Both the position numbers and the translations under genes were made by a program. Below the pieces are notes generated by a model that did no database searches, was not told the DNA's origin, and saw only the letters and a program-made list of their open reading frames with translations. Shown here piece after piece: positions 1 to 64,000 of a stretch of 64,000 bases of DNA (positions within the stretch are counted from its first letter, which is position 1; every line of letters starts with the position of its first letter). The DNA comes from Glycomyces luteolus (lineage in GTDB: Bacteria; Actinomycetota; Actinomycetes; Mycobacteriales; Micromonosporaceae), in assembly GCF_027622875.1 (NCBI RefSeq), contig NZ_JAPZVP010000005.1, positions 151,349 through 215,348 of the forward strand, given 5' to 3'.

Positions 1-74
1 CGTGGGGGGGCCCCCCCCGGGCCGCCGGGCGCCCCCCCCGCGGGCGGCCCCCGCCCCCCCCCCCCCCGGCCCCC
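1..74. other. G/C-only low-complexity sequence, probable artefact
   Basis: After the first three bases this stretch contains only G and C, in long homopolymer runs. In the frame of the downstream arabinofuranosidase it is open but would encode a Pro/Arg/Gly string unlike any GH51 N-terminus. The recognisable protein begins abruptly at position 75. I read this as low-quality contig-end sequence that hides the true start of the gene. Confidence 0.6.
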
Positions 75-2306
75 GACCTGTGGGGTCTGTTCATCGAGGA
101 CCTCAACGACGCCCTCGACGGCGGACTCAACGCCGAGTTGATCCGCAACGGCGACTTCGAGTTCAACGAAGCCGACCGGGAGGGCTGGAACGCCCTCACC
201 GGCTGGGAGACCGTCGGCGAGGTCGAGGTGCGCCGGGAGGACCCGGTGCACGCGAACAACGCCCACCACGTCCGCGCGGTCGGCCCGGCCGTTCTCGTGA
301 ACGAGGGCTGGGACGGTATCGGCCTCGCCGCCGACGCCCGCTTCCGCTTCTCGTGCTTCGCTCGTGCGCAAGGCGATCCGGTCGAGTTGGCGGTCGAGAT
401 CGGCGACGGGTCCGCCCGCGCCGCGTTCACGGTGAGACAGGGCGACTGGCAGCGTGTGGACCTCGATCTGACCGCGGTCCGGGACGAGCGGGGTGAACTG
501 AGCATCGCCGTGCCCGCGGACGCCGTGGTGGACCTCGACTGCGTCTCGCTGCGGCCCTTGGGTTCCGATGGAGAGCCGCTGACGTTCCGCTTGGATCTCC
601 TCGCGGCGCTCCAGGAGCTGCGGCCGAGCTTCATCCGCTTCCCCGGCGGGTGCCTGGCCCACGGCCTCGGCCTGGAGAACATGTACCACTGGAAGCGCAC
701 GATCGGCCCGCGCCACGAGCGCGAGCAGATCCGCAACCTGTGGGGCTACCACCAGTCCCGCCAGATCGGGTACGTCGAGTACTTCGAGCTGTGCGAGGCC
801 ACCGGCGCGACGCCGATCCCGATCGTCGCCGCCGGCGTGTGCTGCCAGAACACCCCCGGCGGCGGGGCCCCGATCCCCGAGTCGGAGATGGACGCCTACG
901 TTCAGGACGTGCTCGACCTCGTCGAGTTCGCCAACGGCGGCACCGACACCGCCTGGGGTGCGAAGCGCGCCGCACTCGGGCACCCCGAGCCGTTCGGGCT
1001 GCGGTACCTCGGCATCGGCAACGAGGACGAGATCACCGACGCCTTCCGGGACCGCTACGCCCGCATCGAGGACGCGGTGGTCGCCGCGCACCCCGAGATC
1101 ACGGTGATCGGCACGACCGGCCCCCAGCCGTTCGGGCCCGACTACGAGGCCGGATGGGCGTACGCGCGCGAGCGCGGCACCCCGATGGTCGACGAGCACG
1201 GCTACCAGGTCCCCCGCTGGTTCCACCAGAACATCGACCGGTACGAGTCCTACGACCCGGCCGAGGCGAAGGTCTACATCGGCGAGTACGCGGCCCGGTC
1301 GAGCACCGTGCGCTCGGCGCTGGCCGAGGCGGCGTACATGATCGGGCTGGAGCGGCGCCCCGAGGTGGTCAAGCTGGCCTCGTACGCACCGCTGCTGGCC
1401 CGCGTCGGCCATACGCAGTGGGTTCCCGACCTCATCTACTTCACCGCCGAGGACGTGCTGCCGAGCGCTTCGTACCACGTGCAGCAGATGTTCGGCGCCG
1501 AGCGCGGCGAGCGGGTCCACTCGGTCGAACTCGACGGCGTCCAAGGCGAACCGGTGGCGCTGCCGACCGCGGGCACGGCCAAGCTCCGCTCCGACCACGC
1601 CACGGTGGCCTTCACCGGCCTGGTCCTCGACGGCAACCCGCTGCCGGACGCCGTCACGGCGCCGGGCGGTGAGGGTGTGCTCCTGGGCGGCATCGACCCG
1701 CGCGACGCCGAACTGGAGTTCACGGCGGTCCGCCGGGACGGCGAGGAGGGCTTCACGGTGCGCCTCGGTCCCGAAGCGCCGCAGAGCTTCCTGGAGGTCT
1801 TCGCCGGCGGCTGGCAGAACAAGTCCACGGGCGTGGCCCGCAGCAGCGACGGCATCAGCGAGAACGACCACGGGCCGATCCCGTGGCCGGGCGTCCGGAC
1901 CGGCGAGCCGGTGCGCATGCGCATCCGCTTGGAGGGACCGCGCGTCCGCGTCTGGGTGGACGGCGAGCTGCGGCACGACTACGAGCAGGACCTGCGGCCC
2001 GAGCAGCGGGTCGTGGCCGGGGCGCTCTCGCGCGGCGCGCTTTCGGACGGCACTGGCGAGTACGTGGTGCGGCTGGTCAACGCGACCGCGTCCGCGCGCA
2101 CGGCCGAAGTGGTCCTGCCCGGCGCACCGGGCCCGGTCCGGGCCGACGTGCGGCTCCTCGCGGGCGTCTCGGACCCGGACGCCGGCCGTCCGTTCGAGGC
2201 CTCGCCGGTGACCCCTGTGGACTCCTACTTGAAGGGCGACAGCGGTTTCGACCTGGAGCTGCCGCCGTGGTCGTTCGCGACGGCCGTCGTGCGACCGGTC
2301 GGATGA
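75..2306 (+). CDS. alpha-L-arabinofuranosidase, GH51 type (5' end not resolved)
   Basis: This enzyme removes terminal arabinofuranosyl residues from arabinan or arabinoxylan oligosaccharides. Homology starts at 75 (DLWGLFIEDLND, then LNAELIRNGDFEFN), typical of GH51 N-termini, so the TTG at 138 is internal and the real start lies further upstream, lost in the G/C artefact. A CBM4-like insert follows, then the catalytic barrel beginning near FIRFPGGC. The acid/base Glu is in the GNED motif (codon 1023-1025) and the nucleophile Glu in IGEYA (codon 1284-1286). A jelly-roll/laminin-like insert and the arabinofuranosidase C-terminal beta domain complete it. No signal peptide can be judged because the N-terminus is missing. 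A LacI regulator follows 40 bp downstream on the same strand and may control it. Confidence 0.88.
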   Translation, partial: DLWGLFIEDLNDALDGGLNAELIRNGDFEFNEADREGWNALTGWETVGEVEVRREDPVHANNAHHVRAVGPAVLVNEGWDGIGLAADARFRFSCFARAQGDPVELAVEIGDGSARAAFTVRQGDWQRVDLDLTAVRDERGELSIAVPADAVVDLDCVSLRPLGSDGEPLTFRLDLLAALQELRPSFIRFPGGCLAHGLGLENMYHWKRTIGPRHEREQIRNLWGYHQSRQIGYVEYFELCEATGATPIPIVAAGVCCQNTPGGGAPIPESEMDAYVQDVLDLVEFANGGTDTAWGAKRAALGHPEPFGLRYLGIGNEDEITDAFRDRYARIEDAVVAAHPEITVIGTTGPQPFGPDYEAGWAYARERGTPMVDEHGYQVPRWFHQNIDRYESYDPAEAKVYIGEYAARSSTVRSALAEAAYMIGLERRPEVVKLASYAPLLARVGHTQWVPDLIYFTAEDVLPSASYHVQQMFGAERGERVHSVELDGVQGEPVALPTAGTAKLRSDHATVAFTGLVLDGNPLPDAVTAPGGEGVLLGGIDPRDAELEFTAVRRDGEEGFTVRLGPEAPQSFLEVFAGGWQNKSTGVARSSDGISENDHGPIPWPGVRTGEPVRMRIRLEGPRVRVWVDGELRHDYEQDLRPEQRVVAGALSRGALSDGTGEYVVRLVNATASARTAEVVLPGAPGPVRADVRLLAGVSDPDAGRPFEASPVTPVDSYLKGDSGFDLELPPWSFATAVVRPVG

Positions 2307-2346
2307 TGGGAAGATAGGAAGGCAGCATGAGAGGCGGTAACCGACG

Positions 2347-3342
2347 ATGGTGACGATGAGCGACGTGGCGCGGCTGGCCGGGGTGTCGAAGATGACGGTA
2401 TCCAATGTGGTCAACAACCGGCCCGGGGTGAGCGACCCCGTGCGCCGGCGCGTGCTCGAAGCCGTCCAGCAGTCCGGTTACCGCCTCAACGTCAACGCCC
2501 GCACACTGAAGGCGGGGCGCACCGGGGTGATCGGCCTAGCGGTGCCCGGCGTCGACCAGCCGTACTTCGGGATGCTCGGCGAGCACGTGATCGCGGCGGC
2601 GGGGGCCAAGGGCTTCCACGTGGCGATCGAGCAGACCGGCGCGGCGGCCGAAGGCGAGGCCGAGGCGATCAGCCAGTCCCACCGGCTGCAGTTCGACGGG
2701 CTCATCCTGAGCGCGGTGATCCTCGACCCGCGCGAGCAGCCCGGCAGCTGGAAGGACTTCCCGATCGTGCTGCTGGGCGAGCGCGACTTCGGCCAGACCA
2801 TGGACCACGTGGGCATGGACAACGAGGCCGGTTCGCGCGCGGCCACCGAGCACCTCATCGAGCGCGGCTGCACCCGGATCGCGAACGTCACCGGCTGGAG
2901 CCTCGAGGGCGTGCACGTCGGCTCGCGCCGCCATCGCGGCTACACGGACGCGCTCAAGGCCGCCGGGATCCCGGTAGACCCGACGCTGGTGTGCCTGTCC
3001 GGCATGGGCCAGGAGACCGGCCGCAGGGCGGTGCACGACCTCCACGAGGCGGGCGTCGACTTCGACGGCGTCGTCGCCATCACCGACACCGTCGCGATCG
3101 GCGTCATCCGCGGCCTGGCGGACCTGGGCCTGCGCTGCCCCGAGGACGTGCGCGTCATCGGCTTCGACGACATCTCCGTGTCAGAGTTCCTCTCACCTTC
3201 GCTCTCCACTGTGGCCCCCGATCACCGGTGGATGGCCGAGAAGGCCGTGGAGCTCATCGCCGCACGCCTCGAGGACCCGGACCGGCCCCCCGAAGTGCAC
3301 ACGGCCCCGTTCGAACTCAAGATCCGCGAGTCCACCCGCTGA
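2347..3342 (+). CDS. LacI family transcriptional regulator
   Basis: This 331-residue protein has the LacI N-terminal helix-turn-helix (SDVARLAGVSKMTVSNVVNN) and hinge, followed by a periplasmic-binding-like effector domain (VIGLAVPGVDQPYFG at about 60-75, IGFDDISVSEF near 275). Family members repress sugar genes and release DNA on binding a sugar. It sits 40 bp behind the GH51 arabinofuranosidase on the same strand, so arabinose or an arabino-oligosaccharide is a reasonable effector guess, but this is inference. A purine-rich stretch (AGAGGCGG) precedes the ATG at 2347. The next in-frame Met, at residue 4, is a possible alternative start. Confidence 0.92.
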   Translation: MVTMSDVARLAGVSKMTVSNVVNNRPGVSDPVRRRVLEAVQQSGYRLNVNARTLKAGRTGVIGLAVPGVDQPYFGMLGEHVIAAAGAKGFHVAIEQTGAAAEGEAEAISQSHRLQFDGLILSAVILDPREQPGSWKDFPIVLLGERDFGQTMDHVGMDNEAGSRAATEHLIERGCTRIANVTGWSLEGVHVGSRRHRGYTDALKAAGIPVDPTLVCLSGMGQETGRRAVHDLHEAGVDFDGVVAITDTVAIGVIRGLADLGLRCPEDVRVIGFDDISVSEFLSPSLSTVAPDHRWMAEKAVELIAARLEDPDRPPEVHTAPFELKIRESTR

Positions 3343-3376
3343 ATCCGCCGCCCGGCCTGCCTCGGCCGAGCCGCGC

Positions 3377-4372
3377 TCAGCGCACGGTGGCCACCAGTTT
3401 GCCGAACTGCGCGCCCTGCTCCATGTGGCGGTGGGCGTCGGCGATGTCGCCGAGGGCGAAGACCCGGTCGATCGTCGGCGTGAACGTGCCGTCACGCAGT
3501 CCAGAGCCGATGAACGCCACCGCCACGCGCAGCCGTTCGGGATTGCGGGTGATCTCGTGGACGAGGAACGTGCGCATGTTCAAGGCGGGCATGCCGAGGT
3601 CGAAGCCCGGGTAGGGCGTCGGCTGGCCGGAGAGCGCGCCGTAGAGGAACAGGGTGCCGTCGCGGGCCACGGCGCCGGCGAGGTCGGTGACGCCGGGCCC
3701 GGCGACGGCGTCGAAGGCGAATTCGGCGCCGCGGCCGTCGGTGTGTTCGAGGATGCCGGCGGCGAGGTCCTCCTCATCGGTGACGATCACGTGGGCCGCA
3801 CCGGCTTTCAGCAGCGCATCCTTTTTGGACCGGGTTCGGGTGGTCGCGATGGGAACCGCGCCGAGCCGGTTCGCGATCTGGATCGCGGCGAGGCCGACGC
3901 TGCTGGAGGCGGCGGTGATCACCGCTGTATCGCCGGGCCGGATGCCGCCGATCTGGGAGAGCGCCCCGTAGGCCGTGAGGTACGGCATCCACACTGCCGC
4001 GCTCTCGACGGCGTCGAGCGATGCGGGACGGGCGATGAGTGCGGCGGCCGGGACCACGGCGCGTTCGGCGTACACGCCGTAGTCGTTCATCGAGAACATC
4101 GGAATCACGCTGACGGCTTGCCCCGCATGGAATCCGGTGACCCCCTCCCCGAGCGACTCGATGACTCCTGCGGCCTCGGCACCCAGGCGGGCCGGGAAGG
4201 ACCGGGCCTGCTCGATGTAGACCCCGCTGCGGAACAGCGCTTCGGCCCGGTTGAGGCCGACGGCCTCGATCCGGATCATCGCCTCGCCCGGCCCGGGCTC
4301 GCCCGCAGGGACGTCCTCGACGCGCAGCACCTCGGGGCCGCCGTATTCGTGGAAGCGCACCGTCTTGGCCAT
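3377..4372 (-). CDS. zinc-independent medium-chain alcohol dehydrogenase/quinone oxidoreductase
   Basis: A 331-residue MDR-superfamily oxidoreductase of the quinone-reductase type, expected to use NADPH. It begins KTVRFHEYGGPEVLRVEDVP, which is characteristic, and has a Rossmann segment around DTAVITAASSSVGLAAIQIANRLGA with the AxxxxVG dinucleotide fingerprint. I see no structural-zinc Cys cluster. I start at 4372 (MAKTV) because AAGGAG lies six bases upstream, rather than at the in-frame ATG five codons earlier. It diverges from an ArsR-family regulator across a short gap with palindromes, so induction by release of that repressor is likely. The substrate is unknown. Confidence 0.88.
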   Translation of the reverse strand: MAKTVRFHEYGGPEVLRVEDVPAGEPGPGEAMIRIEAVGLNRAEALFRSGVYIEQARSFPARLGAEAAGVIESLGEGVTGFHAGQAVSVIPMFSMNDYGVYAERAVVPAAALIARPASLDAVESAAVWMPYLTAYGALSQIGGIRPGDTAVITAASSSVGLAAIQIANRLGAVPIATTRTRSKKDALLKAGAAHVIVTDEEDLAAGILEHTDGRGAEFAFDAVAGPGVTDLAGAVARDGTLFLYGALSGQPTPYPGFDLGMPALNMRTFLVHEITRNPERLRVAVAFIGSGLRDGTFTPTIDRVFALGDIADAHRHMEQGAQFGKLVATVR

Positions 4373-4405
4373 GCTCGGCTCCTTCACCGGATAAGTACGA
4401 TCGTG

Positions 4406-4418
4406 ATCGAAGTTCGAT
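4406..4418. promoter_or_regulatory. candidate ArsR operator palindrome
   Basis: The sequence ATCGAAGTTCGAT is a perfect inverted repeat with a single central base. It lies between the divergent oxidoreductase and ArsR genes. A related imperfect repeat with outer arms CATAC/GTATG follows at about 4426-4448. ArsR proteins commonly bind such short dyads and autoregulate; the assignment is inferred from position. Confidence 0.6.
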
Positions 4419-4470
4419 GGTGATCATACTTCGATGACCATCGTATGATGGGCGCGGGAGGTCGATACCG

Positions 4471-4806
4471 ATGCGAACGGCAGAGCGAGAGGGCCGGGGG
4501 CGGGTGCCCGCACACCCGGAGGTCGGCGACGTGTCCTTGCAGCAGGTGCTCGAGGCCCTCGTGGACCCGGTGCGGCGCGGTATCGTCCGCGAGCTGTACG
4601 CCTCGGACGAGGACCGGGCCTGCGGGACCTTCGACCTGACGGTGAGCAAGTCCACCGCGACCCACCACTTCAACGTGCTGCGCGAGGCCGGACTCATCCG
4701 CCAGCGGTATGTCGGCACCTCGCGCATGAATACATTGCGCCGCAACGAAATTGAGGCAGTCTTCCCAGGACTGCTCGACGCCCTGCTGGCCCGCGGCGAA
4801 GCCTGA
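4471..4806 (+). CDS. ArsR family winged-helix regulator
   Basis: A 111-residue small regulator with the ArsR core: LEALVDPVRRGIVREL at about residues 28-43 and the recognition region LTVSKSTATHHFNVLREAGLIRQRYVG at about 56-82. The usual metal-binding Cys box (ELCVCDL) is absent; there is only one Cys in that region, so it probably senses something other than arsenic-type metals or responds to a small organic ligand. It is divergent from the MDR oxidoreductase and separated from it by a perfect palindrome. GGGAG precedes the ATG at 4471. Confidence is high for the family and low for the ligand. Confidence 0.9.
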   Translation: MRTAEREGRGRVPAHPEVGDVSLQQVLEALVDPVRRGIVRELYASDEDRACGTFDLTVSKSTATHHFNVLREAGLIRQRYVGTSRMNTLRRNEIEAVFPGLLDALLARGEA

Positions 4807-4828
4807 GGTGACGCCGTTCGTCGCGTGC

Positions 4829-4853
4829 AGCCCTGGCCCCCAACGCCAGGGCT
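4829..4853. terminator. hairpin terminator between convergent genes
   Basis: The arms AGCCCTGGC and GCCAGGGCT (9 bp, perfect) enclose a 7-base loop. It lies just after the ArsR gene and faces the convergent small secreted protein, so it could serve both strands. No U-tract is visible, as is common in actinomycetes. Confidence 0.7.
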
Positions 4854-4889
4854 GCTCCGAACCGGTCGGCGGTTCAGTGCAGTGGCCGC

Positions 4890-5333
4890 TTAGGCCGTGA
4901 TGTCACCGCTGTAGTCGTGCCACTTGTAGGTGCCGCCGCTGGAGGCCCAGATGTGGATGCGGTACGTGGCGCCTTCCGCGACGTTGCTGTCGCAGACGGT
5001 CATGCCGCCGGCGGAATTGCTCGTGTTCGTGTCGTCGAAGCAGACGGGGCCGGTGTTCTTCCAGTACCAGTACCCGGCCGGGTCCAGGGTGCGCACCTGG
5101 AGCTGGGCGCGGGTGCCCCAGCCGTCGGCGCGGAAGTCCAGGAGCGCGAGGTTCTCGCCCGAGCTCGAGCTTTCGGCGCGGCCGCCGTTGTAGATCGAGT
5201 CGGGGTTCTTCCAGAACGCGACGCCGCTGGAGGCGGCCTGAGCGGCACTGGGGGCCAGCGCGAAGCCCGCGAGGAGCGCGGCGGCGAGCGCCGTGCAGGC
5301 GCGGACGAGGAGCTTCGATGAGCGAATCGACAT
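4890..5333 (-). CDS. small secreted protein of unknown function
   Basis: A 147-residue protein with a clear Sec signal peptide: a basic N-terminus (MSIRSSKLLVR), a hydrophobic stretch, and a predicted cleavage after AAQA near residue 33. The mature part is about 115 residues, rich in aromatic residues, Ser and Gly, with two Cys (VCFDD, TVCDS) that could form a disulfide. The composition looks like a small beta-sandwich. I do not recognise the family. It is immediately downstream of the GH5 cellulase on the same strand, but a strong hairpin separates them, so it is probably transcribed alone. GGAG precedes the ATG by five bases. Confidence 0.75.
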   Translation of the reverse strand: MSIRSSKLLVRACTALAAALLAGFALAPSAAQAASSGVAFWKNPDSIYNGGRAESSSSGENLALLDFRADGWGTRAQLQVRTLDPAGYWYWKNTGPVCFDDTNTSNSAGGMTVCDSNVAEGATYRIHIWASSGGTYKWHDYSGDITA

Positions 5334-5462
5334 GCTGTCTCCGATTTTCGAGGGAACGGCCGAGGCCGCTGTGGACGTTGGGGATCGTCAGATAGCAATA
5401 CGCCAATGCCTTCGCGGGCGGTTGCACCGCTCCCACGAGTATTTCTCGGGCCCGGAACGGCA

Positions 5463-5494
5463 AGCGGCCCCGGCGCTTTCGCGCCGGGGCCGCT
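5463..5494 (-). terminator. strong hairpin terminator of the GH5 gene
   Basis: The arms AGCGGCCCCGGCGC and GCGCCGGGGCCGCT form a perfect 14-bp stem with a TTTC loop. It begins 13 bases past the cellulase stop codon. Confidence 0.85.
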
Positions 5495-5507
5495 CTCACT
5501 GTTCACA

Positions 5508-7574
5508 TCAGGTGAGCGAGCCGGTGACGTTGCCGCCGGATTCGGTCACGTAATAGGTGACGGTCTTGCCGCTCCAGAAGTGGAACGTCAGGGTGACCTT
5601 CTGGCCGTCGGCGACGTCGTTCCAGAACGCGGTCGGGAGGCTGATCGTCCCGGCCGTGTAGTCGGGACTGAACGCGCGGGCGAACTCCTTGTAGGAGGTC
5701 CAGTTCTGCGGGCCGGCGTTCGTGCCGTCGGCGTACTTCGCCTCCATGGTCGCCAGCTGGTCGCCCTTGAACTGGGTCGGTATCGCGAACGTGCTCGAGG
5801 CGCCGGTCGCGGCCGACATCGTCGGCTGGTCGTAGGAGATGATGCTGATCCGCCAGGGCGCACCCTGCGAGAACACCGCGTGCAGGTCGGCCTTGACCCC
5901 GTAGTTGCGGTCGCCGAGCAGGCTGGTGAGCCGGCTCGCCTTGATCGTGAGCGTCGAACCCGAGACCGTGTAGTCGGTGCCCTGCACGAGGTTCGTCGCA
6001 CCGAGGCGCAGGCCCTGGAACGTGGTCCCGTTCAGGTTGAGGGTCAGCGAGACGTCGGCGACGGTGCCCGACTTCGCCACGTACACCTGGTCCGAGGACG
6101 CCGTGCCCGAGCGGGAGGTCCAGCTGGCCTTCATCATGTTGTAGAGCTCGGCGTCGCGCCACTGGTAGGTGGTGCGGTTGAAGTGCTGGCCGTTGTCCCA
6201 GAGCTGGAGCGTGAGCCCCTTCTGCTTGGCGTAGTAGCCGACGTACTCGAAGAACTTCAGCTTCTCGCCCTGCTCGACGGTGCCGGTGTGGGCGTCGAAG
6301 CCCAGCAGGCCCCACTCGCCGACGATGACCGGGATGTCGTTCGCGACGAACTCGTCGTAAGCGCGGTTGAAGTACCCCTCGATGTCGGCCTGGACCTCGG
6401 CGTTGTACTTCGTGTAGCCCGCGACGTTCACGCTGAACGGCCAGAAGCCGTAGAAGTGGATGGTCGCGGCGATGTTCGGGTCGTTGAGCGAGGTGATCGT
6501 GCTGCTCAGCGAGTCGAGGTGGACCTGGTCGGCACTGGTGTGCAGGGTCGGCAGGACGAGCACGCGGGTGGCGTTGCCGCCGCCGGTGCCGCGCACGATC
6601 TCGTGGAACTGGACGTTGAGGTCGTCCAGGAGGGCGTGGGCGGTCGCGTCGTCCACGTTGTTGAACTGCGGCTCGTTCACGCTCTCGAACAGCACCTCGG
6701 GCGGCGCGTCGCGGAAGCGGGTCGCGAGCTCGGTCCAGATGGCCTCGTAGCGGGCCTCGACGACCGTGCGGTTGGTGTTCATGTCCGCCATCCAGATCCA
6801 CGAGTCGTGGTGGATGTTGATGAGGACGTGCAGGTCGGCGTTGAGCGCGTAGCCGACGACCTCTTGGACGCGGTCGAGGTAGGCGTCCTCGACGGCGTAA
6901 GGGGCGGTCTTGGACTGGTGGTTGTCCCAGGTGATGGGGATGCGGATGCTGTTGTAGCCCTGGGCGGCGATGTTGTTCACGAGCTCCTGGGTGACGCGCG
7001 GGTTGCCCCAGGCGGTCTCGTCGGCACCCACGGCGTCAAGCGTGTTGCCGAGGTTCCAGCCGGGCTCCATCGCGGCGACGGTCTCCATCGCCGTGGCGCC
7101 GCCGGTGGGCGGCGGAGTGGTCGTGGGCGGGGTGCTGGGCTCGCCGATCGAGCCGGTGCAGACGACGCCGTTGAGCTTGAACTGGGCGGGCACGCCGTTG
7201 GTGCCGCTCCATGAGCCGTTGAAGCCGAAGGAGACTGAGGCGTCCTTGGCGATCGACTTGTTGTAGCCGAGGCTCTTGGCGGTGACCTGGTCACCGGAGC
7301 TGGTGTAGGACGCGTTCCAAATCTGGGTGATGCGCTGGCCGTTGGGGAAGGTCCAGACCAGGTTCCAGCCGTTGATCGCGTCGCCGAGGTTGGTGATCTT
7401 CACGTCGCCGGTGAAGCCGCCGCCCCATTCCGAGGCGACCTTGTACTCCACTTTGCAGCCTTCGGCCGCGTACGCGGCGGAGGGGGCGAGTATGGCGAGG
7501 CCGGCCGCCACGGTGGCGACCGCGGCTATCGCTAGGGCGATCAACCTGCGGGTTCGTCTCTTGACGCCTTGCAT
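5508..7574 (-). CDS. secreted GH5 endo-beta-glucanase with CBM2 and CBM_X2/CBM46-like modules
   Basis: A 688-residue exported enzyme predicted to cleave internal beta-1,4 links in cellulose, mixed glucan or xyloglucan. A signal peptide (cleaved near AYA-A, residue 36) is followed by a CBM2 cellulose-binding domain (about 38-140), a Pro/Thr linker (about 146-160) and the GH5 barrel (about 165-490). The acid/base Glu is in SVNEP (about E301) and the nucleophile Glu in VIVGEWG (about E420). The C-terminal 190 residues contain a CBM_X2 Ig-like domain and a CBM46-like domain, an arrangement known from GH5 subfamily 4 enzymes. The start is supported by AAGGAG just upstream. It is transcribed divergently from the PL9 pectate lyase, from a TTGACA/TAGTCT promoter carrying a 24-bp operator candidate. 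Confidence 0.93.
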   Translation of the reverse strand: MQGVKRRTRRLIALAIAAVATVAAGLAILAPSAAYAAEGCKVEYKVASEWGGGFTGDVKITNLGDAINGWNLVWTFPNGQRITQIWNASYTSSGDQVTAKSLGYNKSIAKDASVSFGFNGSWSGTNGVPAQFKLNGVVCTGSIGEPSTPPTTTPPPTGGATAMETVAAMEPGWNLGNTLDAVGADETAWGNPRVTQELVNNIAAQGYNSIRIPITWDNHQSKTAPYAVEDAYLDRVQEVVGYALNADLHVLINIHHDSWIWMADMNTNRTVVEARYEAIWTELATRFRDAPPEVLFESVNEPQFNNVDDATAHALLDDLNVQFHEIVRGTGGGNATRVLVLPTLHTSADQVHLDSLSSTITSLNDPNIAATIHFYGFWPFSVNVAGYTKYNAEVQADIEGYFNRAYDEFVANDIPVIVGEWGLLGFDAHTGTVEQGEKLKFFEYVGYYAKQKGLTLQLWDNGQHFNRTTYQWRDAELYNMMKASWTSRSGTASSDQVYVAKSGTVADVSLTLNLNGTTFQGLRLGATNLVQGTDYTVSGSTLTIKASRLTSLLGDRNYGVKADLHAVFSQGAPWRISIISYDQPTMSAATGASSTFAIPTQFKGDQLATMEAKYADGTNAGPQNWTSYKEFARAFSPDYTAGTISLPTAFWNDVADGQKVTLTFHFWSGKTVTYYVTESGGNVTGSLT

Positions 7575-7629
7575 GGCACTCCTTCATGTCCACTGCGACT
7601 CTCGGGGGGAGGGGTGCCCGTACCGGGGT

Positions 7630-7653
7630 TTGTATCGAGCATCCTCGATACAA
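7630..7653. promoter_or_regulatory. 24-bp inverted repeat, candidate operator of the cellulase gene
   Basis: The arms TTGTATCGAG and CTCGATACAA are perfect 10-bp complements around the spacer CATC. It begins at the -10 hexamer of the predicted cellulase promoter and would cover the transcription start, the classic position for a repressor site. The cognate regulator is not evident; a LacI-family protein is encoded 5 kb away. Confidence 0.75.
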
Positions 7654-7682
7654 GACTAAGTTGGGACACCAAACTTTGTCAA
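7653..7682 (-). promoter_or_regulatory. sigma70-type promoter of the GH5 gene
   Basis: On the minus strand, TTGACA (7677-7682) is followed after 18 bases by TAGTCT (7653-7658). This is close to the actinobacterial housekeeping consensus (TTGACA and TANNNT), about 80 bases ahead of the ATG. Confidence 0.65.
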
Positions 7683-7744
7683 TCGCCCAGGTGGGAGTCG
7701 CGGCCGGAAATCCGAACCGGAGCGTGAATGTCCGATATGCACCC

Positions 7745-7773
7745 TTGACAGAGGAAAGCCTTTTCCTTACGCT
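7745..7773 (+). promoter_or_regulatory. sigma70-type promoter ahead of the PL9 pectate lyase
   Basis: TTGACA (7745-7750), 17 bases, then TACGCT (7768-7773). The predicted leader is about 127 bases and AT-richer than the surroundings. It fires away from the divergent cellulase promoter. Confidence 0.6.
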
Positions 7774-7906
7774 CATGGCAACCGGTTGGATTCATGTATT
7801 TCAATGTTTGTGTCACTGGGTGGGGGACCCTCCCATCCCCCGGTCCCGGTACACCTCGCGAACCGTCAATTGGCACAGCAACAACGCAGTTGCGAAGGGA
7901 AGCAAC

Positions 7907-9505
7907 ATGTCTCGAAGAAACGTGCGCACCGCGCTCGTAGCCGGATTCGCCGGCATCATCGCCACGGCGGCCACCCTGGTCGCGATGAACTCAGCCTCCG
8001 CGGCGCCCGTCCGCTACGAGGCCGAAACCTCGCCCGCCACGTGCTCCGGCACCATCGACTCCAACAACGCCGGCTTCTCCGGCAGCGGGTTCTGCAACAC
8101 CCCCAACCAGACGGGCGCGACCGCCCAGTTCACCGTGAACGCGGCGAGCGCGGGCACCGCCACCCTTGGCATCCGGTACGCCAACGGCACCACCGCCACC
8201 CGCCCCGCCGACATCACCGTCAACGGCTCGGTCGCCCAGTCCGCCAGCGCTTTCAACGGCACGGGCGCGTGGACCACCTGGTCCACCAAGACGCTCACGG
8301 TGCCGGTGAACGCCGGCAGCAACACGATCCGCCTCACGTCCACCAGCGCCGACGGGCTCGCGAACATCGACTACCTCGACTTCGAGGTCGGCGGCACCGG
8401 GCCCACCACCCCGCCGCCCACGGGGAACGCGATCTACGTGGCCCCCGGCGGCAGCGACTCGGCCGCGGGCACGGAGGCGGCCCCGACCACCCTGGCCTCG
8501 GCGCTGAGCCGCGTGAACGCGGGCGGGACGATCTACATGCGAGGGGGCACCTACAACTACTCCTCCACGATCGTCATCGACCAGGACAGCGGCTCATCGA
8601 GCGCCCGCACGACGCTCGCGGCGTACCCGGGTGAGCGGCCGGTGCTGAACTTCTCGGCGCAGTCCGAGGCCTCCGCGAACCGCGGTCTGGCGCTGTACGC
8701 GAACTACTGGCACATCAAGGGGCTCACGGTGGAGCGCGCCGGTGACAACGGCATCTTCGTGAGCGGCAGCAACAACATTCTGGAGCGCACCCTCACTCGC
8801 TACAACCGCGACAGCGGGCTTCAGCTCTCGCGCCAGTCGTCGACCAGCACCACGGCCTCGTGGCCCGCGAACAACCTCATCATCAGCGCCGAGTCGCACG
8901 ACAACGCGGACTCCGACGGCGAGGACGCGGACGGATTCGCCGCGAAGCTCACCGTGGGCCCGGGCAACGTGTTCCGGTACGCGGTGGCGCACAACAACGC
9001 CGACGACGGCTGGGACCTGTACACCTACTCCGACTACGACCCGATCGGGACGGTGCGGATCGAGGACTCGCTGTCGTACCGCAACGGCACCCTCTCCAAC
9101 GGCACGGTCTTCAGCAACGGCGACCGCAACGGCTACAAGCTGGGCGGTGAGAACGTCCCGATCAACCACACGGTGGTGCGGAGCATCGCGTTCGACAACG
9201 GCCAGCACGGGTTCACGTTCAACTCGAACCCGGGCTCGATGACGATCTCGAACAACCTGAGCATCGACAGCGAGGAGCGGAACTTCCAGTTCAGCGCCGG
9301 TTCGCACGTGTTCCGGGGCAACACCTCGTGCTTCTTCAGCGGCGGCACGAACGACAGCATCTCCGGCAACTCGGACAGCTCGAACCAGTTCTGGTCGGGT
9401 TCGAACGGTTCGCGGTGCTCGAATTACTCGGGCGCCCTGGGCTGGTCCTTCGATTCGACCGGGAAGCTCGTGGTGACCTTGGGCGGCAGGGTGGTAGTGC
9501 TTTAA
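7907..9505 (+). CDS. secreted pectate lyase, PL9 type, with N-terminal CBM35-like domain
   Basis: A 532-residue secreted protein predicted to cleave polygalacturonate by beta-elimination using calcium. The signal peptide ends around SASA-A (about residue 31). A CBM6/35-like lectin domain (about 35-160) starts with VRYEAETSPATC and contains ANIDYLDFEV. A Thr/Pro linker leads into a right-handed parallel beta-helix. The DGEDADGFAAK stretch and NNADDGWDLYTYSDYDP match PL9 lyases, where Asp residues bind calcium and the Lys of FAAK is the probable Bronsted base. I start at 7907 (MSRRNV), because a signal peptide follows directly and GAAGGGA precedes it; the frame is open further upstream but has no support. 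It shares the divergent control region with the cellulase. Confidence 0.9.
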   Translation: MSRRNVRTALVAGFAGIIATAATLVAMNSASAAPVRYEAETSPATCSGTIDSNNAGFSGSGFCNTPNQTGATAQFTVNAASAGTATLGIRYANGTTATRPADITVNGSVAQSASAFNGTGAWTTWSTKTLTVPVNAGSNTIRLTSTSADGLANIDYLDFEVGGTGPTTPPPTGNAIYVAPGGSDSAAGTEAAPTTLASALSRVNAGGTIYMRGGTYNYSSTIVIDQDSGSSSARTTLAAYPGERPVLNFSAQSEASANRGLALYANYWHIKGLTVERAGDNGIFVSGSNNILERTLTRYNRDSGLQLSRQSSTSTTASWPANNLIISAESHDNADSDGEDADGFAAKLTVGPGNVFRYAVAHNNADDGWDLYTYSDYDPIGTVRIEDSLSYRNGTLSNGTVFSNGDRNGYKLGGENVPINHTVVRSIAFDNGQHGFTFNSNPGSMTISNNLSIDSEERNFQFSAGSHVFRGNTSCFFSGGTNDSISGNSDSSNQFWSGSNGSRCSNYSGALGWSFDSTGKLVVTLGGRVVVL

Positions 9506-9518
9506 CCCGCTCCTTCAT

Positions 9519-9546
9519 GCGGCCCGTCCGACCTCGGACGGGCCGC
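9519..9546. terminator. perfect hairpin terminator after the pectate lyase
   Basis: The arms GCGGCCCGTCCGA and TCGGACGGGCCGC (13 bp) have only two bases between them. It lies 14 bases after the PL9 stop and ahead of a convergent gene, so it can act bidirectionally. A near copy of this hairpin lies at 10161-10187. Confidence 0.85.
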
Positions 9547-9565
9547 TTCTCCGTGCCGTCGCGGT

Positions 9566-10030
9566 TCAGCCCTGCATCTGCGCGGCGGCGCGCTTCTCCA
9601 TCTCCGCGGGCGGGACGTCTTCGACGTGGCTGGAGACGTGCCACTTGTGGCCCCACGGGTCCTCGAAGGTGCCGGTGCGGTCGCCGTAGAACTGGTCGGC
9701 GACCTCGCTGAGGGACTTCGCGCCCGCGGCCAGCGCCGCGGCGAAGACCGCGTCCACGTCCTCGACGTACACGTGGAGCGACACGGGCGACCCGCCGAAG
9801 TGCCCGGGGGCGTAAGCTTCCATGTCCGGATCCTCGTCGGACAGCATGATCATCGAGCCGCCGATCTCAAGTTCGGCGTGGCCGATCTTCCCGTCCCGGC
9901 CGGGCATGCGACCGCGCTCGCCGGCGCTGAACACGGTCTTGTAGAACTCGATGGCCTCGGCCGCGCCCTGGACGTGCAGGTACGGCGTCACTCGCGGGTA
10001 CTCGTCGGGTATCGGTTTGACCTTGGACAT
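9566..10030 (-). CDS. VOC/glyoxalase-like protein (PhnB type)
   Basis: A 154-residue protein of the vicinal-oxygen-chelate superfamily, closest in pattern to the PhnB/YdcE group (RVTPYLHVQGAAEAIEFYKTVF..., then VYVEDVDAVFAAALAAGAK and DPWGHKWHVSSHVEDV). These contain paired beta-alpha-beta-beta-beta units; many have no known substrate. The start at 10030 (MSKVKP) is chosen because GAAGGAGG lies nine bases upstream. It stands alone between the pectin lyase and pectinesterase genes, bracketed by hairpins, so I see no functional link to pectin use. Confidence 0.87.
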   Translation of the reverse strand: MSKVKPIPDEYPRVTPYLHVQGAAEAIEFYKTVFSAGERGRMPGRDGKIGHAELEIGGSMIMLSDEDPDMEAYAPGHFGGSPVSLHVYVEDVDAVFAAALAAGAKSLSEVADQFYGDRTGTFEDPWGHKWHVSSHVEDVPPAEMEKRAAAQMQG

Positions 10031-10160
10031 GCACTGCCTCCTTCGTCGGCCGGGCGCTTCGCCGCCCGGCTCGTAGTTGCTGGCGGTGCTTCCAGACAAC
10101 CACCGGGGAGCGCCGCGCGGCGCGGTTCGGTGCAGAAACCCGGCGAGGCGGCACGCGAAA

Positions 10161-10187
10161 GCGGCCCGTCCGGATCGGACGGACCGC
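10161..10187. terminator. hairpin terminator after the pectinesterase
   Basis: The arms GCGGCCCGTCCG and CGGACGGACCGC pair over 12 bp with one mismatch around the loop GAT. It lies 39 bases beyond the pectinesterase stop on the minus strand and resembles the hairpin at 9519-9546. Confidence 0.75.
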
Positions 10188-10225
10188 GCCCAAGGGTCGT
10201 CAGGGTTCCGGGAACGCCCCCGGGA

Positions 10226-11728
10226 TCAGCGGATCGGGTTCCAGCCGTCGCTGCCGCGCAGGTAGTCCGCGGGCTCGTAGTTCGCCGCGTCCGCGGCGGA
10301 CATCTGCGGCCGGTTGGCGTTCACCGTGGCGCCGGCGCCGGTGTTCTGGTACTCGCGCAGGCGCGCGTCCTCCCAGGCCAGACCGGACATGTCCGACCAC
10401 GGCTCGGCGGTGCGGAGGTGCGGGCCCATCACGGTCTCGCGGTAGAGGACCTGGCCGCGCGCGGTGGTGGAACCGCCTGCGGGCCAAGGCCTCCCGAGGT
10501 AGACCGAGTTGGACGGGGCGTTGCTCGTCAGCTCGCACTGGTAGAACAGCATCCCGTACTGGTTGGTGATCTCGGTGCTCGGTGCGACGATGTAGCCGTT
10601 GTTGGAGGTCGAGCCGCGGGTGAGCGAGTGGATCCGGCAGTCGTCGAACACGGCCGTGCCGCGCCCGAAGATGAAGTCGACGTCGCCCTCCACATAGCAG
10701 TTGTGGAAGTACTGGCGCGAGACCGTCGAGGCCGAGGGCGAGTCGGTCAGCAGCGTGTCCTGATTGCCGAGGAAGCGCACGTTGTCGAAGACCATGCGGT
10801 CGCCCTGGACTTTGGCGGCCACAGCCTGGCTGTTGCCGTTGGCGGCCTCGTTGTAGGTGTTCGCGAAGGTCAGGTCTTCGGCGGTGAAGTTCGCCCCTTG
10901 CAGGAGCACGCTCGCGCTGCCGCTGGTCCCCCAGGTCCCGCCTGAGCCGTTGTCGCAACTGGCGCAGCGGTTGTCGTGGATCACCACGTCAGCGGCGTTC
11001 CCCGTCGCACCGATGAAGGTGAGCCCGGTCTTGGACGAGGGCACCGTGACGTTGCCCTTGTAGGTGCCCGCCTTGATGAGGATCGTCGAGCCCGAAGCGG
11101 CGGCGTTCACGGCCGCCTGCACGGTGGTGTGGGTGCCGGAGCCGTCGGGGGCCACGATGAGGTCGGCCTCGATGCCGCCGTCGGCCGGTGTCAGCCGCCA
11201 CTGCTGGTTGGCGGCGCCGGTGGGCGTGTACTGCGAGATGCGCCCGCCGCGGGCGGTCGACCACTCCCAGACGTCGAGGGCCTTACCGGAAGCGCGGTTG
11301 ACGAAGGTCGCGTATCCGCCGCTTTCGGTGACCGTCCACTGCTGGTTCATGCTGCCCGCGTCGCCCCACTGCTGGACCGTCGCGCCGTCCGATTTGCTCG
11401 CGCCCGCCACGTCGAGGACCATCCCCGAGTGCCGCACCTGGATCTTGTAGTAGCCGCCGCCCGCGTCCACGAAGCGGAACTGCTGGTCGTACGAGCCGTT
11501 GCTGTCCCATTGCACGAGTTCGGCACCGCTGGCGGTCGAGGCCGCGCGGATGCCCATCACGAGGCCTGAGTGGCGCGATTCGACGGTGTACCAGACACCG
11601 GTTTCCACCGCCTGCGCGCTGGTCGTGACGAAGAAGCTCCCGGCCGCGGCGATCACCGCGCCGAGGACGACGGCGAGCACCGCCGCCAGGCGCCTGCGCC
11701 GCGGGCGGCTTTCGATATTCACTGACAT
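10226..11728 (-). CDS. secreted pectinesterase with N-terminal ricin-type lectin domain
   Basis: A 500-residue exported enzyme predicted to demethylate pectin, preparing it for the PL9 lyase. It has a long signal peptide (arginine-rich start, cleavage near SAQA-V, residue 40), then a CBM13/ricin-B trefoil (about 42-180) with three repeated Q-x-W-type units. The CE8 beta-helix (about 188-490) follows, with the family motifs GNQDTL, GDVDFIFGRG (catalytic Asp) and YLGRPW (Arg). The start at 11728 (MSVNIE) has GGAG five bases upstream and fits the signal peptide; in-frame codons further upstream are not convincing. The lectin module sits N-terminal to the esterase, where many bacterial CE8 enzymes carry binding modules at the other end. 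Confidence 0.92.
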   Translation of the reverse strand: MSVNIESRPRRRRLAAVLAVVLGAVIAAAGSFFVTTSAQAVETGVWYTVESRHSGLVMGIRAASTASGAELVQWDSNGSYDQQFRFVDAGGGYYKIQVRHSGMVLDVAGASKSDGATVQQWGDAGSMNQQWTVTESGGYATFVNRASGKALDVWEWSTARGGRISQYTPTGAANQQWRLTPADGGIEADLIVAPDGSGTHTTVQAAVNAAASGSTILIKAGTYKGNVTVPSSKTGLTFIGATGNAADVVIHDNRCASCDNGSGGTWGTSGSASVLLQGANFTAEDLTFANTYNEAANGNSQAVAAKVQGDRMVFDNVRFLGNQDTLLTDSPSASTVSRQYFHNCYVEGDVDFIFGRGTAVFDDCRIHSLTRGSTSNNGYIVAPSTEITNQYGMLFYQCELTSNAPSNSVYLGRPWPAGGSTTARGQVLYRETVMGPHLRTAEPWSDMSGLAWEDARLREYQNTGAGATVNANRPQMSAADAANYEPADYLRGSDGWNPIR

Positions 11729-11853
11729 GTCGACTCCATCGGAGGGCCGGTCGCTGAGACATGCCGGGAGTTTCCTCAGCAATCCGGGCATTTATATTTG
11801 TCAATGCGATTGTAGGGCAATCGCTTCCCAAAGCCAACCCCCGCAGGCGGACA

Positions 11854-11885
11854 CGACGGGCCCGGCCAGGCGGCCGGACCCGTCG
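11854..11885 (-). terminator. hairpin terminator of the GH16 gene
   Basis: The arms CGACGGGCCCGGCC and GGCCGGACCCGTCG pair over 14 bp with one mismatch around the loop AGGC. It starts ten bases past the GH16 stop codon. Confidence 0.8.
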
Positions 11886-11895
11886 ACGGTGGAGG

Positions 11896-12759
11896 TCAGC
11901 CGTTGTTGGTGCGGCCGACGTAGACGTTGCGGGCCTTGTAGTAGGTGTCGCCGGCCGGACCGGAGGAGCCTGAGGCGCCCTCCATCTGGAGGTTGATGAT
12001 GATGTTCATCGTCTTGCCGACGAAGTTGGAGCCGGTGTGGGCGCCCTTCCAGGCGCCGTCGAGGTAGTAGTGGATCTGCACGTCGGTGCCGGAGGTCTTG
12101 GTCATCCAGATCCGGTACTCGTGCCAGCTCCCGGGCGAGGAGACGGCCACGAGGGTGTTCTCCCAGGCGCCGTCGTAGGTGTTGAACCAGTTTCGGTTGT
12201 CGCCCTTGTACTCCAGGATGTCGCTCTCGGGCGGCCAGGAGTTCGCGCCGGTGATCCAGAAGGCCGGCCAGGTGCCGCGCGCGGAGGGGGCCTGGAATTC
12301 GCCGCGGATCTCCCAGTTGGGGTAGCGGTCGCTGACGAGGACCTGGTTCTTGGCGTGGACGGCCGCGGAGTGGTAGTGGATGGGCAGGTAGGGGTCCTTG
12401 CTGCTGTTGCCCTCGTTCCAGGTGATGCGGGTGGCCTTGAGGTTGAGGACGCCCGCGGGCGAGAGGTAGCAGTGGTTGTTGTCCGTCGAGGACGCGTACA
12501 TGCGCGCGGTGCCGTTGTGGTCGGAACCCCAGGGATACAGGTAGTTCCACTCGGATTCGAGGGCGGCGCGGCTGGCGAAGGAGTTGCCGTCGATGAGGGT
12601 CTCCCAGGCCGCCGCGCCGATCTGCTGGGCGGCCGCGTCGGCTGCCCTGGCCGGGTCGACGGTGCCGATGAGCGGCGCGGTGGCGGCCGCTGCCGCGGTG
12701 GCCGCGATCCGCTTGAGTGCCGTGCGCCGGGAGCTGCCCGCCTGCGGTGGATTCGTCAT
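11896..12759 (-). CDS. exported GH16 family glycoside hydrolase
   Basis: A 287-residue enzyme with a twin-arginine-type leader (SSRRTALKRIAATAAAA, predicted cleavage near ARA-A, residue 40) and a GH16 jelly-roll. The active-site signature is ESDILEYKGD, matching ExDxxE, where the first Glu is the nucleophile and the last the acid/base. Aromatic residues flank it (WPAFWITG, WHEYRIWM). GH16 enzymes cut beta-1,3/1,4-glucans, galactans or related polymers; I cannot decide the substrate from sequence alone. It is a single-domain enzyme without a binding module. Direct repeats upstream (12812-12848) may be its control sites. It is on the same strand as the pectinesterase but separated by a terminator. 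Confidence 0.85.
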   Translation of the reverse strand: MTNPPQAGSSRRTALKRIAATAAAAATAPLIGTVDPARAADAAAQQIGAAAWETLIDGNSFASRAALESEWNYLYPWGSDHNGTARMYASSTDNNHCYLSPAGVLNLKATRITWNEGNSSKDPYLPIHYHSAAVHAKNQVLVSDRYPNWEIRGEFQAPSARGTWPAFWITGANSWPPESDILEYKGDNRNWFNTYDGAWENTLVAVSSPGSWHEYRIWMTKTSGTDVQIHYYLDGAWKGAHTGSNFVGKTMNIIINLQMEGASGSSGPAGDTYYKARNVYVGRTNNG

Positions 12760-12811
12760 GATGACCGCCTTCGCGTCGTCGCGCGCCGTGCGATCGCGGG
12801 AGGAATGCGAT

Positions 12812-12848
12812 CACATCGAACATATTCAATATATGGTGCACATCGAAC
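12812..12848. repeat. direct repeat pair upstream of the GH16 gene
   Basis: CACATCGAAC occurs at 12812-12821 and again at 12839-12848, 27 bp apart. Between them CATATTCAATATATG (12821-12835) forms a small AT-rich dyad. The region is the only AT-rich patch in front of the GH16 gene, so this is a candidate activator or repressor site. Confidence 0.5.
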
Positions 12849-12876
12849 GCACGGATGTCAACGGCTTCCAACGCGG

Positions 12877-13464
12877 TCAGTTCTGGAGGGCCACGACCAC
12901 CATCGCGACCGCGACCAGGGTGTCGAGGACGACGCAGAACTCGGCGAGCGAGCGGGAGACGACCCGTTCGGTGCGGTGGTGCCACACGTCCCAGGCGGCA
13001 TGGGCGAGCAGGCCGGCCGCCACGAGGTAGAGGCCGAGGTCGCCGCCGACGAGCAGGACCGCTACCGCGACCGCCCCGACGACGACCATGGCGAGGCTCT
13101 GGAGCGGCAGGCCTTCGGCGGGCCGGGCGGCGCCCCGGAACAGGCCGTAGGCGGCGAGCGGCACGGCGAGTCCGATCATGATCCAGATGCCGAGTTCGGT
13201 GTCGTAGGCCGTGAACCCGGTCGCGCCGATGACCGCGAAGGACACGAAGAACACCGGCCAGGCCGCGCCGCGCCGCTGGAAGGCCGCCGCACCGAGGTAG
13301 ACGAACCCGGAGGCCGTGAGGACCGGCGCGAGATCCGATCCGGAGGTCGCGCCCCAAGCGGTGAAGGCGGCCATGGCGATCCCGGCGACGGTGGGCCAGC
13401 GCCGCAGGAGGACGCGGCGCGGGTCGCCCGAACGAGGCAGGGTTTCGGGTGTCGTGGCGGTCAT
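12877..13464 (-). CDS. multi-spanning membrane protein of unknown function behind a CsoR-like operator
   Basis: A 195-residue protein with about six hydrophobic segments (for example around VAGIAMAAFTAWGA, IGATGFTAYDTELGIWIMIGL and SLAMVVVGAVAVAVLLVGG). I do not recognise a family. The start at 13464 is chosen because AAGGAG lies seven bases upstream; the frame is open further upstream without support. Sixteen bases ahead of the start is ATACCTAGAGGGGGTAT, which resembles operators of CsoR-family regulators (copper, persulfide or formaldehyde sensors). A second such site at 39585 fronts a His-rich membrane protein. A role in metal or sulfur stress is therefore possible but unproven. Confidence 0.75.
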   Translation of the reverse strand: MTATTPETLPRSGDPRRVLLRRWPTVAGIAMAAFTAWGATSGSDLAPVLTASGFVYLGAAAFQRRGAAWPVFFVSFAVIGATGFTAYDTELGIWIMIGLAVPLAAYGLFRGAARPAEGLPLQSLAMVVVGAVAVAVLLVGGDLGLYLVAAGLLAHAAWDVWHHRTERVVSRSLAEFCVVLDTLVAVAMVVVALQN

Positions 13465-13479
13465 GACGATGCTCCTTGA

Positions 13480-13496
13480 ATACCTAGAGGGGGTAT
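13480..13496. promoter_or_regulatory. CsoR-like operator candidate
   Basis: ATACCTAGAGGGGGTAT has ATACC/GGTAT arms around a G-rich centre, in the same 17-bp format as CsoR/CstR sites such as the Bacillus copper operator. It lies 16 bases upstream of the membrane protein start. Confidence 0.6.
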
Positions 13497-13598
13497 CTGA
13501 CCCTTCTACGGTCCCGCGCTCCGCAAGACCGGTCAATCGCTCGTACTCGGCAGGTCCGAAATCTTGGCATCCTGGTCTTCCAGACCTAGTCTGAGCGG

Positions 13599-14564
13599 AT
13601 GGCACCGCACCGCGTGGTCGTCGTCGGCTACGACGACGCCGAACTCCTCGACATCGCCTGCGTCACGACCACATTGGACGCGGTCCGCGTGATCGATCCG
13701 GCGCTCGGCTACGACCTGGCCCTGGCGACCCCCGGCGGGGGTCCGATCACCTGCTCGACCGGACTGGTCCTCAACGGCCAGACGGCGTTGGAACGACTTC
13801 GCGGCCCTATCGGGACGCTCGTCGTCTCCGGCGGGCTCGGACATGAGCGCGCGGCCGGCGACGAGCGGCTCGTGGGCCACGTGCGGCGGCTCGCCCGCGA
13901 GAGCGAACGGGTCGCTTCGCTGTGCACCGGCGCGAGCGTCCTCGCGGCGGCGGGTCTTCTCGACGGGAAGCGCGCGACCACTCACTGGCACTTCGCGAAG
14001 CGCCTCGCCGAGCAGTACGAGCGGGTCGAGGTGGATCCGCGGCCGATCTGGGTGCGGGACGGGAACGTCTACACCGCAGCGGGAGTGACCAGCGCGCTCG
14101 ACCTGGCGCTGTCGTTCATAGAAGCCGACTTCGGGCCGGACCTGGCCCGCTGGGTCTCCCGCGCGATGGTCACCTACCTGCACCGGCCCGGCAATCAGGC
14201 GCAGATGAGCATGTTCACGGCCGCTCCGGCGGTGGACCACGACGTGGTCCGCAAGGTCGCCGACCATGTCAGCGAACACCTGGACGGCGATCTGTCCGCA
14301 GAGGCCCTGGCGGGGGTGGCGCGAGTGAGCCCAAGGCATCTGACCCGCCTGTTCCGCACGCATCTGCGCCAGACGCCGGGCCGCTTCGTCCGGCAGGCGC
14401 GCGTGACCGCTGCGGCGCAACTGCTCTCGACCACGGATCTGCCGGTGGCCCGGGTGGCGGCGCGGTGCGGTTTCGCTTCGGCGGAGGCGCTGCGCCAGGC
14501 GTTCACCCGGGAGTACGGTCTCGCACCGTCGCAGTACCGGGCGGTGGCCGCGACCGCGGGCTGA
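13599..14564 (+). CDS. GlxA-type AraC family regulator with DJ-1/PfpI domain
   Basis: A 321-residue regulator. The N-terminal half (about 1-190) is a DJ-1/PfpI-like domain, with the nucleophile-elbow-like motif SLCTGASVLAAAGLL (Cys about 108) followed by the TTHWHFAKRLAE stretch typical of the GlxA family. The C-terminal half is an AraC helix-turn-helix pair (SAEALAGVARVSPRHLTRLFRTH and VARVAARCGFASAEALRQAFTREYG). Such regulators often control glycine betaine, carnitine or nitrile metabolism in other bacteria, but no such genes are adjacent. It faces the membrane-protein gene divergently; the 134-bp gap contains the CsoR-like site near the other gene. Confidence 0.92.
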   Translation: MAPHRVVVVGYDDAELLDIACVTTTLDAVRVIDPALGYDLALATPGGGPITCSTGLVLNGQTALERLRGPIGTLVVSGGLGHERAAGDERLVGHVRRLARESERVASLCTGASVLAAAGLLDGKRATTHWHFAKRLAEQYERVEVDPRPIWVRDGNVYTAAGVTSALDLALSFIEADFGPDLARWVSRAMVTYLHRPGNQAQMSMFTAAPAVDHDVVRKVADHVSEHLDGDLSAEALAGVARVSPRHLTRLFRTHLRQTPGRFVRQARVTAAAQLLSTTDLPVARVAARCGFASAEALRQAFTREYGLAPSQYRAVAATAG

Positions 14565-14621
14565 GTCGCGTTCGGGTGCAGTAGCCTGTGGCGGCATCGT
14601 CACCACGACCCGCGACCGCCG

Positions 14622-15200
14622 TCAGCTCCTCAGGCCGTCGAAGAGGAGGTCGAGGGCGCGGCGGCGGAACCGCTCGTCCCAGTCGGCGGCGATCGCCTCC
14701 TGGCACAGTGCGGCGAGCAGCGGGATCAGCTCATCGGTGCGCAGGTCCTCGCGGACGACGCCGCCGTCTCGGGCCCGGTCGAGGAGGACGTCGACGGAGG
14801 GCCGCAGGCGCTCGAGGGCGTCGCCGACGCGGACCTGGACTCCGGTCTCGGCCAGCCGCTCGAAGACGGTCCGGTGGGTGGCGCCGACGGACATGACGAG
14901 GGCGCAGAACTCGAACAGGGCGGCCCCGTCGCCCTGTTCGCGGACCATCGTGTCGGCTTCGTCGATCAGCCGGTCCAGGAGGTTCATCACCACGGCCTTG
15001 AGCAGGTCCGGCTTGGTCGGGAAGTGCCGGAAGACGGTGCCGATCGCGACCCCGGCCCGGGCGGCCACGGCATCGGTCGCGGCGGACGCGCCATGCTCGG
15101 CGAACACCGCCTCCGCCGCCTCCAGGATCCGCGCCCGATTGCGCCGGGCGTCGGCGCGCACCGGCCGTTCCCCCTTGGGCACCATGCCGTCTCGGCTCAT
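14622..15200 (-). CDS. TetR family regulator
   Basis: A 192-residue TetR protein with the N-terminal helix-turn-helix RARILEAAEAVFAEHGASAATDAVAARAGVAIGTVFRHFPTK (shown here in part: AGVAIGTVFRHFPTK) and a helical ligand domain. I place the start at 15200 (MSRDGMVPKG), where AAGGGGG sits upstream; an ATG 12 codons earlier is less likely because it would run into the operator. It is divergent from a SnoaL-like gene and the gap contains a perfect 17-bp dyad, so it is probably an autoregulated repressor of that gene. Confidence 0.88.
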   Translation of the reverse strand: MSRDGMVPKGERPVRADARRNRARILEAAEAVFAEHGASAATDAVAARAGVAIGTVFRHFPTKPDLLKAVVMNLLDRLIDEADTMVREQGDGAALFEFCALVMSVGATHRTVFERLAETGVQVRVGDALERLRPSVDVLLDRARDGGVVREDLRTDELIPLLAALCQEAIAADWDERFRRRALDLLFDGLRS

Positions 15201-15220
15201 CCGCCAATCCCCCTTGCCAA

Positions 15221-15237
15221 AGTGAGTGCCACTCACT
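15221..15237. promoter_or_regulatory. TetR operator candidate
   Basis: AGTGAGTGCCACTCACT is a perfect dyad with one central base. A weaker half-match, GAGTCCTACTC, follows at about 15250. The position between the divergent TetR and SnoaL-like genes fits an autorepressor site. Confidence 0.8.
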
Positions 15238-15283
15238 ATATTCGAAATCGAGTCCTACTCATCTTAGTTCCGGAGGCACCGCC

Positions 15284-15721
15284 ATGTCCCGCGCGACTCC
15301 CCTCGAGACCTACCGCCGGATGCAGGCGGCCGTGCTCCGCGAGGACGGCGCCACGCTTCTCCCGGCCGACCTGCTGGCCGACGACATCGTGGTCGAGACC
15401 CCTTTCTCCCCACCGGGAATGCGACGCCACGAAGGCCGCGAAGCCTGGCTCGAGTTCTACGCGGGCAGGCCGCTGCCGTTCCGCTTCGAAGAGTTCCGCG
15501 AGCTCACCACCTTCGAGACCGCCGACCCCGAGGTCCTCGTCGTCGAATACGAACTCGCCGGCACGATCACCACCACCGGCGTCCGCGCATCGGCGACCTT
15601 CATCGCGGTCCTGCGCGTCCGCGAGGGCCGGATCCTGCACTGGCGCGAATACCAGGACGTCCTCGCCATCAGCCAAGCCCTGAGCCTCGGACCGGAAGAC
15701 CTCGGCACGCCCGCCCGATAA
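15284..15721 (+). CDS. SnoaL-like/NTF2-fold protein
   Basis: A 145-residue alpha+beta-barrel protein of the NTF2/SnoaL group (TPLETYRRMQAAVLREDGATL at the N-terminus, GMRRHEGREAWLEFYA, then ILHWREYQDVLAIS near the C-terminus). Members include polyketide cyclases and ketosteroid isomerases, but most small stand-alone ones have unknown substrates. A GGAGG-like motif (TTCCGGAGGCACCGCC) precedes the ATG. Divergence from the TetR gene and the shared operator suggest induction by a small organic ligand of TetR. Confidence 0.85.
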   Translation: MSRATPLETYRRMQAAVLREDGATLLPADLLADDIVVETPFSPPGMRRHEGREAWLEFYAGRPLPFRFEEFRELTTFETADPEVLVVEYELAGTITTTGVRASATFIAVLRVREGRILHWREYQDVLAISQALSLGPEDLGTPAR

Positions 15722-15736
15722 TCGCATCGCGAAATT

Positions 15737-15806
15737 CGTGTAGTTCGAGCTACACGCTTTTCGTGTACCTCCAACTACACGAATTTCGTGTAGTCTCGAC
15801 TACACG
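15737..15806. repeat. three tandem 20-bp palindromes in exact 25-bp register
   Basis: Unit 1 is 15737-15756 (CGTGTAGTTCGAGCTACACG), unit 2 is 15762-15781 (CGTGTACCTCCAACTACACG) and unit 3 is 15787-15806 (CGTGTAGTCTCGACTACACG). The outer arms are CGTGTA/TACACG in all, extended by TT/AA on one or both sides. The last unit ends ten bases before the Shine-Dalgarno of the ATPase gene. The array fills most of the 105-bp gap between the SnoaL-like gene and the ATPase gene. Each unit could be a protein-binding site or an RNA hairpin. Confidence 0.9.
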
Positions 15807-15826
15807 AATTCAAGCGGAGGTGCTCC

Positions 15827-17293
15827 ATGCGCAAGCCGGACTCGATCATCGGCCGCGACCTCGAATGGCAGGTCCTCGAACGGTTCCTGCGCGACAGCGG
15901 CGACGCCACGCTCAAGATCGGCATCGTCTCCGGACGCCGCCGCGCGGGCAAGACCCACCTGCTGACCGCCGCGGCCAAGGCCGTCGGCGGGCTCTACCAC
16001 GTGTGCGTCCAGGAGGAGGGCGACCTCTCCGCCCGCGCCCGGTTCGCCTCGGGGATCAGCGCCCACGGCGGGATAGCCGGCGCCTCCACGGCCGACTGGG
16101 AGTCCCTGCTCACGAGCGCGCTGGAAGTGGCCGCGCGAACCACCCCGGGCGGCCGGCCGCCGCTGCTGATCATCGACGAGTTCCCTTACGCCATGGCGAA
16201 AGCGCCCCACCTGCCCGGCATCCTCCAGCTCCTCTACGACCGCGCGCAGCGCGGCGAGGCGCCGGGCGGGCGGGTCATCCTCTGCGGCTCCTCCCTCAGC
16301 GTCATGCGCGAGCTCCTGTCCGGGACGAAGCCGCTGCGGGGCCGCGCCATGGTCGACCTCAAGCTCGGTCCGCTCGACTACCGGCAGACCGCCGAACTCT
16401 GGGGGATCGCCGACGCCGAGACCAACCTGAAGGTCCACTCGTGCGTCGGCGGCTACCCCGGTTACAAGCGGCTCATCGACCGCGTGCCCCATAACCCGGC
16501 CGAATTCGAGCAATGGGTGCCCGACACCCTGCTGAGCACCGGTTTCGGCGCGTTCACCACCGCCGAGGTGGACTACCTGCTCCGCGAGGACCCGCGCATC
16601 ACCGACCGCTCGGCGTACCACGACGTGCTCGGGGCGATCGCCCGCGGATCGACCACGCTCGCCAAGATCGGCGCCGAGACCGGACGCAGCAAGGACGCGG
16701 TCCGGCCGCTGCTCAGCACCCTCGAAGCCAGCAGCTACGTCGCCCGCCGCCCCGACCTGGTGCGCGGGCGCAGCTCGATCGCAGTGCGGGACCCGATCAT
16801 CCGCTTCGACCGGCTCATCACCGCCCCCCGCGCGGGTCAGCTCGAACTGGGGCGCTCGGTCCAGGTCTGGAACGCCATGCGCGACACGTTCCGGTCGCAG
16901 ATCCTCGGCCCGCACTTCGAAGAGCTGTCCCGGGAATGGGTGCACCGCTTCGCACCCGACGAACTCGACCGCCCCGAGGGCTTCGGCGAGGTCGGCACCG
17001 GGAACGTCCACGACAACGCGGGCCGCGCCAAGTTCGAAGTCGATGTGCTTGCGGTCGAAGGAAAGACAGTCAATTTCATCGGCGAGGCGAAGGCGACCGG
17101 CCAGCGCCAGGGCGCCGCGGCGCTGGCCCGGCTCCAGGAGATCCGCGACGCGCTCGCCCGACTCGGCTACCGCACCGACCGGGCGGTGCTGGGAGTGTTC
17201 TCCCTGACCGGTTTCAGCCCCGACCTCACCGCGGCGGCCGCGCACGACCCGGCAGTGGCGCTCGTCGGCCTGGACCGCCTCTACAGCGGGTGA
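15827..17293 (+). CDS. archaeal-type ATPase with C-terminal DUF234/PD-(D/E)xK-like domain
   Basis: A 488-residue protein of the MNS/ATPase_2 clade of STAND-like P-loop ATPases. The Walker A is SGRRRAGKTHL (about 37-47), the Walker B is LLIIDEFPY (about 119-127), and the sensor-like GGRVILCGSSLS follows. A winged-helix segment lies at about 260-310 (GAIARGSTTLAKIGAETGRSKDAV). The C-terminus (about 330-488) matches DUF234, with EVDVLAVEG...GEAKATG forming a D-x(n)-ExK pattern like PD-(D/E)xK nucleases. The cellular role of this family is unknown; it is common in archaea and sporadic in bacteria, suggesting transfer. GGAGG lies six bases ahead of the ATG. The three palindromes directly upstream probably control it. 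Its last 13 bp overlap the convergent ATP-grasp gene. Confidence 0.85.
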   Translation: MRKPDSIIGRDLEWQVLERFLRDSGDATLKIGIVSGRRRAGKTHLLTAAAKAVGGLYHVCVQEEGDLSARARFASGISAHGGIAGASTADWESLLTSALEVAARTTPGGRPPLLIIDEFPYAMAKAPHLPGILQLLYDRAQRGEAPGGRVILCGSSLSVMRELLSGTKPLRGRAMVDLKLGPLDYRQTAELWGIADAETNLKVHSCVGGYPGYKRLIDRVPHNPAEFEQWVPDTLLSTGFGAFTTAEVDYLLREDPRITDRSAYHDVLGAIARGSTTLAKIGAETGRSKDAVRPLLSTLEASSYVARRPDLVRGRSSIAVRDPIIRFDRLITAPRAGQLELGRSVQVWNAMRDTFRSQILGPHFEELSREWVHRFAPDELDRPEGFGEVGTGNVHDNAGRAKFEVDVLAVEGKTVNFIGEAKATGQRQGAAALARLQEIRDALARLGYRTDRAVLGVFSLTGFSPDLTAAAAHDPAVALVGLDRLYSG

Positions 17294-18165
17294 GGCGCAC
17301 GCAGGAGCGCTCGGAGGAGCGGCTCCGGGTCGGTGCCTCGGGGGAAGTCGCTGACCTGGCCGTCGCCCACTTCGATCACCCTCCAGCGGCCGTCGGTGCG
17401 CTGCGCGAGGTCGGTGGTGATGAACGGGCAGCCCAGGGCCGCGACGGCTGCCGCGATGCCGGTGAGGTCGGGTGCGACCGCGGTCCCCGGCTGGTCCGGG
17501 TGCGGGCCGACCACGACCGGTTCGCCTCGCACCCACCAGACCCGGGCCTCCGCCGCCCGGCCGGAGGAGCCGATGAAGTCCTCGAAGGCGCGCACGACGA
17601 GGCCTCCGGCGAGATCGGCGCCCTGGCGCTCGATGAAGGTCGCGGCGGTCTCGTGCAGGGACGCGGTGTCGGCGAGGTCGTCGACGAAGCACGCCTCCGG
17701 TTCGCTCTTGCGGGACTTCACGTAGTCCTTGACCATTCCCGGCCCGCTCGGCAGCTCCCCCGCCAGCGCGGCCAGCACCCCGTCGTCGGGAATCTGCCTC
17801 GGCTCCAAGGGCATCCATCGGCTCGCCGGAGTCAAGGCGGCGAAGGCGCCGTACCAGCCGGGCAGTTCATGCGCTGCCCGGTACTGCCCGGGGGCGGTGG
17901 CCAGGTGGACCCCGCGAGCGGTGAGCGCCCGGTGCAGTCCGGCGTACTGGTCGCCCGTCGCCATCCAGCCCCGGTACCAGGCTTGGCCGAGGCCGGAGGG
18001 GACCCGTGCCACCGCCCGCGCGGTCTCGCCGCGGGTCAAAGCGTCGTGGTCGATCAGCGCGATCGGTGCGCCGAACCCGGCCGCCAGGGCCGCCTCGGCG
18101 GCGTAGTGCTCGTCGGGGCGGCGCGGGGCGAGCATGTCGGCGCAGTACAGGATGGCGGCGGGCAT
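17281..18165 (-). CDS. ATP-grasp protein, R2K clade (DUF4343-like)
   Basis: A 294-residue protein of the ATP-grasp superfamily, R2K clade: VKDYVKSRKSEPEACFVDD in the middle carries the paired Lys/Arg residues, and the C-terminal WRVIEVGDGQVSDFPRG carries the metal-binding Glu/Asp of the fold. R2K ATP-grasp enzymes have been proposed to ligate amino acids or tag peptides, often near mobile or toxin genes, but the substrate here is unknown. The gene stands alone and is convergent with the DUF234 ATPase, overlapping it by 13 bp at the stop codons. There is no obvious Shine-Dalgarno, so the start is less certain than the family. Confidence 0.8.
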   Translation of the reverse strand: MPAAILYCADMLAPRRPDEHYAAEAALAAGFGAPIALIDHDALTRGETARAVARVPSGLGQAWYRGWMATGDQYAGLHRALTARGVHLATAPGQYRAAHELPGWYGAFAALTPASRWMPLEPRQIPDDGVLAALAGELPSGPGMVKDYVKSRKSEPEACFVDDLADTASLHETAATFIERQGADLAGGLVVRAFEDFIGSSGRAAEARVWWVRGEPVVVGPHPDQPGTAVAPDLTGIAAAVAALGCPFITTDLAQRTDGRWRVIEVGDGQVSDFPRGTDPEPLLRALLRAPHPL

Positions 18166-18197
18166 CTCGAAATGCTAACCGCTTGCCGCCGGGTCGA

Positions 18198-18650
18198 TCA
18201 GGTGACGCCGCCCCGCGAGCGGCCGCTGCAGAGCGCCTCGCTGGTGTCCGCGGTGCAGACCACGACGCTCGCGGACAGGCCCTCGTCGAAGCTCAGGTTG
18301 AAGTCGGTGCACTGGCCGCTGCCGGAGCTGCGGTACGTCGCGGTGCCGTTGCCCGCCACGGTGAGTCGAGCGATCGTGCTGTGGCCGTTCGGGTAGTGGT
18401 CGCAGACGATGAGGTGCTCGCCGTCGGCGTTGAAGCGGGCCGAGACCCGGTTCCCCGACGACGAGCAGGTGGCGAAGACGTCGACGCCGCCGGCGTCGCC
18501 GCTGTCGGCGTTCTTGCCGCCGCTGCACGTCCATGGGGCCCGCAAGTCGGTCTGCGCCTGCGCGGGCGCCGCCGCGAAAGCGCCGGTGAGCAGCAGGGCC
18601 GTCGTAGCGGCCGCGGTGGTGCAGCGGCGCGCGAGGGATCGCGTGTCCAT
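18198..18650 (-). CDS. small secreted protein of unknown function
   Basis: A 150-residue protein with a signal peptide (RRCTTAAATTALLLTGAFAAAPAQA, cleaved near residue 32; quoted in part as TTALLLTGAFAAAPAQA). The mature portion contains about six Cys (for example WTCSGG, FATCSSS, IVCDHYPNG, QCTDF, VVCTAD, ALCSG), suggesting three disulfides and a compact extracellular fold. I do not recognise the family. AGGAGG lies four bases ahead of the ATG at 18650. It follows the GH1/MFS pair on the same strand with a 68-bp gap. Confidence 0.75.
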   Translation of the reverse strand: MDTRSLARRCTTAAATTALLLTGAFAAAPAQAQTDLRAPWTCSGGKNADSGDAGGVDVFATCSSSGNRVSARFNADGEHLIVCDHYPNGHSTIARLTVAGNGTATYRSSGSGQCTDFNLSFDEGLSASVVVCTADTSEALCSGRSRGGVT

Positions 18651-18718
18651 CGTTCCTCCTGAGATGCGGCACGTGCCTCCGACGCTACCCGCCGCGTGCG
18701 ACCCGGTGGGTACGCGCC

Positions 18719-19993
18719 TCAGCGCACGGACTTGATGGGCCACACCAGGATGCCCCCGAGGAGGGTCGCTATCGCGCTCAAGGCGTAGAGCGCCGAGTAC
18801 CCGCCGAGGCCCGCCACGATCGGGGCGGCGAGGGCCGGGCCGAGGACTTGCGGCGCGGTGGAGGCGATGTTGATGATGCCGAGGTCTTTGGCGCGGTCGG
18901 TCGCGGCCGGGAGGACCTGGGTGATGAGGGCCTGGTCGACGGAGAGGTAGATGCCGAAGCCCGCGCCCATGATCGCGGCGGCGGCGATCGCGGCGGGCCA
19001 AGTGTGCCAGAACGTCAGCAGCAGCGCGGCCGCGGTCATGACCGCGGAAGACACGACCACAAGCGGTTTGCGTCGGCCGATCCGGTCGGAGAGCACGCCG
19101 CCCGCGACGGAGGTCGCGACGACGCCGCCGGTGTACAGGAGCGTCAGGATGAGGACGCCCTCGTCGGCGCTGTGCCCGGGGAAGAGCTCCTCGTAGTGCA
19201 CGGCGTCCTGCAGGAAGAACAGCAGGTAGAGGGTGCCGGTGGCGTTGCCGAGCATAACGAGGAAGCGGGTGAACCAGGCCCAGGCGAAGTCCGGGTGGGC
19301 GCGCGGCGAGACCCAGAACGTCGCGAGGAGGGCCCGCCACGAGAACGGAGGGCGCGCGGCGCGCGACAGCGGCGGGTCCGGAGTGGACAGCACGAACGGG
19401 AGGGCCATCACCAAGGCGGCCAAGCCGATCACCAGGTAGCCGGTCGGGAGGTCGGTCACCAGCATGGTCACGATGACCGCGCCGACCACCAGTCCGAGCG
19501 CCTGCGGGAAGCCGATCCAGCCGGAGACGACCGCGCGCTGGCGGACCGGCACGTGGTCGGGGATGCCCGCGTTGAGGCTGGCGTATCCGGCGTTGAGGGC
19601 GGCTTGGGCGAGGCACCAGCACAGGAGCACGCCGATGACGGTGGTCTGGAGTCCGAGGAGGCAGAGCCCGGCGGCGCCGACGGCGATGCCGCCGAGGGTC
19701 CACGGGTGGCGGCGGCCGAATCGGCCGGTCGTGCGGTCGGAGAGCGCTCCGGCGAGGGGGTTGGCGACGACGGCGACGAGCGCGCCGAAGCCGGTGACGA
19801 GGCCGAACGCGGCGACTTTGCCGTCCTCGTCGATCTCGGCGAGCTGAAGCGGCAGGAGCACCTGGATCGGGGTGAAGAAGGCCATGTAGAGGCCGAGCAT
19901 CCCGGTGGTGATGCCGCCGATCCAGACCTTCCCGACGTTGTGTTCGGGTTCGGCGAGGGCGGTGGGCGGAGGGGCTTCGGGTGCGGTGGTCAC
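18719..19993 (-). CDS. MFS sugar transporter, GPH/SLC45-like
   Basis: A 424-residue major facilitator protein with about 12 membrane spans. GALSDRTTGRFGRRHPW at the loop after span 2 is the characteristic motif of the glycoside-pentoside-hexuronide/SLC45-type carriers, and GVLSDRIGRRKP repeats the signature in the second half. Its GTG start (19991-19993) overlaps the stop codon of the upstream GH1 beta-glucosidase in a GTGA junction, so the two are translationally coupled. It probably imports beta-glucosides such as cellobiose that the coupled enzyme then hydrolyses in the cytoplasm. Confidence 0.9.
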   Translation of the reverse strand: MTTAPEAPPPTALAEPEHNVGKVWIGGITTGMLGLYMAFFTPIQVLLPLQLAEIDEDGKVAAFGLVTGFGALVAVVANPLAGALSDRTTGRFGRRHPWTLGGIAVGAAGLCLLGLQTTVIGVLLCWCLAQAALNAGYASLNAGIPDHVPVRQRAVVSGWIGFPQALGLVVGAVIVTMLVTDLPTGYLVIGLAALVMALPFVLSTPDPPLSRAARPPFSWRALLATFWVSPRAHPDFAWAWFTRFLVMLGNATGTLYLLFFLQDAVHYEELFPGHSADEGVLILTLLYTGGVVATSVAGGVLSDRIGRRKPLVVVSSAVMTAAALLLTFWHTWPAAIAAAAIMGAGFGIYLSVDQALITQVLPAATDRAKDLGIINIASTAPQVLGPALAAPIVAGLGGYSALYALSAIATLLGGILVWPIKSVR

Positions 19994-21330
19994 GGACGTC
20001 TGCTCTGCACGATGTGTTCCCGGTACCAGTCGAAGGAGGCCTTCGGGGTGCGGTCCTGTGTTTCGGAGTCCACATGCACCAGTCCGAAGCACTGGTGGTA
20101 GCCCTCGGCCCATTCGAAGTTGTCGAGGAGGCTCCACACGAGGTAGCCGCGCACGTCGGCGCCTTGCGCGATCGCGTTGTCGACGGCTTTCACGTGCGCC
20201 GCAAGGTAGTCGATGCGGTCCTGGTCGGGGATCGAGCCGTCGGCGGCAGGCTCGACGCTGTAGGAGCAGCCGTTCTCGGTGACCCACAGGGGCGGCAGGG
20301 CGGTGCCGTAGTCCTCGGTGAGCTCCACAAGGGTCTGCGTGAGCCCGGAGGGGATCACGGGCCAGTCGAAGTCGGTGGTCTTGACGTGGTCGAACTCGAC
20401 GATCTCGAACGGCAGAGGGGATTCCGACGGGGCCGCGGCGACGCGGGTCGGGTTGTAGTAGTTGACGCCGAGGCCGTCGAGGGGCTGCGCGATGGCCTCC
20501 AGGTCGCCGTCCTTCACGAACGGGAGGGACTCGAGGCCGAGGGCCGAGAGGTCCGGGTAGCGGCCGAGCAGCACCGGGTCGGTGAACAGGCGCCGGTGGA
20601 GGACGTCGTAGACCTCGGCGGCGGTGAGGTCGTTCTCGTTGCCGGTGAAGGGAACCGCGGGCGTGTAGCTGTTGGTGAGCATCACGTGCGGCGCGCCTGC
20701 CGCGCGGAGGGCGCTCGTGGCCAGGCCGTGGCCGAGCAGCTGGTGGTGGGCGACGGGGAGCGCGTCGAGCAGCAGGGTGTGGCCGGGGGCGTGCTGGCCG
20801 AGCGCGTAGCCGAGGGCCATGTGCTCGAACGGCTCGTTCAGGGTGATCCAGTGCCGCACGCGGTCGCCGAGCCGCTCGGCGCAGATCGCGGCGTACTCGG
20901 CGAGGCGGTGGGGCGTGTCGCGGTCGAGCCAGCCGCCCGCGTCTTCCAGGGGCTGCGGGAGATCCCAGTGGTAGAGGGTCGCCATCGGGGTGATCCCGGC
21001 GTCGAGGAGTCCGTCGACGAGGCGTTCGTAGAAGTCGAGCCCGGCCCCGTTGGCCGGGCCGGTGCCGCCCGGTCGCACCCGGGGCCAGCCGATGGAGAAG
21101 CGGTAGACGTCGATGCCGAGGTCGCGCATGAGGGCGATGTCCTCGGAGTAGCGGTGGTAGTGGTCGCAGGCGGTCGCGGCGGTGTGGCCGTCGCGGATCT
21201 TCCCTGGCGTGCCGGTGTACGTGTCCCAGACGGACGGCCCGCGGCCGTCCTCCACTGTGGCGCCTTCGATCTGGAAGGCCGAAGTGGCCACCCCCCAAGC
21301 GAAGTCGGGCAAACGCGGCGTTGCGGCCAC
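19990..21330 (-). CDS. GH1 beta-glucosidase
   Basis: A 446-residue cytoplasmic enzyme that hydrolyses beta-glucosides such as cellobiose. It starts RLPDFAWGVATSAFQIEGA, the family N-terminal signature. The acid/base Glu lies in ITLNEPFEH and the nucleophile Glu in LWVTENGCSY; NYYNPT and WSLLDNFEWAEGY are further GH1 motifs. I choose the GTG at 21330 because GGAGG lies five bases upstream; there is no ATG near the conserved start. No signal peptide is present, so substrates must be imported, presumably by the coupled MFS protein downstream. It would complete cellulose breakdown begun by the secreted GH5 enzyme. Confidence 0.94.
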   Translation of the reverse strand: MAATPRLPDFAWGVATSAFQIEGATVEDGRGPSVWDTYTGTPGKIRDGHTAATACDHYHRYSEDIALMRDLGIDVYRFSIGWPRVRPGGTGPANGAGLDFYERLVDGLLDAGITPMATLYHWDLPQPLEDAGGWLDRDTPHRLAEYAAICAERLGDRVRHWITLNEPFEHMALGYALGQHAPGHTLLLDALPVAHHQLLGHGLATSALRAAGAPHVMLTNSYTPAVPFTGNENDLTAAEVYDVLHRRLFTDPVLLGRYPDLSALGLESLPFVKDGDLEAIAQPLDGLGVNYYNPTRVAAAPSESPLPFEIVEFDHVKTTDFDWPVIPSGLTQTLVELTEDYGTALPPLWVTENGCSYSVEPAADGSIPDQDRIDYLAAHVKAVDNAIAQGADVRGYLVWSLLDNFEWAEGYHQCFGLVHVDSETQDRTPKASFDWYREHIVQSRRP

Positions 21331-21407
21331 TGGCACCTCCGAGCGTGGCGTGAGTAACTTTTGTGAAGGTACCGCAGAGTAACGCGCCCCCGTAACCCCT
21401 CGAAGGC

Positions 21408-22184
21408 TCAGAGTTTCCGGACCGCCTCGCGCACCGCCCGCGGCGAGGCCCCGAGCTCGCGGCGGCAGGCCTTGTTGAACGCCTGGAGGTCGGCGATGCC
21501 CACCGCGGCGGCGATCGCCGGGATCGACAGGGTCGACTCCAGGAGCAGGTGACGGGCCCGTTCGAGGCGGCGGCGCCGGATGTGGGCGACCACGGTGGTG
21601 CCGGTGGCGGCGTGGAAGAGGCGCGTCAAATGGTTGTGCGACAAGCCGACCGCGGCGGCGATCTCCGGCACGGCCAGCGGAGCCGGCAGGTGCTCCTCGA
21701 TATAGGCGAGGGCGGCCTCCACTGAACGATGGTGGCCTCCGCCGGCAGGTCCCGCATCGAGCCGCGCCATCCGCCACAGCAGCGCCCAGGATTCGGCGTT
21801 CGCGCGGGCCGGAGCCTCCGGGTTCGCGGTGACGGCCTGGCGGAACATCTCCGCGAGCGCGGAGGTGGTCGCACCGGGGTCCTGCATGACCGGCACGGTG
21901 TTCGGGCTGCCGTGCTTCGGGAGGCGCGCGTGGATGTGGAAGTTCTCCGAGCGGCCCCGATAGTGGAAGCGGACTTCGACCCCGGCCGGAATGAGGCTCA
22001 CGTAGCCGGGCTTGATGGGGTGGAGCGTGCCGCCGAGTTCGATCGCGCCTTCGTACTTGTGCATGTGGATCTGCCAGAGGTCGGGCAGGAGAAAGCTCTC
22101 CTCCGACACGTTGAGGCCGCCGATGCCGACACCGGCGTTGACGACGTCCGGCGGCTCGTCCAGGTAAAGGGTCACCGTGCGCAT
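21408..22184 (-). CDS. AraC family regulator with cupin sensor domain
   Basis: A 258-residue regulator. The N-terminal part (about 1-130) is a cupin-like arm (IELGGTLHPIKPGYVSLIPAGVEVRFHYRG). The C-terminal part has two AraC helix-turn-helix motifs (LAVPEIAAAVGLSHNHLTRLF at about 176-196 and IPAIAAAVGIADLQAFNKAC). It is divergent from a PhyH-family dioxygenase; ACCACTAGTTGGT (22196-22208) is a short dyad close to its start. The GH1 gene lies downstream on the same strand at 78 bp. It probably activates or represses the dioxygenase gene in response to its substrate, which is unknown. Confidence 0.88.
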   Translation of the reverse strand: MRTVTLYLDEPPDVVNAGVGIGGLNVSEESFLLPDLWQIHMHKYEGAIELGGTLHPIKPGYVSLIPAGVEVRFHYRGRSENFHIHARLPKHGSPNTVPVMQDPGATTSALAEMFRQAVTANPEAPARANAESWALLWRMARLDAGPAGGGHHRSVEAALAYIEEHLPAPLAVPEIAAAVGLSHNHLTRLFHAATGTTVVAHIRRRRLERARHLLLESTLSIPAIAAAVGIADLQAFNKACRRELGASPRAVREAVRKL

Positions 22185-22254
22185 GATGAAAACCGACCAC
22201 TAGTTGGTGATTACTGCCAATTACAACAGCGGAATCTGATCCTATCTTCGGTGT

Positions 22255-23064
22255 ATGACAACCACCAAGCATCTACTGACCTCGGTTGAGGTCGCGCGGT
22301 TCGTCGCCAACGGCTTCCACCGGATGGACGCGATCGTGCCCTCCGACCTCAACGCCGAAGCGATCGGCATCATGGAGGCCGGGCTCGGCCCGGTCCCCTA
22401 CGGGACCCCCGTCGACGAGGCCTACGAGCCCGGCTCGTTCACGCGGCGGCTGCTGGAGATTCCGGCGGTGGCCGGGGCGCTCCGGAGCCTCGTCGGCGAC
22501 GACCCGACGGTCGACCACCACGCCATCCACATCCGCGAACCGCACGAGGGCGCCGCGCAGCCGCTCCACGCCGACGCGATCATCGACACCCGCGTCGACG
22601 CGTTCGACGTGCAGCTCATGTACTACCCGCAGGAGGTCACCGGCACCATGGGCGGGACCCTGTCCGTCCCCGGCAGCCACCTGCGCCGCACCAACGAGTC
22701 CGACACCGGCCGCTACCAGAACCTGCGCGGCCAGACCCGCCTCACCTGCCCCGCCGGCACGGTCGTCCTGCTGCACCACGGGATCTGGCACGGCGGGCGC
22801 CGCAACGACTCCGACATCCGCCGCTACATGTACAAGATCCGCTTCAACCCGACGGTGCCGCAGGTGCGCACCTGGGACGTGTCCGACCTGGACGACCCGC
22901 AGGTGTCGGCCGAGCTCAACGTCTACCACCCCTGGTCCGAGCACGCGACCTCCCGCCTGGAGGTCTACAACCGCATCAAGATGTGGCGGGCATTGACCAA
23001 CAACCCCTCGTTCGACATCGACTACTGGGCGACCCGCGTCGCCAACCGCCCCGGGAGGGTCTGA
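22255..23064 (+). CDS. phytanoyl-CoA dioxygenase (PhyH) family Fe(II)/2-oxoglutarate enzyme
   Basis: A 269-residue double-stranded beta-helix enzyme. The iron-binding HxD is in PLHADAI (about residues 103-105) and the distal His in HHGIWHGGRRN (about 181), followed by an Arg suited to bind 2-oxoglutarate. PhyH proteins hydroxylate many small molecules, so the substrate is not predictable. A TATCTT hexamer ends six bases before the ATG and no Shine-Dalgarno is visible, suggesting a leaderless transcript. The stop codon overlaps the start of a small downstream gene by one base (TGATG), indicating coupling. It is divergent from a cupin-AraC regulator. Confidence 0.86.
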   Translation: MTTTKHLLTSVEVARFVANGFHRMDAIVPSDLNAEAIGIMEAGLGPVPYGTPVDEAYEPGSFTRRLLEIPAVAGALRSLVGDDPTVDHHAIHIREPHEGAAQPLHADAIIDTRVDAFDVQLMYYPQEVTGTMGGTLSVPGSHLRRTNESDTGRYQNLRGQTRLTCPAGTVVLLHHGIWHGGRRNDSDIRRYMYKIRFNPTVPQVRTWDVSDLDDPQVSAELNVYHPWSEHATSRLEVYNRIKMWRALTNNPSFDIDYWATRVANRPGRV

Positions 23065-23324
23065 TGAAGCAGCAAGTCCTCGTTCTCTACTTGAACACTT
23101 CGGCACTCGATGCCGACGTCCTGGCCTGGGCGTACTACGACGGCACGGGCAAGACCAACCCCACGACCGGCGACAGCGACCTGCCGCCGTACGACACCGG
23201 GACCGAGGCCCTGCGTGACGGCTGGCGGCTCTTCCAGGCCTCGCAGCTGATCCCGCCCTACCCGGGCCACGAGTACGACACCTCGTTCCTCAAGCACGAG
23301 TTCTGGTTCGAGAAGCTCGAATAG
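23064..23324 (+). CDS. small protein coupled to the PhyH dioxygenase
   Basis: An 86-residue acidic, aromatic-rich protein of unknown family. It begins MKQQVLVLYLNTSALDADVL and ends with GWRLFQASQLIPPYPGHEYD followed by a FLKHEFWFEKLE tail. Its ATG overlaps the PhyH stop codon by one base and GGGAGG lies eight bases upstream, so it is surely translated with it. No signal peptide, membrane span or metal motif is obvious. It could be a subunit, chaperone or partner of the dioxygenase; that is inference from the tight coupling only. Confidence 0.75.
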   Translation: MKQQVLVLYLNTSALDADVLAWAYYDGTGKTNPTTGDSDLPPYDTGTEALRDGWRLFQASQLIPPYPGHEYDTSFLKHEFWFEKLE

Positions 23325-23330
23325 GGGCAC

Positions 23331-23367
23331 GGGACCGGCCGCGCGGGATCGCCGCGCGGCCGGTCCC
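23331..23367. terminator. long bidirectional hairpin terminator
   Basis: The arms GGGACCGGCCGCGCGG and CCGCGCGGCCGGTCCC form a perfect 16-bp stem with a 5-base loop. It lies between the convergent PhyH operon and the amylase gene. Confidence 0.88.
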
Positions 23368-23385
23368 TCATCTGGGAGGCAAGCC

Positions 23386-26334
23386 TCAGGAGAGGTAGGG
23401 CCCGGCGTCGCCGACCTGGCCGGGCGCGGCGGTCAGCGCCGTGGCGAGGACGTACACGGCCATGTCGCCCTGGCCCGAGACGGAGGCGGTCAGGGTGCCG
23501 TTGGTGACGGTGGTGGTCGCGCCGCTCACCGCGTCGGTGTACGTGCCGTTGGGAATGCCACTGAACGTCGCCGAGCTCGAGATCGCGACCAGCGCGAAGC
23601 TGTCCACGGACGAGTCGGTGTAGCGGCGCTTGAACGCGATGCCGCCGCTGATGTTCTCAGTGGAGTACTGGCCCATCGAGAGCGCGGGCACCGCTCGCCG
23701 GATCTCACCCAGCCGCTGCAGGTGCTCGACGAGCGGCTGGTTCAGCGTGGTGGCGATCGCTCCGGTGGCCGAGTCGACCTGGCCGAAGTCGCTCACCGAG
23801 AGGGTGCCTTCGAGGTGGTCGCCGTAATAGGCGCGGCCGGTCTCCGCGAGCGGACAGGAAGGCCCGCAGTCGATCTGGGCGCCGGCCTGGAACTCGATCT
23901 CCGATCCGTAGTAGAGCGTGGGGATGCCGCGGAAGGTCCACATGAGGTTCATGTTCTCGGCCCAGGCGGTGGTGCCGCCGGAGTAGCGACTGCTGGATTT
24001 GTTGGGGCCGTAGTCGTGCGAGTCGACGTACACGGCGTTGAACGTGGCGTCGTTGACCCAGGGGTCGGAGTCCTTGCCGTTGTGGAACGCGTTGCTCGCT
24101 TCGCCGAAGTTCATGTGCATGCGCATGTCGATGATGTTCATGCCGGAGAACCGGCTGTAGTCCGGGGCGTGGTAGGTGTTGCCCTGGAGGAACGCGTTGG
24201 TGCTGGTGGGCTGGTTCTCGGTGCCCTGCGCGTTCTCCCAGTCGTACTGCTCGAGCGCGGCGGTCGCGTCGTCCGCGGCGTACTCGCGGCGCTCCTGCCA
24301 GGTGTAGAACTGGGCGGAGTGGTTGACCGAGCCGCGGTTCCAGCGGTCGTGGACGAAGGCCGCGACCTCGCCGAAGATGTAGAAGTCCTGGGCCTTCTCG
24401 GCCCCGTACTTCGCTTCGAGGTGCTCTTGGAGGGCGGGCAGGAAGACCCGGTTCCAGGTGACGCGCGGAATGTGGACGGCGGTGTCGACCCGGAACCCGT
24501 CGACGCCCATGTCGATGTACTGCTTGTAGGCGCCGATCAGGTAGTCCTGCACGGCCTCTGACTCGGTGTTGAAGTCGGCGAGGTCTTCATGGAGCCAGCA
24601 GGAGCGGGCGTCCTCGCCTTCCCAGTTGCCGATCCAGCACTGGTGGTAGTTCTCGGCCGAGAACATGCCCGATGTCGCGCTGGGCCACTGGCGGTTGTAG
24701 ACCTTCCAGCCCTCGGAACTGTAGTTGCCGGAGAAGACGCCCCAGTTCCTGCAGGTGTTGTCCGCGGGCTCCGCGGTGGACCAGAGGTCGCCGTTGTAGT
24801 AGGAGCGGCCCGAGTTCGGCTCGACCGAGAGGCCGTCGTAGGTGAAGTCGGGGTTGTAGGTGTCGTAGAAGTCGCCCCACTGGCTGTCCTGGACGCCGTA
24901 GACCGTGGGGGTCTCGAGGCCGAGCGCGCCCCAGCGGGAGGAGTGGTTGAAGACCACGTCCTGGTAGATCTTCATGCCCTTGTCGTGGGCGGTGTCGATG
25001 AAGTCCTGATAGGACGCTCCCTCCGACTCCAGGCGGGCGTCGATCTCGTAGAAGTCGTATCCGTGGTAGCCGTGGTAGTCGTAGTCGGAGCGGTTGAGCA
25101 CCACCGGGGTGATCCACACGGCCGAGAAGCCGAGCGCCTTGATGTAGTCGAGGCGATCCATGAGGCCGGAGAAGTCGCCGCGGAACATCGGATCGTCGTT
25201 CTCGGCGTTGCCGGAGGTCTCGTGTTTGGAACCGCCGCGGTTGTTCGACTCGTCGCCGTCGTAGAAGCGCGCGGTCATCGCGAAGTAGATCGGGTCCTGG
25301 CGCGGGTCGCCGCCGAGCATCTCGCCGGTGGTCGCGGCGTCGGGGACCTCACCGGTCGTAGCCGAGACCGAAGCGCTTGCGGCGGAGACGTTCCCGGCCG
25401 CGTCGAATGCGGCGACCGCATAGGTGTAGGCCGTGTTCGGGTCGAGGTTCGCGTCGGTGAACTTCGTCGAGGCGGTGGTGCGGGCGACCGTGCCGTCGGC
25501 GGAGGTGCGGGTGAGCCGGTAGCCGGTGACGCCCACATCGTCCGTGGCGGCCGTCCACGACAGGATCATCGTGGTGGCGTTCACCGTGGCTGTGAGCCCT
25601 TGGGGCGCAGCGGGAGCGACGGTGTCGGGTTCGGCCGCGACGCATGGATCGGCGGCGTCGGCGGTGACCGCGGCGTCTGAGACCGTCGTGACGCCCGCCC
25701 CGATGGTGTAGTCGGCGCCGGCGTTGTTGTCCCATAGGCTCGAGCCGTTGTTGAACGCGGCCTTCAGGTTCGCGGCCGAGCCGAGCGGCACGGTCAGGCG
25801 GGCCCAGCCCGCGCAGGCGGCCTCGACCATCGCCGCGCCGGGCGCGGTCGTCCAGACGCCGTTCACCGCGTAATGCAGGTACGCCTGGGTCCAGCCCATC
25901 GAGGCGAGGTCGTAGTAGACGACCGCTTGCTCACCACCGCAAGGGTTCCCGGTGCTCATCACCCCGGAGGCGATGGTGAAGTCGCCCGAACCGACAGCGT
26001 AGTTGGCGCCGTTGTTGTTGTCCCAGGTCCCGGAGCCGTTGTTGAAGGAGACCTGCGCGCCGGCGGCGGTGCCGAGGTCGATCTCGTGGGAGTACCAGCC
26101 GGTGCAGGCGGCCTCCATCGGGACGCCGGGGACGGGGGTCCACGACCCGCCGGTGGGCGCGTAGTGGATGTTCACAGTGGTCCAGGCGGTCAAGGCCCGG
26201 TAGTAGACGGTGGCCGCGCTCGCCGCGCTCGCGGCCGAGGGCACGGCCAGCAGCGCGATGAGCATGGCGGCCAGGGCGAGTGCAGCGGTGAGCAGGCGGC
26301 TCCGCTGGGAACGGCGGGGTTGTCCGCGGGTCAT
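23386..26334 (-). CDS. secreted alpha-amylase, GH13, with two CBM25 domains and an FN3 domain
   Basis: A 982-residue exported enzyme predicted to cleave alpha-1,4 bonds of starch. After the signal peptide (cleaved near ASA-A, about residue 37) come two CBM25 starch-binding domains (about 40-133 and 135-232; each has YY...W and a WDNN motif), a fibronectin type III domain (about 240-332) and the GH13 barrel (about 350-880). The four GH13 regions are DVVFNH, GFRVDTAVH (nucleophile Asp), FIFGEVAAF (acid/base Glu) and VDSHDYG (third Asp). A beta C-terminal domain ends the protein. AGGAG precedes the ATG. An 18-bp palindrome 60 bases upstream is the likely operator. Confidence 0.94.
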   Translation of the reverse strand: MTRGQPRRSQRSRLLTAALALAAMLIALLAVPSAASAASAATVYYRALTAWTTVNIHYAPTGGSWTPVPGVPMEAACTGWYSHEIDLGTAAGAQVSFNNGSGTWDNNNGANYAVGSGDFTIASGVMSTGNPCGGEQAVVYYDLASMGWTQAYLHYAVNGVWTTAPGAAMVEAACAGWARLTVPLGSAANLKAAFNNGSSLWDNNAGADYTIGAGVTTVSDAAVTADAADPCVAAEPDTVAPAAPQGLTATVNATTMILSWTAATDDVGVTGYRLTRTSADGTVARTTASTKFTDANLDPNTAYTYAVAAFDAAGNVSAASASVSATTGEVPDAATTGEMLGGDPRQDPIYFAMTARFYDGDESNNRGGSKHETSGNAENDDPMFRGDFSGLMDRLDYIKALGFSAVWITPVVLNRSDYDYHGYHGYDFYEIDARLESEGASYQDFIDTAHDKGMKIYQDVVFNHSSRWGALGLETPTVYGVQDSQWGDFYDTYNPDFTYDGLSVEPNSGRSYYNGDLWSTAEPADNTCRNWGVFSGNYSSEGWKVYNRQWPSATSGMFSAENYHQCWIGNWEGEDARSCWLHEDLADFNTESEAVQDYLIGAYKQYIDMGVDGFRVDTAVHIPRVTWNRVFLPALQEHLEAKYGAEKAQDFYIFGEVAAFVHDRWNRGSVNHSAQFYTWQERREYAADDATAALEQYDWENAQGTENQPTSTNAFLQGNTYHAPDYSRFSGMNIIDMRMHMNFGEASNAFHNGKDSDPWVNDATFNAVYVDSHDYGPNKSSSRYSGGTTAWAENMNLMWTFRGIPTLYYGSEIEFQAGAQIDCGPSCPLAETGRAYYGDHLEGTLSVSDFGQVDSATGAIATTLNQPLVEHLQRLGEIRRAVPALSMGQYSTENISGGIAFKRRYTDSSVDSFALVAISSSATFSGIPNGTYTDAVSGATTTVTNGTLTASVSGQGDMAVYVLATALTAAPGQVGDAGPYLS

Positions 26335-26394
26335 GTCGAACTCCTGTGGGCGAGGTGGTCAGGTTGCTTCTTGCCGTTCCCAGAGGTGTTCTTG

Positions 26395-26412
26395 CAGTTC
26401 TTGCAAGAACTG
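26395..26412. promoter_or_regulatory. perfect 18-bp palindrome upstream of the amylase gene
   Basis: CAGTTCTTGCAAGAACTG is an uninterrupted palindrome, preceded by another half-copy (GTTCTTG at 26388-26394). The CTTGCAG-type repeats resemble elements that I recall from Streptomyces amylase promoters bound by the maltose regulator of the LacI family. It lies just downstream of a TATGCT hexamer on the minus strand (26423-26428), a position suited to repression. Confidence 0.78.
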
Positions 26413-26509
26413 TCTGAACTTTAGCATAGAATTTTCCATATGCTCATGCCTCGATATCCGGCTCGTTCGCCGCGCCGGGTGCCGAGCGGGTCGCGATTAC
26501 CCTGCCGGC

Positions 26510-27142
26510 GTGACCTCCCCGAACGAGATGCGCGTCCATGCAAGGGAAATCGGCCTCGCGAGGTTCATCGCGGGAATCCTCGCCGTCGGCGTGCTGCTGT
26601 ACGCCTACGTCCTCGGCGGCGAGGCGAACGGCCTCAACCCGTTCAACTACTTCGGCTTCTTCACCAACCTGACGAGCCTGCTCACGGCGGCCCTTCTGAT
26701 CGCCACGGGCCTGCACCCGCTCCTCGGCAGGCCCGTGCCCGCGTGGCTCGTCGCGGCACGGGCCGTCGCCACCGCGTGCATGCTGATCGTCGCGGTGGTC
26801 TACAACGTGCTGGTCCCCGGCACCGGCACCGCCCCTCCGCTGGTGAGCGCCGCACTGCACATCGTGCTTCCGGCAGTGGTCTTCCTCGACTGGCTCCTGG
26901 TCGGCGACCGCCCGCCGCTGCCCTGGCCCCGCGTATGGCTCGTCATCCCCTACCCCGCCCTGTGGCTCGCCGTCGTGCTGGTCCGCGGCGCGACCGACGG
27001 CTGGGTGCCGTACGGGTTCCTGCTGCCCGAGCGCGGGCTGGCCTCCCTTGGACTGCATGTGATCGGGCTGTTCGCGGCGCTGTCGGCGGCAGGAGCGCTC
27101 GTGTGGGCGGTCAGCCGATGCCGGGGCCTCACGAACTGGTGA
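26510..27142 (+). CDS. Pr6Pr family membrane protein
   Basis: A 210-residue protein with about six membrane spans, matching the Pr6Pr group (FAR-17a/AIG1-like): NPFNYFGFFTNLTSLL after span 1 is the characteristic motif, and LHIVLPAVVFLDWLL and WVPYGFL follow. Function is unknown in bacteria; eukaryotic relatives AIG1/ADTRP hydrolyse lipid esters through a Thr and a His, and candidate residues (T in FFTNLTS, H in ALHIVLP) are present here. The start is either GTG 26510 or ATG 26528; I use the first. Its stop overlaps the convergent HelR-type gene by 14 bp. Confidence 0.82.
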   Translation: MTSPNEMRVHAREIGLARFIAGILAVGVLLYAYVLGGEANGLNPFNYFGFFTNLTSLLTAALLIATGLHPLLGRPVPAWLVAARAVATACMLIVAVVYNVLVPGTGTAPPLVSAALHIVLPAVVFLDWLLVGDRPPLPWPRVWLVIPYPALWLAVVLVRGATDGWVPYGFLLPERGLASLGLHVIGLFAALSAAGALVWAVSRCRGLTNW

Positions 27143-29288
27143 GGATCACCAGTTGCCGCGTCGCCCTGGTCATCGCCACGTACCGGTCCACCGCCCCTTC
27201 GATGCCCTCGCCGAAGGCCTCGGGGTCGACGAGCACGACCAGGTCGAATTCGAGCCCCTTGGCCAGCACCGGGGTGAGCGAGCGGACCCGTTCCGTCTCC
27301 TGGAGGCCGGGAGCCCCGATCACGCAGGCGGTCCCCTCGTCGTGTCCGGCGAGCCACGCTTCGAGGATCGCATCGAGGTCCCCAATGGACCCGTGCTGCA
27401 CGGGGATGCCGCTGCTGCGGACCGAGGTGGGCACGTTGGCATCCGGGAGCGCGGCCCGGATGACCTGCTCGGCCTCGGCCATCACCTCTTCGGGCGTGCG
27501 GTAGTTGATGCTCAGGGAGGCCAGGCGGGCGTGGTCGAGGCCGATACGCGCCAACCGCTCCCGCCAGGACTCGGTGAACCCGTGCCGCGCCTGGGCGCGG
27601 TCGCCGACGATCGTGAAGCTCCGGGACGGGCAGCGGCGCAGCAGCATCTGCCATTCGGCGTCGGTGAGCTCCTGGGCCTCGTCGACGATGACGTGGGCGA
27701 ACGGCCCGGCGAGCAGGTCCGGCTCGGCGGTCTCCAGGTCCTCGTAGTGGACCAGGGCGTCCTGCAGGTCCGCGCCCTTGAGCAGGATCATCTCCTCCAC
27801 GTTGCCGTCGCCTGCCTCGAGGAGGTCCTCCACGACCTTGTCGATGACCACGCGCTCGGCGGCGATCGCGGCCTCGCGCCGCCGGGCGATCCGCGAGGCC
27901 TCCGGGTCGCCGAGGCGGTTCCGGGCGGCGTCGAGGAACGGCAGGTCGGCGACCGTCCAGGCCTCCGGGTCCTCGCGGTAGAGCAGCGCGACCTGGTCCT
28001 CGTCGAGCCAAGGGGCGCACATGCGCAGGAAGTCGGGGACCGCCCACAGTGCTGCGACGAGGTCGGTGGGCTCGATGAGCGGCCAGGCCTTATCGAAGGC
28101 GCGCACCAGTTCCCGGTTGCGGGCGAGCGACCGGCGCAGCAGGTCCACGTCGATCTCGTCCTCGTCGTGCTTCTCGGCGATGATCGCGACCAGTTCGTCC
28201 CAGATCTGCTCGCGCGCTTCGTTGTGGGGCGTGCCGAGACCCGCCGCGTCGAACGCGTCGGCCCAGTCGTCGGCGCTGAGCCAGACCTCGGACCAGTGCG
28301 TCTCGACCGCCATCCCCTCGGCGGGCGGGTGCTCGTAGCGGCGCGCGGCCGGTTCGATGGCCTTCACCATGTCCGCGCCGGCCTTCAGAGCGGCGACGGC
28401 CGGGTCCGCTTCGTCCGGCGCGTCCGCGCCTTCGGGTTGGAGGTCACGGACGGTGCAGGTCTGCACGCCCTCCTCGCCGAGGCTGGGGAGGACGTCGGCG
28501 ACATAGGCCAGGTAGGGCTGGTGGGGGCCGACGAAGAGCACGCCTCCCTTGTGGTGGCCGACGCGCGGGTCGGAGTAGAGCAGGTATGCGGCGCGGTGGA
28601 GCGCGACGACGGTCTTGCCGGTGCCGGGGCCGCCGTCGACCACGAGCGTGCCGCTCGATCCGGCCCGGATGACGGCGTCCTGGTCGGCCTGGATGGTGCC
28701 GAGCACGTCGCGCATCCGCTCGGACCGACTGGTGCTGAGGCTCGCGATGAACGCGGACTGATCGTCAAGGGCGGCATGGTCTTCCAGTCCATCGGGAGTG
28801 AAGACCTCCTCCCAGTAGTCGCTGATGCGGCCGCGGGTCCAGCGGTACCGGCGGCGACTGGCCAGGCCCATCGGGTCGGCGTGGGTCGCGCCGAAGAACG
28901 GCTCGGCCGCGGGCGAGCGCCAGTCGAGCAGCAGGCGGCGGCCCTCGCCGTCCGTGAGGCCGAGTCGTCCGATGTAGACCGTCTCGCCTTCGGTGGTGAC
29001 GGTCCGGCCGAGGCACAGGTCCAGGCCGAAGCGGCGCAGGGCGCCGAGGCGGCCGGTCAGCCGGTGGATCTCCCGGTCGCGGTCGGCTGCGGCCTGCCCG
29101 TCGAACTGGCCGGTGCCGCCCGGCGCTTTGCGGGCGGCGGCGAGTTGGGCGGTGACCTCGGCGATCGACTGCTCCAGGCTCGCCGCGACGGCGGCGAAGT
29201 GCCGCTCGTCGTCGGCGATGAGCTTCGGGTCGGCCTTCGCGGCGAGGCGCTCGGGCAGTTCGAATGCACTGCGGGTTTCAGGGTTCAC
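27129..29288 (-). CDS. helR: HelD/HelR-type RNA polymerase-associated ATPase
   Basis: A 719-residue UvrD-like superfamily 1 ATPase. The N-terminal coiled arm (about 1-100: LEQSIAEVTAQLAAARKAPG) and the LLLDWRSPAAEPFFGAT region are typical of HelD-type factors that bind RNA polymerase, remove stalled complexes and, in the HelR group, give rifamycin tolerance. Walker A is VVDGGPGTGKTVVALHR (about 230-246), Walker B is HVIVDEAQELTD, and motif VI is VAMTRATRQL near the C-terminus. It starts at GTG 29288 with GAAGGGAG upstream. Rifamycin-associated elements are known ahead of such genes; I did not find one, though CCCTGG...CCAGGG dyads occur about 90 bp upstream. Symbol is tentative. Confidence 0.85.
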   Translation of the reverse strand: MNPETRSAFELPERLAAKADPKLIADDERHFAAVAASLEQSIAEVTAQLAAARKAPGGTGQFDGQAAADRDREIHRLTGRLGALRRFGLDLCLGRTVTTEGETVYIGRLGLTDGEGRRLLLDWRSPAAEPFFGATHADPMGLASRRRYRWTRGRISDYWEEVFTPDGLEDHAALDDQSAFIASLSTSRSERMRDVLGTIQADQDAVIRAGSSGTLVVDGGPGTGKTVVALHRAAYLLYSDPRVGHHKGGVLFVGPHQPYLAYVADVLPSLGEEGVQTCTVRDLQPEGADAPDEADPAVAALKAGADMVKAIEPAARRYEHPPAEGMAVETHWSEVWLSADDWADAFDAAGLGTPHNEAREQIWDELVAIIAEKHDEDEIDVDLLRRSLARNRELVRAFDKAWPLIEPTDLVAALWAVPDFLRMCAPWLDEDQVALLYREDPEAWTVADLPFLDAARNRLGDPEASRIARRREAAIAAERVVIDKVVEDLLEAGDGNVEEMILLKGADLQDALVHYEDLETAEPDLLAGPFAHVIVDEAQELTDAEWQMLLRRCPSRSFTIVGDRAQARHGFTESWRERLARIGLDHARLASLSINYRTPEEVMAEAEQVIRAALPDANVPTSVRSSGIPVQHGSIGDLDAILEAWLAGHDEGTACVIGAPGLQETERVRSLTPVLAKGLEFDLVVLVDPEAFGEGIEGAVDRYVAMTRATRQLVILTSS

Positions 29289-29816
29289 TCAGCGGCTCCC
29301 TTCAAGCTGGAAGTACGATTGTGAACCATGCTGACCTGCGAAAACACACCCCGGTGCACCCTGGTTCGGCACCCCAGGGTTATATTCTGAAGAGGGAAGA
29401 GGCGCAGGCCGCTTCCCTTTCGTGTTTCCGGGGATCGGCGGGCAGCCGGGCAGATCGAGCCCGACGGCCGCCGACGCGCCGAGGACGGGGCCGCAGCCTC
29501 GATGCTCGAGCCGCCGTTCACCCGCTTTCGCGCGAGGCGCTCGCCGTAGGCCATGCGGGCGGCGCCGTCGACCGGCCTCCAGGCGATCCCGGAACCCCGG
29601 CCGTTCGGCCGCTTTCCTCGTGAGTTGATCGCTGTGGGCCGGATGGGCGCGATCATCGCGGAAGTGCCGGTTCATGGCCATTCCGTGCCATGTGAGCTGG
29701 GCGGAGTCGCAAAATGCCGCCAAGAGATTTATCAAACACCTGTTTGAGCTTGCGCGCTGCCACCAGTTCGGTATGTTGATCTTGATACACATGTTCGACA
29801 TGACACGGGGGAACTG
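29289..29816. other. 528-bp gap between divergent helR and the imu operon
   Basis: No convincing gene lies here; the open frames lack Shine-Dalgarno sequences, recognisable motifs and typical composition. It contains, near the helR side, a dyad with arms CCCTGG and CCAGGG around 29358-29378 and a TATAAC-like hexamer on the minus strand. Near the imu side it contains the SOS box at 29732-29747. The middle 300 bases show nothing I can name. Confidence 0.6.
29732..29747 (+). promoter_or_regulatory. SOS box (LexA site) of the imuA'-imuB-dnaE2 operon
   Basis: TCAAACACCTGTTTGA has TCAAAC/GTTTGA arms around four bases, matching the Gram-positive LexA consensus TCGAAC-N4-GTTCGA with one symmetric change per arm. 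It lies 70 bases upstream of the imuA' GTG. LexA control of this operon is established in mycobacteria and other bacteria. Confidence 0.8.
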
Positions 29817-31040
29817 GTGGCGACATCCGTCGCGGCCGCGCTGGCCGCTGAGCTCGGCCTGCGCACCGCCGCAGAGCTGCGCCCCGCAGCCGAAGCGAGG
29901 TCAGGGCGCGCGGCCCGCTTCGCGGGCGAGCCGCCGCTGACCGCTGAGCCACAACGCGCGGGCGCGGCCCGCGATGCCGTCGAGCGGCCCGCTCCTGAAT
30001 CCCCTCCCGGTGAGGTCCAGCCTTCGCGGAACATCCTGCCCGTCACCCCCGACATTTCCGCGCTGCTGCCCTACGGCGGACTCGCGACTGTGACCGCAAT
30101 CATGGCCTCGCGGCGCGGAGCGACCTCGCTGCTGTGGCGGCTGCTGGCCGGTCCGACCGGGTCGGGGGCCTGGTGCGCGCTCGTCGGGATGCCGCGGGTG
30201 TACCCGCTCGCGGCGACGGCCGCCGGAGTCGACCTGGGACGGGTGGCGCTGGTCGATCCGGGGCCGCTCGTGGTCGAGGCGGCGGGGACGCTGGCCGAGG
30301 GCGTCGCCGTGGTGGTGGTGCCGAGCGAAGGCCTCACCCCGACGCAGGCGCGGCGGCTGGCCGCCCGCGCCCGCAGGAGCGGGACCGCGATCGTCTGGTG
30401 GGAGACCCGCCCGGTGGTCGGCGCCGACGCCCGGCTCGAGGTCGCCCGCGCACGCTGGAAAGGACTGCGCCCCAACGACGGACGGCGCTGGGGGGCCGGA
30501 CGCCTCGACGCCTGCGAACTGGAGGTCGCCGCCTACTGGCGCTCCGGAGGCACCCGCCAAGGTCGGATCTGGCCCTACGGCGGCGAGACCGGGGCGAGCC
30601 GCACCGGAGCGGAGCGGCCCACCCGGGAGAACGTCATCGACCTGCGGTCGAGGTCTATCGTGGACCGCGATACCGTCGAACGGAACAGCGCCCCGCATCG
30701 CGCGAACGGCACTCAGCGCGGGCGGCTCGGCGAACGCATCAAGGTCGCGGACCATCAGGCCGACCTCGCGGACTCTGGGGGCCTCCCTCCCTCCCCCTCG
30801 CCCACCCACCCCGCCACCACCACCGCCTTGCCGGCTTCCAGCTCGACCGGGCGCGCTCCGGTCGAGCGTGGTGATGCCTCCGGTGCCTCCGGAAAATTCC
30901 GGATTCGTTCCGGTGCAGCGGATGCATCCGCCGGCTGTTCCAGTGTGGCAGGGGGGTACGACAATTCAGCACCCTCGGTGACCGCGATCTCACTGCCCGA
31001 AGTGGTTCCGCTTCGCCGCGGCGGAGGTGACCTCCCGTGA
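29817..31040 (+). CDS. imuA': ImuA'-type mutagenesis accessory protein
   Basis: A 407-residue RecA-like accessory factor of the DnaE2 mutasome. The central core (about 80-265) has the expected order GLATVTAIMASRRGATSLLWRLL, WCALVGMPRVYPLAATAAGVDLGRVALVDP and AIVWWETRP; an intact Walker A is not seen, as in other ImuA' proteins. The C-terminal 140 residues are low-complexity and probably disordered. It links ImuB and DnaE2 during translesion synthesis. It starts at GTG 29817 with GGGGG upstream, 70 bases after an SOS box. Its stop overlaps the imuB start by four bases (GTGA). Confidence 0.88.
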   Translation: MATSVAAALAAELGLRTAAELRPAAEARSGRAARFAGEPPLTAEPQRAGAARDAVERPAPESPPGEVQPSRNILPVTPDISALLPYGGLATVTAIMASRRGATSLLWRLLAGPTGSGAWCALVGMPRVYPLAATAAGVDLGRVALVDPGPLVVEAAGTLAEGVAVVVVPSEGLTPTQARRLAARARRSGTAIVWWETRPVVGADARLEVARARWKGLRPNDGRRWGAGRLDACELEVAAYWRSGGTRQGRIWPYGGETGASRTGAERPTRENVIDLRSRSIVDRDTVERNSAPHRANGTQRGRLGERIKVADHQADLADSGGLPPSPSPTHPATTTALPASSSTGRAPVERGDASGASGKFRIRSGAADASAGCSSVAGGYDNSAPSVTAISLPEVVPLRRGGGDLP

Positions 31041-32422
31041 GCGTGCAGGTGCGGCGGTCCGGGAGCCGGGTGCTGGTGATGCGGCTCGTGGACTGGGATG
31101 CCGAGGACTCGACCGCGTTCGAGCCGGTGCTCGATGCGCTCGACCTGCTCACTCCCTATGTCGAGGTGCTCGAGCCCGGCGTCGTCGCCGTGCCGCTGCG
31201 CCGCGGCGCGGGCGACGAGGCCGCGTTCTGCGAGGCCCTCATCGACACCGTCTCAGGCCTCGTCGACCAGGACTGCCTGACCGGGGTCGCCGACGGCCTG
31301 TTCGCCGCGGTCCTCGCCGCGTACGAAGGCCGGATCATTCCGGCCGGACGCGACGCGGCCTTCCTCTCCCGGCGCGACATCCGCGATCTCCAGGCCACGG
31401 GCCTGGTCGACGCCGAGACCTGCGAGACCTTGCGGCACTTGGGTATCAGCACCCTCGGCGCCTTCCGTGACCTGCCCGGCCAGGCCGTCGCCGAGCGGTT
31501 CGGCGCGCCAGTGCGGCGGGCCCAGCTGCTCGCGGCCGGGCAGCTCGCCCGCCCGCTCGTCCCCCGCCCGGCCGCGCCGGAGCTGACCGTGGCCGAGACC
31601 CCCGAGACGCCGTACGCCACGGTCGAGCAGGCCGTCTTCGCCGCCCGGCCCCTGGCCGAGCGCCTACTGGCCCTATTGGACGAACGCAACCTCGCCTGCA
31701 CCCGCGTCACCATCACCGCCCGCACCGGCAGCGGCATGGAGCGGCGGCGCATCTGGCAGCTCGACCCCGCCATCGGCGCGGCCGAACTGGCCCGGCGGGT
31801 GCGCTGGCAGCTCGAGGGCTGGCTCTCCTCAAGCGCCGCAAGCGACCAGGTCGACGAGAACGCGCACGCCATCACCGTCCTCGAGCTCGCCCCCGGCGGG
31901 CTGATCGGCCTGGTCGTCGCCGGGCGGGGCCTGTGGGGCGACAAGGGCGCCCGGGACGTGAAGGCCGAGGCAGCGCTGCGGCACGCCCAGAGCCGGTTCG
32001 GCCCCGACGCCGTGCAGATCGCCGCCGCCACCGACGGCCGCGACCTCGACGAGCGGTACGGCACCGCCGCATGGGAGGTCGAGCACGCACCGCCGCCGCC
32101 TTCGGGACCGTGGCCCGGGGCGCTGCCCGATCCGCTGCCCAGCCTCATCGGCACCGACGACCACGTCGCCGTCCTCGACGCGGCCGGGGCCCCCGTGCAG
32201 GCCCTCGCGCGAGGGGACCTGTCGGCCGCCCCGGCCCTGATCGCTTTGGGCGGCAAGAAGGTCCCGGTCGTCGCCTGGGCCGGGCCGTGGCCGGTGTCCG
32301 AGCGCTGGTGGAGCCCGGCGGTCCGCCGCTACGCGCGACTCCAGGTCGAGCTCGCCGACGGCCGCGCCGCCCTCCTCGTCTGCGAAGGCGGGCAATGGAA
32401 GGCGGTGGGCTGGTATGACTGA
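31037..32422 (+). CDS. imuB: ImuB, catalytically inactive Y-family polymerase homolog
   Basis: A 461-residue scaffold of the translesion mutasome, which docks on the sliding clamp and recruits DnaE2 and ImuA'. It retains the Y-family little-finger and thumb regions (LQATGLVDAETCETLRHLGISTLGAF, then a fingers-like LLDERNLACTRVTITARTGSG) but lacks the acidic metal-binding residues of active DinB enzymes, as expected. No QLxLF-type clamp motif is obvious to me in the C-terminus. It starts four bases inside imuA' and overlaps dnaE2 by eight, making the three genes a coupled operon controlled by LexA. Confidence 0.9.
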   Translation: MSVQVRRSGSRVLVMRLVDWDAEDSTAFEPVLDALDLLTPYVEVLEPGVVAVPLRRGAGDEAAFCEALIDTVSGLVDQDCLTGVADGLFAAVLAAYEGRIIPAGRDAAFLSRRDIRDLQATGLVDAETCETLRHLGISTLGAFRDLPGQAVAERFGAPVRRAQLLAAGQLARPLVPRPAAPELTVAETPETPYATVEQAVFAARPLAERLLALLDERNLACTRVTITARTGSGMERRRIWQLDPAIGAAELARRVRWQLEGWLSSSAASDQVDENAHAITVLELAPGGLIGLVVAGRGLWGDKGARDVKAEAALRHAQSRFGPDAVQIAAATDGRDLDERYGTAAWEVEHAPPPPSGPWPGALPDPLPSLIGTDDHVAVLDAAGAPVQALARGDLSAAPALIALGGKKVPVVAWAGPWPVSERWWSPAVRRYARLQVELADGRAALLVCEGGQWKAVGWYD

Positions 32423-35400
32423 CTACGCCGAGCTGCACTGCCACTCCCACTACTCCTTCGCCGACGGCGCGGACGCCCCCGCCGCGCTCGCCTCCGAAGC
32501 CCATCGACTCGGCCTCAAAGGGCTCGCGATCACCGACCACGACGGCCTGTATGCGATCCCGCAGTTCGACTCGGCCGCAAGCGCTTTCGGCCTCCAGTCG
32601 GTCTTCGGGGCCGAACTGAACCTCGACCTGCTCCGGTCACGCCGCGGCCAGGTCGACCCGGCCGGACGCCATCTCGTCGTCCTCGCCCGCGACCCCGACG
32701 GCTACCGCGCCCTCTCGCGCGCCATCACCGCGGCCAAGCTCGAAGGCGGCGAGAAGGACCTGCCCCGCTACTCGCTCGCCGGCCTCGCCGCTCACGCGAA
32801 CGGCGGCTGGCAGGTCCTCACCGGCTGCCGCAAGGGCTTCCTCAACGCGGCCTTGGACTCCGGCGGACCCGACGCCGCCGAGGACGCGCTGCGCGCACTC
32901 GCCGACGCCTTCGGCCCCGAGCACCTCGCCGTCGAACTCACCTGCCACGACCTGCCCGGCGACACCGAGCGGATCGAGACGCTCGCTGGCCTGGCCCGCC
33001 GTTTCGGCGTGCCCACGGTGGCCACCAACAACGTCCACTACGCGGCCCCGAACCGCGCCCGGACCGCCGCCGCGCTCGCCGCGGTCCGGGCCCGCAGCAC
33101 CCTCGAGGCGACCGACCCGCACCTGCCGGCGAACGCCGGAGCGCACCTGCGCTCAGGCGATGAGATGCTGCAGCGCTTCGCCGACTTCCCCGAGGCCGTG
33201 GCCGAATCCGTGCGGATCGCCGCCGAATGCGCCTTCCGGCTCAAGCTGCTGGCCCCGCGGCTGCCGCACTTCCCCGTCCCCGACGGGCTCGACGACGACT
33301 CGTACCTCGAAGCGCTGACGGACGAGGGCGGGACCGAGCGCTACGGGCCGCCGGAGGCCGAGCAGGTCCCCGGGGCCTGGAAGCAGATCCGGCACGAGCT
33401 GCGGGTCATCGAGCAGCTCGGGTTCAGCGGCTACTTCCTCATCGTCGCCGACATCGTCGACTTCTGCCGGGAGCACGACATCTACTGCCAGGGAAGGGGA
33501 TCGGCCGCGAACAGCGCCGTCTGCTACGCCCTCGGCGTCACCAATGTGGACCCGGTGTCGTTCGGGCTGCTGTTCGAGCGGTTCCTCTCCGCCGAGCGCG
33601 ACGGACCGCCCGACATCGACATCGACATCGAGTCCGGCCGCCGCGAGGAGGTCATCCAGTACGTCTACGGGAAGTACGGCCGCGACCGGGCCGCTCTGGT
33701 GGCCAACGTGGTCACCTACCGGCCCCGCTCGGCGGTGCGCGACGCCGCCAAGGCCCTCGGCTACGGCCACGACCAGGCCGTCGCGTGGTCCAAGCGCCTC
33801 CACCGCTGGGGCGGCATCGACCCCGGCGAGGCCGAGGGCATCCCCGCCGACGTCCAATCGCTCGCCGCCGAATTCCGCGACATGCCGCAGCACCTGGGCA
33901 TCCACCCCGGCGGCATGGTCCTCACCGAGCAGCCCGTCAGCGAGATCGTCCCGGTCGAGCCCGCCCGCATGAAGGACCGCACCGTCCTGCAATGGGACAA
34001 AGAGGACTGCGCCGACGCGGGGCTCGTCAAGTTCGACCTGCTCGGCCTGGGCATGCTGGAGGCCCTGCACCGCATGGCCGACCTCGTGCGCGGCTTCCAC
34101 GGCGAGCGGGTCGACCTGTGGCGGCTGCCGCCCGAGGACGAGGCCGTGTACGACATGCTCTGCCGGGCCGACTCCGTGGGCGTCTTCCAGGTCGAGTCCC
34201 GCGCCCAAATGGCGACCCTGCCCCGCTTGCGCCCCAGGACGTTCCAGGACCTCGTCGCCGAGGTCGCGCTCATCCGCCCCGGGCCCATCCAGGGCGGCGC
34301 CGTCCACCCGTACCTGCGCCGCCGCCACGGCGAACCGTGGCGGCACCTCGTCCCCGAGGTCCTCCACAAGACCCTGGAGCGCACCTACGGCGTGCCGCTG
34401 TTCCAGGAGCAGCTGATGCGCATCGCCATCGACGCCGCCGGATTCGACGCCGGCGAGGCCGACAAGCTCCGACGCGCCATGGGCGCCAAGCGATCCGAGG
34501 AACGCATGGAGGAACTCCGGACGCGCCTCTACTCCGGCATGGCCGAGCGGGGCATCACCGGCGCCGACGCCGACCGGCTCTACGAGCAGCTGCGGTCCTT
34601 CGCCGACTTCGGCTTCCCCGAATCGCACGCCGCCAGCTTCGCGTTCCTCGTCTACTCCTCGGCCTGGCTCAAATGCCACTACCCGGCCGCGTTCTACGCC
34701 GGACTCCTCGCGAGCCAGCCCATGGGCTTCTACTCCCCTGCCTCGCTCATCGCCGACGCCCAGCGCCACGGCCTCACCGTGCTCGCCCCGGACGTGAACG
34801 CCAGCAACGAGGTCGCCTCGCTCATCCCCACCGAACGCGAGCTTCGCGCGCCGCTCCTGGGCGAGGCGGACCTGCGCCTCGGCCTCGACAACGTCAAAGG
34901 GCTCGGCGAACCGGCCGCGCAGCGCATCGTCGCGGAGCGGGAGGCCGACGGCCCGTTCCAGAGCCTCGCCGACCTGGCCCGCCGGGCCGGACTCGGCAAG
35001 GAGCGCATGGAGAAGCTCGCCGTCGCCGGGGCCCTCGAAAGCCTCGAACCCGACCGCCGCAAGGCACTGTGGACGGCCGGGACCGTGGACGAGCGGCCCG
35101 GCACCATCCCCGGCACCGGACCGGCCGCGCCGCCGCCCACCTTGCCCGGCATGAGCGCGGCCGAGCTCGCCCGCGCCGACTACACCGGCCTCGGACTCTC
35201 GGTCCAGACCCACCCGATGGAGCTGGTCCGCACCGCGCTCGACGCCGCCGGAGTCCTGCCCGCCGCGCGGCTGCCGTACATAGAGGACGGGACGCGGATC
35301 GAGGTCGCCGGGATCGTCACGCACCGCCAGCGCCCCTCGACCGCGAAGGGCGTCACGTTCCTGAGCCTGGAGGACGAGACGGGTATCGCGAACATCGTGT

Positions 35401-35582
35401 GCTCCCAAGGGCTCTGGAAGCGCTGGCAGAGCGTGGCGTCGGTTGCGCGGGCGCTGGTGATCAGGGGCGCGGTGGAGAAGCCGCACGACGCGGAGGGGGA
35501 CGTGATGCCGATGATCGTGGCGGACAAGCTGACGCTCCTGGACTTGAACAGCCCGAGTGCGCCGTCGCGGGATTTCCGTTAA
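32415..35582 (+). CDS. dnaE2: error-prone DNA polymerase III alpha subunit DnaE2
   Basis: A 1055-residue C-family polymerase that copies past DNA lesions and causes damage-induced mutation. The PHP domain opens with LHCHSHYSFADGA and AITDHDGLY. The polymerase active site includes GRGSAANSAVCYALGVT, the acidic PPDIDIDIES motif (about 397-406) and, further along, FPESHAASFAFLVY. An OB-fold (IEVAGIVTHRQRPSTAKGVTF) lies near the C-terminus. It is shorter than replicative DnaE1 proteins and lacks their C-terminal clamp/tau regions, as expected for DnaE2. It starts eight bases inside imuB. High confidence. Confidence 0.95.
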   Translation: MTDYAELHCHSHYSFADGADAPAALASEAHRLGLKGLAITDHDGLYAIPQFDSAASAFGLQSVFGAELNLDLLRSRRGQVDPAGRHLVVLARDPDGYRALSRAITAAKLEGGEKDLPRYSLAGLAAHANGGWQVLTGCRKGFLNAALDSGGPDAAEDALRALADAFGPEHLAVELTCHDLPGDTERIETLAGLARRFGVPTVATNNVHYAAPNRARTAAALAAVRARSTLEATDPHLPANAGAHLRSGDEMLQRFADFPEAVAESVRIAAECAFRLKLLAPRLPHFPVPDGLDDDSYLEALTDEGGTERYGPPEAEQVPGAWKQIRHELRVIEQLGFSGYFLIVADIVDFCREHDIYCQGRGSAANSAVCYALGVTNVDPVSFGLLFERFLSAERDGPPDIDIDIESGRREEVIQYVYGKYGRDRAALVANVVTYRPRSAVRDAAKALGYGHDQAVAWSKRLHRWGGIDPGEAEGIPADVQSLAAEFRDMPQHLGIHPGGMVLTEQPVSEIVPVEPARMKDRTVLQWDKEDCADAGLVKFDLLGLGMLEALHRMADLVRGFHGERVDLWRLPPEDEAVYDMLCRADSVGVFQVESRAQMATLPRLRPRTFQDLVAEVALIRPGPIQGGAVHPYLRRRHGEPWRHLVPEVLHKTLERTYGVPLFQEQLMRIAIDAAGFDAGEADKLRRAMGAKRSEERMEELRTRLYSGMAERGITGADADRLYEQLRSFADFGFPESHAASFAFLVYSSAWLKCHYPAAFYAGLLASQPMGFYSPASLIADAQRHGLTVLAPDVNASNEVASLIPTERELRAPLLGEADLRLGLDNVKGLGEPAAQRIVAEREADGPFQSLADLARRAGLGKERMEKLAVAGALESLEPDRRKALWTAGTVDERPGTIPGTGPAAPPPTLPGMSAAELARADYTGLGLSVQTHPMELVRTALDAAGVLPAARLPYIEDGTRIEVAGIVTHRQRPSTAKGVTFLSLEDETGIANIVCSQGLWKRWQSVASVARALVIRGAVEKPHDAEGDVMPMIVADKLTLLDLNSPSAPSRDFR

Positions 35583-35739
35583 GAGCACGGCCGTTAAGGG
35601 CACAGCCGCTAACCCGCCACCGCAGAGTGGCGCGGATCACTGGTACTTGGGGGTATGGAGAGTGCGGCCGGTTCGCGTCTTGATGGGTACGAACGGCGCA
35701 CTGATAACAGTGCGCCCCAAGCGAATTGGAGCCTCCACA

Positions 35740-36141
35740 ATGAACAAGACCTGGATCGCGCGTACCGGTCTGGCGCTCGGCGCCGGCCTCGCGCTCGCCG
35801 CGAGCATCGCCGCCCCCGCGCAGGCCGCCGACGTCGAGGCCCAGCTGACCGATGCCGGCGGGAACCTGGTCGCCGAGATCATCCACCACGATGAGGGCGA
35901 CGTCTTCTCCGTGCACGACTGGCACCCCGACGGCCACGGCGTCCGCGGCAGCCTCTACCTCGTCGAGGACGGCGAGTGGGTGCAGCTCGAGAGCATCTAC
36001 AACGGACTGGGCGCGGGCGAGTTCACCACGTTCCAGTGGAACGTGCTCACCGGCGAGGAGTACGTGATGGAGGTCTGCACCGTGGACGGCGCGAACGACC
36101 CGGAGGCGAACGACTGCGTCTTCCAGGAGATCACCGAGTAG
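35740..36141 (+). CDS. small secreted acidic protein of unknown function
   Basis: A 133-residue protein with a signal peptide (MNKTWIARTGLALGAGLALA, cleaved near AQA-A, residue 29). The mature part is acidic, contains two Cys (EVCTVDG, NDCVFQ) and looks like a small beta-rich exported domain. No known family is evident to me. I choose ATG 35740 because the signal peptide begins there and GGAG lies eight bases upstream; the frame is open a further 183 bases upstream without support. It follows dnaE2 by 157 bp, probably with its own promoter. Confidence 0.75.
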   Translation: MNKTWIARTGLALGAGLALAASIAAPAQAADVEAQLTDAGGNLVAEIIHHDEGDVFSVHDWHPDGHGVRGSLYLVEDGEWVQLESIYNGLGAGEFTTFQWNVLTGEEYVMEVCTVDGANDPEANDCVFQEITE

Positions 36142-36169
36142 CGCGATTCCCTCCGAACCTCGTGAACGA

Positions 36170-36194
36170 GGCCGGGCCCCTATGGGGTCCGGCC
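36170..36194. terminator. bidirectional hairpin terminator
   Basis: The arms GGCCGGGCCCC and GGGGTCCGGCC pair over 11 bp (one G-T wobble) around the loop TAT. It separates the secreted protein from the convergent SRPBCC gene. Confidence 0.8.
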
Positions 36195-36195
36195 T

Positions 36196-36657
36196 TCAGC
36201 GTTCGAGGTAGGACTCGAGGTTGAGGAGCGAGGAGCCCAGGCCTTCGGCGTGGTCTTCGGCGCTGATGCCGTCGGGGACGTTCTCGGCGGTGATGGTGAC
36301 GCGGGTGCCGTTCGCGATGGGTTCGAGAGTCCACGCGCCGGTCATGGTGCCCGCGAAGGCCGGGTCGTCGGAGACGAAGTCGACCTCGGTGACGATGCGG
36401 GTGTTCGGGACGAGCTCGATGAAGCGGGCTTCGACGGTGTCGGTGTCGGCGGTGGTCTTGCCGGGGGCGTCGGCGGGGTCGTCGTAGGTGAGGGTCATGC
36501 GGTAGCCGCCGCCGGGGCGGGGGTCGTAGTGCTCGAAGCGGCCGGTCATGCCGGCGGGCGGGAGCCAGGCGGCGAGCGCGTCGGGGTCGGTGAGCGCGGC
36601 GTAGACGCGTTCGACGGAGGCGGGTATGTCCCTGCTGGCTTGGTCGGTGCGCGGCAT
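36196..36657 (-). CDS. SRPBCC/AHSA1-like protein
   Basis: A 153-residue START-like fold protein of the Aha1/CalC group (RDIPASVERVYAALTDPDALAAWLPPAGMTGRFE at the start; FVSDDPAFAGTMTGAWTLE; GTRVTITAENVPDGISAEDHAEG near the end; quoted partly: AALTDPDALAAWLPPAGM). These proteins bind small hydrophobic ligands in a deep cavity; the ligand is unknown here. It has about the standard length and the predicted C-terminal helix (GLGSSLLNLESYL). It follows the DHA2-type MFS transporter on the same strand but a hairpin lies between them. Confidence 0.86.
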   Translation of the reverse strand: MPRTDQASRDIPASVERVYAALTDPDALAAWLPPAGMTGRFEHYDPRPGGGYRMTLTYDDPADAPGKTTADTDTVEARFIELVPNTRIVTEVDFVSDDPAFAGTMTGAWTLEPIANGTRVTITAENVPDGISAEDHAEGLGSSLLNLESYLER

Positions 36658-36700
36658 CTTCGGACGGTAGCATCCGCCGCCTACGGCGGGGGCGCGAAAG

Positions 36701-36728
36701 GGCCCGGCCCCGCGAGCGGGACCGGGCC
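36701..36728 (-). terminator. hairpin terminator of the MFS transporter gene
   Basis: The arms GGCCCGGCCCCGC and GCGGGACCGGGCC pair over 13 bp with one mismatch. A second small hairpin, CCGCCG-CCTA-CGGCGG, follows at 36674-36689. Both lie just past the MFS stop. Confidence 0.75.
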
Positions 36729-36741
36729 GGTGTTCGTGCTC

Positions 36742-38232
36742 CTAGTGGGCCGGGACGGCGTCGGCGTTCGGGTTGTCGACCTTCTTCACCAGGAAGGCGG
36801 CGGCCACGGCGACGAGGGCCATGACAGTGCCGCACAGGAAGGCGAGGTGGATGCCGTCGGCCTGGGCCGCGACGGGGTTCGCACCCGATTCGAGGCTGGC
36901 GGTGGCGCCGGTGGTCATCAGGGTGATGAACACGGCGGTGCCGACCGCGCCCGCGACCTGCTGGAGGGTGCTCATGATGGCGCTGCCGTGCGGGTAGAGC
37001 TCCATGGGCAGGGCGCCGAGCGAGGAGGTCATGAGCGGGGTCATGAGGCTGCTGAGGCCGAGGCTGAGCAGCACGTGGATGACCACGACGAACCAGGTCT
37101 CGCTGCTCTGGTCGAGCATCGTCATGAGGCCGAGGGCGCCCGCGAGGACGATCGCGCCGGGGATGACGAGCGGTCGGGGGCCGACCTTGTCGAAGATGCG
37201 GCCGATGAACGGGCCGGAGAGGCCCATCGCGAGGCCGCCGGGGAGGACCACCAGGCCGGTCTGGAGCGTGCTGAGGTCCAGGACGTTCTGGAGGTAGATC
37301 GGCAGCAGGATGAGCGAGCCGAAGAGGGTCGCCATCGAGACCAGCAGCATGATGATGCCGACGGTGAACGAGCGGTGCTTGAAGGGCCGCAGGTCCATCA
37401 GGGCCGCGTCGCGGCGCTGGAGGCGCAGCTGGCGGAAGACGAACAGGGCCAGTGACACGGCGCCGGCCGCGACGGCGGCGTAGGGCGGGATCGGGGTGTC
37501 GTTCCCGGCCGCCGACTCGCCGAAGCTGCTGAGGCCGTAGATGAGGCCGCCGAAGGCCACGGCGGAGAGGAGCGCCGAGAGCAGGTCGAGCTTGACCGGG
37601 CGCGTCTCACCGAGGTTCTTGATGAGGACCCCGCCGAGGACGAGGGCGAGCACCGCGATCGGCAGCACGGACAGGAACATCCAGCGCCAGGTGAGGTTGT
37701 TGAGGATGAACCCGGAGAAGGTCGGGCCGATCGCGGGGGCGACGGCGATGACGATGGTGATGAAGCCCATGGTGCGTCCGCGGCGTTCGGCCGGGACGAA
37801 GGTCATCAGGGTGGTCATGAGCAGCGGCAGCATGACGGCGGTGCCGCTGGCCTGGATGACGCGGGCGACGACGAGCACGGGGAAGACCGTGGCCGCGCCC
37901 GCGAGCAGGGTGCCGGCGCAGAAGAGCCCGATGGCGGCGAGGAACACCGTGCGAGTCGTGAAGCGCTGCAGGATGAGCCCGGTCATGGGGATGACGACTG
38001 CCATGGTGAGCATGAAGCCGGTGGTCAGCCACTGCACGGTGGCGGCGGTGATCTCGAACTGCTCCATGAGGCGCGGCAGTGCCACGCCCATCACGGTCTC
38101 GTTGAGGATCATGACGAACGTGGCCACGAGGAGCACCCCGAGCACGATCTTGATCTGGCGCGGTATGCCCGGTGCGGGCGCGGGCGTCGCTTCGGCCTCG
38201 GGCGTGTCGGCCGGTCGTTGGTCAACGGTCAT
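36742..38232 (-). CDS. drug-type MFS transporter, DHA2 (EmrB/QacA) family
   Basis: A 496-residue exporter with about 14 membrane spans. The DHA2-type features are NETVMGVALPRLMEQF in span 1, TVQWLTTGFMLTMAVVIPMTGLI in spans 2-3 and the antiporter motif region MGFITIVIAVAPAIGPTFSGFI. It probably pumps hydrophobic or cationic compounds out of the cell using the proton gradient. The start at 38232 (MTVDQR) is preceded by AAGGAA; the open frame continues upstream but without a Shine-Dalgarno. It is divergent from a TetR gene; a short dyad (CAGTGACTG at 38336-38344) lies in the gap, suggesting TetR-controlled efflux. Confidence 0.9.
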   Translation of the reverse strand: MTVDQRPADTPEAEATPAPAPGIPRQIKIVLGVLLVATFVMILNETVMGVALPRLMEQFEITAATVQWLTTGFMLTMAVVIPMTGLILQRFTTRTVFLAAIGLFCAGTLLAGAATVFPVLVVARVIQASGTAVMLPLLMTTLMTFVPAERRGRTMGFITIVIAVAPAIGPTFSGFILNNLTWRWMFLSVLPIAVLALVLGGVLIKNLGETRPVKLDLLSALLSAVAFGGLIYGLSSFGESAAGNDTPIPPYAAVAAGAVSLALFVFRQLRLQRRDAALMDLRPFKHRSFTVGIIMLLVSMATLFGSLILLPIYLQNVLDLSTLQTGLVVLPGGLAMGLSGPFIGRIFDKVGPRPLVIPGAIVLAGALGLMTMLDQSSETWFVVVIHVLLSLGLSSLMTPLMTSSLGALPMELYPHGSAIMSTLQQVAGAVGTAVFITLMTTGATASLESGANPVAAQADGIHLAFLCGTVMALVAVAAAFLVKKVDNPNADAVPAH

Positions 38233-38374
38233 GGGGTTGTTTCCTTCGGTGGTGTTCCTGCCCGGTGCACGGCTGGCCCGTGCCGGGGCCCACCGGGGTG
38301 TCGGAGGGTGACGGGACGCGCGCACCGGAAAGTGTCAGTGACTGTCAATCATTGCAGTTGCTACCATCCGCGTC

Positions 38375-38983
38375 ATGGGCACCGGTGGGAGTTTGCGAGA
38401 AGTGTCACGTCGGGCCGTGCAGTCGAGGATCGCGCGGGCCGCCGAAGAGCTGTTCGTGGCAAAGGGTTTCGAGGAGACGACGGTCGATGAGATCGCCGCC
38501 GCCGTCGGTATGTCCCAGCGCAGTTTCTTCCGCTACTTCGCATCGAAGGACGAGGTGGTGCTCGACAGCCTCGAGCGCCTGGGCGAGGAGCTCACGGCCC
38601 GGCTGGAGGCGCGTCCGGCGGATGAGCCGGAGTGGGATTCGCTGCGGCACTCGTTCGCGTCCGTAGTGGACCGCCTGTCCGACCCCGAGGCGCGCGATCA
38701 CGATCGGGCGATCCACGGGATCGTGAACGCGAGCCCGCGGCTGCTCGCGGCCTACCTGGGGCGGCTCGACCGGCTGCAGGGTTCGCTCTCGGAGCTGCTG
38801 CTCGATCGGGCCGCCCGGAACCCGGGCGGCGAGACGGATCCGGTGGTGCTGCGCGCGCTCGTGGGCGGGGCGTTCGCGTGCCTGCAGGCGGCGATGCACC
38901 ATTGCGGCGTCGAGCCCGAGGTGTTCGGGCCGTGCCTGGACCGGACGATGGCGGCGCTGCGTCCCGCGGGCGCCTCGGCCTAA
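38375..38983 (+). CDS. TetR family regulator, probable efflux repressor
   Basis: A 202-residue TetR protein with the HTH RAAEELFVAKGFEETTVDEIAAAVGMSQRSFFRYFASKDEV (core: IAAAVGMSQRSFFRYF). It is divergent from the DHA2 transporter, a classic arrangement where the regulator represses the pump until a substrate binds. The first ATG (38375) has no clear Shine-Dalgarno; GTG at 38402, ten bases after GGGAG, is an alternative start that still leaves the HTH intact. Its stop codon overlaps the convergent DUF4396 gene by four bases. Confidence 0.87.
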   Translation: MGTGGSLREVSRRAVQSRIARAAEELFVAKGFEETTVDEIAAAVGMSQRSFFRYFASKDEVVLDSLERLGEELTARLEARPADEPEWDSLRHSFASVVDRLSDPEARDHDRAIHGIVNASPRLLAAYLGRLDRLQGSLSELLLDRAARNPGGETDPVVLRALVGGAFACLQAAMHHCGVEPEVFGPCLDRTMAALRPAGASA

Positions 38984-39531
38984 TGGTGATGCTGGTGGAC
39001 GACCGCGTGGCCCTTGCCGCGTGAGATCAGCCAGCGGTTGATCGGAACGGTGACCACGAACGCGATCGCGAGCGCGGCCGCCAGCGTGAGCCAGAACCGG
39101 GGGTCGGCCAGGCCCATCTCCATCGCGCCGGGGATGGCGAGGATGAACGCGTTGTCGACGATCTCCATGACCGCGATCGAGATGGTGTCGGCGGCGAGCG
39201 CGACCTTGAACGCTTCCTTGAAGGACAGTCCGGCGCGCAGGACGCCGCGCATGGTCAGCGCGTAGCCGAAGAGGAAGGCCAGCGCGATCGCGAGCGCGAT
39301 GGTGGCCGCGCCGTGCCAGCCGAGGGCGGTGCCGATGACGACGCCGAGCACTTCGCCGATGGCGCAGCCGGTGAGGCAGTGGAGGGTGGCCGAGGCGGCC
39401 ATGCCCCAGCTCGCGGTCTTCGCCTGGGCGCCATGGGAGGCGTGGTCCTCGTGACCGGTATGCCCGTGTCCCGCGTGGTCCTGGGCGTCGTGCTCGTGGT
39501 GCTGGTGGTGCTCATGGGCGGAGTGGTCCAC
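38980..39531 (-). CDS. DUF4396 membrane protein with His-rich N-terminus
   Basis: A 183-residue protein. The first 35 residues are extremely rich in His and acidic residues (HEHHQHHEHD, AGHGHTGHEDHASHG), and the C-terminus ends HQHHH, both suited to bind metal ions. The body is the DUF4396 module with four hydrophobic segments and a conserved LHCLTGCAIGE motif, whose Cys pair may also bind metal. Function of DUF4396 is not known. It starts at GTG 39531 with GGAG upstream. About 55 bases further upstream lies ATACCCCCATAGGGTAT, a CsoR-like operator, which together with the His/Cys content suggests a role in copper or other soft-metal handling. Confidence 0.82.
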   Translation of the reverse strand: MDHSAHEHHQHHEHDAQDHAGHGHTGHEDHASHGAQAKTASWGMAASATLHCLTGCAIGEVLGVVIGTALGWHGAATIALAIALAFLFGYALTMRGVLRAGLSFKEAFKVALAADTISIAVMEIVDNAFILAIPGAMEMGLADPRFWLTLAAALAIAFVVTVPINRWLISRGKGHAVVHQHHH

Positions 39532-39584
39532 AGCGTGCTCCTCGCTAATCGGCGGCCCGGGGTGGCCGCGACCGGGAAGATGTT

Positions 39585-39601
39585 ATACCCCCATAGGGTA
39601 T
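39585..39601. promoter_or_regulatory. CsoR-like operator between the DUF4396 and ClC genes
   Basis: ATACCCCCATAGGGTAT has ATACCC/GGGTAT arms around five bases, in the 17-bp format of CsoR-family sites. It resembles the site at 13480-13496. No CsoR-type gene is in this window. Confidence 0.72.
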
Positions 39602-39702
39602 TTTGCAAGCGCGGCCCGGAGGCGGAGAAATGCAATGTGCTGCGGCCCTGTGCGCCGCTGTAGGAAGATCCACAGTGCAGCATAGGGCGATGTGGGGGCA
39701 CC

Positions 39703-41007
39703 ATGGTCGAGACTTCCGGAGGCCGGGGCGCTGGGCTCGGCGGCCGGTACGCTCGCGTGCTCGCCCTCGCGGGCCTCATCGGCATCCCGGTCTCGGTGGC
39801 GGCCTTCGCGTTCCTCGCGCTCCTGCACTGGCTCACCGACTTCGTCTGGGAGGACCTGCCCGAGCACTGGGGCCTCGAACCGGTGCCGTGGTGGTGGCCG
39901 GCCCCCTGGCTCCTCGTCGGCGGCGCGATCGTCGCGTTCGCGATCACCCGCCTGCCAGGGCACGGCGGGCACGTCCCGATCGAGGGCCTCTCGCCCGACC
40001 CCGCGCCGCCCTCGCACCTGCCCGGAGTCCTGCTCGCGGCGCTCGGCGGCCTGCCGCTCGGCGTCGTGCTCGGCCCCGAAGCGCCGCTCATGGCCGTGGG
40101 CGCGGCCTTCGCCACGATCCTTACGAGCCGATGGGTCGTGCGCGGCGGCCCCGAGAACGCCCTCATCAGCACGTCCGGTTCCGCGGCGGCCGTCGCCGTC
40201 ATCTTTGGCAGCCCGCTCGTGGCGGCCGTGTTCATCCTCGAATCCGCCGGCCGCGCCGGGATCCGGCCGATCCGGGTCGTGCTGCCGTGTCTGTTCTCGG
40301 CCGGGATCGGCGCGCTCGTGTTCACCGGACTCGGCGAATGGACGGGCCTGCGGGTGACCTCGCTGCAGCTCCCCGGACTCGACGTCCCCGACCGGCCCGA
40401 CCTCGCGGATCTGCTGTGGACGATCCCGCTGGCGGTGCTCATCGCCGTGGGCGTCCGCCAGGTCCACCACCTCGGACGGCGCCTCGTCCCGCACACCGAC
40501 CGGCGGCCCGCGCTCATGGCGATGGCCGCCGTCGCGGTCACCGCCGCCGCCGCCGCGGCCTACTCGCTGCTGACCGGCCGCTCCCCCGTCGAGGTGCTGC
40601 TGTCCGGACAGGAGGCGCTCGGTGTCTTCACGGGGACGGGCGACGTGCCCGGCGTCTGGGCACTGGTGGGGCTGCTGGTGTTCAAGGGCCTGGCGTACGC
40701 GGTGTCGCTCGCGACGCTGCGCGGCGGCCCGATCTTCCCGGCCCTGTTCCTCGGCGCGGCCGCCGGTGCGCTCCTCAGCGGGCTCCCCGGGTTCGGCATC
40801 GCCCCGGCGATGGCCGCGGGCATGGCTGCCGCCACCGCGGCGATCCTGCCGCTGCCGGTCTCGTCGGCCGTCCTAGTCACGCTGCTGCTCGGGTCGGGGG
40901 CGAGCGGGATGACCCCGATCGTGCTCATCGCCGTCGTCGTCGCGTTCGTGACCGAGCAGCTCATCGACCGCACCGGCAACCGCGAGCCCGTGCCCGAGGC
41001 GACGTAG
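39703..41007 (+). CDS. ClC family chloride channel/transporter
   Basis: A 434-residue ClC-fold protein with about 10-12 membrane spans. The ClC signature is seen as GHGGHVPIEG (selectivity-filter region), GVVLGPEAPLMAVGAAF (the GxEGP-like motif, here GPEAP) and RGGPIFPALFLGAAAGALL (the GxFxP motif, here GPIFPAL). The proton-gluconate Glu appears conserved as GPEAP, consistent with an H+/Cl- antiporter, but this needs structural alignment. It is followed by a two-span K+ channel at 9 bp, so the two are likely co-transcribed, and it faces the DUF4396 gene across the CsoR-like operator. Confidence 0.88.
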   Translation: MVETSGGRGAGLGGRYARVLALAGLIGIPVSVAAFAFLALLHWLTDFVWEDLPEHWGLEPVPWWWPAPWLLVGGAIVAFAITRLPGHGGHVPIEGLSPDPAPPSHLPGVLLAALGGLPLGVVLGPEAPLMAVGAAFATILTSRWVVRGGPENALISTSGSAAAVAVIFGSPLVAAVFILESAGRAGIRPIRVVLPCLFSAGIGALVFTGLGEWTGLRVTSLQLPGLDVPDRPDLADLLWTIPLAVLIAVGVRQVHHLGRRLVPHTDRRPALMAMAAVAVTAAAAAAYSLLTGRSPVEVLLSGQEALGVFTGTGDVPGVWALVGLLVFKGLAYAVSLATLRGGPIFPALFLGAAAGALLSGLPGFGIAPAMAAGMAAATAAILPLPVSSAVLVTLLLGSGASGMTPIVLIAVVVAFVTEQLIDRTGNREPVPEAT

Positions 41008-41016
41008 GGGGTGGGC

Positions 41017-41538
41017 ATGCAGGACAAGGGGAACGAGCGTTCGCAATCGTACCGGTTGCGCTGGCTGCTCGCGGGACTCGCGCTCATCGTCCTCTACTTC
41101 GTCGTGCCGATCCGCAGCGAGCCCGATCCCGTCGTCCTGGTCCTGCGCTGGTGCGGCACCGCCGTGCTGCTCGCGGGAGTCGCGATCGTCATCCGCAGGC
41201 AGGCGGTGCGGCAGCTCCGCGAACCCGACGCGCCGCTCGGGGCCCTGATCGTGGGCATCCTCGCTGGGGTGCTGCTGTTCGCGCTCGTCGACTACGGGGT
41301 GGCCGTGTACCGGCCCGACCAGTTCGCCGGCCTGCACACCCGCGTGGACGCCCTCTACTTCGCGCTGAGCACACTGAGCACGGTCGGGTTCGGCGACGTC
41401 ACGGCACAGGGCCAGTTCGCCCGGGTCCTGGTGTGCGTGCAGATGGCGTTCAACGTCACGGCGATCGCGGGCTCGGCCTCGCTCATCGCCCGCAAGCTCG
41501 CCGAACGCGCCCGTACCCGCGACCGCCGCGCCCTCTGA
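41017..41538 (+). CDS. two-span potassium channel-like protein
   Basis: A 173-residue protein with four hydrophobic segments: two near the N-terminus (about 17-60), then a pore module of two spans around the filter TLSTVGFGDVTA (about 119-130). TVGFGD matches the K+ filter TVGYGD with Phe for Tyr, a common variant. The start at ATG 41017 has AGGGGG five bases upstream. It lies nine bases after the ClC gene, so the pair may balance Cl- and K+ movement across the membrane. Confidence 0.88.
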   Translation: MQDKGNERSQSYRLRWLLAGLALIVLYFVVPIRSEPDPVVLVLRWCGTAVLLAGVAIVIRRQAVRQLREPDAPLGALIVGILAGVLLFALVDYGVAVYRPDQFAGLHTRVDALYFALSTLSTVGFGDVTAQGQFARVLVCVQMAFNVTAIAGSASLIARKLAERARTRDRRAL

Positions 41539-41596
41539 CGGGGAGAGGACCCGGCACGGACCGCTCAGGCGGGAGCGGGAAGAAGTGGAGGCCCGC

Positions 41597-41782
41597 ATGT
41601 TCTTGCGCAAGCGGTCGAACATCCAGATCGGACACCTGACCGGCACCAGCCCCGCCTTCGGATTCCTCTGGGTCGGAGAAGAACGGCGCTACCGGCTCAC
41701 CACCTTCGTGATCCACCGCCCCGAAACGGGCAGGAAGCTCGTCGAACTGCACTGCGACACGTGCGGCGCCTCGGCGCCGTGA
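41597..41782 (+). CDS. 61-residue protein with C-terminal Cys pair
   Basis: A short basic protein (MFLRKRSNIQIGHLTGTSPA...) ending in LHCDTCGASAP, a Cys-x2-Cys pair that could bind metal or a disulfide partner. I cannot name the family. The ATG at 41597 has GGAGG five bases upstream, better than the GTG four codons earlier. It is 58 bp behind the K+ channel on the same strand and may be the last gene of the ClC/K+ channel operon. Confidence 0.55.
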   Translation: MFLRKRSNIQIGHLTGTSPAFGFLWVGEERRYRLTTFVIHRPETGRKLVELHCDTCGASAP

Positions 41783-41785
41783 CGC

Positions 41786-42904
41786 TCAGGCCGCCAAGGG
41801 GATCGCGCGCTGCGCGGGCCCGGTGTAGGCGCTCAGCGGGCGGATCAGGGCGTTCGACTCGAGCTGCTCGATCACATGCGCGGTCCAGCCGGTGATGCGG
41901 GACATGACGAACAGCGGCGTGAACATCGGGATGTCGAAGCCCATGAGGTAGTAGGCGGGACCGGCCGGGAAGTCCAGGTTCGGGTGGATCCCTTTGGCCT
42001 CCATCATGGCCGCCTCCAGCTCCTCGTACATCGCGACCCAGCGCCGTCCGTCGGTCAGCTCGGCCATGTCCTTGAAGGCGGCCTTCATGGTCGGCACGCG
42101 CGAGTCGGCGTCCTTGTAGACGCGGTGACCGAAGCCCATCACCTTCTCCTTGGCGGCCAGCCGCTCGAGGAGCCAGTCGCGGGCCAGCGCGGGGTCGTCG
42201 ATCTCGAGCATCATGCGCATGACGGCTTCGTTGGCGCCGCCGTGGAGCGGGCCTTTGAGGGCGCCGATGGCGGCGGTGACGGCCGAGTAGATGTCCGAGA
42301 GCGTCGAGGCGACGGTGCGGGCGGTGAAGGTGGAGGCGTTGAAGCTGTGCTCGGCGTAGAGGATCATCGAGATCTCGAAGCAGCGCAGCACTTCCGGTGC
42401 GGGCACGGTGCCGAAGCACATGTGGAAGAAGTTCTCGGCGAAGCCGAGGCCCGGGTCGGGGGCGATGCGGCCCTGCCCCCTGCGGCGGCGGAAGTCGTGG
42501 GCGACGACGGTGGGGAGCTTGGCGAACATCGCTTCGGCCTTGGCGCGGTTGGCGGCCGGGCTGTTGTCGTCCTCGGCCGGGTCTTCGGCGCCGAGGCAGG
42601 AGACGGCGGTGCGCAGCAGGTCCATCGGGTGGCAGTTGTCGGGGAGCCGGTCGATGACGGCAATGGTGGAGCGGGTGACTTCGCGTTGCGCGCCTTCGCG
42701 TTCGGTGAATCCGGTGAGGGCGTCGGCGGCGGGCAGGTCGCCGTACCAGATGAGGTGGGCGACGGCTTCGAAGGAGCAGCCGCGGGCGAGCTCCTGGACG
42801 GGGTAGCCGCGGTAGGTGAGGGAGTTCGTCTCGGGGACGACCTCGCTGATGGCGGTGGTGTCGGCGACGACTCCGGCCAGGCCCTTGCGGATGTCGGTGC
42901 TCAT
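41786..42904 (-). CDS. prpC: 2-methylcitrate synthase
   Basis: A 372-residue citrate-synthase-fold enzyme joining propionyl-CoA and oxaloacetate in the methylcitrate cycle. Catalytic His residues sit in LKGPLHGGANEAV and MGFGHRVYK; the catalytic Asp follows in HPNLDFPAGPAYY. TNSLTYRGYPVQELA at the N-terminus and FTPLFVMSRITGWTAHVIEQ near the end are typical of the bacterial type II/methylcitrate group. Its start overlaps the prpB stop in an ATGA junction. Methylcitrate rather than citrate synthase is inferred from the prpD-prpB neighbours; some activity on acetyl-CoA is possible. Confidence 0.93.
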   Translation of the reverse strand: MSTDIRKGLAGVVADTTAISEVVPETNSLTYRGYPVQELARGCSFEAVAHLIWYGDLPAADALTGFTEREGAQREVTRSTIAVIDRLPDNCHPMDLLRTAVSCLGAEDPAEDDNSPAANRAKAEAMFAKLPTVVAHDFRRRRGQGRIAPDPGLGFAENFFHMCFGTVPAPEVLRCFEISMILYAEHSFNASTFTARTVASTLSDIYSAVTAAIGALKGPLHGGANEAVMRMMLEIDDPALARDWLLERLAAKEKVMGFGHRVYKDADSRVPTMKAAFKDMAELTDGRRWVAMYEELEAAMMEAKGIHPNLDFPAGPAYYLMGFDIPMFTPLFVMSRITGWTAHVIEQLESNALIRPLSAYTGPAQRAIPLAA

Positions 42905-43806
42905 GCGTCCCTCCCGGGGGTTTCGAAGTCGAAGAGCTGCTTGTCGAAGGCGTTGTACGAGGCGTAGTCGACGAGTTCGTAGAGGCGGGCCCGGGTCTGC
43001 ATCCGGTCCACATGGGTGGCCTGGGTGCCTTCGGTCTCCAAGGCGTCGAAGAGGTCTTCGACGGCGCCCATGGCGGCGCGGAGGCTGGAGACGGGCCAGA
43101 TGACGAGGTTGTAGCCGAGGTCCTCCAGTTGCCGGGCGGTGAGCGCGGGCGAGGTGCCGAACTCGGTCATGTTCGCCAGGAGCGGCACGTCGACCGCTTC
43201 GCGGAAGGCCGCGAACTCGGCTTCGGTGCGCAGGGCCTCGGGGAAGACCATGTCGGCCCCGGCGTCCGCATAGGCTTTGGCGCGGTCGACGGCGGCGTCG
43301 AGGCCTTCGATCGCGCGGGCGTCGGTGCGGGCGCATATGACGAAGTCCGGGTCGGTGCGGGCCTGGACGGCGGCGCGGACCCGTTGCAGCATCTGGGAGG
43401 TCGGCACGACCTCCTTGCCGTCGAGGTGGCCGCAGCGCTTGGGGTTGACCTGGTCCTCGAGGTGGCAGCCCGCGATCCCGGCGTCCTCGAAGGCCGCGAT
43501 GGTGCGGGCGACGTTGGCGGCCTCGCCGAAACCGGTGTCGGCGTCGATGAGGGTCGGCAGGCCGGTGGCGCGGGCGATCTGGCCGCCGCGCCCGGCGACC
43601 TCGGTGAGGGTGGTGAGGCCGATGTCGGGCAGGGCCAGGTCGGCCGCTAGAGCGGCGCCGGAGACGTAGACGCCTTCGAAGCCGCGGTCGGCGACGGCGC
43701 GGGCGACGAGCGGCGAGAACGCCCCGGGGAGCCGCTGGAGGCGGCCGGAGGCGAGCCCGGCGCGCAGGGCGCGGCGCTTCTGGGACGGCGAGATGCGTTG
43801 CGTCAT
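42901..43806 (-). CDS. prpB: 2-methylisocitrate lyase
   Basis: A 301-residue enzyme of the isocitrate-lyase/PEP-mutase family that splits methylisocitrate into succinate and pyruvate. The catalytic Cys is in [11 protein letters not shown], preceded by the metal-binding [15 protein letters not shown] and [35 protein letters not shown] at the start is the usual N-terminus (quoted partly: [18 protein letters not shown]). Both ends overlap neighbours by four bases (ATGA), so prpD-prpB-prpC is one translationally coupled operon. It starts at ATG 43806. Confidence 0.95.
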
Positions 43807-45308
43807 CGGAAGAGTCCTCCACTCGTGGGTGCGGTCAGCGCTCCGGGCGGGGCGGCGAGGTTGAGGGCTCTGACTTCGGCGGCGCCGAGGGAGCCGATGC
43901 GGCAGGCGAGGTCGAGGAACCGGTCCTGTTCGGTCCGTGCGATGACGCCGTCGGCGAGGGTGCGGAACTTCTGGAGGTACTGCTCGCGCGCGAAGGGCCT
44001 GGCGCCGCGGGGGTGGGCGTCGGCCACGGCGAGTTCGTCGTCGATGCTGGTGCCGTCGTCGAAGACGACGGTGACCCGGCCGCCGAAGGCGCGCTTGTCC
44101 GGGTCGGGGTCGTGGTAGCGGCGGGTCCACTCCTGGTCTTCGAGGGTGCGGACCTTGCGCCACAAGGCGACCGTGGATTCCCGGTGGGCGCGTTCGGGAG
44201 TGTAGGAGCGCTCGTGGTGCCAGTCGCGGTCTTCGAGGGCGACGGCGAAGATGTACATGATGGAGTGGTCGAGGGTCTCTCGGCTCGCGTCCGGGTCGAA
44301 CTTCTGCGGGTCGTTCGCGCCGGTGCCGATCACGTTGTGGGTGTGGTGGCTGGTGCGGATCACGATCTCGGCGATGCGCGAGAGGTCGCCGATGCGCGGC
44401 GCGAGCCGCCTGGCGAGGTCGATGAGGGCCTGGCTCTGGTACTCCGCCGAATGCTCCTTGGCGTAGGAGTCGAGGATGGCGCGCTTGGGTTCGCCGGGGG
44501 CGGGCAGCGGCACCGTGTAGCGCGCGTCCGGTCCGCTGAGGAGCCGGGCGATGACGCCGTCCTCGCCTTCCCAGATCGGCGCGGGCGCGCCTTCGCCGCG
44601 CATGGCCCGGTCGACGGCCTCCACGGCGGCCTTGCCCGCGAACGCCGGGGCGTACGCCTTCCAGGAGGAGATCGCGCCCTTGCGCGACTGCCTGGTGGCC
44701 GTGGTGGTGTGCAGCGCCTGGCCGATCGCCTGGTAGATCACGTCGGCGTCGAGGCCCATGAGGGTGCCGATCCCGGCCGCCGCGGAGGGACCGAGGTGTG
44801 CGATGTGGTCGATCCGATGCTCGTGCAGGCAGATCGCGCGCACGAGGTCGATCTGGACCTCGTAGCCGGTGGCGATGCCGCGCACCAGCGCCGCGCCGTC
44901 GAGGCCCCGGTGCTGGGCGACGGCCAGGATCGGCGGGATGTTGTCGCCGGGGTGCGAGTAGTCGGCCGCGAGGAACGTGTCGTGGAAGTCCAACTCGCGC
45001 ACCGCTACCCCGTTCGCCCACGCGGCCCATTCGGGCGAGCTGCGCACCTCGGTCGCGGCGCCGAAGACGGCCGCCCCGGGACGGTACGGGTGCGCGAAGG
45101 CCTGGGCGCGGGCGTTGGCGACCGGGCGGCGGGCGAGCGACGCGGCCGCGACGGCGGCATTGTCGATGACCCGGTTGCCGATCATCTCGGCGACCTCGGG
45201 CTCGACCGGGACCGGGTCGCGGGCGACCTCGGCGAGCTTCCAGGCCAGCTGCGCCTCGCGCGGCAAGTGCTCGCGCGAGGCGTGGACGCGGACGGGGTGC
45301 TCGATCAT
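43803..45308 (-). CDS. prpD: 2-methylcitrate dehydratase
   Basis: A 501-residue MmgE/PrpD-family enzyme that dehydrates 2-methylcitrate to 2-methyl-cis-aconitate, the middle step of propionate oxidation. Conserved stretches include [20 protein letters not shown] (substrate-binding region), [20 protein letters not shown] and [21 protein letters not shown]. It is the first gene of the prpDBC operon, with AAGGAG seven bases ahead of its ATG. The 125-bp gap to the divergent regulator contains TTTGTGAA/TTGTGAAA repeats that may be regulator sites. Confidence 0.94.
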
Positions 45309-45433
45309 GCGGCGGCTCCTTCTGGGTTATCTTCACAGTATGTACAGCCACCGATCCCTATGAAAGCACTGAACATGTGGTTTCTTGTGGAAATATCGGC
45401 CGGATTTTGTGAACCTTGTGAAAGGACCAGTGG

Positions 45434-46837
45434 ATGGCGTTGAAGACGGCCAAGGTCGGCCTGCGGCTGCGCCGGTTCCGGGAGGAGCAGGGCCTCACGC
45501 AGGCCTCGCTCGCCACCGCGCTGGGCATCTCCACCAGCTACGTGAACCAGATGGAGTCGAACCAGCGGCCCATCACCGGCCCCGTGCTGCTGCGCCTCGC
45601 CGAAGTCTTCGACGTGGACGTGCAGCGCTTCTCAGCCGCCGAGAGCGACCGCCTCGACGCGCAGTTGCGGGACGCGCTCGCCGACACCGCCCACGCCGAG
45701 CAGGTCTCACACGGCCAGACCCGCGAGCTCGCCGAGGGCATGCCCGAACTGGCGCGGTACGTCGTCGACCTGCATCGCCGGTACCGGCACGCGGTCGAGC
45801 GCAACACCGCCATGAGCGCCGAACTGGATGCCGGGGCCGCGCCCACGGCGTACGAGGAGGTGCGGGACCTGTTCTACGCCAAGCGGAACTACGTGCCCGA
45901 GCTGGACGAGGTCGCCGAGCGGATCGCCGCCGGACTGGACCCGGCCGACCTGGACGCGGAGCTCGCCCGGCTGCTGGCCGACCGCCACGGCACCACAGTC
46001 GCCGCGCTCGGCGCCGAAGAGCAGGCCGGGGCCAAGCGCCGCTTCGACCCCGAGGGCCGCGTCCTGCGCGTCTCGCCGCTCCTCACTCCGGGCCAGCGCT
46101 CCTTCCAGCTGGCCACGCACCTCGCGCTGGTCGAGCACGCGGACCTGATCGACGGCCTGGTGGCCGCCGCCGACCTCTCCGGGCCGGAGGCGCGGGGGCT
46201 GGCGCGGATCGGCCTGGCGAACTACTTCGCGGGCGCGCTGATTCTGCCGTACGGGGTGTTCCGAAGCGCCGCAGAGGAACTGCGCTATGACATGGATCTG
46301 CTGCAGCGGCGGTTCCGGGTGGGGTTCGAGACGGTGGCGCACCGGTTGAGCACGCTGCAGCGGCCGGGCGCGCGGGGCGTGCCGTTCTTCTTCGTGCGGG
46401 TGGACCGGGCAGGGAACATCTCGAAGCGGCAGTCGGCGACGGACTTCCACTTCTCGCGGGTGGGCGGTAGTTGTCCCCTGTGGAACGTGTATGAGGCGTT
46501 CGCGCATCCCGGGGAGATCCGGACCCAGCTCGCGCAGATGCCCGACGGTCGCGCCTACCTGTGGGTGGCGCGCACGGTGACGCGCCGCTACGGCGGGTAC
46601 GGGACGCCGGCGAAGACGTTCGCGATCGGGCTGGGCTGCGATCTGCACTATGCGCACCGGCTGGTGTACGCCGACGGGCTGGACCTGGCGAGCCCGGCGG
46701 CGCTGACCCCGATCGGTCCGGGCTGCAAGGTGTGCGACCGGTCGGGCTGCCCGCAGCGGGCGTTCCCGGCGATCGGCAGGCCGCTCGACGTGACGGACCA
46801 CCGCAGCGGCTTCACGCCGTACCCGTCGTCGGCGTGA
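45434..46837 (+). CDS. prpR: PrpR/RamB-type short-chain acyl-CoA-responsive regulator
   Basis: A 467-residue regulator with an N-terminal Xre helix-turn-helix (RLRRFREEQGLTQASLATALGISTSYVNQME; core GLTQASLATALGISTSYVNQ, about 18-37), a central IrrE/peptidase-M78-like region, and a C-terminal ScfR domain. The C-terminus contains several Cys residues (GSCPLW, GCDLHYA, GCKVCDRSGCPQR) that fit the iron-sulfur cluster reported in the mycobacterial PrpR. It is divergent from prpDBC and most likely activates or represses it in response to propionyl-CoA. TTTGTGAACC-TTGTGAAA just before its start may be an operator. I cannot exclude that it also controls glyoxylate genes, as RamB does. Confidence 0.9.
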   Translation: MALKTAKVGLRLRRFREEQGLTQASLATALGISTSYVNQMESNQRPITGPVLLRLAEVFDVDVQRFSAAESDRLDAQLRDALADTAHAEQVSHGQTRELAEGMPELARYVVDLHRRYRHAVERNTAMSAELDAGAAPTAYEEVRDLFYAKRNYVPELDEVAERIAAGLDPADLDAELARLLADRHGTTVAALGAEEQAGAKRRFDPEGRVLRVSPLLTPGQRSFQLATHLALVEHADLIDGLVAAADLSGPEARGLARIGLANYFAGALILPYGVFRSAAEELRYDMDLLQRRFRVGFETVAHRLSTLQRPGARGVPFFFVRVDRAGNISKRQSATDFHFSRVGGSCPLWNVYEAFAHPGEIRTQLAQMPDGRAYLWVARTVTRRYGGYGTPAKTFAIGLGCDLHYAHRLVYADGLDLASPAALTPIGPGCKVCDRSGCPQRAFPAIGRPLDVTDHRSGFTPYPSSA

Positions 46838-46986
46838 GGGTCGGGCGGCGTTGCCCCGCCGAACCGGCGGCAAGCGCCGCGCTCTGGCGGGAGGCGCCCA
46901 AATCGGCGACCGCGGCCGGCGGCACCGGTTCGTCGAATGCGTTTGTCGAACGCTGAAGCTCGGTGCAAGCTGGGTGCCGGACCACC

Positions 46987-48219
46987 ATGCCGCCGCCCGA
47001 TTGGACCGTCGTGACCAGCACCGCCCTGCCCGCGTCCGCCCGCACCGCGCCCGAGCTCGTGCACTGGCGCAACGCCGTGTTCGCGGTGTTCGCCCTCTCC
47101 GGGTTCGTGTTCGCGAACTGGGCCGCGCGCGTCCCGAACATGCGCGACATCCTCGGAGCGACCACGCAGGAGATGGGCGTGCTCATCCTCGGCCTCTCGG
47201 CGGGGGCGATGCTCGGGCTCATCGCCTCGGGCCATGTGGTCGCCCACCTCGGGGCGACCGCGGCGATCCGCTGGTTCCTCGCCGTCACCGCCGTCGGCCT
47301 GGTCGCGATCGGCCTCATCGCCGGGCTCGCGCCCTCGTACTGGGCGCTGTTCGCGGCCCTCATGCTCCTCGGCGCGGGCAACTCGGTGCTCGACGTGGCC
47401 ATGAACCTCTCCGGCGCGGCCAACGAGCGGCGCATCGGCAGGACCCTCATGCCGATGTTCCACGCGGGCTTCAGCGTCGGCACCATGCTCGGCGCGGGCC
47501 TGGGCGCGCTCACCGAGCAGCTCGGCGTCTCGGCCGGATCGCATCTCACCGTGGTGGGCCTCGCGGTACTGCTCGCCTCCGTGTACGTGGTCAGGTTCCT
47601 CCAGCCCGCCGAAGAGCCGCGCACGGCCGAGCCGGGCGAGCGGGCCGGGTGGCGCACCCGCCTGGCCGCGTGGACGGACCTGCGGGTGCTGCTCATCGGC
47701 CTCATCATCCTCGGCATGGCGTTCACCGAGGGCACCGCGAACGACTGGCTGGGCTTGGCGATGGTCGACGGCTACGGGCTCACCAACCCGGGCGGTGCGG
47801 CGGTCTTCGCCGTGTTCGTCACCGCGATGACGGCCGGGCGCGCCTTCGGCGGGCTGTTCCTCGACCGGTTCGGGCGCGTGCCGGTCCTGGCCGGGTCGGC
47901 GCTGCTGGCGCTCCTGGGCCTGCTGCTGGTGATCCTCGGGCCGACCGCGCCGGTCGCGATCGTCGGCACCGTCCTGTGGGGAGTCGGCGCGTCGCTCGGC
48001 TTCCCGGTCGGGATGTCGGCCGCCGCGGACGACCCCGAGAAGGCCACCGCGAACGTCGCGGTCGTGGCCACGGTCGGGTACTGCGCCTTCCTCATCGGTC
48101 CCCCGCTGATCGGCCTCATGGGCGACCAGGTGGGCCTGCGGAACGCGTTCTACGTGGTGCTCGTGCTCGTGGCGATCGCCCTGGTCTGCTCGCCCGCGGC
48201 GCGCAAGCCCAAGGTCTGA
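46987..48219 (+). CDS. MFS transporter of unknown substrate
   Basis: A 410-residue major facilitator protein with about 12 spans. FANWAARVPNMRDILGATTQEMGVLILG near the N-terminus (core FANWAARVPNMRDIL) and MNLSGAANERRIGRTLMPMFHAGFSVGTM (core MPMFHAGFSVGTM) resemble the YbjJ/FucP-like subgroup. The substrate is unknown; related proteins carry sugars or act as efflux pumps. The start is uncertain: ATG 46987 is used, while the frame stays open to a GTG at 46963, and GTG 47011 is another option. The stop is followed by a strong hairpin. Confidence 0.84.
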   Translation: MPPPDWTVVTSTALPASARTAPELVHWRNAVFAVFALSGFVFANWAARVPNMRDILGATTQEMGVLILGLSAGAMLGLIASGHVVAHLGATAAIRWFLAVTAVGLVAIGLIAGLAPSYWALFAALMLLGAGNSVLDVAMNLSGAANERRIGRTLMPMFHAGFSVGTMLGAGLGALTEQLGVSAGSHLTVVGLAVLLASVYVVRFLQPAEEPRTAEPGERAGWRTRLAAWTDLRVLLIGLIILGMAFTEGTANDWLGLAMVDGYGLTNPGGAAVFAVFVTAMTAGRAFGGLFLDRFGRVPVLAGSALLALLGLLLVILGPTAPVAIVGTVLWGVGASLGFPVGMSAAADDPEKATANVAVVATVGYCAFLIGPPLIGLMGDQVGLRNAFYVVLVLVAIALVCSPAARKPKV

Positions 48220-48221
48220 GA

Positions 48222-48253
48222 GCCCGGCGCGGGCGGTGGGGCCCGCGCCGGGC
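48222..48253. terminator. bidirectional hairpin terminator
   Basis: The arms GCCCGGCGCGGGC and GCCCGCGCCGGGC form a perfect 13-bp stem with the loop GGTGGG. It lies between the convergent MFS and GH43-like genes. Confidence 0.85.
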
Positions 48254-48274
48254 GGCTGAGTTGCCGGGTCTCGG

Positions 48275-49714
48275 TTACGTGGTGACGCGGAAGGTCGCGT
48301 CGGCGCGTTCCTGGGTGGTGCTGACGGGGTCGAGCCGCAGCGCGTACCCGTAGTGGCGGATGTAGCGGGTCGGGAAGTTGTAGGACGTGAACGAGCTCCA
48401 CGACGAGTCGGCGAGCCCGGCGACCCGGTTGAAGGTGGCGTCGGCGTTGAACGTGCCGCCGGACTCGCGGGGCGCGAGCACGAAGTCGTAGTTGGCGTGG
48501 CGCAGGAAGTGGCCGGGGAAGTTCACCGACTCGAAGGAGACGGCGCTGGAGGAGGCCAGGCCGGGCACGAGCCGGAACTGCGAGTCGGCGACGGGGCTGA
48601 CACCGGGATCGATGCGCACGTCCATGTTGTAGTGCCGCACATAGCGGTCCTGGTAGTTGTAGGACTGCAGGCGGTTGAACACCGGGTTCTGGTAGCGGCC
48701 CAGGACCCGGGTCTCCTCGGCCTGGGTCAGGTTGAGGACGAACCCGTGGCGCTTCAGGTTGGAGCCGAGGCTGTAGTTGGTCACCTTGCGGTAGCCGGAG
48801 ACGGCCGCGGGGTTGGTGGTGAGGACGGGCATGTAGCCGCGGCCGGTCGCGTACTGGTCGAGCCAGAGCGCCCATTCGCTGCGGTCGTTGAACTTCGCCC
48901 ACATGGGGCCTTCGACGCCGCCGCCGGTGAGGTTCGCGAGGTCGCCGAGGCGGGTCCAGGAACCGGTCAGCGAGTTGCTGCCCTCGATCACGATCTGGGT
49001 GGTCTTGGAGGCGCGGTAGTAGCGGTAGCCGCCGGTGTTGGCCTCGATGATCTGGGTGTCGATGAGCTGCTCGGACCCGGCCAGGTTGATGTAGATCTGC
49101 GGCGTGGTGATGGAGCGGAAGTCGGTGGTGCGGGCGCTCCAGATGCGGTGCTTCTTGATGCCGTTGAGGGTCGAGTTGGTGGCCCAGTAGAGGAGGAAGT
49201 TCCCGGCGGCGGCGTCCCAGATGGCCTCGGGCGCCCAGGCGTCACCGGCGTCGCCGATGGATGCGGCGACGGGGAGCAGCCACGGGATCGACCAGTTGAC
49301 GAGGTCGGTGGACTCCCAGACGACGAGGTTGCGGCTGCCGATGTGCTGGGCGTCGGTCCAGGACGTGCCCGATCCGATGTGGAGGTCGGTGGCGATGATC
49401 CAGTAGCGGTTGCCGGCGGGGTTGCGGACGATGATGGGGTCGCGGACGCCCTTGGTGCCGATGGGGGTCCGCAGGACGATCTGGCCGCGGTTGAGGTCGG
49501 TCCAGTTGAGGCCGTTGTCGGAGTGGGCGAGGTAGATCTGCTCACCGCCGGTGCCCTCGCCGATGAAGTGGGCCATGAGGTAGCCGGTGTAGGCGGTCTG
49601 GGCCGCCGCGGGTGATGCCGGGAGCAGCGCGGCGGCGGGGACCGCGGCCGCGGCCGCGATGAGGCCGCGGCGGCTGAGCCGCGGCGTGACGTGGCGTGAG
49701 GGTGGTGTCGACAT
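48275..49714 (-). CDS. exported GH43-like enzyme with C-terminal AbfB (CBM42) domain
   Basis: A 479-residue exported protein. The leader has a twin-arginine-like motif (LSRRGLIAAAAAVPAA, cleaved near AAA-Q, about residue 39). The catalytic part (about 40-340) is a five-bladed beta-propeller of the GH43 type: YLAHSDNGLNWTDL, GVRDPIIVRNPAGNRYW (a catalytic Asp region) and DAWAPEAIWDAAAG (a Glu/Asp region). The C-terminus (about 345-479) is an AbfB/CBM42 arabinose-binding trefoil with repeated RYVRHYN, HFLRHANYD and RYIRHYGYA units. Together this predicts an arabinofuranosidase or arabinanase. GGAGA precedes the ATG at 49714. A TTGACT/TACCCT promoter overlaps a palindrome upstream. Confidence 0.88.
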   Translation of the reverse strand: MSTPPSRHVTPRLSRRGLIAAAAAVPAAALLPASPAAAQTAYTGYLMAHFIGEGTGGEQIYLAHSDNGLNWTDLNRGQIVLRTPIGTKGVRDPIIVRNPAGNRYWIIATDLHIGSGTSWTDAQHIGSRNLVVWESTDLVNWSIPWLLPVAASIGDAGDAWAPEAIWDAAAGNFLLYWATNSTLNGIKKHRIWSARTTDFRSITTPQIYINLAGSEQLIDTQIIEANTGGYRYYRASKTTQIVIEGSNSLTGSWTRLGDLANLTGGGVEGPMWAKFNDRSEWALWLDQYATGRGYMPVLTTNPAAVSGYRKVTNYSLGSNLKRHGFVLNLTQAEETRVLGRYQNPVFNRLQSYNYQDRYVRHYNMDVRIDPGVSPVADSQFRLVPGLASSSAVSFESVNFPGHFLRHANYDFVLAPRESGGTFNADATFNRVAGLADSSWSSFTSYNFPTRYIRHYGYALRLDPVSTTQERADATFRVTT

Positions 49715-49753
49715 TGACTCTCCAGGGATCTTGCAGCCGAAATGATGATGTGA

Positions 49754-49795
49754 AGGGTAACAATCAACATCGATGGAGTCAATATCTTCGATATT
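49754..49795 (-). promoter_or_regulatory. promoter and overlapping palindrome of the GH43/AbfB gene
   Basis: On the minus strand TTGACT (49777-49782) is followed after 17 bases by TACCCT (49754-49759). AATATCTTCGATATT (49781-49795), a perfect 6-bp-arm dyad, overlaps the -35 element and is a repressor-site candidate. The GntR gene just upstream on the same strand is one possible source of the regulator. Confidence 0.65.
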
Positions 49796-49981
49796 AAACG
49801 AGAGCGCGCTCGTCGACGCGCGCCTCCCGGCCTGCGCCCGTCTTGACCGAAGCGCCGGACCCGGAGCCTTCCAGCCGGCGGGAATCGCGACGTGCAGGCC
49901 CGCCGTGATCAGGAATCCGAGCAGGCCGAGCATGGACTCGGATTCGGGCGTCGTCAAGTCGAGGCGAGCGAAGGCGGTGCG

Positions 49982-50686
49982 CTAGCGGCGCGAATGCACG
50001 TATTCGAGCAGGTCGCCGCGGGTCTGATCCATGTGGCTGGCCATGGCGTCGCGGGCGGCGAGGCGGTCGCCGGAGGCGAGCGCCTCGACGATCGCGGTGT
50101 GCTCGGCGATGGCGTGCTCGCGGATCTCAGGCACGGCGCTGGTCTCGCTGCGGGTCTCGGCGAGCAGCGTGGTCAGCGGCAGGAGGGCCGCTACCAGGAT
50201 GCGGTTGTCGGCGGCGCGGAGGATCACGTCGTGGAATTCGAGGTCGGCGGCCACGAACTCGGCCACGTCGGTCCTCGCGTGGGCGGCCTTCATGCGCCCG
50301 ATGAGCTGGCGCACCGCGTCGAGGTCGGCTTCGGTGCGGCGCTCGGCCGCGAGCTGGGCGGCGCCCGTTTCGATCATCATGCGGACCTCGAGCAGTTCGA
50401 GCGAGGACCGCTCCCGCTCCCCCGCGCTGCGGGCGTGCCGCACGACCGCTTCCAGGCCGGTCCACTGCGCGACCGGGGCCACGCGGTGGCGGCGGCCGGG
50501 CACCTGCACGATGACGCCCTGGGCCTGCAGCAGCCGCACGGCCTCGCGCAGGGTGAGCCGCGAGACGCCGAAATCCTCGGCGAGGTCGCCTTCGGGCGGC
50601 AGGGGTTCGCCGGGTCGCAGTTTGCCGTCGATGATGGCGTCGAGGACCTGTTCGACCACCTCTTGCGTCCGTGACGCCCGCGCCAT
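49982..50686 (-). CDS. GntR family regulator, FadR subgroup
   Basis: A 234-residue regulator with an N-terminal winged HTH (LPPEGDLAEDFGVSRLTLREAVRLLQAQG, core DLAEDFGVSRLTLREAV, about 32-48) and an all-helical FCD ligand domain containing conserved metal-type residues (EFVAADLEFHDVIL, and the His of IAEHTAIVEAL). GGAGGAGGG lies before the ATG at 50686. FadR-type proteins sense organic acids or sugar acids. Its neighbours are fumarase upstream and the GH43/AbfB enzyme downstream, both on the same strand, so it could control arabinan/pectin use or organic acid metabolism. Confidence 0.88.
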   Translation of the reverse strand: MARASRTQEVVEQVLDAIIDGKLRPGEPLPPEGDLAEDFGVSRLTLREAVRLLQAQGVIVQVPGRRHRVAPVAQWTGLEAVVRHARSAGERERSSLELLEVRMMIETGAAQLAAERRTEADLDAVRQLIGRMKAAHARTDVAEFVAADLEFHDVILRAADNRILVAALLPLTTLLAETRSETSAVPEIREHAIAEHTAIVEALASGDRLAARDAMASHMDQTRGDLLEYVHSRR

Positions 50687-50779
50687 CGACCCTCCTCCGG
50701 TAAATGCCTCGAGCGTAAGGCAATTGGGCTTCCAGGGTGGAACGAGGTCGCGACCGGAGTGGTCGGGCTGCCACACCGG

Positions 50780-52237
<1,458 letters not shown>

Positions 52238-52372
52238 CGGTAAGGCCTCCCGCGCTCGATGCCGTTTCGCCCCAGGATTCCACGATTCCGGCGGGACCGC
52301 TAAGACTCCGCGTTCGGTGGACGCCGCGGCACCCGGGGACCATGCTTGGCGGGAGGGGAAGGAGGCAGGTAC

Positions 52373-52669
52373 GTGGACGTGACCGATGCTCCGGACCGGG
52401 CCCGCTACGAGGCGCACCGGGACGGAGAGCTGATCGCCTTCTCCGACTACGTGCGCCGCGAGGGGACCGTCACCTTCACCCGCCTCGAGGTGTTCCCCGA
52501 GGCCCGCGGATCGGGCGCGGCCGCGGCATTGACGCGCGCCTCGCTGGACGACGCGCGGGCGCGGGGCGAGCGGGTGCGGCCGCTGTGCCCGTACTACGCC
52601 CGCTGGATCGAGCGGCACCCCGAGTACCAGGACCTGGTCGTCGAGGGCCGCTCGTTCAAGCATCCCTAG
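52373..52669 (+). CDS. YjdJ-type GNAT N-acetyltransferase-like protein
   Basis: A 98-residue minimal GCN5-fold protein (ISDYVRREG-type start: LIAFSDYVRREGTVTFTRLEVFPEARGSGAAAAL, core FTRLEVFPEARGSGAAAAL). The VFPEARGSGAA stretch is the acetyl-CoA-binding loop (Q/RxxGxG/A), and CPYYARWIERHPEYQDLV is the usual C-terminus of the YjdJ/GTA group. Function of these short GNATs is not known. GTG 52373 is chosen because GGAGG lies seven bases upstream. The stop overlaps that of the convergent pirin gene by four bases. Confidence 0.88.
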   Translation: MDVTDAPDRARYEAHRDGELIAFSDYVRREGTVTFTRLEVFPEARGSGAAAALTRASLDDARARGERVRPLCPYYARWIERHPEYQDLVVEGRSFKHP

Positions 52670-53637
52670 TCGGTGTGCGGGAGGCGCTTCGCGGGGATCA
52701 CCCCGAGGCGCCCGGCCTGGTAGTCCTCGAAGGCCTGCAGCAGTTCGGCGCGGGTGTTCATGACGAACGGCCCGTAGTGCGCCACCGGTTCGCGGATCGG
52801 CCGCCCGCCCAGCACGTACAGGTCGAGCTTCGGAGTGTGCGAGTCCTGGCGCGGCGAGGCGGCCACGCGGATCGCGTCGCCGGGGCCGAACACGGCGGTC
52901 TGTCCCATCTGGAACGGCCGATGGTCGGTGCCGACGGTGCCCGCTCCGGCCAGGGCGTAGACGATCGCGTTGTACTCCGGATGCCACGGCAGGTCCACCT
53001 GTGCGCCGGGCTCGACGGTGATGTGCGCCAAGGTGATCGGCGTGTAGGTAGAGCCGGGCCCGCGGTGCCCGGCGATGTCCCCGGCGATGATCCGGATCAG
53101 CGAGCCGCCGTCGGGCGTGGTGACGAGCGCGGCTTCGCCGCCGCGGATGTCCTGGTAGCGCGGGGCCACGAACTTCTGGGCGCGCGGCAGGTTGACCCAG
53201 AGCTGCGTGGCGTGCACGACGCCGCCGCTCATGACGAAGCTCTCGGGCGGCATCTCGTTGTGGAGGATTCCGGCCCCGGCGGTCATCCACTGGGTGTCGC
53301 CGTCGGTGATGCGGCCGCCGCCGCCGTTGGAGTCCTCGTGCTCGATGACCCCGTCCATGACGTAGCTGACGGTCTCGAAGCCGCGGTGCGGGTGCCAGGG
53401 CGCGCCGGTGGGCTCGCCCGGGGCGAGGTCGACCTCGCCCATGTGGTCGAAGTGGACGAACGGGTCGAGTTCGTGCATCGGGATGCCCGCGAAGCCGCGG
53501 CGGACCTGGAAGCCCTCGCCTTCCATGCCGAGCGTCGCGGTGACGAGGCGCTTGACCTCGCGGAAGCGGGTCTGCGCCGGGTCGGGGAGCGGCAGCCGGG
53601 GCAGGACGAGGACGTCTTCGACGGTGACGGCGGGCAT
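52666..53637 (-). CDS. pirin family protein
   Basis: A 323-residue bicupin of the pirin family. The metal site motif PWHPHRGFETVSYVMDGVIEHEDSNG (core PWHPHRGFETVSYVMDG, about 87-103) includes the conserved His residues; QWMTAGAGILHNE follows with a further His. Pirins can show quercetinase activity or act as oxidative-stress proteins. It starts at 53637 (MPAVTVEDV), the first Met of the conserved region. It is divergent from a MarR gene and the gap holds a perfect dyad; control by MarR under electrophile or oxidant stress is plausible. Confidence 0.9.
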   Translation of the reverse strand: MPAVTVEDVLVLPRLPLPDPAQTRFREVKRLVTATLGMEGEGFQVRRGFAGIPMHELDPFVHFDHMGEVDLAPGEPTGAPWHPHRGFETVSYVMDGVIEHEDSNGGGGRITDGDTQWMTAGAGILHNEMPPESFVMSGGVVHATQLWVNLPRAQKFVAPRYQDIRGGEAALVTTPDGGSLIRIIAGDIAGHRGPGSTYTPITLAHITVEPGAQVDLPWHPEYNAIVYALAGAGTVGTDHRPFQMGQTAVFGPGDAIRVAASPRQDSHTPKLDLYVLGGRPIREPVAHYGPFVMNTRAELLQAFEDYQAGRLGVIPAKRLPHTD

Positions 53638-53691
53638 GGCGATGCCTCTGCTTTCCTTCACGGCGCACCGGCGCGGAGGTCCCGCGACCGT

Positions 53692-53707
53692 ACATGATGC
53701 GTCATGT
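53692..53707. promoter_or_regulatory. MarR operator candidate
   Basis: ACATGATGCGTCATGT has perfect 6-bp arms ACATGA/TCATGT around four bases, in the gap between the divergent pirin and MarR genes. MarR dimers bind dyads of this type. Confidence 0.65.
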
Positions 53708-53771
53708 TCTTCATTCCGAACTGTAGCTCGCAATAGATGATGTGTCAATAATCGAGTAGGATGAAGCCATC

Positions 53772-54239
53772 ATGAACGACGACACCCAGTGGCTCAGCCC
53801 GCGCGAGCAGCACTCCTGGCGCGCCTTCATCCGGCTGAACCAGAAGCTCTTCGCCCGCCTCGGCAGCGAACTCCAGACGCAGTCGAAGCTGTCAGGCGCC
53901 GACTTCGCGATCCTCGTGGCCCTCACCGACGACCCCTCGGGGCGTCTGCGCTTCCAGGAGCTCGCCAAGGCCATCGACTTCGAGCAGAGCCGCCTCTCGC
54001 ACCAGATCGCCCGCATGATCAAGCGCGGCCTCGTCGCCCGCGAAGAATGCGCCGAGGACGGCCGCGGCGCCTTCGTCACCATCACCGACCAGGGCCGCGA
54101 GACCATCGAGGCCGCCGCCCCCAAGCACGTGGCCGCCGTCCGCCGCCTCGTGCTCGACGCCATCCCCCCCGAGGAGCTCGACGCTCTCGGCGACATCGCC
54201 GCGCGCATTCTCAAGCACCTCGACGAGACCGCGCCCTAA
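53772..54239 (+). CDS. MarR family regulator
   Basis: A 155-residue winged-helix protein. The core is LSGADFAILVALTDDPSGRLRFQELAKAIDFEQSRLSHQIARMIKRGLVAREECAEDGRGAFVTITDQG (recognition helix in DFEQSRLSHQIARMIKRGL; wing EDGRGAFVTIT). It has one Cys (EECAED) that might serve a redox role as in OhrR-type sensors, but the position is not the canonical one. It is divergent from pirin across a dyad at 53692. MarR proteins usually repress their own gene and a neighbouring stress enzyme. Confidence 0.9.
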   Translation: MNDDTQWLSPREQHSWRAFIRLNQKLFARLGSELQTQSKLSGADFAILVALTDDPSGRLRFQELAKAIDFEQSRLSHQIARMIKRGLVAREECAEDGRGAFVTITDQGRETIEAAAPKHVAAVRRLVLDAIPPEELDALGDIAARILKHLDETAP

Positions 54240-54243
54240 CGCC

Positions 54244-54585
54244 TCAGCTCTCCGGATCGTAGAAGAGCTCCCGGACCTCCTGCGCGCAACGGCAGGCCGC
54301 GGCGATCTCGGCGGCCCACCGGAGGGCCTCCTCACGCGAGGGAACCTCGATGATCGAGAACCCGCCGATGGCCGTCTTCGTCTCGGGGTCGGGGCCTTCA
54401 GCCACGGTGCCGTCCGTCGCGACGATGGACGCGCGCTGGCTGGGCAGCCCCGCGCCGAACACCCACACGCCGGCCTTCTTGGCTTCGGCGACCACCTTGT
54501 GGCTGTCCACCCCCGCCTCCCGCAGTTCCTCCTCGGAGAGGTCCGCCATCGCGCCGTCGTCGAACGAGATCAGAAACCGCTTCAT
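54244..54585 (-). CDS. YCII-related protein
   Basis: A 113-residue ferredoxin-like dimer-forming protein of the YCII family (MKRFLISFDDGAMADLSEEE, GAGLPSQRASIVATDGTVAEG, GGFSIIEVPSREEALRWAAE). The family's conserved GGF(Y/S) motif is present as IGGFSIIEV. Some YCII members are peroxidases or accompany sigma factors, but no ECF sigma gene is adjacent here. It has GGAG before the ATG at 54585. It converges with the MarR gene with only five bases between the stops. Confidence 0.88.
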   Translation of the reverse strand: MKRFLISFDDGAMADLSEEELREAGVDSHKVVAEAKKAGVWVFGAGLPSQRASIVATDGTVAEGPDPETKTAIGGFSIIEVPSREEALRWAAEIAAACRCAQEVRELFYDPES

Positions 54586-54673
54586 CGCGCCACTCCCTGC
54601 TCAGCGCCGCCAAGGGTGACGGCGCCCGAATCCTGACCCGATCGTACGAGCGCCCCCCGACATCGGCCGGTGA

Positions 54674-55603
54674 TCAGGCCGCGGCGAGTTGGAACTTCAC
54701 GCCCGTCAGCCCCTCCGAGACCGTCCACAGTCGCGCGGCCGTCTCAAGGTCCTTCGCCGCCGGGATCGTGTCGACCACGACCGGCGCCCCCTTGCGCTCC
54801 CTCTTGCCGGCCGGGCCGTAGTACTGCCCGCCCTGCGCCTTCGGGTCGGTGGCCGCCCGCAGCTGGGGCAGCGCTCCGTCCGCCTGCGACTGGGTCACGA
54901 ACGGCATGATGAGGTTCGAGATCAGCCGCACCGGCGCGTTCATGCCGTTCGCGACCAGCCGCGTCGCGGAGAAACCCGGGTGCGCGAGGAGACTGCGGAC
55001 CGGGCTCCCGGCGGCCCGAAGCCGCCGGTCGAGCTCGAGACCGAACACGGCGTTGGCGAACTTCGACTGCCCGTAGAACGCGATCGCACTGTAGCGCTTC
55101 TCGCCGTTGAGGTCGTCGAAGTGGATGCGCCCGTGCCCGTGCGCGAGCGAGGAAACGGTGACCACGCGCGGATCACGGCCCGCCTCGAGCAGGCCCAGGA
55201 GCCGCCCGGTGAGGGCGAAGTGCCCGAGGTGGTTGGTGGCGAACTGGCGCTCGTGGCCCTGCGGGCTCAGCGACCGCGGCGGTGCCATGACGCCGGCGTT
55301 GTTGACCAGCAGATCCAGTCGATTGCGGTCGGCGTTCAGCTTCTCGGCGAACGCCGTGACCGAGTCGAGGTCTTCGAGGTCGAGCGTGCGGACCTCCAGG
55401 TTCGCGCGCGGGTGATCGGCGCGGATCTCATCAGCCGCCTTGCGGCCCTTCGCCTCCGAGCGCGACGTCATGATCACGTGCGCGCCGCGCCCGGCCAGCG
55501 CGCGGGCGGTCTCGATGCCGAGGCCGCTGTTGGCGCCGGTGACGACGACGGTGCGGCCGGTCTGGTCGGGGATGTCCGCGGCGGTCCACTGCTTGCTGCT
55601 CAT
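54674..55603 (-). CDS. short-chain dehydrogenase/reductase
   Basis: A 309-residue SDR of the retinol-dehydrogenase-like group. The cofactor motif TGANSGLG (about 22-29), the NNAG motif (LLVNNAGVMAPP), the catalytic Ser (VTVSSLAHG) and YxxxK (FYGQSKFANAV) are all present. Its extended C-terminus (SQADGALPQLRAATDP...GGQYYGPAG) is typical of this subgroup. AGGAGG lies six bases ahead of the ATG at 55603. It is divergent from a TetR gene and the gap contains two TGAAC-type palindromes. Substrate unknown. Confidence 0.9.
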   Translation of the reverse strand: MSSKQWTAADIPDQTGRTVVVTGANSGLGIETARALAGRGAHVIMTSRSEAKGRKAADEIRADHPRANLEVRTLDLEDLDSVTAFAEKLNADRNRLDLLVNNAGVMAPPRSLSPQGHERQFATNHLGHFALTGRLLGLLEAGRDPRVVTVSSLAHGHGRIHFDDLNGEKRYSAIAFYGQSKFANAVFGLELDRRLRAAGSPVRSLLAHPGFSATRLVANGMNAPVRLISNLIMPFVTQSQADGALPQLRAATDPKAQGGQYYGPAGKRERKGAPVVVDTIPAAKDLETAARLWTVSEGLTGVKFQLAAA

Positions 55604-55656
55604 CGCCTGCCTCCTGTCGGTTTCGCGCCGGGCGGCGGCCCGGTCACGAGGTAAGC

Positions 55657-55693
55657 TGAACTTAGGTTCATCTTCATCATGAACCATGATTCA
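55657..55693. promoter_or_regulatory. paired TetR operator candidates
   Basis: TGAACTTAGGTTCA (55657-55670) is a perfect 5-bp-arm dyad. TGAACCATGATTCA (55680-55693) repeats it with one mismatch; the dyads are 23 bp apart. They lie between the divergent SDR and TetR genes. Confidence 0.75.
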
Positions 55694-55768
55694 GGTTATT
55701 GCAAGCCGCGTGGCGCTCGACACGCGCCGCGATGCCATACGATGCGGATCCGAACGAGAGGAGACGGG

Positions 55769-56353
55769 ATGAGCACGGAACGCCCGCTGCGCGCCGACGC
55801 CGCGCGCAACCGCTCCAAGATCCTCGAGGCCGCCGACCGGCAGATCATCGCTCACGGTCCCGAGGTCCGCATGGAGGCCATCGCGGAAGAGGCCGGAGTC
55901 GCGGTCGGCACCCTCTACCGCCACTTCCCCACTAAGGACGCCCTGGTAGCGGCGGTCGTCGAGGGCCACGTCGAATGGATCATGACCGAGGTCGAGGCCA
56001 CGGCCGACCGCATGGAGGCCGGCGCCGACGCCCTCGAGGAGTTCCGGCACTTCCTCTTGAGCACCGTCGAGCTCGCCGCCAGCGACAAGGCCGCCAAAGC
56101 GGCCGCACGGGCGCTCGGCGCGCAGCTCGACATCGAGCGCCCGATCGAGCGCGGCATCGCCGCCATGGAGCGGATCATCAAGGTGGGCAAGCAGTCCGGG
56201 CATTTGCGGGCCGATCTGTCCGTGGAGGACTTCTTTCTGCTGTTCGCCACCGTCCCCGTCGACCAGCCCCCGAAGGCCCGCGAGCGCTGGATGGAGCTGG
56301 TGCTCAACGGCATCGCCGCAGCTTCGGTGACGAGGGCGAGCGAGGCCGGCTGA
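55769..56353 (+). CDS. TetR family regulator of the SDR gene
   Basis: A 194-residue TetR protein with RNRSKILEAADRQIIAHGPEVRMEAIAEEAGVAVGTLYRHFPTKDAL as the HTH (core IAEEAGVAVGTLYRHFPTK). The ligand domain is helical with no special residues. I start at 55769 (MSTERP) because GAGAGGAG lies ahead of it and it keeps the operator free; an in-frame ATG 30 codons earlier would overlap the dyads. It probably represses the divergent SDR and itself. Confidence 0.9.
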   Translation: MSTERPLRADAARNRSKILEAADRQIIAHGPEVRMEAIAEEAGVAVGTLYRHFPTKDALVAAVVEGHVEWIMTEVEATADRMEAGADALEEFRHFLLSTVELAASDKAAKAAARALGAQLDIERPIERGIAAMERIIKVGKQSGHLRADLSVEDFFLLFATVPVDQPPKARERWMELVLNGIAAASVTRASEAG

Positions 56354-56389
56354 CCGAGGCAGTATGCCTCGTTGTCGATATATATTCCT

Positions 56390-57010
56390 TTAGTGCCCGG
56401 TGAACGTCAGGGCGAACTCGATCGCGAGCCACCCGGCGAACACCAGCAGGATCAGGCCCGAGATCCGGTCGAACCAGACGCGGCGTTCCTTGGTCATGAA
56501 GCGACGCAAGGCATGTGCGGCAGTGGCCAGCACGAGGAACCAGGTCCACGAGGCGACGACCGCCCCGGCGGCGAACGGCAGGCGCGTGCCCACGGCCTGG
56601 GCGGTGATGGCGGCGCCGAGGACGCCCACGGTGTCGAGGATGGCGTGCGGGTTGAGCAGCGAGACGGCCATGGTCCGGCGCAGCACCTGGCCGCGGGACC
56701 AGACGCCGGTCTCGTCGTCGAGCTCGGTCGGCTTGGCGCGCAGGGATTTCACGCCGAGGTAGGTCAGGAAGAGGGCACCCGCGATGAGCATCGCCGGGCG
56801 CAGGCCCGGCACCGAGTCCAGCAGCGCCGAGGTCCCGGCCGCGCCGAGCACGATCAGGATGGTGTCGCACACGGCCGCGCCGACGACCGCCCACAGTGCT
56901 CTCGGCATCCCGAGCGTGACGCCCTGCCCGAACACGAAGACGTTCTGCGCACCGATCGGCACGATCAGCGCCAGCCCGAGGGCGAGCCCGGTGAAGAAGG
57001 CGGCGGTCAC
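56390..57010 (-). CDS. LysE/ArgO family amino acid exporter
   Basis: A 206-residue protein with about six membrane spans. LALIVPIGAQNVFVFGQGVTLGMPRAL at the N-terminus (core IVPIGAQNVFVFGQG) is the ArgO/LysE signature, and LLNPHAILDTVGVLG in the middle is the second conserved motif. It exports basic or other amino acids, protecting cells from excess. It starts at GTG 57010. No LysG/ArgP-type regulator adjoins it. Confidence 0.9.
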   Translation of the reverse strand: MTAAFFTGLALGLALIVPIGAQNVFVFGQGVTLGMPRALWAVVGAAVCDTILIVLGAAGTSALLDSVPGLRPAMLIAGALFLTYLGVKSLRAKPTELDDETGVWSRGQVLRRTMAVSLLNPHAILDTVGVLGAAITAQAVGTRLPFAAGAVVASWTWFLVLATAAHALRRFMTKERRVWFDRISGLILLVFAGWLAIEFALTFTGH

Positions 57011-57049
57011 CGCGCCATGCTAGCCGCACCGGCCGAACGGGCGCGGTCG

Positions 57050-57919
57050 TCAGGCCCGTCGCTGCTCGATCCTGTCGCGCCCCATCTCGCGGATGCCCCG
57101 GGTGGTGATCCAGCCGCCGACGCCCATCACGGCCATGCCGATCGCCACGCCCAGTGCCGCGGCTCCGTTCTGCTCGCTGCGCTGCGTTTCGGCGGAGTCG
57201 GCCGCTTCGGAGCGCTCGCCGTCGATGACGACCATGCAGACCGTGGTCTCCGTCGATTCGCAGACCGTGGCGTTCGACCGGATCACCAGCGCCGCGACCA
57301 TGATCCCGATGCCGACGAGGGCGACCGCGGTCCCGACGGCGGTGAGGCCCGCACCCCAGCGCCGCGCCTCCCGTTCCACCAGAGTCGTCTCCGGCGATGC
57401 GCGGAGCTTCACGAGCAGGTCGCCGCGCCGCTCAGGGTCCTCCTTCGACGGGAAGCCGTGGCCGCGCAGCGGCACGATCGAGCCTTCCCCGCTGCCGGGC
57501 AGGACCTCGAGTTCGCGGTCGTCGTCGAGGGTCTCGACGTTGACCAGGCCGCCGCTGGCGAGGATCTTCGCGGGGACGTCGAGGGAGGTCCGCAGGTTCT
57601 CGCCGTCGTGCTCGAACACCGCGTGCGGCAGCTCCCGGACCGTGACGGCGAGCGTCCCGGGGACGCCTTTCGCCTGCAGCTCCAGCACTTCCCCGTCGTC
57701 GAGCGGTCCGGGGAGGGTGATCGTGGAGCGCCGGAGTTCGACGATGGTGCCGGCCCCGTCGCAGAACGCGCAGGTGCCGCCGTCGTCGCGGCCGGTGCCC
57801 TCGCAGTTGACGCAGTCGATCGGCGCCTCGTACGACACGGTCCGCTCGCAGCCGAAGGCCATCTCCTCGAGCGTCAGGCCAGTCTCGAACGCACGGGAGG
57901 TGAGCGGGATATCGGCCAT
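57050..57919 (-). CDS. DnaJ-like zinc-finger protein without J domain, membrane-anchored
   Basis: A 289-residue protein that looks like the middle and C-terminal part of DnaJ. It has two CxxCxGxG motifs (CVNCEGTGRD and CAFCDGAGTI, about 36-60) rather than four, then a DnaJ C-terminal substrate-binding beta domain (TITLPGPLDDGEVLELQAKGVPG; KILASGGLVNVETLDD; VPLRGHGFPSKEDPERRGDLLVKL). Two hydrophobic segments follow (about 200-225, GAGLTAVGTAVALVGIGIMVA, and about 255-275), probably spanning the membrane. There is no J domain, so Hsp70 stimulation is not expected. The role is unknown. I start at 57919 (MADIPL) with GAGGA five bases upstream. Confidence 0.8.
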   Translation of the reverse strand: MADIPLTSRAFETGLTLEEMAFGCERTVSYEAPIDCVNCEGTGRDDGGTCAFCDGAGTIVELRRSTITLPGPLDDGEVLELQAKGVPGTLAVTVRELPHAVFEHDGENLRTSLDVPAKILASGGLVNVETLDDDRELEVLPGSGEGSIVPLRGHGFPSKEDPERRGDLLVKLRASPETTLVEREARRWGAGLTAVGTAVALVGIGIMVAALVIRSNATVCESTETTVCMVVIDGERSEAADSAETQRSEQNGAAALGVAIGMAVMGVGGWITTRGIREMGRDRIEQRRA

Positions 57920-58017
57920 GGCGGTCCTCATGATCCGGGAGTGGAGGGCAACGACCACAACGGTATTCGATCGCGTCTCGGACGGGAGGCCCCCGGTCGC
58001 GACCGCCGACCGGTCGT

Positions 58018-58539
58018 CTACTGGTCGTAGATGAACCGCTTGGCGAACTCTTGGAACGAATGGTCGTCGCCGATTCGATACCGCGGCCGGAGCTCCTCCG
58101 CGAACCGCATGCTGGACTCCTCGGCCGCGGTCTGTCGGCGCTGCTCGGCCTCGATCTCCTCGCGAAGCGCCTTGAGATCCTCGGCCAGCCACGTCTGAGT
58201 CGACTCCGGGACGGCCGCTTTGCCGTAGATGTCCAGCCACAGCTGCAGCTGTGAGCGGTAGTTCCGCTGCTCGCGCCGGGCGGCTTTGAGCAGGCTTTCG
58301 CGCTTTCGGTGGCGCCGCTGCGGAAGTGCGCGGAGTTCGGCGACGAGCGCGTAGAGTCGGGCGCCGTCCTGCGCCGCCTCGCGGAGGAGCTCCCTCGACC
58401 GCTGCTCCCACTCGTCCCGCAACAGCTGCAGCCGGTCTCGGGGATCCTCCGAGGCGGGCTCCGCCTCGGCCTGGCGTGCGGCCCGCCGCCGCTCGGCCCC
58501 TTTCACCTTCGGCTTCTTCAGTCGCTTCCGCTGGCTCAA
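58018..58539 (-). CDS. highly charged coiled-coil protein of unknown function
   Basis: A 173-residue protein, very rich in Arg, Glu and Leu, with a basic N-terminus (SQRKRLKKPKVKGAERRRAARQ) and long predicted helices (about 35-110 and 120-150) that could form a coiled coil. It ends DDHSFQEFAKRFIYDQ. I recognise no family. It starts at TTG 58539 with GGAG five bases upstream, a good context. It lies 98 bp upstream of the DnaJ-like gene on the same strand, so they may be co-transcribed. Confidence 0.7.
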   Translation of the reverse strand: MSQRKRLKKPKVKGAERRRAARQAEAEPASEDPRDRLQLLRDEWEQRSRELLREAAQDGARLYALVAELRALPQRRHRKRESLLKAARREQRNYRSQLQLWLDIYGKAAVPESTQTWLAEDLKALREEIEAEQRRQTAAEESSMRFAEELRPRYRIGDDHSFQEFAKRFIYDQ

Positions 58540-58641
58540 CGGCGCTCCTCACCCGTACTGGCCCCCGCGCAACCGGCGCACCGAGCGCGGCCGCACCGAA
58601 ACTAGCGGGTCGGCCGTGGGACCGGTCCCGGGAGGATTCCC

Positions 58642-59136
58642 CTAGCGGGCGGCTGCCGTGTTGAAGCGCTTGGGTTCTCCCGCGAGGCGCTGCATGGTGT
58701 CGAGCCAGACCGCGCCGTGGACGCGGAGCCAACAGGCGAGCGCTTCGTCCCGGGACGCGCCGAGGCGGTCCGCCGCCAGGTCCACGACCGACTCGATCAG
58801 GTCGAGCCGCAGGGACTGGTCGATCCCGAAGCCGTCGAGGTCGGCGGCGAAGAGGTACTGGAAGTGGCGGGGCTCCTTGCGCGCGTAAGCGGCGTAGCCG
58901 TGTTCGAGGTCGTTTGCATTGCGGGCGTTGGCGAGTGCGGCCCGGAGGTCCTCGCCGCAGGAGCGGTAGACCTCGGCGAGCAGCCGCTTCCGGCTTCCGA
59001 AGTGGCTGTAGACGCACATGGTCGAGCGGCCCGCGGCCTCGACGAGGCGGCGCACCGAGAGGTCTCCCGTGCCTTCGCGGCTGATCAGCTCGCGTCCACC
59101 GTGGACCAGCTGCTCGGAGACGGTGAGTGACGACAT
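58642..59136 (-). CDS. TetR family regulator
   Basis: A 164-residue short TetR-like protein with the HTH ISREGTGDLSVRRLVEAAGRSTMCVYSHFGSRKRLL (core LVEAAGRSTMCVYSHFGSRK). The start at 59136 (MSSLTV) is the first Met in good agreement with the family; the open frame runs further upstream through the operators. It is divergent from a small membrane protein. Two ATAAC...GTTAT dyads exactly 18 bp apart occupy the gap, so autoregulation and control of the membrane protein are likely. Confidence 0.87.
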   Translation of the reverse strand: MSSLTVSEQLVHGGRELISREGTGDLSVRRLVEAAGRSTMCVYSHFGSRKRLLAEVYRSCGEDLRAALANARNANDLEHGYAAYARKEPRHFQYLFAADLDGFGIDQSLRLDLIESVVDLAADRLGASRDEALACWLRVHGAVWLDTMQRLAGEPKRFNTAAAR

Positions 59137-59196
59137 GGGCGGCTCCACACTCGATAACGGTTCGGCACCCGCGCTTGACAGGGCGCCTCCGCCAGC

Positions 59197-59228
59197 ATAA
59201 CAATCGTTATTGAGATAACAAGCGTTAT
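59197..59228. promoter_or_regulatory. tandem TetR operator candidates
   Basis: ATAACAATCGTTAT (59197-59210) and ATAACAAGCGTTAT (59215-59228) are near-identical dyads with 18-bp spacing, between the divergent TetR and membrane-protein genes. The AT-rich arms stand out in this GC-rich sequence. Confidence 0.85.
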
Positions 59229-59252
59229 TCCTTCTCGCTTTGGAGGCCTCCC

Positions 59253-59834
59253 ATGACCGCACCCCTCGCCCGCCTCGAACTGCGGCTCGCCGCCCTCGCC
59301 GGATGGCTCAGCGCCGCGATCATCCTCGTCAACACCGCGAAACGGGCCGAGATCCTGCCGACCACCGCGGTCACGCAGCTCCTCGCCCCGCTCGCGCAGA
59401 TCTTCGCGATCGGCTTCATCATCGGGCTCTACATCGCCTGCCGCGGCACCAGAAGCGGCCTGCTCACCGTCGGGTTCATCGCCAGCCTCGCGTCGATCGC
59501 GGCCCTCGTGGGCGTCGAGTTCGTGATCAACCTCGTGTTCGCCTACCTCGAACCGGCCCAAGTGGACGCACTCCGCGCCGGCCCGCTCGGCACCGCGCTC
59601 ACCGTCGCCTCGATCCTGTTCATCCTCGCCGCGGTCGCCTACGCGGCCGGGCTCTGGCGCAGCGGGGCACCGCGCCTCCCGCTCGGGCTGTACGCCGCCG
59701 CGACGTTCCCGATCGGCCTGCGCGCCTTCGTCCCCGAAATCGCACTCCAACTCGCGCTCGTGGTCCTCGCCGCGGCCGTCGTCTGGCTCTCGGCGACCCT
59801 GTGGCAGCGCGCCACCGAACCCGCGACCGCCTGA
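59253..59834 (+). CDS. small membrane protein, DUF4386-like
   Basis: A 193-residue protein with about six hydrophobic segments (for example LAALAGWLSAAIILVNTAK, IFAIGFIIGLYIACRG, LTVASILFILAAVAYAAGL). The layout resembles DUF4386-type integral membrane proteins, but I am not certain of the family. It is divergent from the TetR gene and shares the tandem dyads, so its expression is probably controlled by that repressor. Function is unknown. Confidence 0.78.
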   Translation: MTAPLARLELRLAALAGWLSAAIILVNTAKRAEILPTTAVTQLLAPLAQIFAIGFIIGLYIACRGTRSGLLTVGFIASLASIAALVGVEFVINLVFAYLEPAQVDALRAGPLGTALTVASILFILAAVAYAAGLWRSGAPRLPLGLYAAATFPIGLRAFVPEIALQLALVVLAAAVVWLSATLWQRATEPATA

Positions 59835-59842
59835 GCAGAGGC

Positions 59843-59946
59843 GTGGGGGGCGGGGGCGGGGGGGGGGGGCGGCCGCGCCGGGCCGCCCCGCGCCGCCCCG
59901 CCGGGCCCCCCCCCGGGCGCCGGGGCGGCCCCCCTCCGTCCGCACC
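59843..59946. other. G/C-homopolymer stretch between convergent genes, probably a mis-sequenced hairpin
   Basis: This gap is almost only G on the left and C on the right, flanked by AGAGGCG (59837-59843) and CGCCTCT (59948-59955 region), which are complementary. It probably represents a strong terminator hairpin whose sequence was called poorly, or a true G/C tract. It should not be trusted base by base. Confidence 0.6.
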
Positions 59947-59957
59947 CCCGCCTCTCA

Positions 59958-60836
59958 CTAGCGGGCCAGCAAGTCCCGCAAGGCCTTCACGACCATCGCC
60001 GGGTCCTCTTCGGCCATGAAGTGCCCGGCGTCGGTGAGCCGGTGGTCGAGGTCCGGCGCCCACGCCCGCCACACGGCCGCCGCATCGTAGCCGAGGGCCG
60101 CGCCCCAGTCCTGCTGCACCACGGTGACCGGCATCCGAAGCCGGTTCCCGTTCGCGCGGTCGGCCCGATCGTGCTCGACGTCGATGCCGGCCGAAGCCCG
60201 GTAGTCCGCCACGATCGAGACGACCGCTTCACGGGAGGCCCGCAGGTACTCCTCGCGCACCGGGCCCGGAATCGCCTCCGGGTCCTTCGTCCAGGCGTCG
60301 AGGAAGCACCCGAAGAACGCGTCCGCGCTCGCGGCGATCATCCGCTCGGGCAGGCCGGGCGGCTGCGCCATCAGATAAAGGTGGAACGCCACCGCCGCGT
60401 CCACCCCGTGCAGGACCTCCCACATGTCCAGGGTCGGCACCACATCGAGGATCGCGAGGTGCGAGACCGACTCCGGATGATCGAGACCCGCGCGAACCGC
60501 CACCAGCGCACCCCGGTCGTGCCCGGCCAGCGCGAACCGCTCATGCCCGAGCCCCGCGGCGAGCCCCACGATGTCGGCGGCCATGGTGCGCTTCGCGTAG
60601 GTCTCGCCTCCGGCTTCGGCGGGCTTGTCGCTCGCGCCGTACCCGCGGAGGTCGGGGACGATCACGGTGTGGTCGGCCGCGAGGTCGGCGGCCACGTGCC
60701 GCCACATCAGGTGCGTCTGCGGGAAGCCGTGGAGCAGCACGATCGGGCTGCCTTCGCCGCCCACGGCCGCGTTGAGCGCGACGCCGTCGTCGGCGCTGAT
60801 CCGCTGGTAGTCGAAGCCCGGTATCGAAAGGCTCAT
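59958..60836 (-). CDS. alpha/beta hydrolase, dehalogenase/epoxide hydrolase-like
   Basis: A 292-residue hydrolase. HGFPQTHLMW carries the oxyanion region, and the nucleophile is Asp in LAGHDRGALVAVRAGL (about D108), as in fluoroacetate dehalogenases and epoxide hydrolases; the general-base His is in DAGHFMAEED near residue 270. In fluoroacetate dehalogenases the motif is typically DRGAR, with two Arg binding the carboxylate; here the second is Leu, so that substrate is doubtful. It is divergent from the SARP regulator gene. AAGGAGC lies upstream of the ATG at 60836. Confidence 0.86.
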   Translation of the reverse strand: MSLSIPGFDYQRISADDGVALNAAVGGEGSPIVLLHGFPQTHLMWRHVAADLAADHTVIVPDLRGYGASDKPAEAGGETYAKRTMAADIVGLAAGLGHERFALAGHDRGALVAVRAGLDHPESVSHLAILDVVPTLDMWEVLHGVDAAVAFHLYLMAQPPGLPERMIAASADAFFGCFLDAWTKDPEAIPGPVREEYLRASREAVVSIVADYRASAGIDVEHDRADRANGNRLRMPVTVVQQDWGAALGYDAAAVWRAWAPDLDHRLTDAGHFMAEEDPAMVVKALRDLLAR

Positions 60837-60871
60837 GGTCGCTCCTTCTGGTTCGGTGGGTCTCTCCGAGT

Positions 60872-60911
60872 CTGCGAGTCGCCGATGAGCGTTCGATGAG
60901 CGCGATAGTTT
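60872..60911 (+). promoter_or_regulatory. SARP-box-like repeats and -10 element
   Basis: CGATGAG occurs at 60883-60889 and 60894-60900, exactly 11 bp apart, with a weaker unit (CTGCGAG) at 60872-60878 in the same register. A TAGTTT hexamer follows at 60906-60911. SARP proteins bind heptamer direct repeats at 11-bp spacing shortly upstream of the -10, so this looks like an autoregulated promoter. Confidence 0.65.
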
Positions 60912-60931
60912 ACGTGCGGATGGAGGTGCCC

Positions 60932-62863
60932 TTGCGCGTGCGAATCGGTGTGCTCGGCCCGGTCCTGGCCTGGGACGAGGCCGGGTCCGAGCTGGTTCTC
61001 AGGGGTCCCCGGCACCGCGCGGTGCTGGCGCGGCTGGTGGCCGCGCACGGGCGGGTCGTGCCTGTGGACCGGCTCGTGGACGATCTCTGGACCGAGCCGC
61101 CGGCAGGAGCGGTGAGCGCGGTGCGGACGTTCGTCGCGGCCCTGCGGCGCGCTCTGGAACCGGACCGGCGGCCGCGCGCGCCCGCACGGCTGCTGGTGAC
61201 CGAAGGGCCGGGATACGCGCTGCGGCCCGAGTCGGACGCGGTGGACGCGTGGCGGTTCGAGGCGGCCGCCGCCGAAGCCGCGAGCGCGCCACCGCATCAG
61301 GCGCTCGAACTGCTCGATGGGGCCCTTGGCGAATGGCGGGGCCCTGCGTACGCGGACTTCGATGAGGCTTGGGCCGGAACGGAACGCGCCCGGCTCGAAC
61401 AGTTGCGGCTGGCCGCGATCGAGCGGCGGGCCGATGCGCTGCTGGAGCTCGGGCGGCCGGGCGAGGCGGTCCCGGATCTGGACGCGCTGGTGGCGGAGCA
61501 TCCGTGGCGCGAGGAGGCCTGGCGGCTGCTGGCGCTCGCGCTGTACCGCACGGGTCGGCAGGCGGACGCGCTCGCGGTGCTGCGGCGGGCCAGGGCGCTG
61601 CTCGATGAGCGGCACGGCGTCGAGCCGAACGTGCGCCTGCGGCGCCTGGAGACCGACCTGCTCCGCCAGAGCGATCCCGGTGCTGAAGGGGCCGAACAGG
61701 TCTGGGCCGTGACGGCGGCGGCGTACGACCAGACCGCGGGGCCGCAGTCCCCCGCGCGCTTGGAGTCAACGGTCGGCCTGCTCCGCAGCCTGGCGTACAC
61801 GGGCGGCACCGGCCTCGGGACGGCGCAGGAGCAGCGGGCCGCCACGGTCGCGGCCGCTGAGCGCCTGGACGACCCGGAACTCGCCGCGCGGGTGATCGGC
61901 GGTTACGACGTGCCCGCGATCTGGACGCGTTCGGACGATCCGGCCCGGTCCGCGAGGATCGTGGCCGCCGCCGAACATGCCTTGGCGCGCTTGGGATCCG
62001 ACGCGCATGACGTCGACCGGGCGAGGCTGCTGTCGGTCATCGCGGTCGAATCGCGGGGCGTGCCCGGGCCGCGCCCGGCCGATGCCGCCGCCGAGGCCGA
62101 GTGGCTCGCCCGGAGCCTGGGTGAACCGTCACTGCTGGCGTTCGCGCTCAACGGCGTCTTCATGCAGACCTTCCACCGGACCGGGCTCGCCCCGGAGCGC
62201 GACGGGATCGGGGCCGAGCTGATCGCGCTCGCCACTCGGCATCGCTTGCCCGCGTACGCGATCCTGGGGCATCTCATCCGGCTCCAGGCACTCAGTGCGC
62301 TGGCGGATTTCGGCGGCGCGGACGAGCACGCCAAGGCGGTGGACCTCCTTGCGGAGCGTCATGAGCGGCCGCTCGCGAGAGTGTTCACCGACTGGTACCA
62401 GGCGATGCGGCTCGCGGCTCATGGCGCGCCGTTCGGGGCGGCCGAGGCCGCCTACCGGGCTGCGGGTTCGCGGCTCGACGGGGCGGGAATGCCTGGGGTG
62501 CAACGGGGCCTGCTGCCACTCGCCCTGCTGTGCCTGCGGTTGCAGCACAGGAAGCCACTGCTCTTCCCGGACGACACTGATTGGGGCCCTTACGGACCCT
62601 GGGTTCAGCCGCTGCTCCTGCTGGAGACGGGCACTCGGGAGGAAGCCGAGGCTGCACTTCTCCGGACGCCGGTGCCTCCTGGGGACCTCCTGACCGAGGC
62701 GATGTGGGTCCTCACCGGTCGGGCAGCGATCGCCTTGGGAGACAAGGGCGTGAAGGCGAGGGTCGAAGCGGCGCTCGCGCCGGCGGCGGGTGAACTGGCC
62801 GGTGCGGGCAGCGGCATGCTCACCGCCGGGCCGGTGGCCGACCTCCTCGACGCGCTGGGCTGA
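60932..62863 (+). CDS. SARP/BTAD family transcriptional regulator
   Basis: A 643-residue regulator. The OmpR-like winged helix (about 1-95: RIGVLGPVLAWDEAG, RHRAVLARLVAAHGRVVPVDRLVDDLW) is followed by the bacterial transcriptional activation (BTAD) domain (about 100-250: WRFEAAAAEA, WRGPAYADF, WREEAWRLLALALYRTGRQADALAVLRRARALL; quoted in parts). The remaining 390 residues are a helical TPR-like region; there is no NB-ARC ATPase motif. I choose the TTG at 60932 (MRVRIG...) because GGAGG lies five bases upstream; ATGs at 60896 and 60920 would be upstream of or within the promoter repeats. Such proteins activate antibiotic or other secondary genes; the target may be the divergent hydrolase. Confidence 0.85.
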   Translation: MRVRIGVLGPVLAWDEAGSELVLRGPRHRAVLARLVAAHGRVVPVDRLVDDLWTEPPAGAVSAVRTFVAALRRALEPDRRPRAPARLLVTEGPGYALRPESDAVDAWRFEAAAAEAASAPPHQALELLDGALGEWRGPAYADFDEAWAGTERARLEQLRLAAIERRADALLELGRPGEAVPDLDALVAEHPWREEAWRLLALALYRTGRQADALAVLRRARALLDERHGVEPNVRLRRLETDLLRQSDPGAEGAEQVWAVTAAAYDQTAGPQSPARLESTVGLLRSLAYTGGTGLGTAQEQRAATVAAAERLDDPELAARVIGGYDVPAIWTRSDDPARSARIVAAAEHALARLGSDAHDVDRARLLSVIAVESRGVPGPRPADAAAEAEWLARSLGEPSLLAFALNGVFMQTFHRTGLAPERDGIGAELIALATRHRLPAYAILGHLIRLQALSALADFGGADEHAKAVDLLAERHERPLARVFTDWYQAMRLAAHGAPFGAAEAAYRAAGSRLDGAGMPGVQRGLLPLALLCLRLQHRKPLLFPDDTDWGPYGPWVQPLLLLETGTREEAEAALLRTPVPPGDLLTEAMWVLTGRAAIALGDKGVKARVEAALAPAAGELAGAGSGMLTAGPVADLLDALG

Positions 62864-62916
62864 CGGCCGAAAGCGGCCACTGCCCGCCGTCCGCATCGGC
62901 CTACGTTCTCCCAGGT

Positions 62917-62948
62917 GAGGCGTGCTCCCGTGGATGGAAGCACGCCTC
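62917..62948. terminator. hairpin terminator between convergent genes
   Basis: The arms GAGGCGTGCT and AGCACGCCTC (10 bp, perfect) surround a 12-base loop. It lies between the SARP gene and the secreted-protein gene. Confidence 0.75.
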
Positions 62949-62965
62949 GACGCTGCAGCCGGGTG

Positions 62966-63658
62966 CTACCGCACCGCCGGGTCATCGGAGTGGTTGACGA
63001 TGACGTCGAACGACTCCAGTTCACCGATGGACTTGGTAGCGGCCTGGCCGTCCTCCTGCTCGTAGAGCTTCACCGGCTCCTGCAGTTGGTACAGCTGGTT
63101 CACCGGCGGGAAGGCCGTCACGTCGGTGGCCTCAGCGACCGCTTTGATCTCGAACGGCGCGGTCTGGAGCGTCACGGGCCTTTGGTGGCCGGGAAGCGCC
63201 TCGACCTCGAATGCGACCACGTACTGCTTCGCGGCATCCGCATCCGGCGTCTCCGGATCGACCGAGGTCACTCGGACCTGCCCGAGATCGCCCTCCTCGC
63301 CGACCGGGTTGAAGAGGATCAGGTCGGTCGCCGATGCGCCTTCGGGTGTCTCGGCGAGGGTGGCCTGGCCTTCCAGCGGACCGGTGCCGTAGGTCTTGCT
63401 CTTGGTCTTGCCCTTGGCCTCCCAGTTCTTGATCGTGAACTCGGCGCCTTCGCTGGCGATCGGCACGTTGACCGGAACGCTCGCGGGAACCGGCACGGCG
63501 GCCGGATCGAGGGGCGCCGGATCGGTGTGGGCGGCTTGGACCGGGCCGGCGGCCGTCGCCGCGAGCAGGCCCAGCGGCAGCGCCATCACGGCCGCCCTGC
63601 GGGCGAAGCGGAAGGCGGTCTTGTCGGTGCTGGTGTCGCGGTTGTCGTTCGTGTTCAT
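62966..63658 (-). CDS. secreted protein of unknown function
   Basis: A 230-residue protein with an export leader: a hydrophilic start, FARRAAVMALPLGLLAATAA and a cleavage near VQA-A (about residue 42); the Arg pair suggests Tat or Sec. The mature part is Pro-rich at its start (DPAPLDPAAVPVPASVPVNV) and then predicted beta-rich (GAEFTIKNWEAKGKTKSKTYG; QYVVAFEVEALPGHQRPVTL). I recognise no family. It is single and bounded by a terminator on the side of the SARP gene. Confidence 0.7.
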   Translation of the reverse strand: MNTNDNRDTSTDKTAFRFARRAAVMALPLGLLAATAAGPVQAAHTDPAPLDPAAVPVPASVPVNVPIASEGAEFTIKNWEAKGKTKSKTYGTGPLEGQATLAETPEGASATDLILFNPVGEEGDLGQVRVTSVDPETPDADAAKQYVVAFEVEALPGHQRPVTLQTAPFEIKAVAEATDVTAFPPVNQLYQLQEPVKLYEQEDGQAATKSIGELESFDVIVNHSDDPAVR

Positions 63659-63736
63659 TCTGCTCCGTTCGAGATACGGCGCAGCCGCAGGTCAGCGGCC
63701 ACGAGTCCTGACTTCCGCAAGCGACTATAGGACGAT

Positions 63737-64000
63737 GTGGACGCGGACAAAGCCGTTTCGCTCGAACTCGACTACGAACGGTGTCGGAGGCCAGCCCGCG
63801 CGCTGGCACATTATTCTGCGGCTGTGGAAGAACGATGGACCGTGTTCGCGAACGGCCAAGCCTCCGAGCGGGTCGTGGACGTCGTAGCGGTCGCTGAGTT
63901 TCTCGAGCCCGCGTGCACCTGCGGCAGCTTGTGCATGGGCCGGTACCGCTTCTGGTTCGAGCACGCCGGGTCGCTCTTCACCGTCGATGCGGATCGGATC
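63737..64000 (+). CDS. partial gene of unknown function, runs off the right end
   Basis: An open frame starts at GTG 63737 and continues without a stop to 64000. An in-frame TAG at 63728-63730 closes it upstream, and AGGA lies four bases ahead of the GTG. The 88 visible residues include VDVVAVAEFLEPACTCGSLC and GRYRFWFEHAGSLFTVDADR; third codon positions are mostly G or C. The two Cys pairs (CTCGSLC) could bind a metal. I cannot assign a family, and the 3' end is missing. Confidence 0.55.
   Translation, partial: MDADKAVSLELDYERCRRPARALAHYSAAVEERWTVFANGQASERVVDVVAVAEFLEPACTCGSLCMGRYRFWFEHAGSLFTVDADRI

Follow-up and report, generated by a model that had tools for sequence, protein, structure and literature searches.

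Locus and array

In the window, by which we mean the whole stretch of 64,000 nucleotides of Glycomyces luteolus DNA that was analysed, three palindromes of the pattern CGTGTA-N8-TACACG lie in a 105-bp gap between the stop codon of a SnoaL-like gene, which ends at position 15721, and the ATG, at 15827, of a gene for a protein that joins an ATPase, a winged helix and a PD-(D/E)XK-like domain (Table 1). A preliminary description placed the units in exact 25-bp register, and the sequence confirms both the step from start to start and the three starts. The same description gave the centres as 4 to 8 bp and the distance to the Shine-Dalgarno sequence as ten bases. The centres do vary, but their length is 8 bp, the outermost centre pair being complementary in units 1 and 3 and unpaired in unit 2; the Shine-Dalgarno sequence is indeed close, but the counted gap between the end of unit 3 and GGAGG is nine bases.

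Table 1. Features of the array, its gene and the neighbouring regulator genes (positions in the window)
Feature	Position	Strand	Sequence or basis
AraC gene	13599-14564		
TetR gene	14622-15236		
Array and ATPase gene segment, absent in sister genome G002, where both flanks adjoin	15727-17305	+	
Palindrome unit 1	15737-15756		CGTGTAGTTCGAGCTACACG
Palindrome unit 2	15762-15781		CGTGTACCTCCAACTACACG
Palindrome unit 3	15787-15806		CGTGTAGTCTCGACTACACG
Putative -10-like hexamer TAGTCT inside unit 3	15791-15796	+	inferred
Shine-Dalgarno-like GGAGG	15816-15820	+	sequence
ATPase - winged helix - PD-(D/E)XK-like protein, 488 aa	15827-17293	+	
AAA/STAND-type ATPase domain, residues 1-235	15827-16531	+	GRRRAGKT, IDEFPY
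Winged helix, residues 261-320, candidate array binder	16607-16786	+	weak MarR_2 match; model helix-helix-helix-strand-strand
Putative recognition helix, residues 289-301	16691-16729	+	structure model
PD-(D/E)XK-like nuclease domain, residues 344-487	16856-17287	+	E365, D406, E420, K422

In the 5.74-Mb Glycomyces genome, the only exact matches to the pattern are the three units of the array, where about 0.1 would be expected over the whole genome from base composition. When up to three mismatches were allowed, one strand had 85 sites and the other 100; a reversed control pattern gave 89 and 105, which makes these numbers background. A genome-wide regulon was considered and rejected, given that exact sites are confined to the array in the Glycomyces luteolus genome.

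In each of the seven orthologs examined, the last palindrome contains a TAnnnT hexamer, which is spelled TAGTCT in the window and in L004, L005, L006 and L011, TACTTT in L018 and TACATT in L008. A sigma-70 scan found no full or good promoter. It is plausible that the hexamer in unit 3 is the -10 element, in which case the transcript would start where the array ends and would not include the palindromes.

The ATPase protein

The window protein scores 30 bits with the Pfam family ATPase_2 (PF01637), just under the cut-off of 33.2, matches MarR_2 at residues 264-315, below the cut-off, and has no match to PF03008 (DUF234) at E 0.001. Among 29 diverse relatives, 26 match ATPase_2 and 14 match DUF234, and the earlier label of a DUF234-type ATPase thus suits the wider family but not the window protein itself. 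An AlphaFold model built from nine sequences (mean pLDDT 78) places the winged helix and the nuclease-like domain at the residues listed in Table 1. Because E365, D406 and K422 are invariant in the 29 diverse relatives, and these residues and E420 are conserved among 123 relatives, the nuclease is probably active. The Walker motifs are also conserved.

Conservation of the array and transfer with its gene

The preliminary description proposed that the arms are conserved and that the array is tied to the ATPase gene, to be checked in front of close homologs, and both proposals are supported: all orthologs at 63-84% identity carry the same array before the gene. Five Glycomyces homologs (72-84%) and one from Stackebrandtia (63%) have two or three units whose outer arms are identical to those of the window, 25 bp apart wherever both units are intact. 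In Stackebrandtia, the next arm pair is C-G in place of G-C, and thus the arms change together. At 55-58% identity, in Acrocarpospora and Planomonospora, a differently spelled palindrome occupies the same place (GTAAATGGATTTCACCTT, AAGGTGAAACTGATTTAC and similar). The link to the gene is strict, as the six of 22 Glycomyces genomes that have the ortholog are the same six that have the motif, while the other 16 have neither (Fisher p 1.3e-5). One extra motif site occurs in the Glycomyces genome G017; it falls within a hydrolase reading frame and can be put down to chance. The copy of the ATPase gene in Acrocarpospora pleiomorpha (L012, 3001-4469) has a broken reading frame.

The array and the gene are also gained and lost together. 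In the sister genome G002, the SnoaL-like and R2K ATP-grasp genes directly adjoin, and exactly the array and the ATPase gene are missing, which agrees with the earlier view of a self-contained module; window positions 14626-15726 align with 1512-2617 of L171 (turned), and 17306-18189 with 2612-3489. In G007, a different stretch of about 1.15 kb is found in the same slot. The description had also stated that no other regulator adjoins. TetR and AraC genes do lie nearby, but sister genomes separate both from the array, given that the TetR-SnoaL pair occurs without the array and the ATPase in G002, G007 and G018, while in G017 and G004 the array and the ATPase have AraC as a neighbour and TetR is missing. 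The neighbouring TetR and AraC proteins were rejected as binders on this comparison. As a separate observation, Glycomyces genomes (L170-L179) have a variable slot that corresponds to window positions 14565-18720, from the AraC gene to a gene near 18720; its gene content differs by genome, and a stretch of about 1.1 kb recurs in it in G007, G017, G004 and G005.

Palindromes across the family

We took the 115 bp before the start codon from 124 relatives, mostly of the same class, and used as controls the stretch 235-350 bp upstream (n = 123), 42 upstream regions of other window genes and 20 shuffles. A palindrome score of at least 10 was reached near the start in 71 of the 124 relatives (57%) vs 2 of 123 (1.6%) further upstream (p 6e-25), and before 4 of the 42 other genes of the window. 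Judged by this score, the upstream regions of 91 of the 124 relatives beat all 20 shuffles, and about a quarter of the relatives lack a palindrome that does so; some of the starts may be miscalled. The best palindrome ends a median of 14 bp before the start codon, and A+T content is 60% in the palindromes vs 30% in their flanks. Direct repeats with a 15-bp step are found in 23% of relatives vs 3% in the control, and those with a 25-bp step in 5% vs 1%. The 25-bp layout, as the rarer of the two, is therefore one variant.

A DNA similarity search for the array on plasmids gave no match. Twelve plasmid relatives were picked by hand and scored without a shuffle control. Immediately before the gene, a palindrome (score 9-20) is present in those from Methanocaldococcus, Cetobacterium, Rhizobium, Mesorhizobium, Bacteroides, Vibrio and Streptomyces; the five others, four haloarchaeal and one from Desulfosarcina, have no clear upstream palindrome by the same score. 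By eye, relatives from Fusobacteria, Rhizobium and archaea (L158-L169) are preceded by similarly spelled repeats (AATTACTATAATT-like) in steps of about 15 bp, a hint that they share an ancient operator layout. One distant relative (L085, upstream of 826) is preceded by a long near-perfect palindrome, AACGTCAGTGACGTACGACGTCACTGACGTT.

Each paralogue has its own spelling of the array. Likeness between arrays is restricted to pairs of proteins more than about 70% identical, and the arrays of paralogues from the same genome are no more alike than those from unrelated genomes at equal protein identity. Similarity of the arrays follows that of the proteins (rank correlation 0.37 for the ATPase domain), while for DNA further upstream the value is -0.02. 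In partial Mantel tests, the partial correlation with array similarity was 0.08 for the winged helix, no larger than the 0.11 for the ATPase domain, and the covariation thus does not single out the winged helix. Two distant paralogues within one genome have differently spelled repeats of their own, CTAACTTAGAAGGAATCTAAGTTAG (L043, upstream of 1459) and GCTATCATGGATGATAGTATC (L044, upstream of 1507), the latter not above shuffles by palindrome score.

Possible roles of the array

The simplest reading of these data is that the ATPase protein itself binds the array. Neighbouring gene families recur in seven loci at most, and this, together with the private arrays, makes the ATPase the most likely binder, as the preliminary description had suggested. 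Two features of an autoregulated operator are present, namely tandem palindromes adjoining the start of the presumed regulator's gene and a DNA-binding domain, seen as the winged helix in the model and as the weak MarR_2 match. We consider it reasonably probable that the array is a private operator bound by the winged helix of the ATPase, for autogenous control that is likely to be repression; the sign of control is probably negative. According to this model, the three palindromes would serve as a DNA operator that covers the region where the gene starts, and the ATPase, as dimers or in a higher oligomeric form, would occupy the units side by side through its winged helices, keeping expression of its own gene low. 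A change in nucleotide state, or engagement elsewhere, for example by a trigger or a nucleic-acid target, would release the ATPase from the operator, and expression would rise. Array and gene move as one unit of about 1.6 kb.

An alternative that keeps the same binder is that the ATPase uses the array as an activator or assembly platform, with ATP-driven oligomers on the tandem sites activating transcription or organising the nuclease. MalT and Orc1/Cdc6 oligomerise on their sites in such a manner, the sites here are tandem and evenly spaced, and the structural matches that follow the best one include Orc1/Cdc6 initiators bound to DNA and plant NLR (STAND) proteins. Nevertheless, the likeness to Orc1/Cdc6 is low (TM-score about 0.4), and the array, which would overlie the core promoter at a median distance of 14 bp from the start codon, has a position more usual for repression, so that we regard this role as unlikely. 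Binding by a separate regulator encoded elsewhere, for which the TetR and AraC family genes upstream in the window would be candidates, seems to us distinctly improbable: a private array for each paralogue would demand an unlinked regulator for each, there is no recurrent neighbour, sister genomes have TetR without an accompanying array and the sites are otherwise absent from the genome.

The preliminary description also raised the possibility that the units form RNA hairpins controlling translation, and hairpins that stop transcription may be considered with them. The array strand has a stable fold (-49.9 kcal/mol for 104 nt) and contains two terminator-like matches. RNA pairing, however, tolerates G-U on the sense strand only and should favour G-T mismatches, whereas the arm mismatches in the family palindromes are 53 G-T vs 45 A-C (p 0.48). 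This symmetry argues that selection acts on double-stranded DNA and not on RNA hairpins, and control of translation by hairpins was rejected on that basis. The units also share their arm sequence, beyond complementarity alone, the -10-like hexamer is shared within the last unit, and Rfam returned no family at gathering score, the only match, to a plant microRNA, being weak and well under that score; an RNA role is thus very unlikely. We give hardly any credence to a mobile-element origin, with the palindromes as ends or as target sites. The joint gain and loss of array and gene in a variable slot would fit such an origin, but the array stands at one end only, the empty site in G002 has no clear target duplication and palindromes are rare downstream of family genes (7.5% with a score of at least 10). 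Transposon ends were rejected for want of a second array and of a clear target duplication.

Comparison with known systems

The preliminary description saw in the module the best candidate for an undescribed system, which overstated the case, as the relatives of the protein form a candidate defence family, PDC-S27. In a 2026 survey (PMC12988326), PDC-S27 is a single-gene defence candidate in which an ATPase is joined to a PD-(D/E)XK domain; the survey counts genes of this type in the thousands in archaea and bacteria, and notes that experimental validation is pending for most such PADLOC candidates. The same fusion is seen in the motifs and model fold elements of the window protein, and all 29 diverse relatives match the PDC-S27 profile (best 1.1e-43). 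The window protein differs in that only its residues 6-219, the ATPase part, match the 474-position profile (3e-13, 47.5 bits). By this profile match, the protein appears to be related to the candidate anti-phage family, and it may have a role in defence. The archaeal-type ATPases of ATPase_2 and DUF234 are similarly matched by many relatives, the window protein itself falling short as described above. Its best solved structural match is the Pyrococcus Walker-type ATPase PABY2304 (PDB 2qen, E 2.5e-10), which differs in having 350 residues, with no room for a full nuclease domain, and 18% identity.

The text searched makes no reference to an operator for the PDC-S27 family, and we found no account of the regulation or trigger of PDC-S27-type genes in the literature searched, and no description of a fused regulator with private operators in the limited set of papers searched. 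We tentatively suggest, as a possibility that we hold with less than even confidence, that this bacterial and archaeal family of one-gene ATPase-nucleases is self-controlled through private, co-diverging tandem-palindrome operators, with sensor, effector and repressor in one protein, insulated from paralogues and portable. If true, a regulator fused to an ATPase and a nuclease, with private operators across the family, would be new. If each member binds its own operator, this would explain how one genome can contain many paralogues without cross-control, and the operator would offer a ready binding assay and a reporter for finding the trigger. The more than 100 natural protein-operator pairs would also be good material for a winged-helix DNA-recognition code.

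Operators of this kind have precedents. RptR, which controls a defence island, is an autorepressor that acts on three tandem palindromes near its own start codon, over the -10 box (PMC12255303); it resembles the present case in these three palindromes, but is a separate, small protein whose 6-bp sites are arranged in 9-bp repeats, whereas the regulator presumed here belongs to the ATPase-nuclease itself. For AbiEi/Rv2827c, autoregulation of a toxin-antitoxin/defence module relies on inverted repeats in its promoter (PMC7319586); this system differs in being a two-gene toxin-antitoxin operon with the antitoxin as regulator. Defence-type modules thus do use such operators, and in both examples the regulator is a separate protein.

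Follow-up and report, generated by a model that had tools for sequence, protein, structure and literature searches.

The palindrome at 39585–39601 of the window (the whole 64-kb stretch of DNA that was analysed) raises two questions: which regulator it serves, and which of the two divergent membrane operons beside it is controlled. An earlier note on this DNA had called the site CsoR-like and had seen in it, together with a second site at 13480, a possible CsoR-type regulon joining metal handling and ion channels. The palindrome and the gene layout were found as described, with a DUF4396 gene on one side and genes for a ClC protein, a K+ channel and a small Cys-pair protein opposite. Judged by its sequence and conservation, the palindrome is very probably an operator for the copper sensor CsoR, controlling the DUF4396 gene. 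The features on this side of the gap are as follows.

38980–39531, minus strand: DUF4396 membrane protein of 183 aa, the probable regulated gene (PF14342, E 1.2e-44)
39582–39587, minus strand: −10-like TATAAC in the DUF4396 direction, overlapping the operator, predicted from sequence
39585–39601, no strand: probable CsoR type-2 operator ATACCCCCATAGGGTAT, a TAC-N9-GTA inverted repeat (pattern matches, conserved upstream of DUF4396)
39603–39608, minus strand: −35-like TTGCAA with a short spacer of 15 bp, predicted from sequence

The operator consensus of Streptomyces lividans CsoR is ATATACCCCTNAGGGGTATAT, in which TAC-N9-GTA is essential, according to the operator passages of PMC3902906. The same inverted repeat, together with G-tracts, is present in TACCCCCATAGGGTA at 39586–39600, so the site fits the type-2 operator described there and the CsoR-like label was justified. 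ATACC-N7-GGTAT occurred exactly twice in the window, at 13480 and 39585. In the shuffled window, the mean number of matches was 0.12 with one mismatch tolerated, and no shuffle reached two.

Read towards DUF4396, the operator continues from its 3' arm into TATAAC, and TTGCAA stands just before it. Hence, the operator probably fills the core promoter of the DUF4396 gene. TTGCAA was preserved in two Glycomyces loci (L028 and L031) and in part in others of the genus. Downstream, the convergent DUF4396 and TetR genes share four bases at their stop codons (38980–38983), and TetR and MFS neighbours of DUF4396 were common to two other Glycomyces (L040, L041).

Conservation of the site in orthologous gaps had been set beforehand as the test that could refute the assignment. 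The box was retained. Of 30 loci from relatives, 26 had it in the 500 nt before DUF4396 (up to one mismatch), and the 86.9 kb of these loci contained a single further site; the 30 are those listed from 35 genomes with a match among 101, and include the window's own locus. In named genomes, 64 of 79 DUF4396 loci carried the box (49 exactly), compared with 11 of 1,405 control windows of the same loci. These loci are the best 80 of 583 relatives and are biased to close ones; one locus (L100) was left out because the regular expression missed its core motif. A-rich, TATA-like bases were favoured after the box in the 64 loci. The operator is thus conserved in orthologues and lies in the putative promoter region of its target.

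Fifteen of the 79 named loci had no site within one mismatch. Four of them (L048, L078, L087, L113) are part of or adjoin copper clusters, or carry boxes at a greater distance upstream, one (L070) has a symmetric GTACCC form in place of the box, and three (L060, L067, L117) showed weak two-mismatch matches only. No box was found upstream of DUF4396 in seven (L041, L054, L062, L069, L071, L091, L093). One Glycomyces genome (L010) has DUF4396 without the site, and L041 is apparently the same contig. DUF4396 was absent from 14 of 22 Glycomyces genomes.

In an even sample of the phylum, 32 of 296 genomes had a DUF4396 match. The exact box was present in 14 of the 23 further loci scanned, partial or weak matches (L201–L205) being left out; the other nine (L179, L185–L188, L190, L193, L195, L200) had no box within 700 nt. 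In L179, a box lies 1,262 nt upstream. L179, L185, L190, L193 and L195 adjoin a DUF305 gene; by eye, an HMA-like gene was also noted in L193 and a P-type ATPase-like fragment upstream in L187. L186 and L200, which have no CsoR box, represent a divergent DUF4396 subfamily whose proteins are extended at the N-terminus.

Plasmid matches were read in 23 of 27 cases (H12, H13, H14 and H17 were left out). An exact box preceded DUF4396 in 12 of 17 actinobacterial plasmid records. A Kineococcus plasmid had two symmetric GTACCC boxes before a csoR-copZ-copA-DUF4396 cluster, the Embleya and Nonomuraea plasmids had two-mismatch matches only, one further DUF4396 gene was truncated and one stood at the start of its record. 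Upstream of DUF4396, the box was found in none of the five haloarchaeal plasmid loci. Since the same switch precedes DUF4396 genes in many related bacteria, the membership of the family in copper defence is well supported by context.

Copper genes also occurred beside DUF4396. Within flanking sequence of at most 8 kb, a minority of the 80 named loci had them: CopA in 7, CopZ in 9, CsoR in 6 and multicopper oxidase in 3. The gene order was csoR-copZ-metal-binding-copA-DUF4396 in L078, copZ-copA-DUF4396 in L113, and copZ (HMA)-DUF4396-copA-MerR regulator in Ensifer. Three of the five haloarchaeal plasmid loci lie near genes for copper ATPase, HMA, plastocyanin, multicopper oxidase or four-helix copper-binding proteins; no copper genes were annotated near DUF4396 in the other two (Halorussus and Halalkalicoccus). 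Several Streptomyces plasmids pair DUF4396 with DUF6153, DUF305 or a four-helix copper-binding protein, and several others had no annotated copper genes nearby. No widely shared family was seen among the 27 downstream neighbours on the same strand that were scanned. The commonest upstream neighbour was endonuclease IV (nfo; 20 of 74 loci in L040–L119, mostly Streptomyces), which has no evident copper link.

The protein matched PF14342 along the whole model (positions 1–141 of 141) at 152.5 bits, with a curated cut-off of 27, and is a member of the family. Its His-rich ends and CxxxC motif, named in the earlier note, were present: 13 histidines in residues 1–41, 5 in the last 18, and C52-x3-C56. 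The predicted model has four long helices (42–70, 75–99, 104–132 and 144–170; mean pLDDT 82.5). The loop joining helices 2 and 3 and the C-terminus carry basic residues; the positive-inside rule would therefore put both ends of the protein in the cytoplasm. Invariant in 28 aligned sequences were H51, C52, C56, D115, M122, E123, D126, N127, N165, H175, H179 and H182, among others. All five haloarchaeal sequences and L186 preserve HC-x2-GC; in L200 the motif reads HC-x2-GD, with aspartate in place of the second cysteine.

Structure comparisons were uninformative as to function. Foldseek with the model gave E-values over 1, and solved structures searched by sequence gave no relevant match. VIA-align gave Z scores of 8.6 for an Mtr methyltransferase subunit, 7.4 for dynamin and about 5 for Rnf/Nqr, all in the chance range for helical bundles. 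MerT/MerC-type metal-transfer proteins are small helical membrane proteins whose first helix carries a Cys pair. DUF4396 is likewise small and helical with a first-helix Cys pair, a likeness of architecture that we offer as an analogy and not as homology. The context differs, being copper-exporter operons for DUF4396 and mercury for MerT/MerC, and a scan of 148 genomes from the class gave nothing above the cut-off of the MerC model. The Csp/four-helix copper-binding, DUF305 and DUF6153 proteins are encoded near DUF4396 on plasmids of Streptomyces and haloarchaea. They are different proteins, whereas DUF4396 is a membrane protein with a family of its own.

The papers searched gave no function for DUF4396 and no mention of PF14342. 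In passages of PMC7760498, DUF4396 appears in the flanks of a metal-resistance island of Acidihalobacter, along with other proteins and mobile elements; apart from this, the family goes unmentioned in what was found. It is not named in the CsoR regulon passages of PMC6414726, PMC4938975 and PMC3902906.

Motif and context together suggest a Cu(I)-handling role at the membrane. A further, tentative proposal is that DUF4396 may represent a widespread, newly recognised class of membrane Cu(I) transporter or relay. It would use an HC-x3-C motif in its first helix and His-rich cytoplasmic ends, work beside CopZ/CopA and be placed under lineage-specific copper regulators: CsoR in Actinomycetota, a MerR type in Ensifer and possibly an AsnC type in haloarchaea. 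It is somewhat unlikely that DUF4396 is copper-regulated without handling copper and instead repairs or protects a copper-damaged membrane target. Such a role would suit a motif that lies within a helix, an N-terminal His-rich part that is variable and short in some homologues, haloarchaeal proteins without the C-terminal HAVVHxxH, and the lack of a fold match that yields a function. It fits poorly with the retention of HC-x2-GC in both bacterial and archaeal proteins and with operon partners that handle copper directly.

The second question concerns the operon opposite, whose features are given below.

39660–39680, plus strand: conserved element GTAGGAAGATCCACAGTGCAG, likely part of a separate ClC promoter or leader
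39703–41007, plus strand: ClC family protein (PF00654), judged not to be a CsoR target (profile match, orthologue contrast)
41011–41538, plus strand: two-helix K+ channel with a TVGFGD filter (Ion_trans_2, PF07885), a neighbour
41585–41782, plus strand: 65-aa protein with one C-terminal CxxC pair and no family match

All five Glycomyces with this arrangement have the operator in the gap between the two operons, 101 bp ahead of ClC. The operator might then serve both divergent operons, with copper also controlling the ClC/K+ channel, e.g. for charge balance in metal export. We consider this improbable. Thirteen close ClC orthologues were compared in Glycomyces: those adjacent to DUF4396 carried the box in 5 of 5 cases (4 exact, 1 with one mismatch), whereas those without DUF4396 carried it in 0 of 8, even with two mismatches allowed. 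Where DUF4396 is missing, the box was thus not conserved in front of ClC. A fourteenth homologue, remote at 31% identity, was also boxless, and the ClC-Kch pair stood next to DUF4396 in 1 of the 80 named loci.

Moreover, the GTAGGAAGATCCACAGTGCAG element was found in the five Glycomyces genomes with DUF4396 and in two without it, and in a weaker form in two more. Because of this conserved upstream element, the ClC/K+ channel operon probably has its own promoter and would not be a CsoR target; a −10-like sequence was assigned on the DUF4396 side of the operator only. The Glycomyces contrast and the separate element led us to reject ion channels as CsoR targets, and this part of the proposed regulon was dropped: the box tracks DUF4396, not ClC. 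A Salinigranum plasmid, from a haloarchaeon, also has a K+ channel gene directly after DUF4396 (L156, 4725–6600), which would suit a link to the channel.

The genome (5.74 Mb, 49 contigs) was scanned for the pattern that the earlier note had proposed to search for, with the reversed pattern as control. ATACC-N7-GGTAT gave nine sites and the control none. With two mismatches, there were 37 places and 9 in the control. One-mismatch near-sites were found at C23:31351 and C34:269266. Across 22 genomes of the genus (its own included), each had 2–13 sites, compared with 0–2 for the control. Apart from the one at 39585, the sites and the genes behind them are the following.

Contig C25: one site before csoR-copZ
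Contig C5: two sites before a 333-aa His-rich protein of metal-binding type and the CopA ATPase
Contig C3: one site before a His-rich small membrane protein, a multicopper oxidase and an MFS protein
Contig C6: three sites before a YHS protein
Window, 13480–13496, no strand: second probable CsoR-type operator, ATACCCCCTCTAGGTAT on the minus strand (pattern match, orthologue conservation)
Window, 12877–13464, minus strand: predicted membrane protein of 195 aa, encoded downstream of the second operator, with a sub-threshold DUF6010 match only

The box at 39585 is thus also found before csoR and copA of the same genome, as expected of a CsoR type-2 operator, and before the multicopper oxidase operon. 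Together with 13480, it does outline a CsoR-type regulon. The 13480 box is one position off the symmetric form. The difference is itself conserved, ATACCCCC-N3-AGGTAT being found in 15 of 15 close orthologues, which bears out this site as an operator of the same regulon; a box of this type was found in none of five remote homologues of the 195-aa protein. On C6 (L008, 4194–5169), the three sites are flanked on one side by the YHS protein and on the other by an MFS-type reading frame with an apparent truncation or frameshift close to its start. The His-rich small protein on C3 (L006, 5063–5488) has sub-threshold DUF2946/DUF6153 matches and its own CsoR site, and precedes the multicopper oxidase.

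Operators of CsoR-family members resemble one another, and the regulator was assigned by sequence alone. The site could in principle be used by a persulfide sensor (CstR), a nickel or formaldehyde member of the CsoR family, or an unrelated factor. This is very improbable. The genome has a single CsoR-family gene (PF02583), with the same box upstream and copZ after it, and the genes of the regulon are copper genes. The best solved relative of its product is S. lividans CsoR (4adz, E 1.4e-32). In the alignment with 4adz, the Cys-His-Cys copper ligands and the DNA-contact residues, RLRR (RLxR) and a Gln, were retained, placing it with copper CsoR when compared with CstR, RcnR and FrmR. A sulfide signal is therefore unlikely, as the sole CsoR-family protein retains the copper ligands; sulfide and other CsoR-family sensors were rejected on this basis.

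The characterised regulon of S. lividans (operators of csoR, copZA1 and copZA2, in passages of PMC3902906) agrees in operator type, in csoR and copA as targets, and in having the closest CsoR. DUF4396 lies outside the three operators characterised in those passages; a longer predicted list (Dwarakanath 2012) might mention it. Chance was rejected as the origin of the palindrome, with a probability close to nil: the pattern is short and with two mismatches the control has matches too, but the shuffles, the exact genome counts and the conservation across relatives, named loci and the phylum sample argue against it.

Taken as a whole, we regard it as highly probable that the palindrome is the CsoR operator of DUF4396, released by copper, and that the ClC/K+ operon stands outside, with DUF4396 most likely a Cu(I)-handling membrane protein; binding, induction, topology and metal binding are predicted parts of this explanation. 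At low copper, CsoR would sit over the core promoter and keep the DUF4396 gene off. Once Cu(I) is bound by CsoR, the gene would be released, and csoR-copZ, copA, the multicopper oxidase operon and the membrane protein gene starting at 13464 would be released with it. The product would be a four-helix inner-membrane protein with probably cytoplasmic His-rich ends and the conserved HC-x3-C in helix 1, most likely binding or moving Cu(I) at the membrane beside CopZ/CopA.

This kind of operator was already known. Here, a signal recurring across the phylum ties the uncharacterised DUF4396 family to copper, and the operons around the gene in archaea and in a further bacterial phylum point the same way. 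The 195-aa protein (12877–13464) would be a second conserved protein of no known family added to the CsoR regulon. For DUF4396, the result is a testable hypothesis: it would be a copper-induced, CsoR-repressed, Cu(I)-binding membrane protein.
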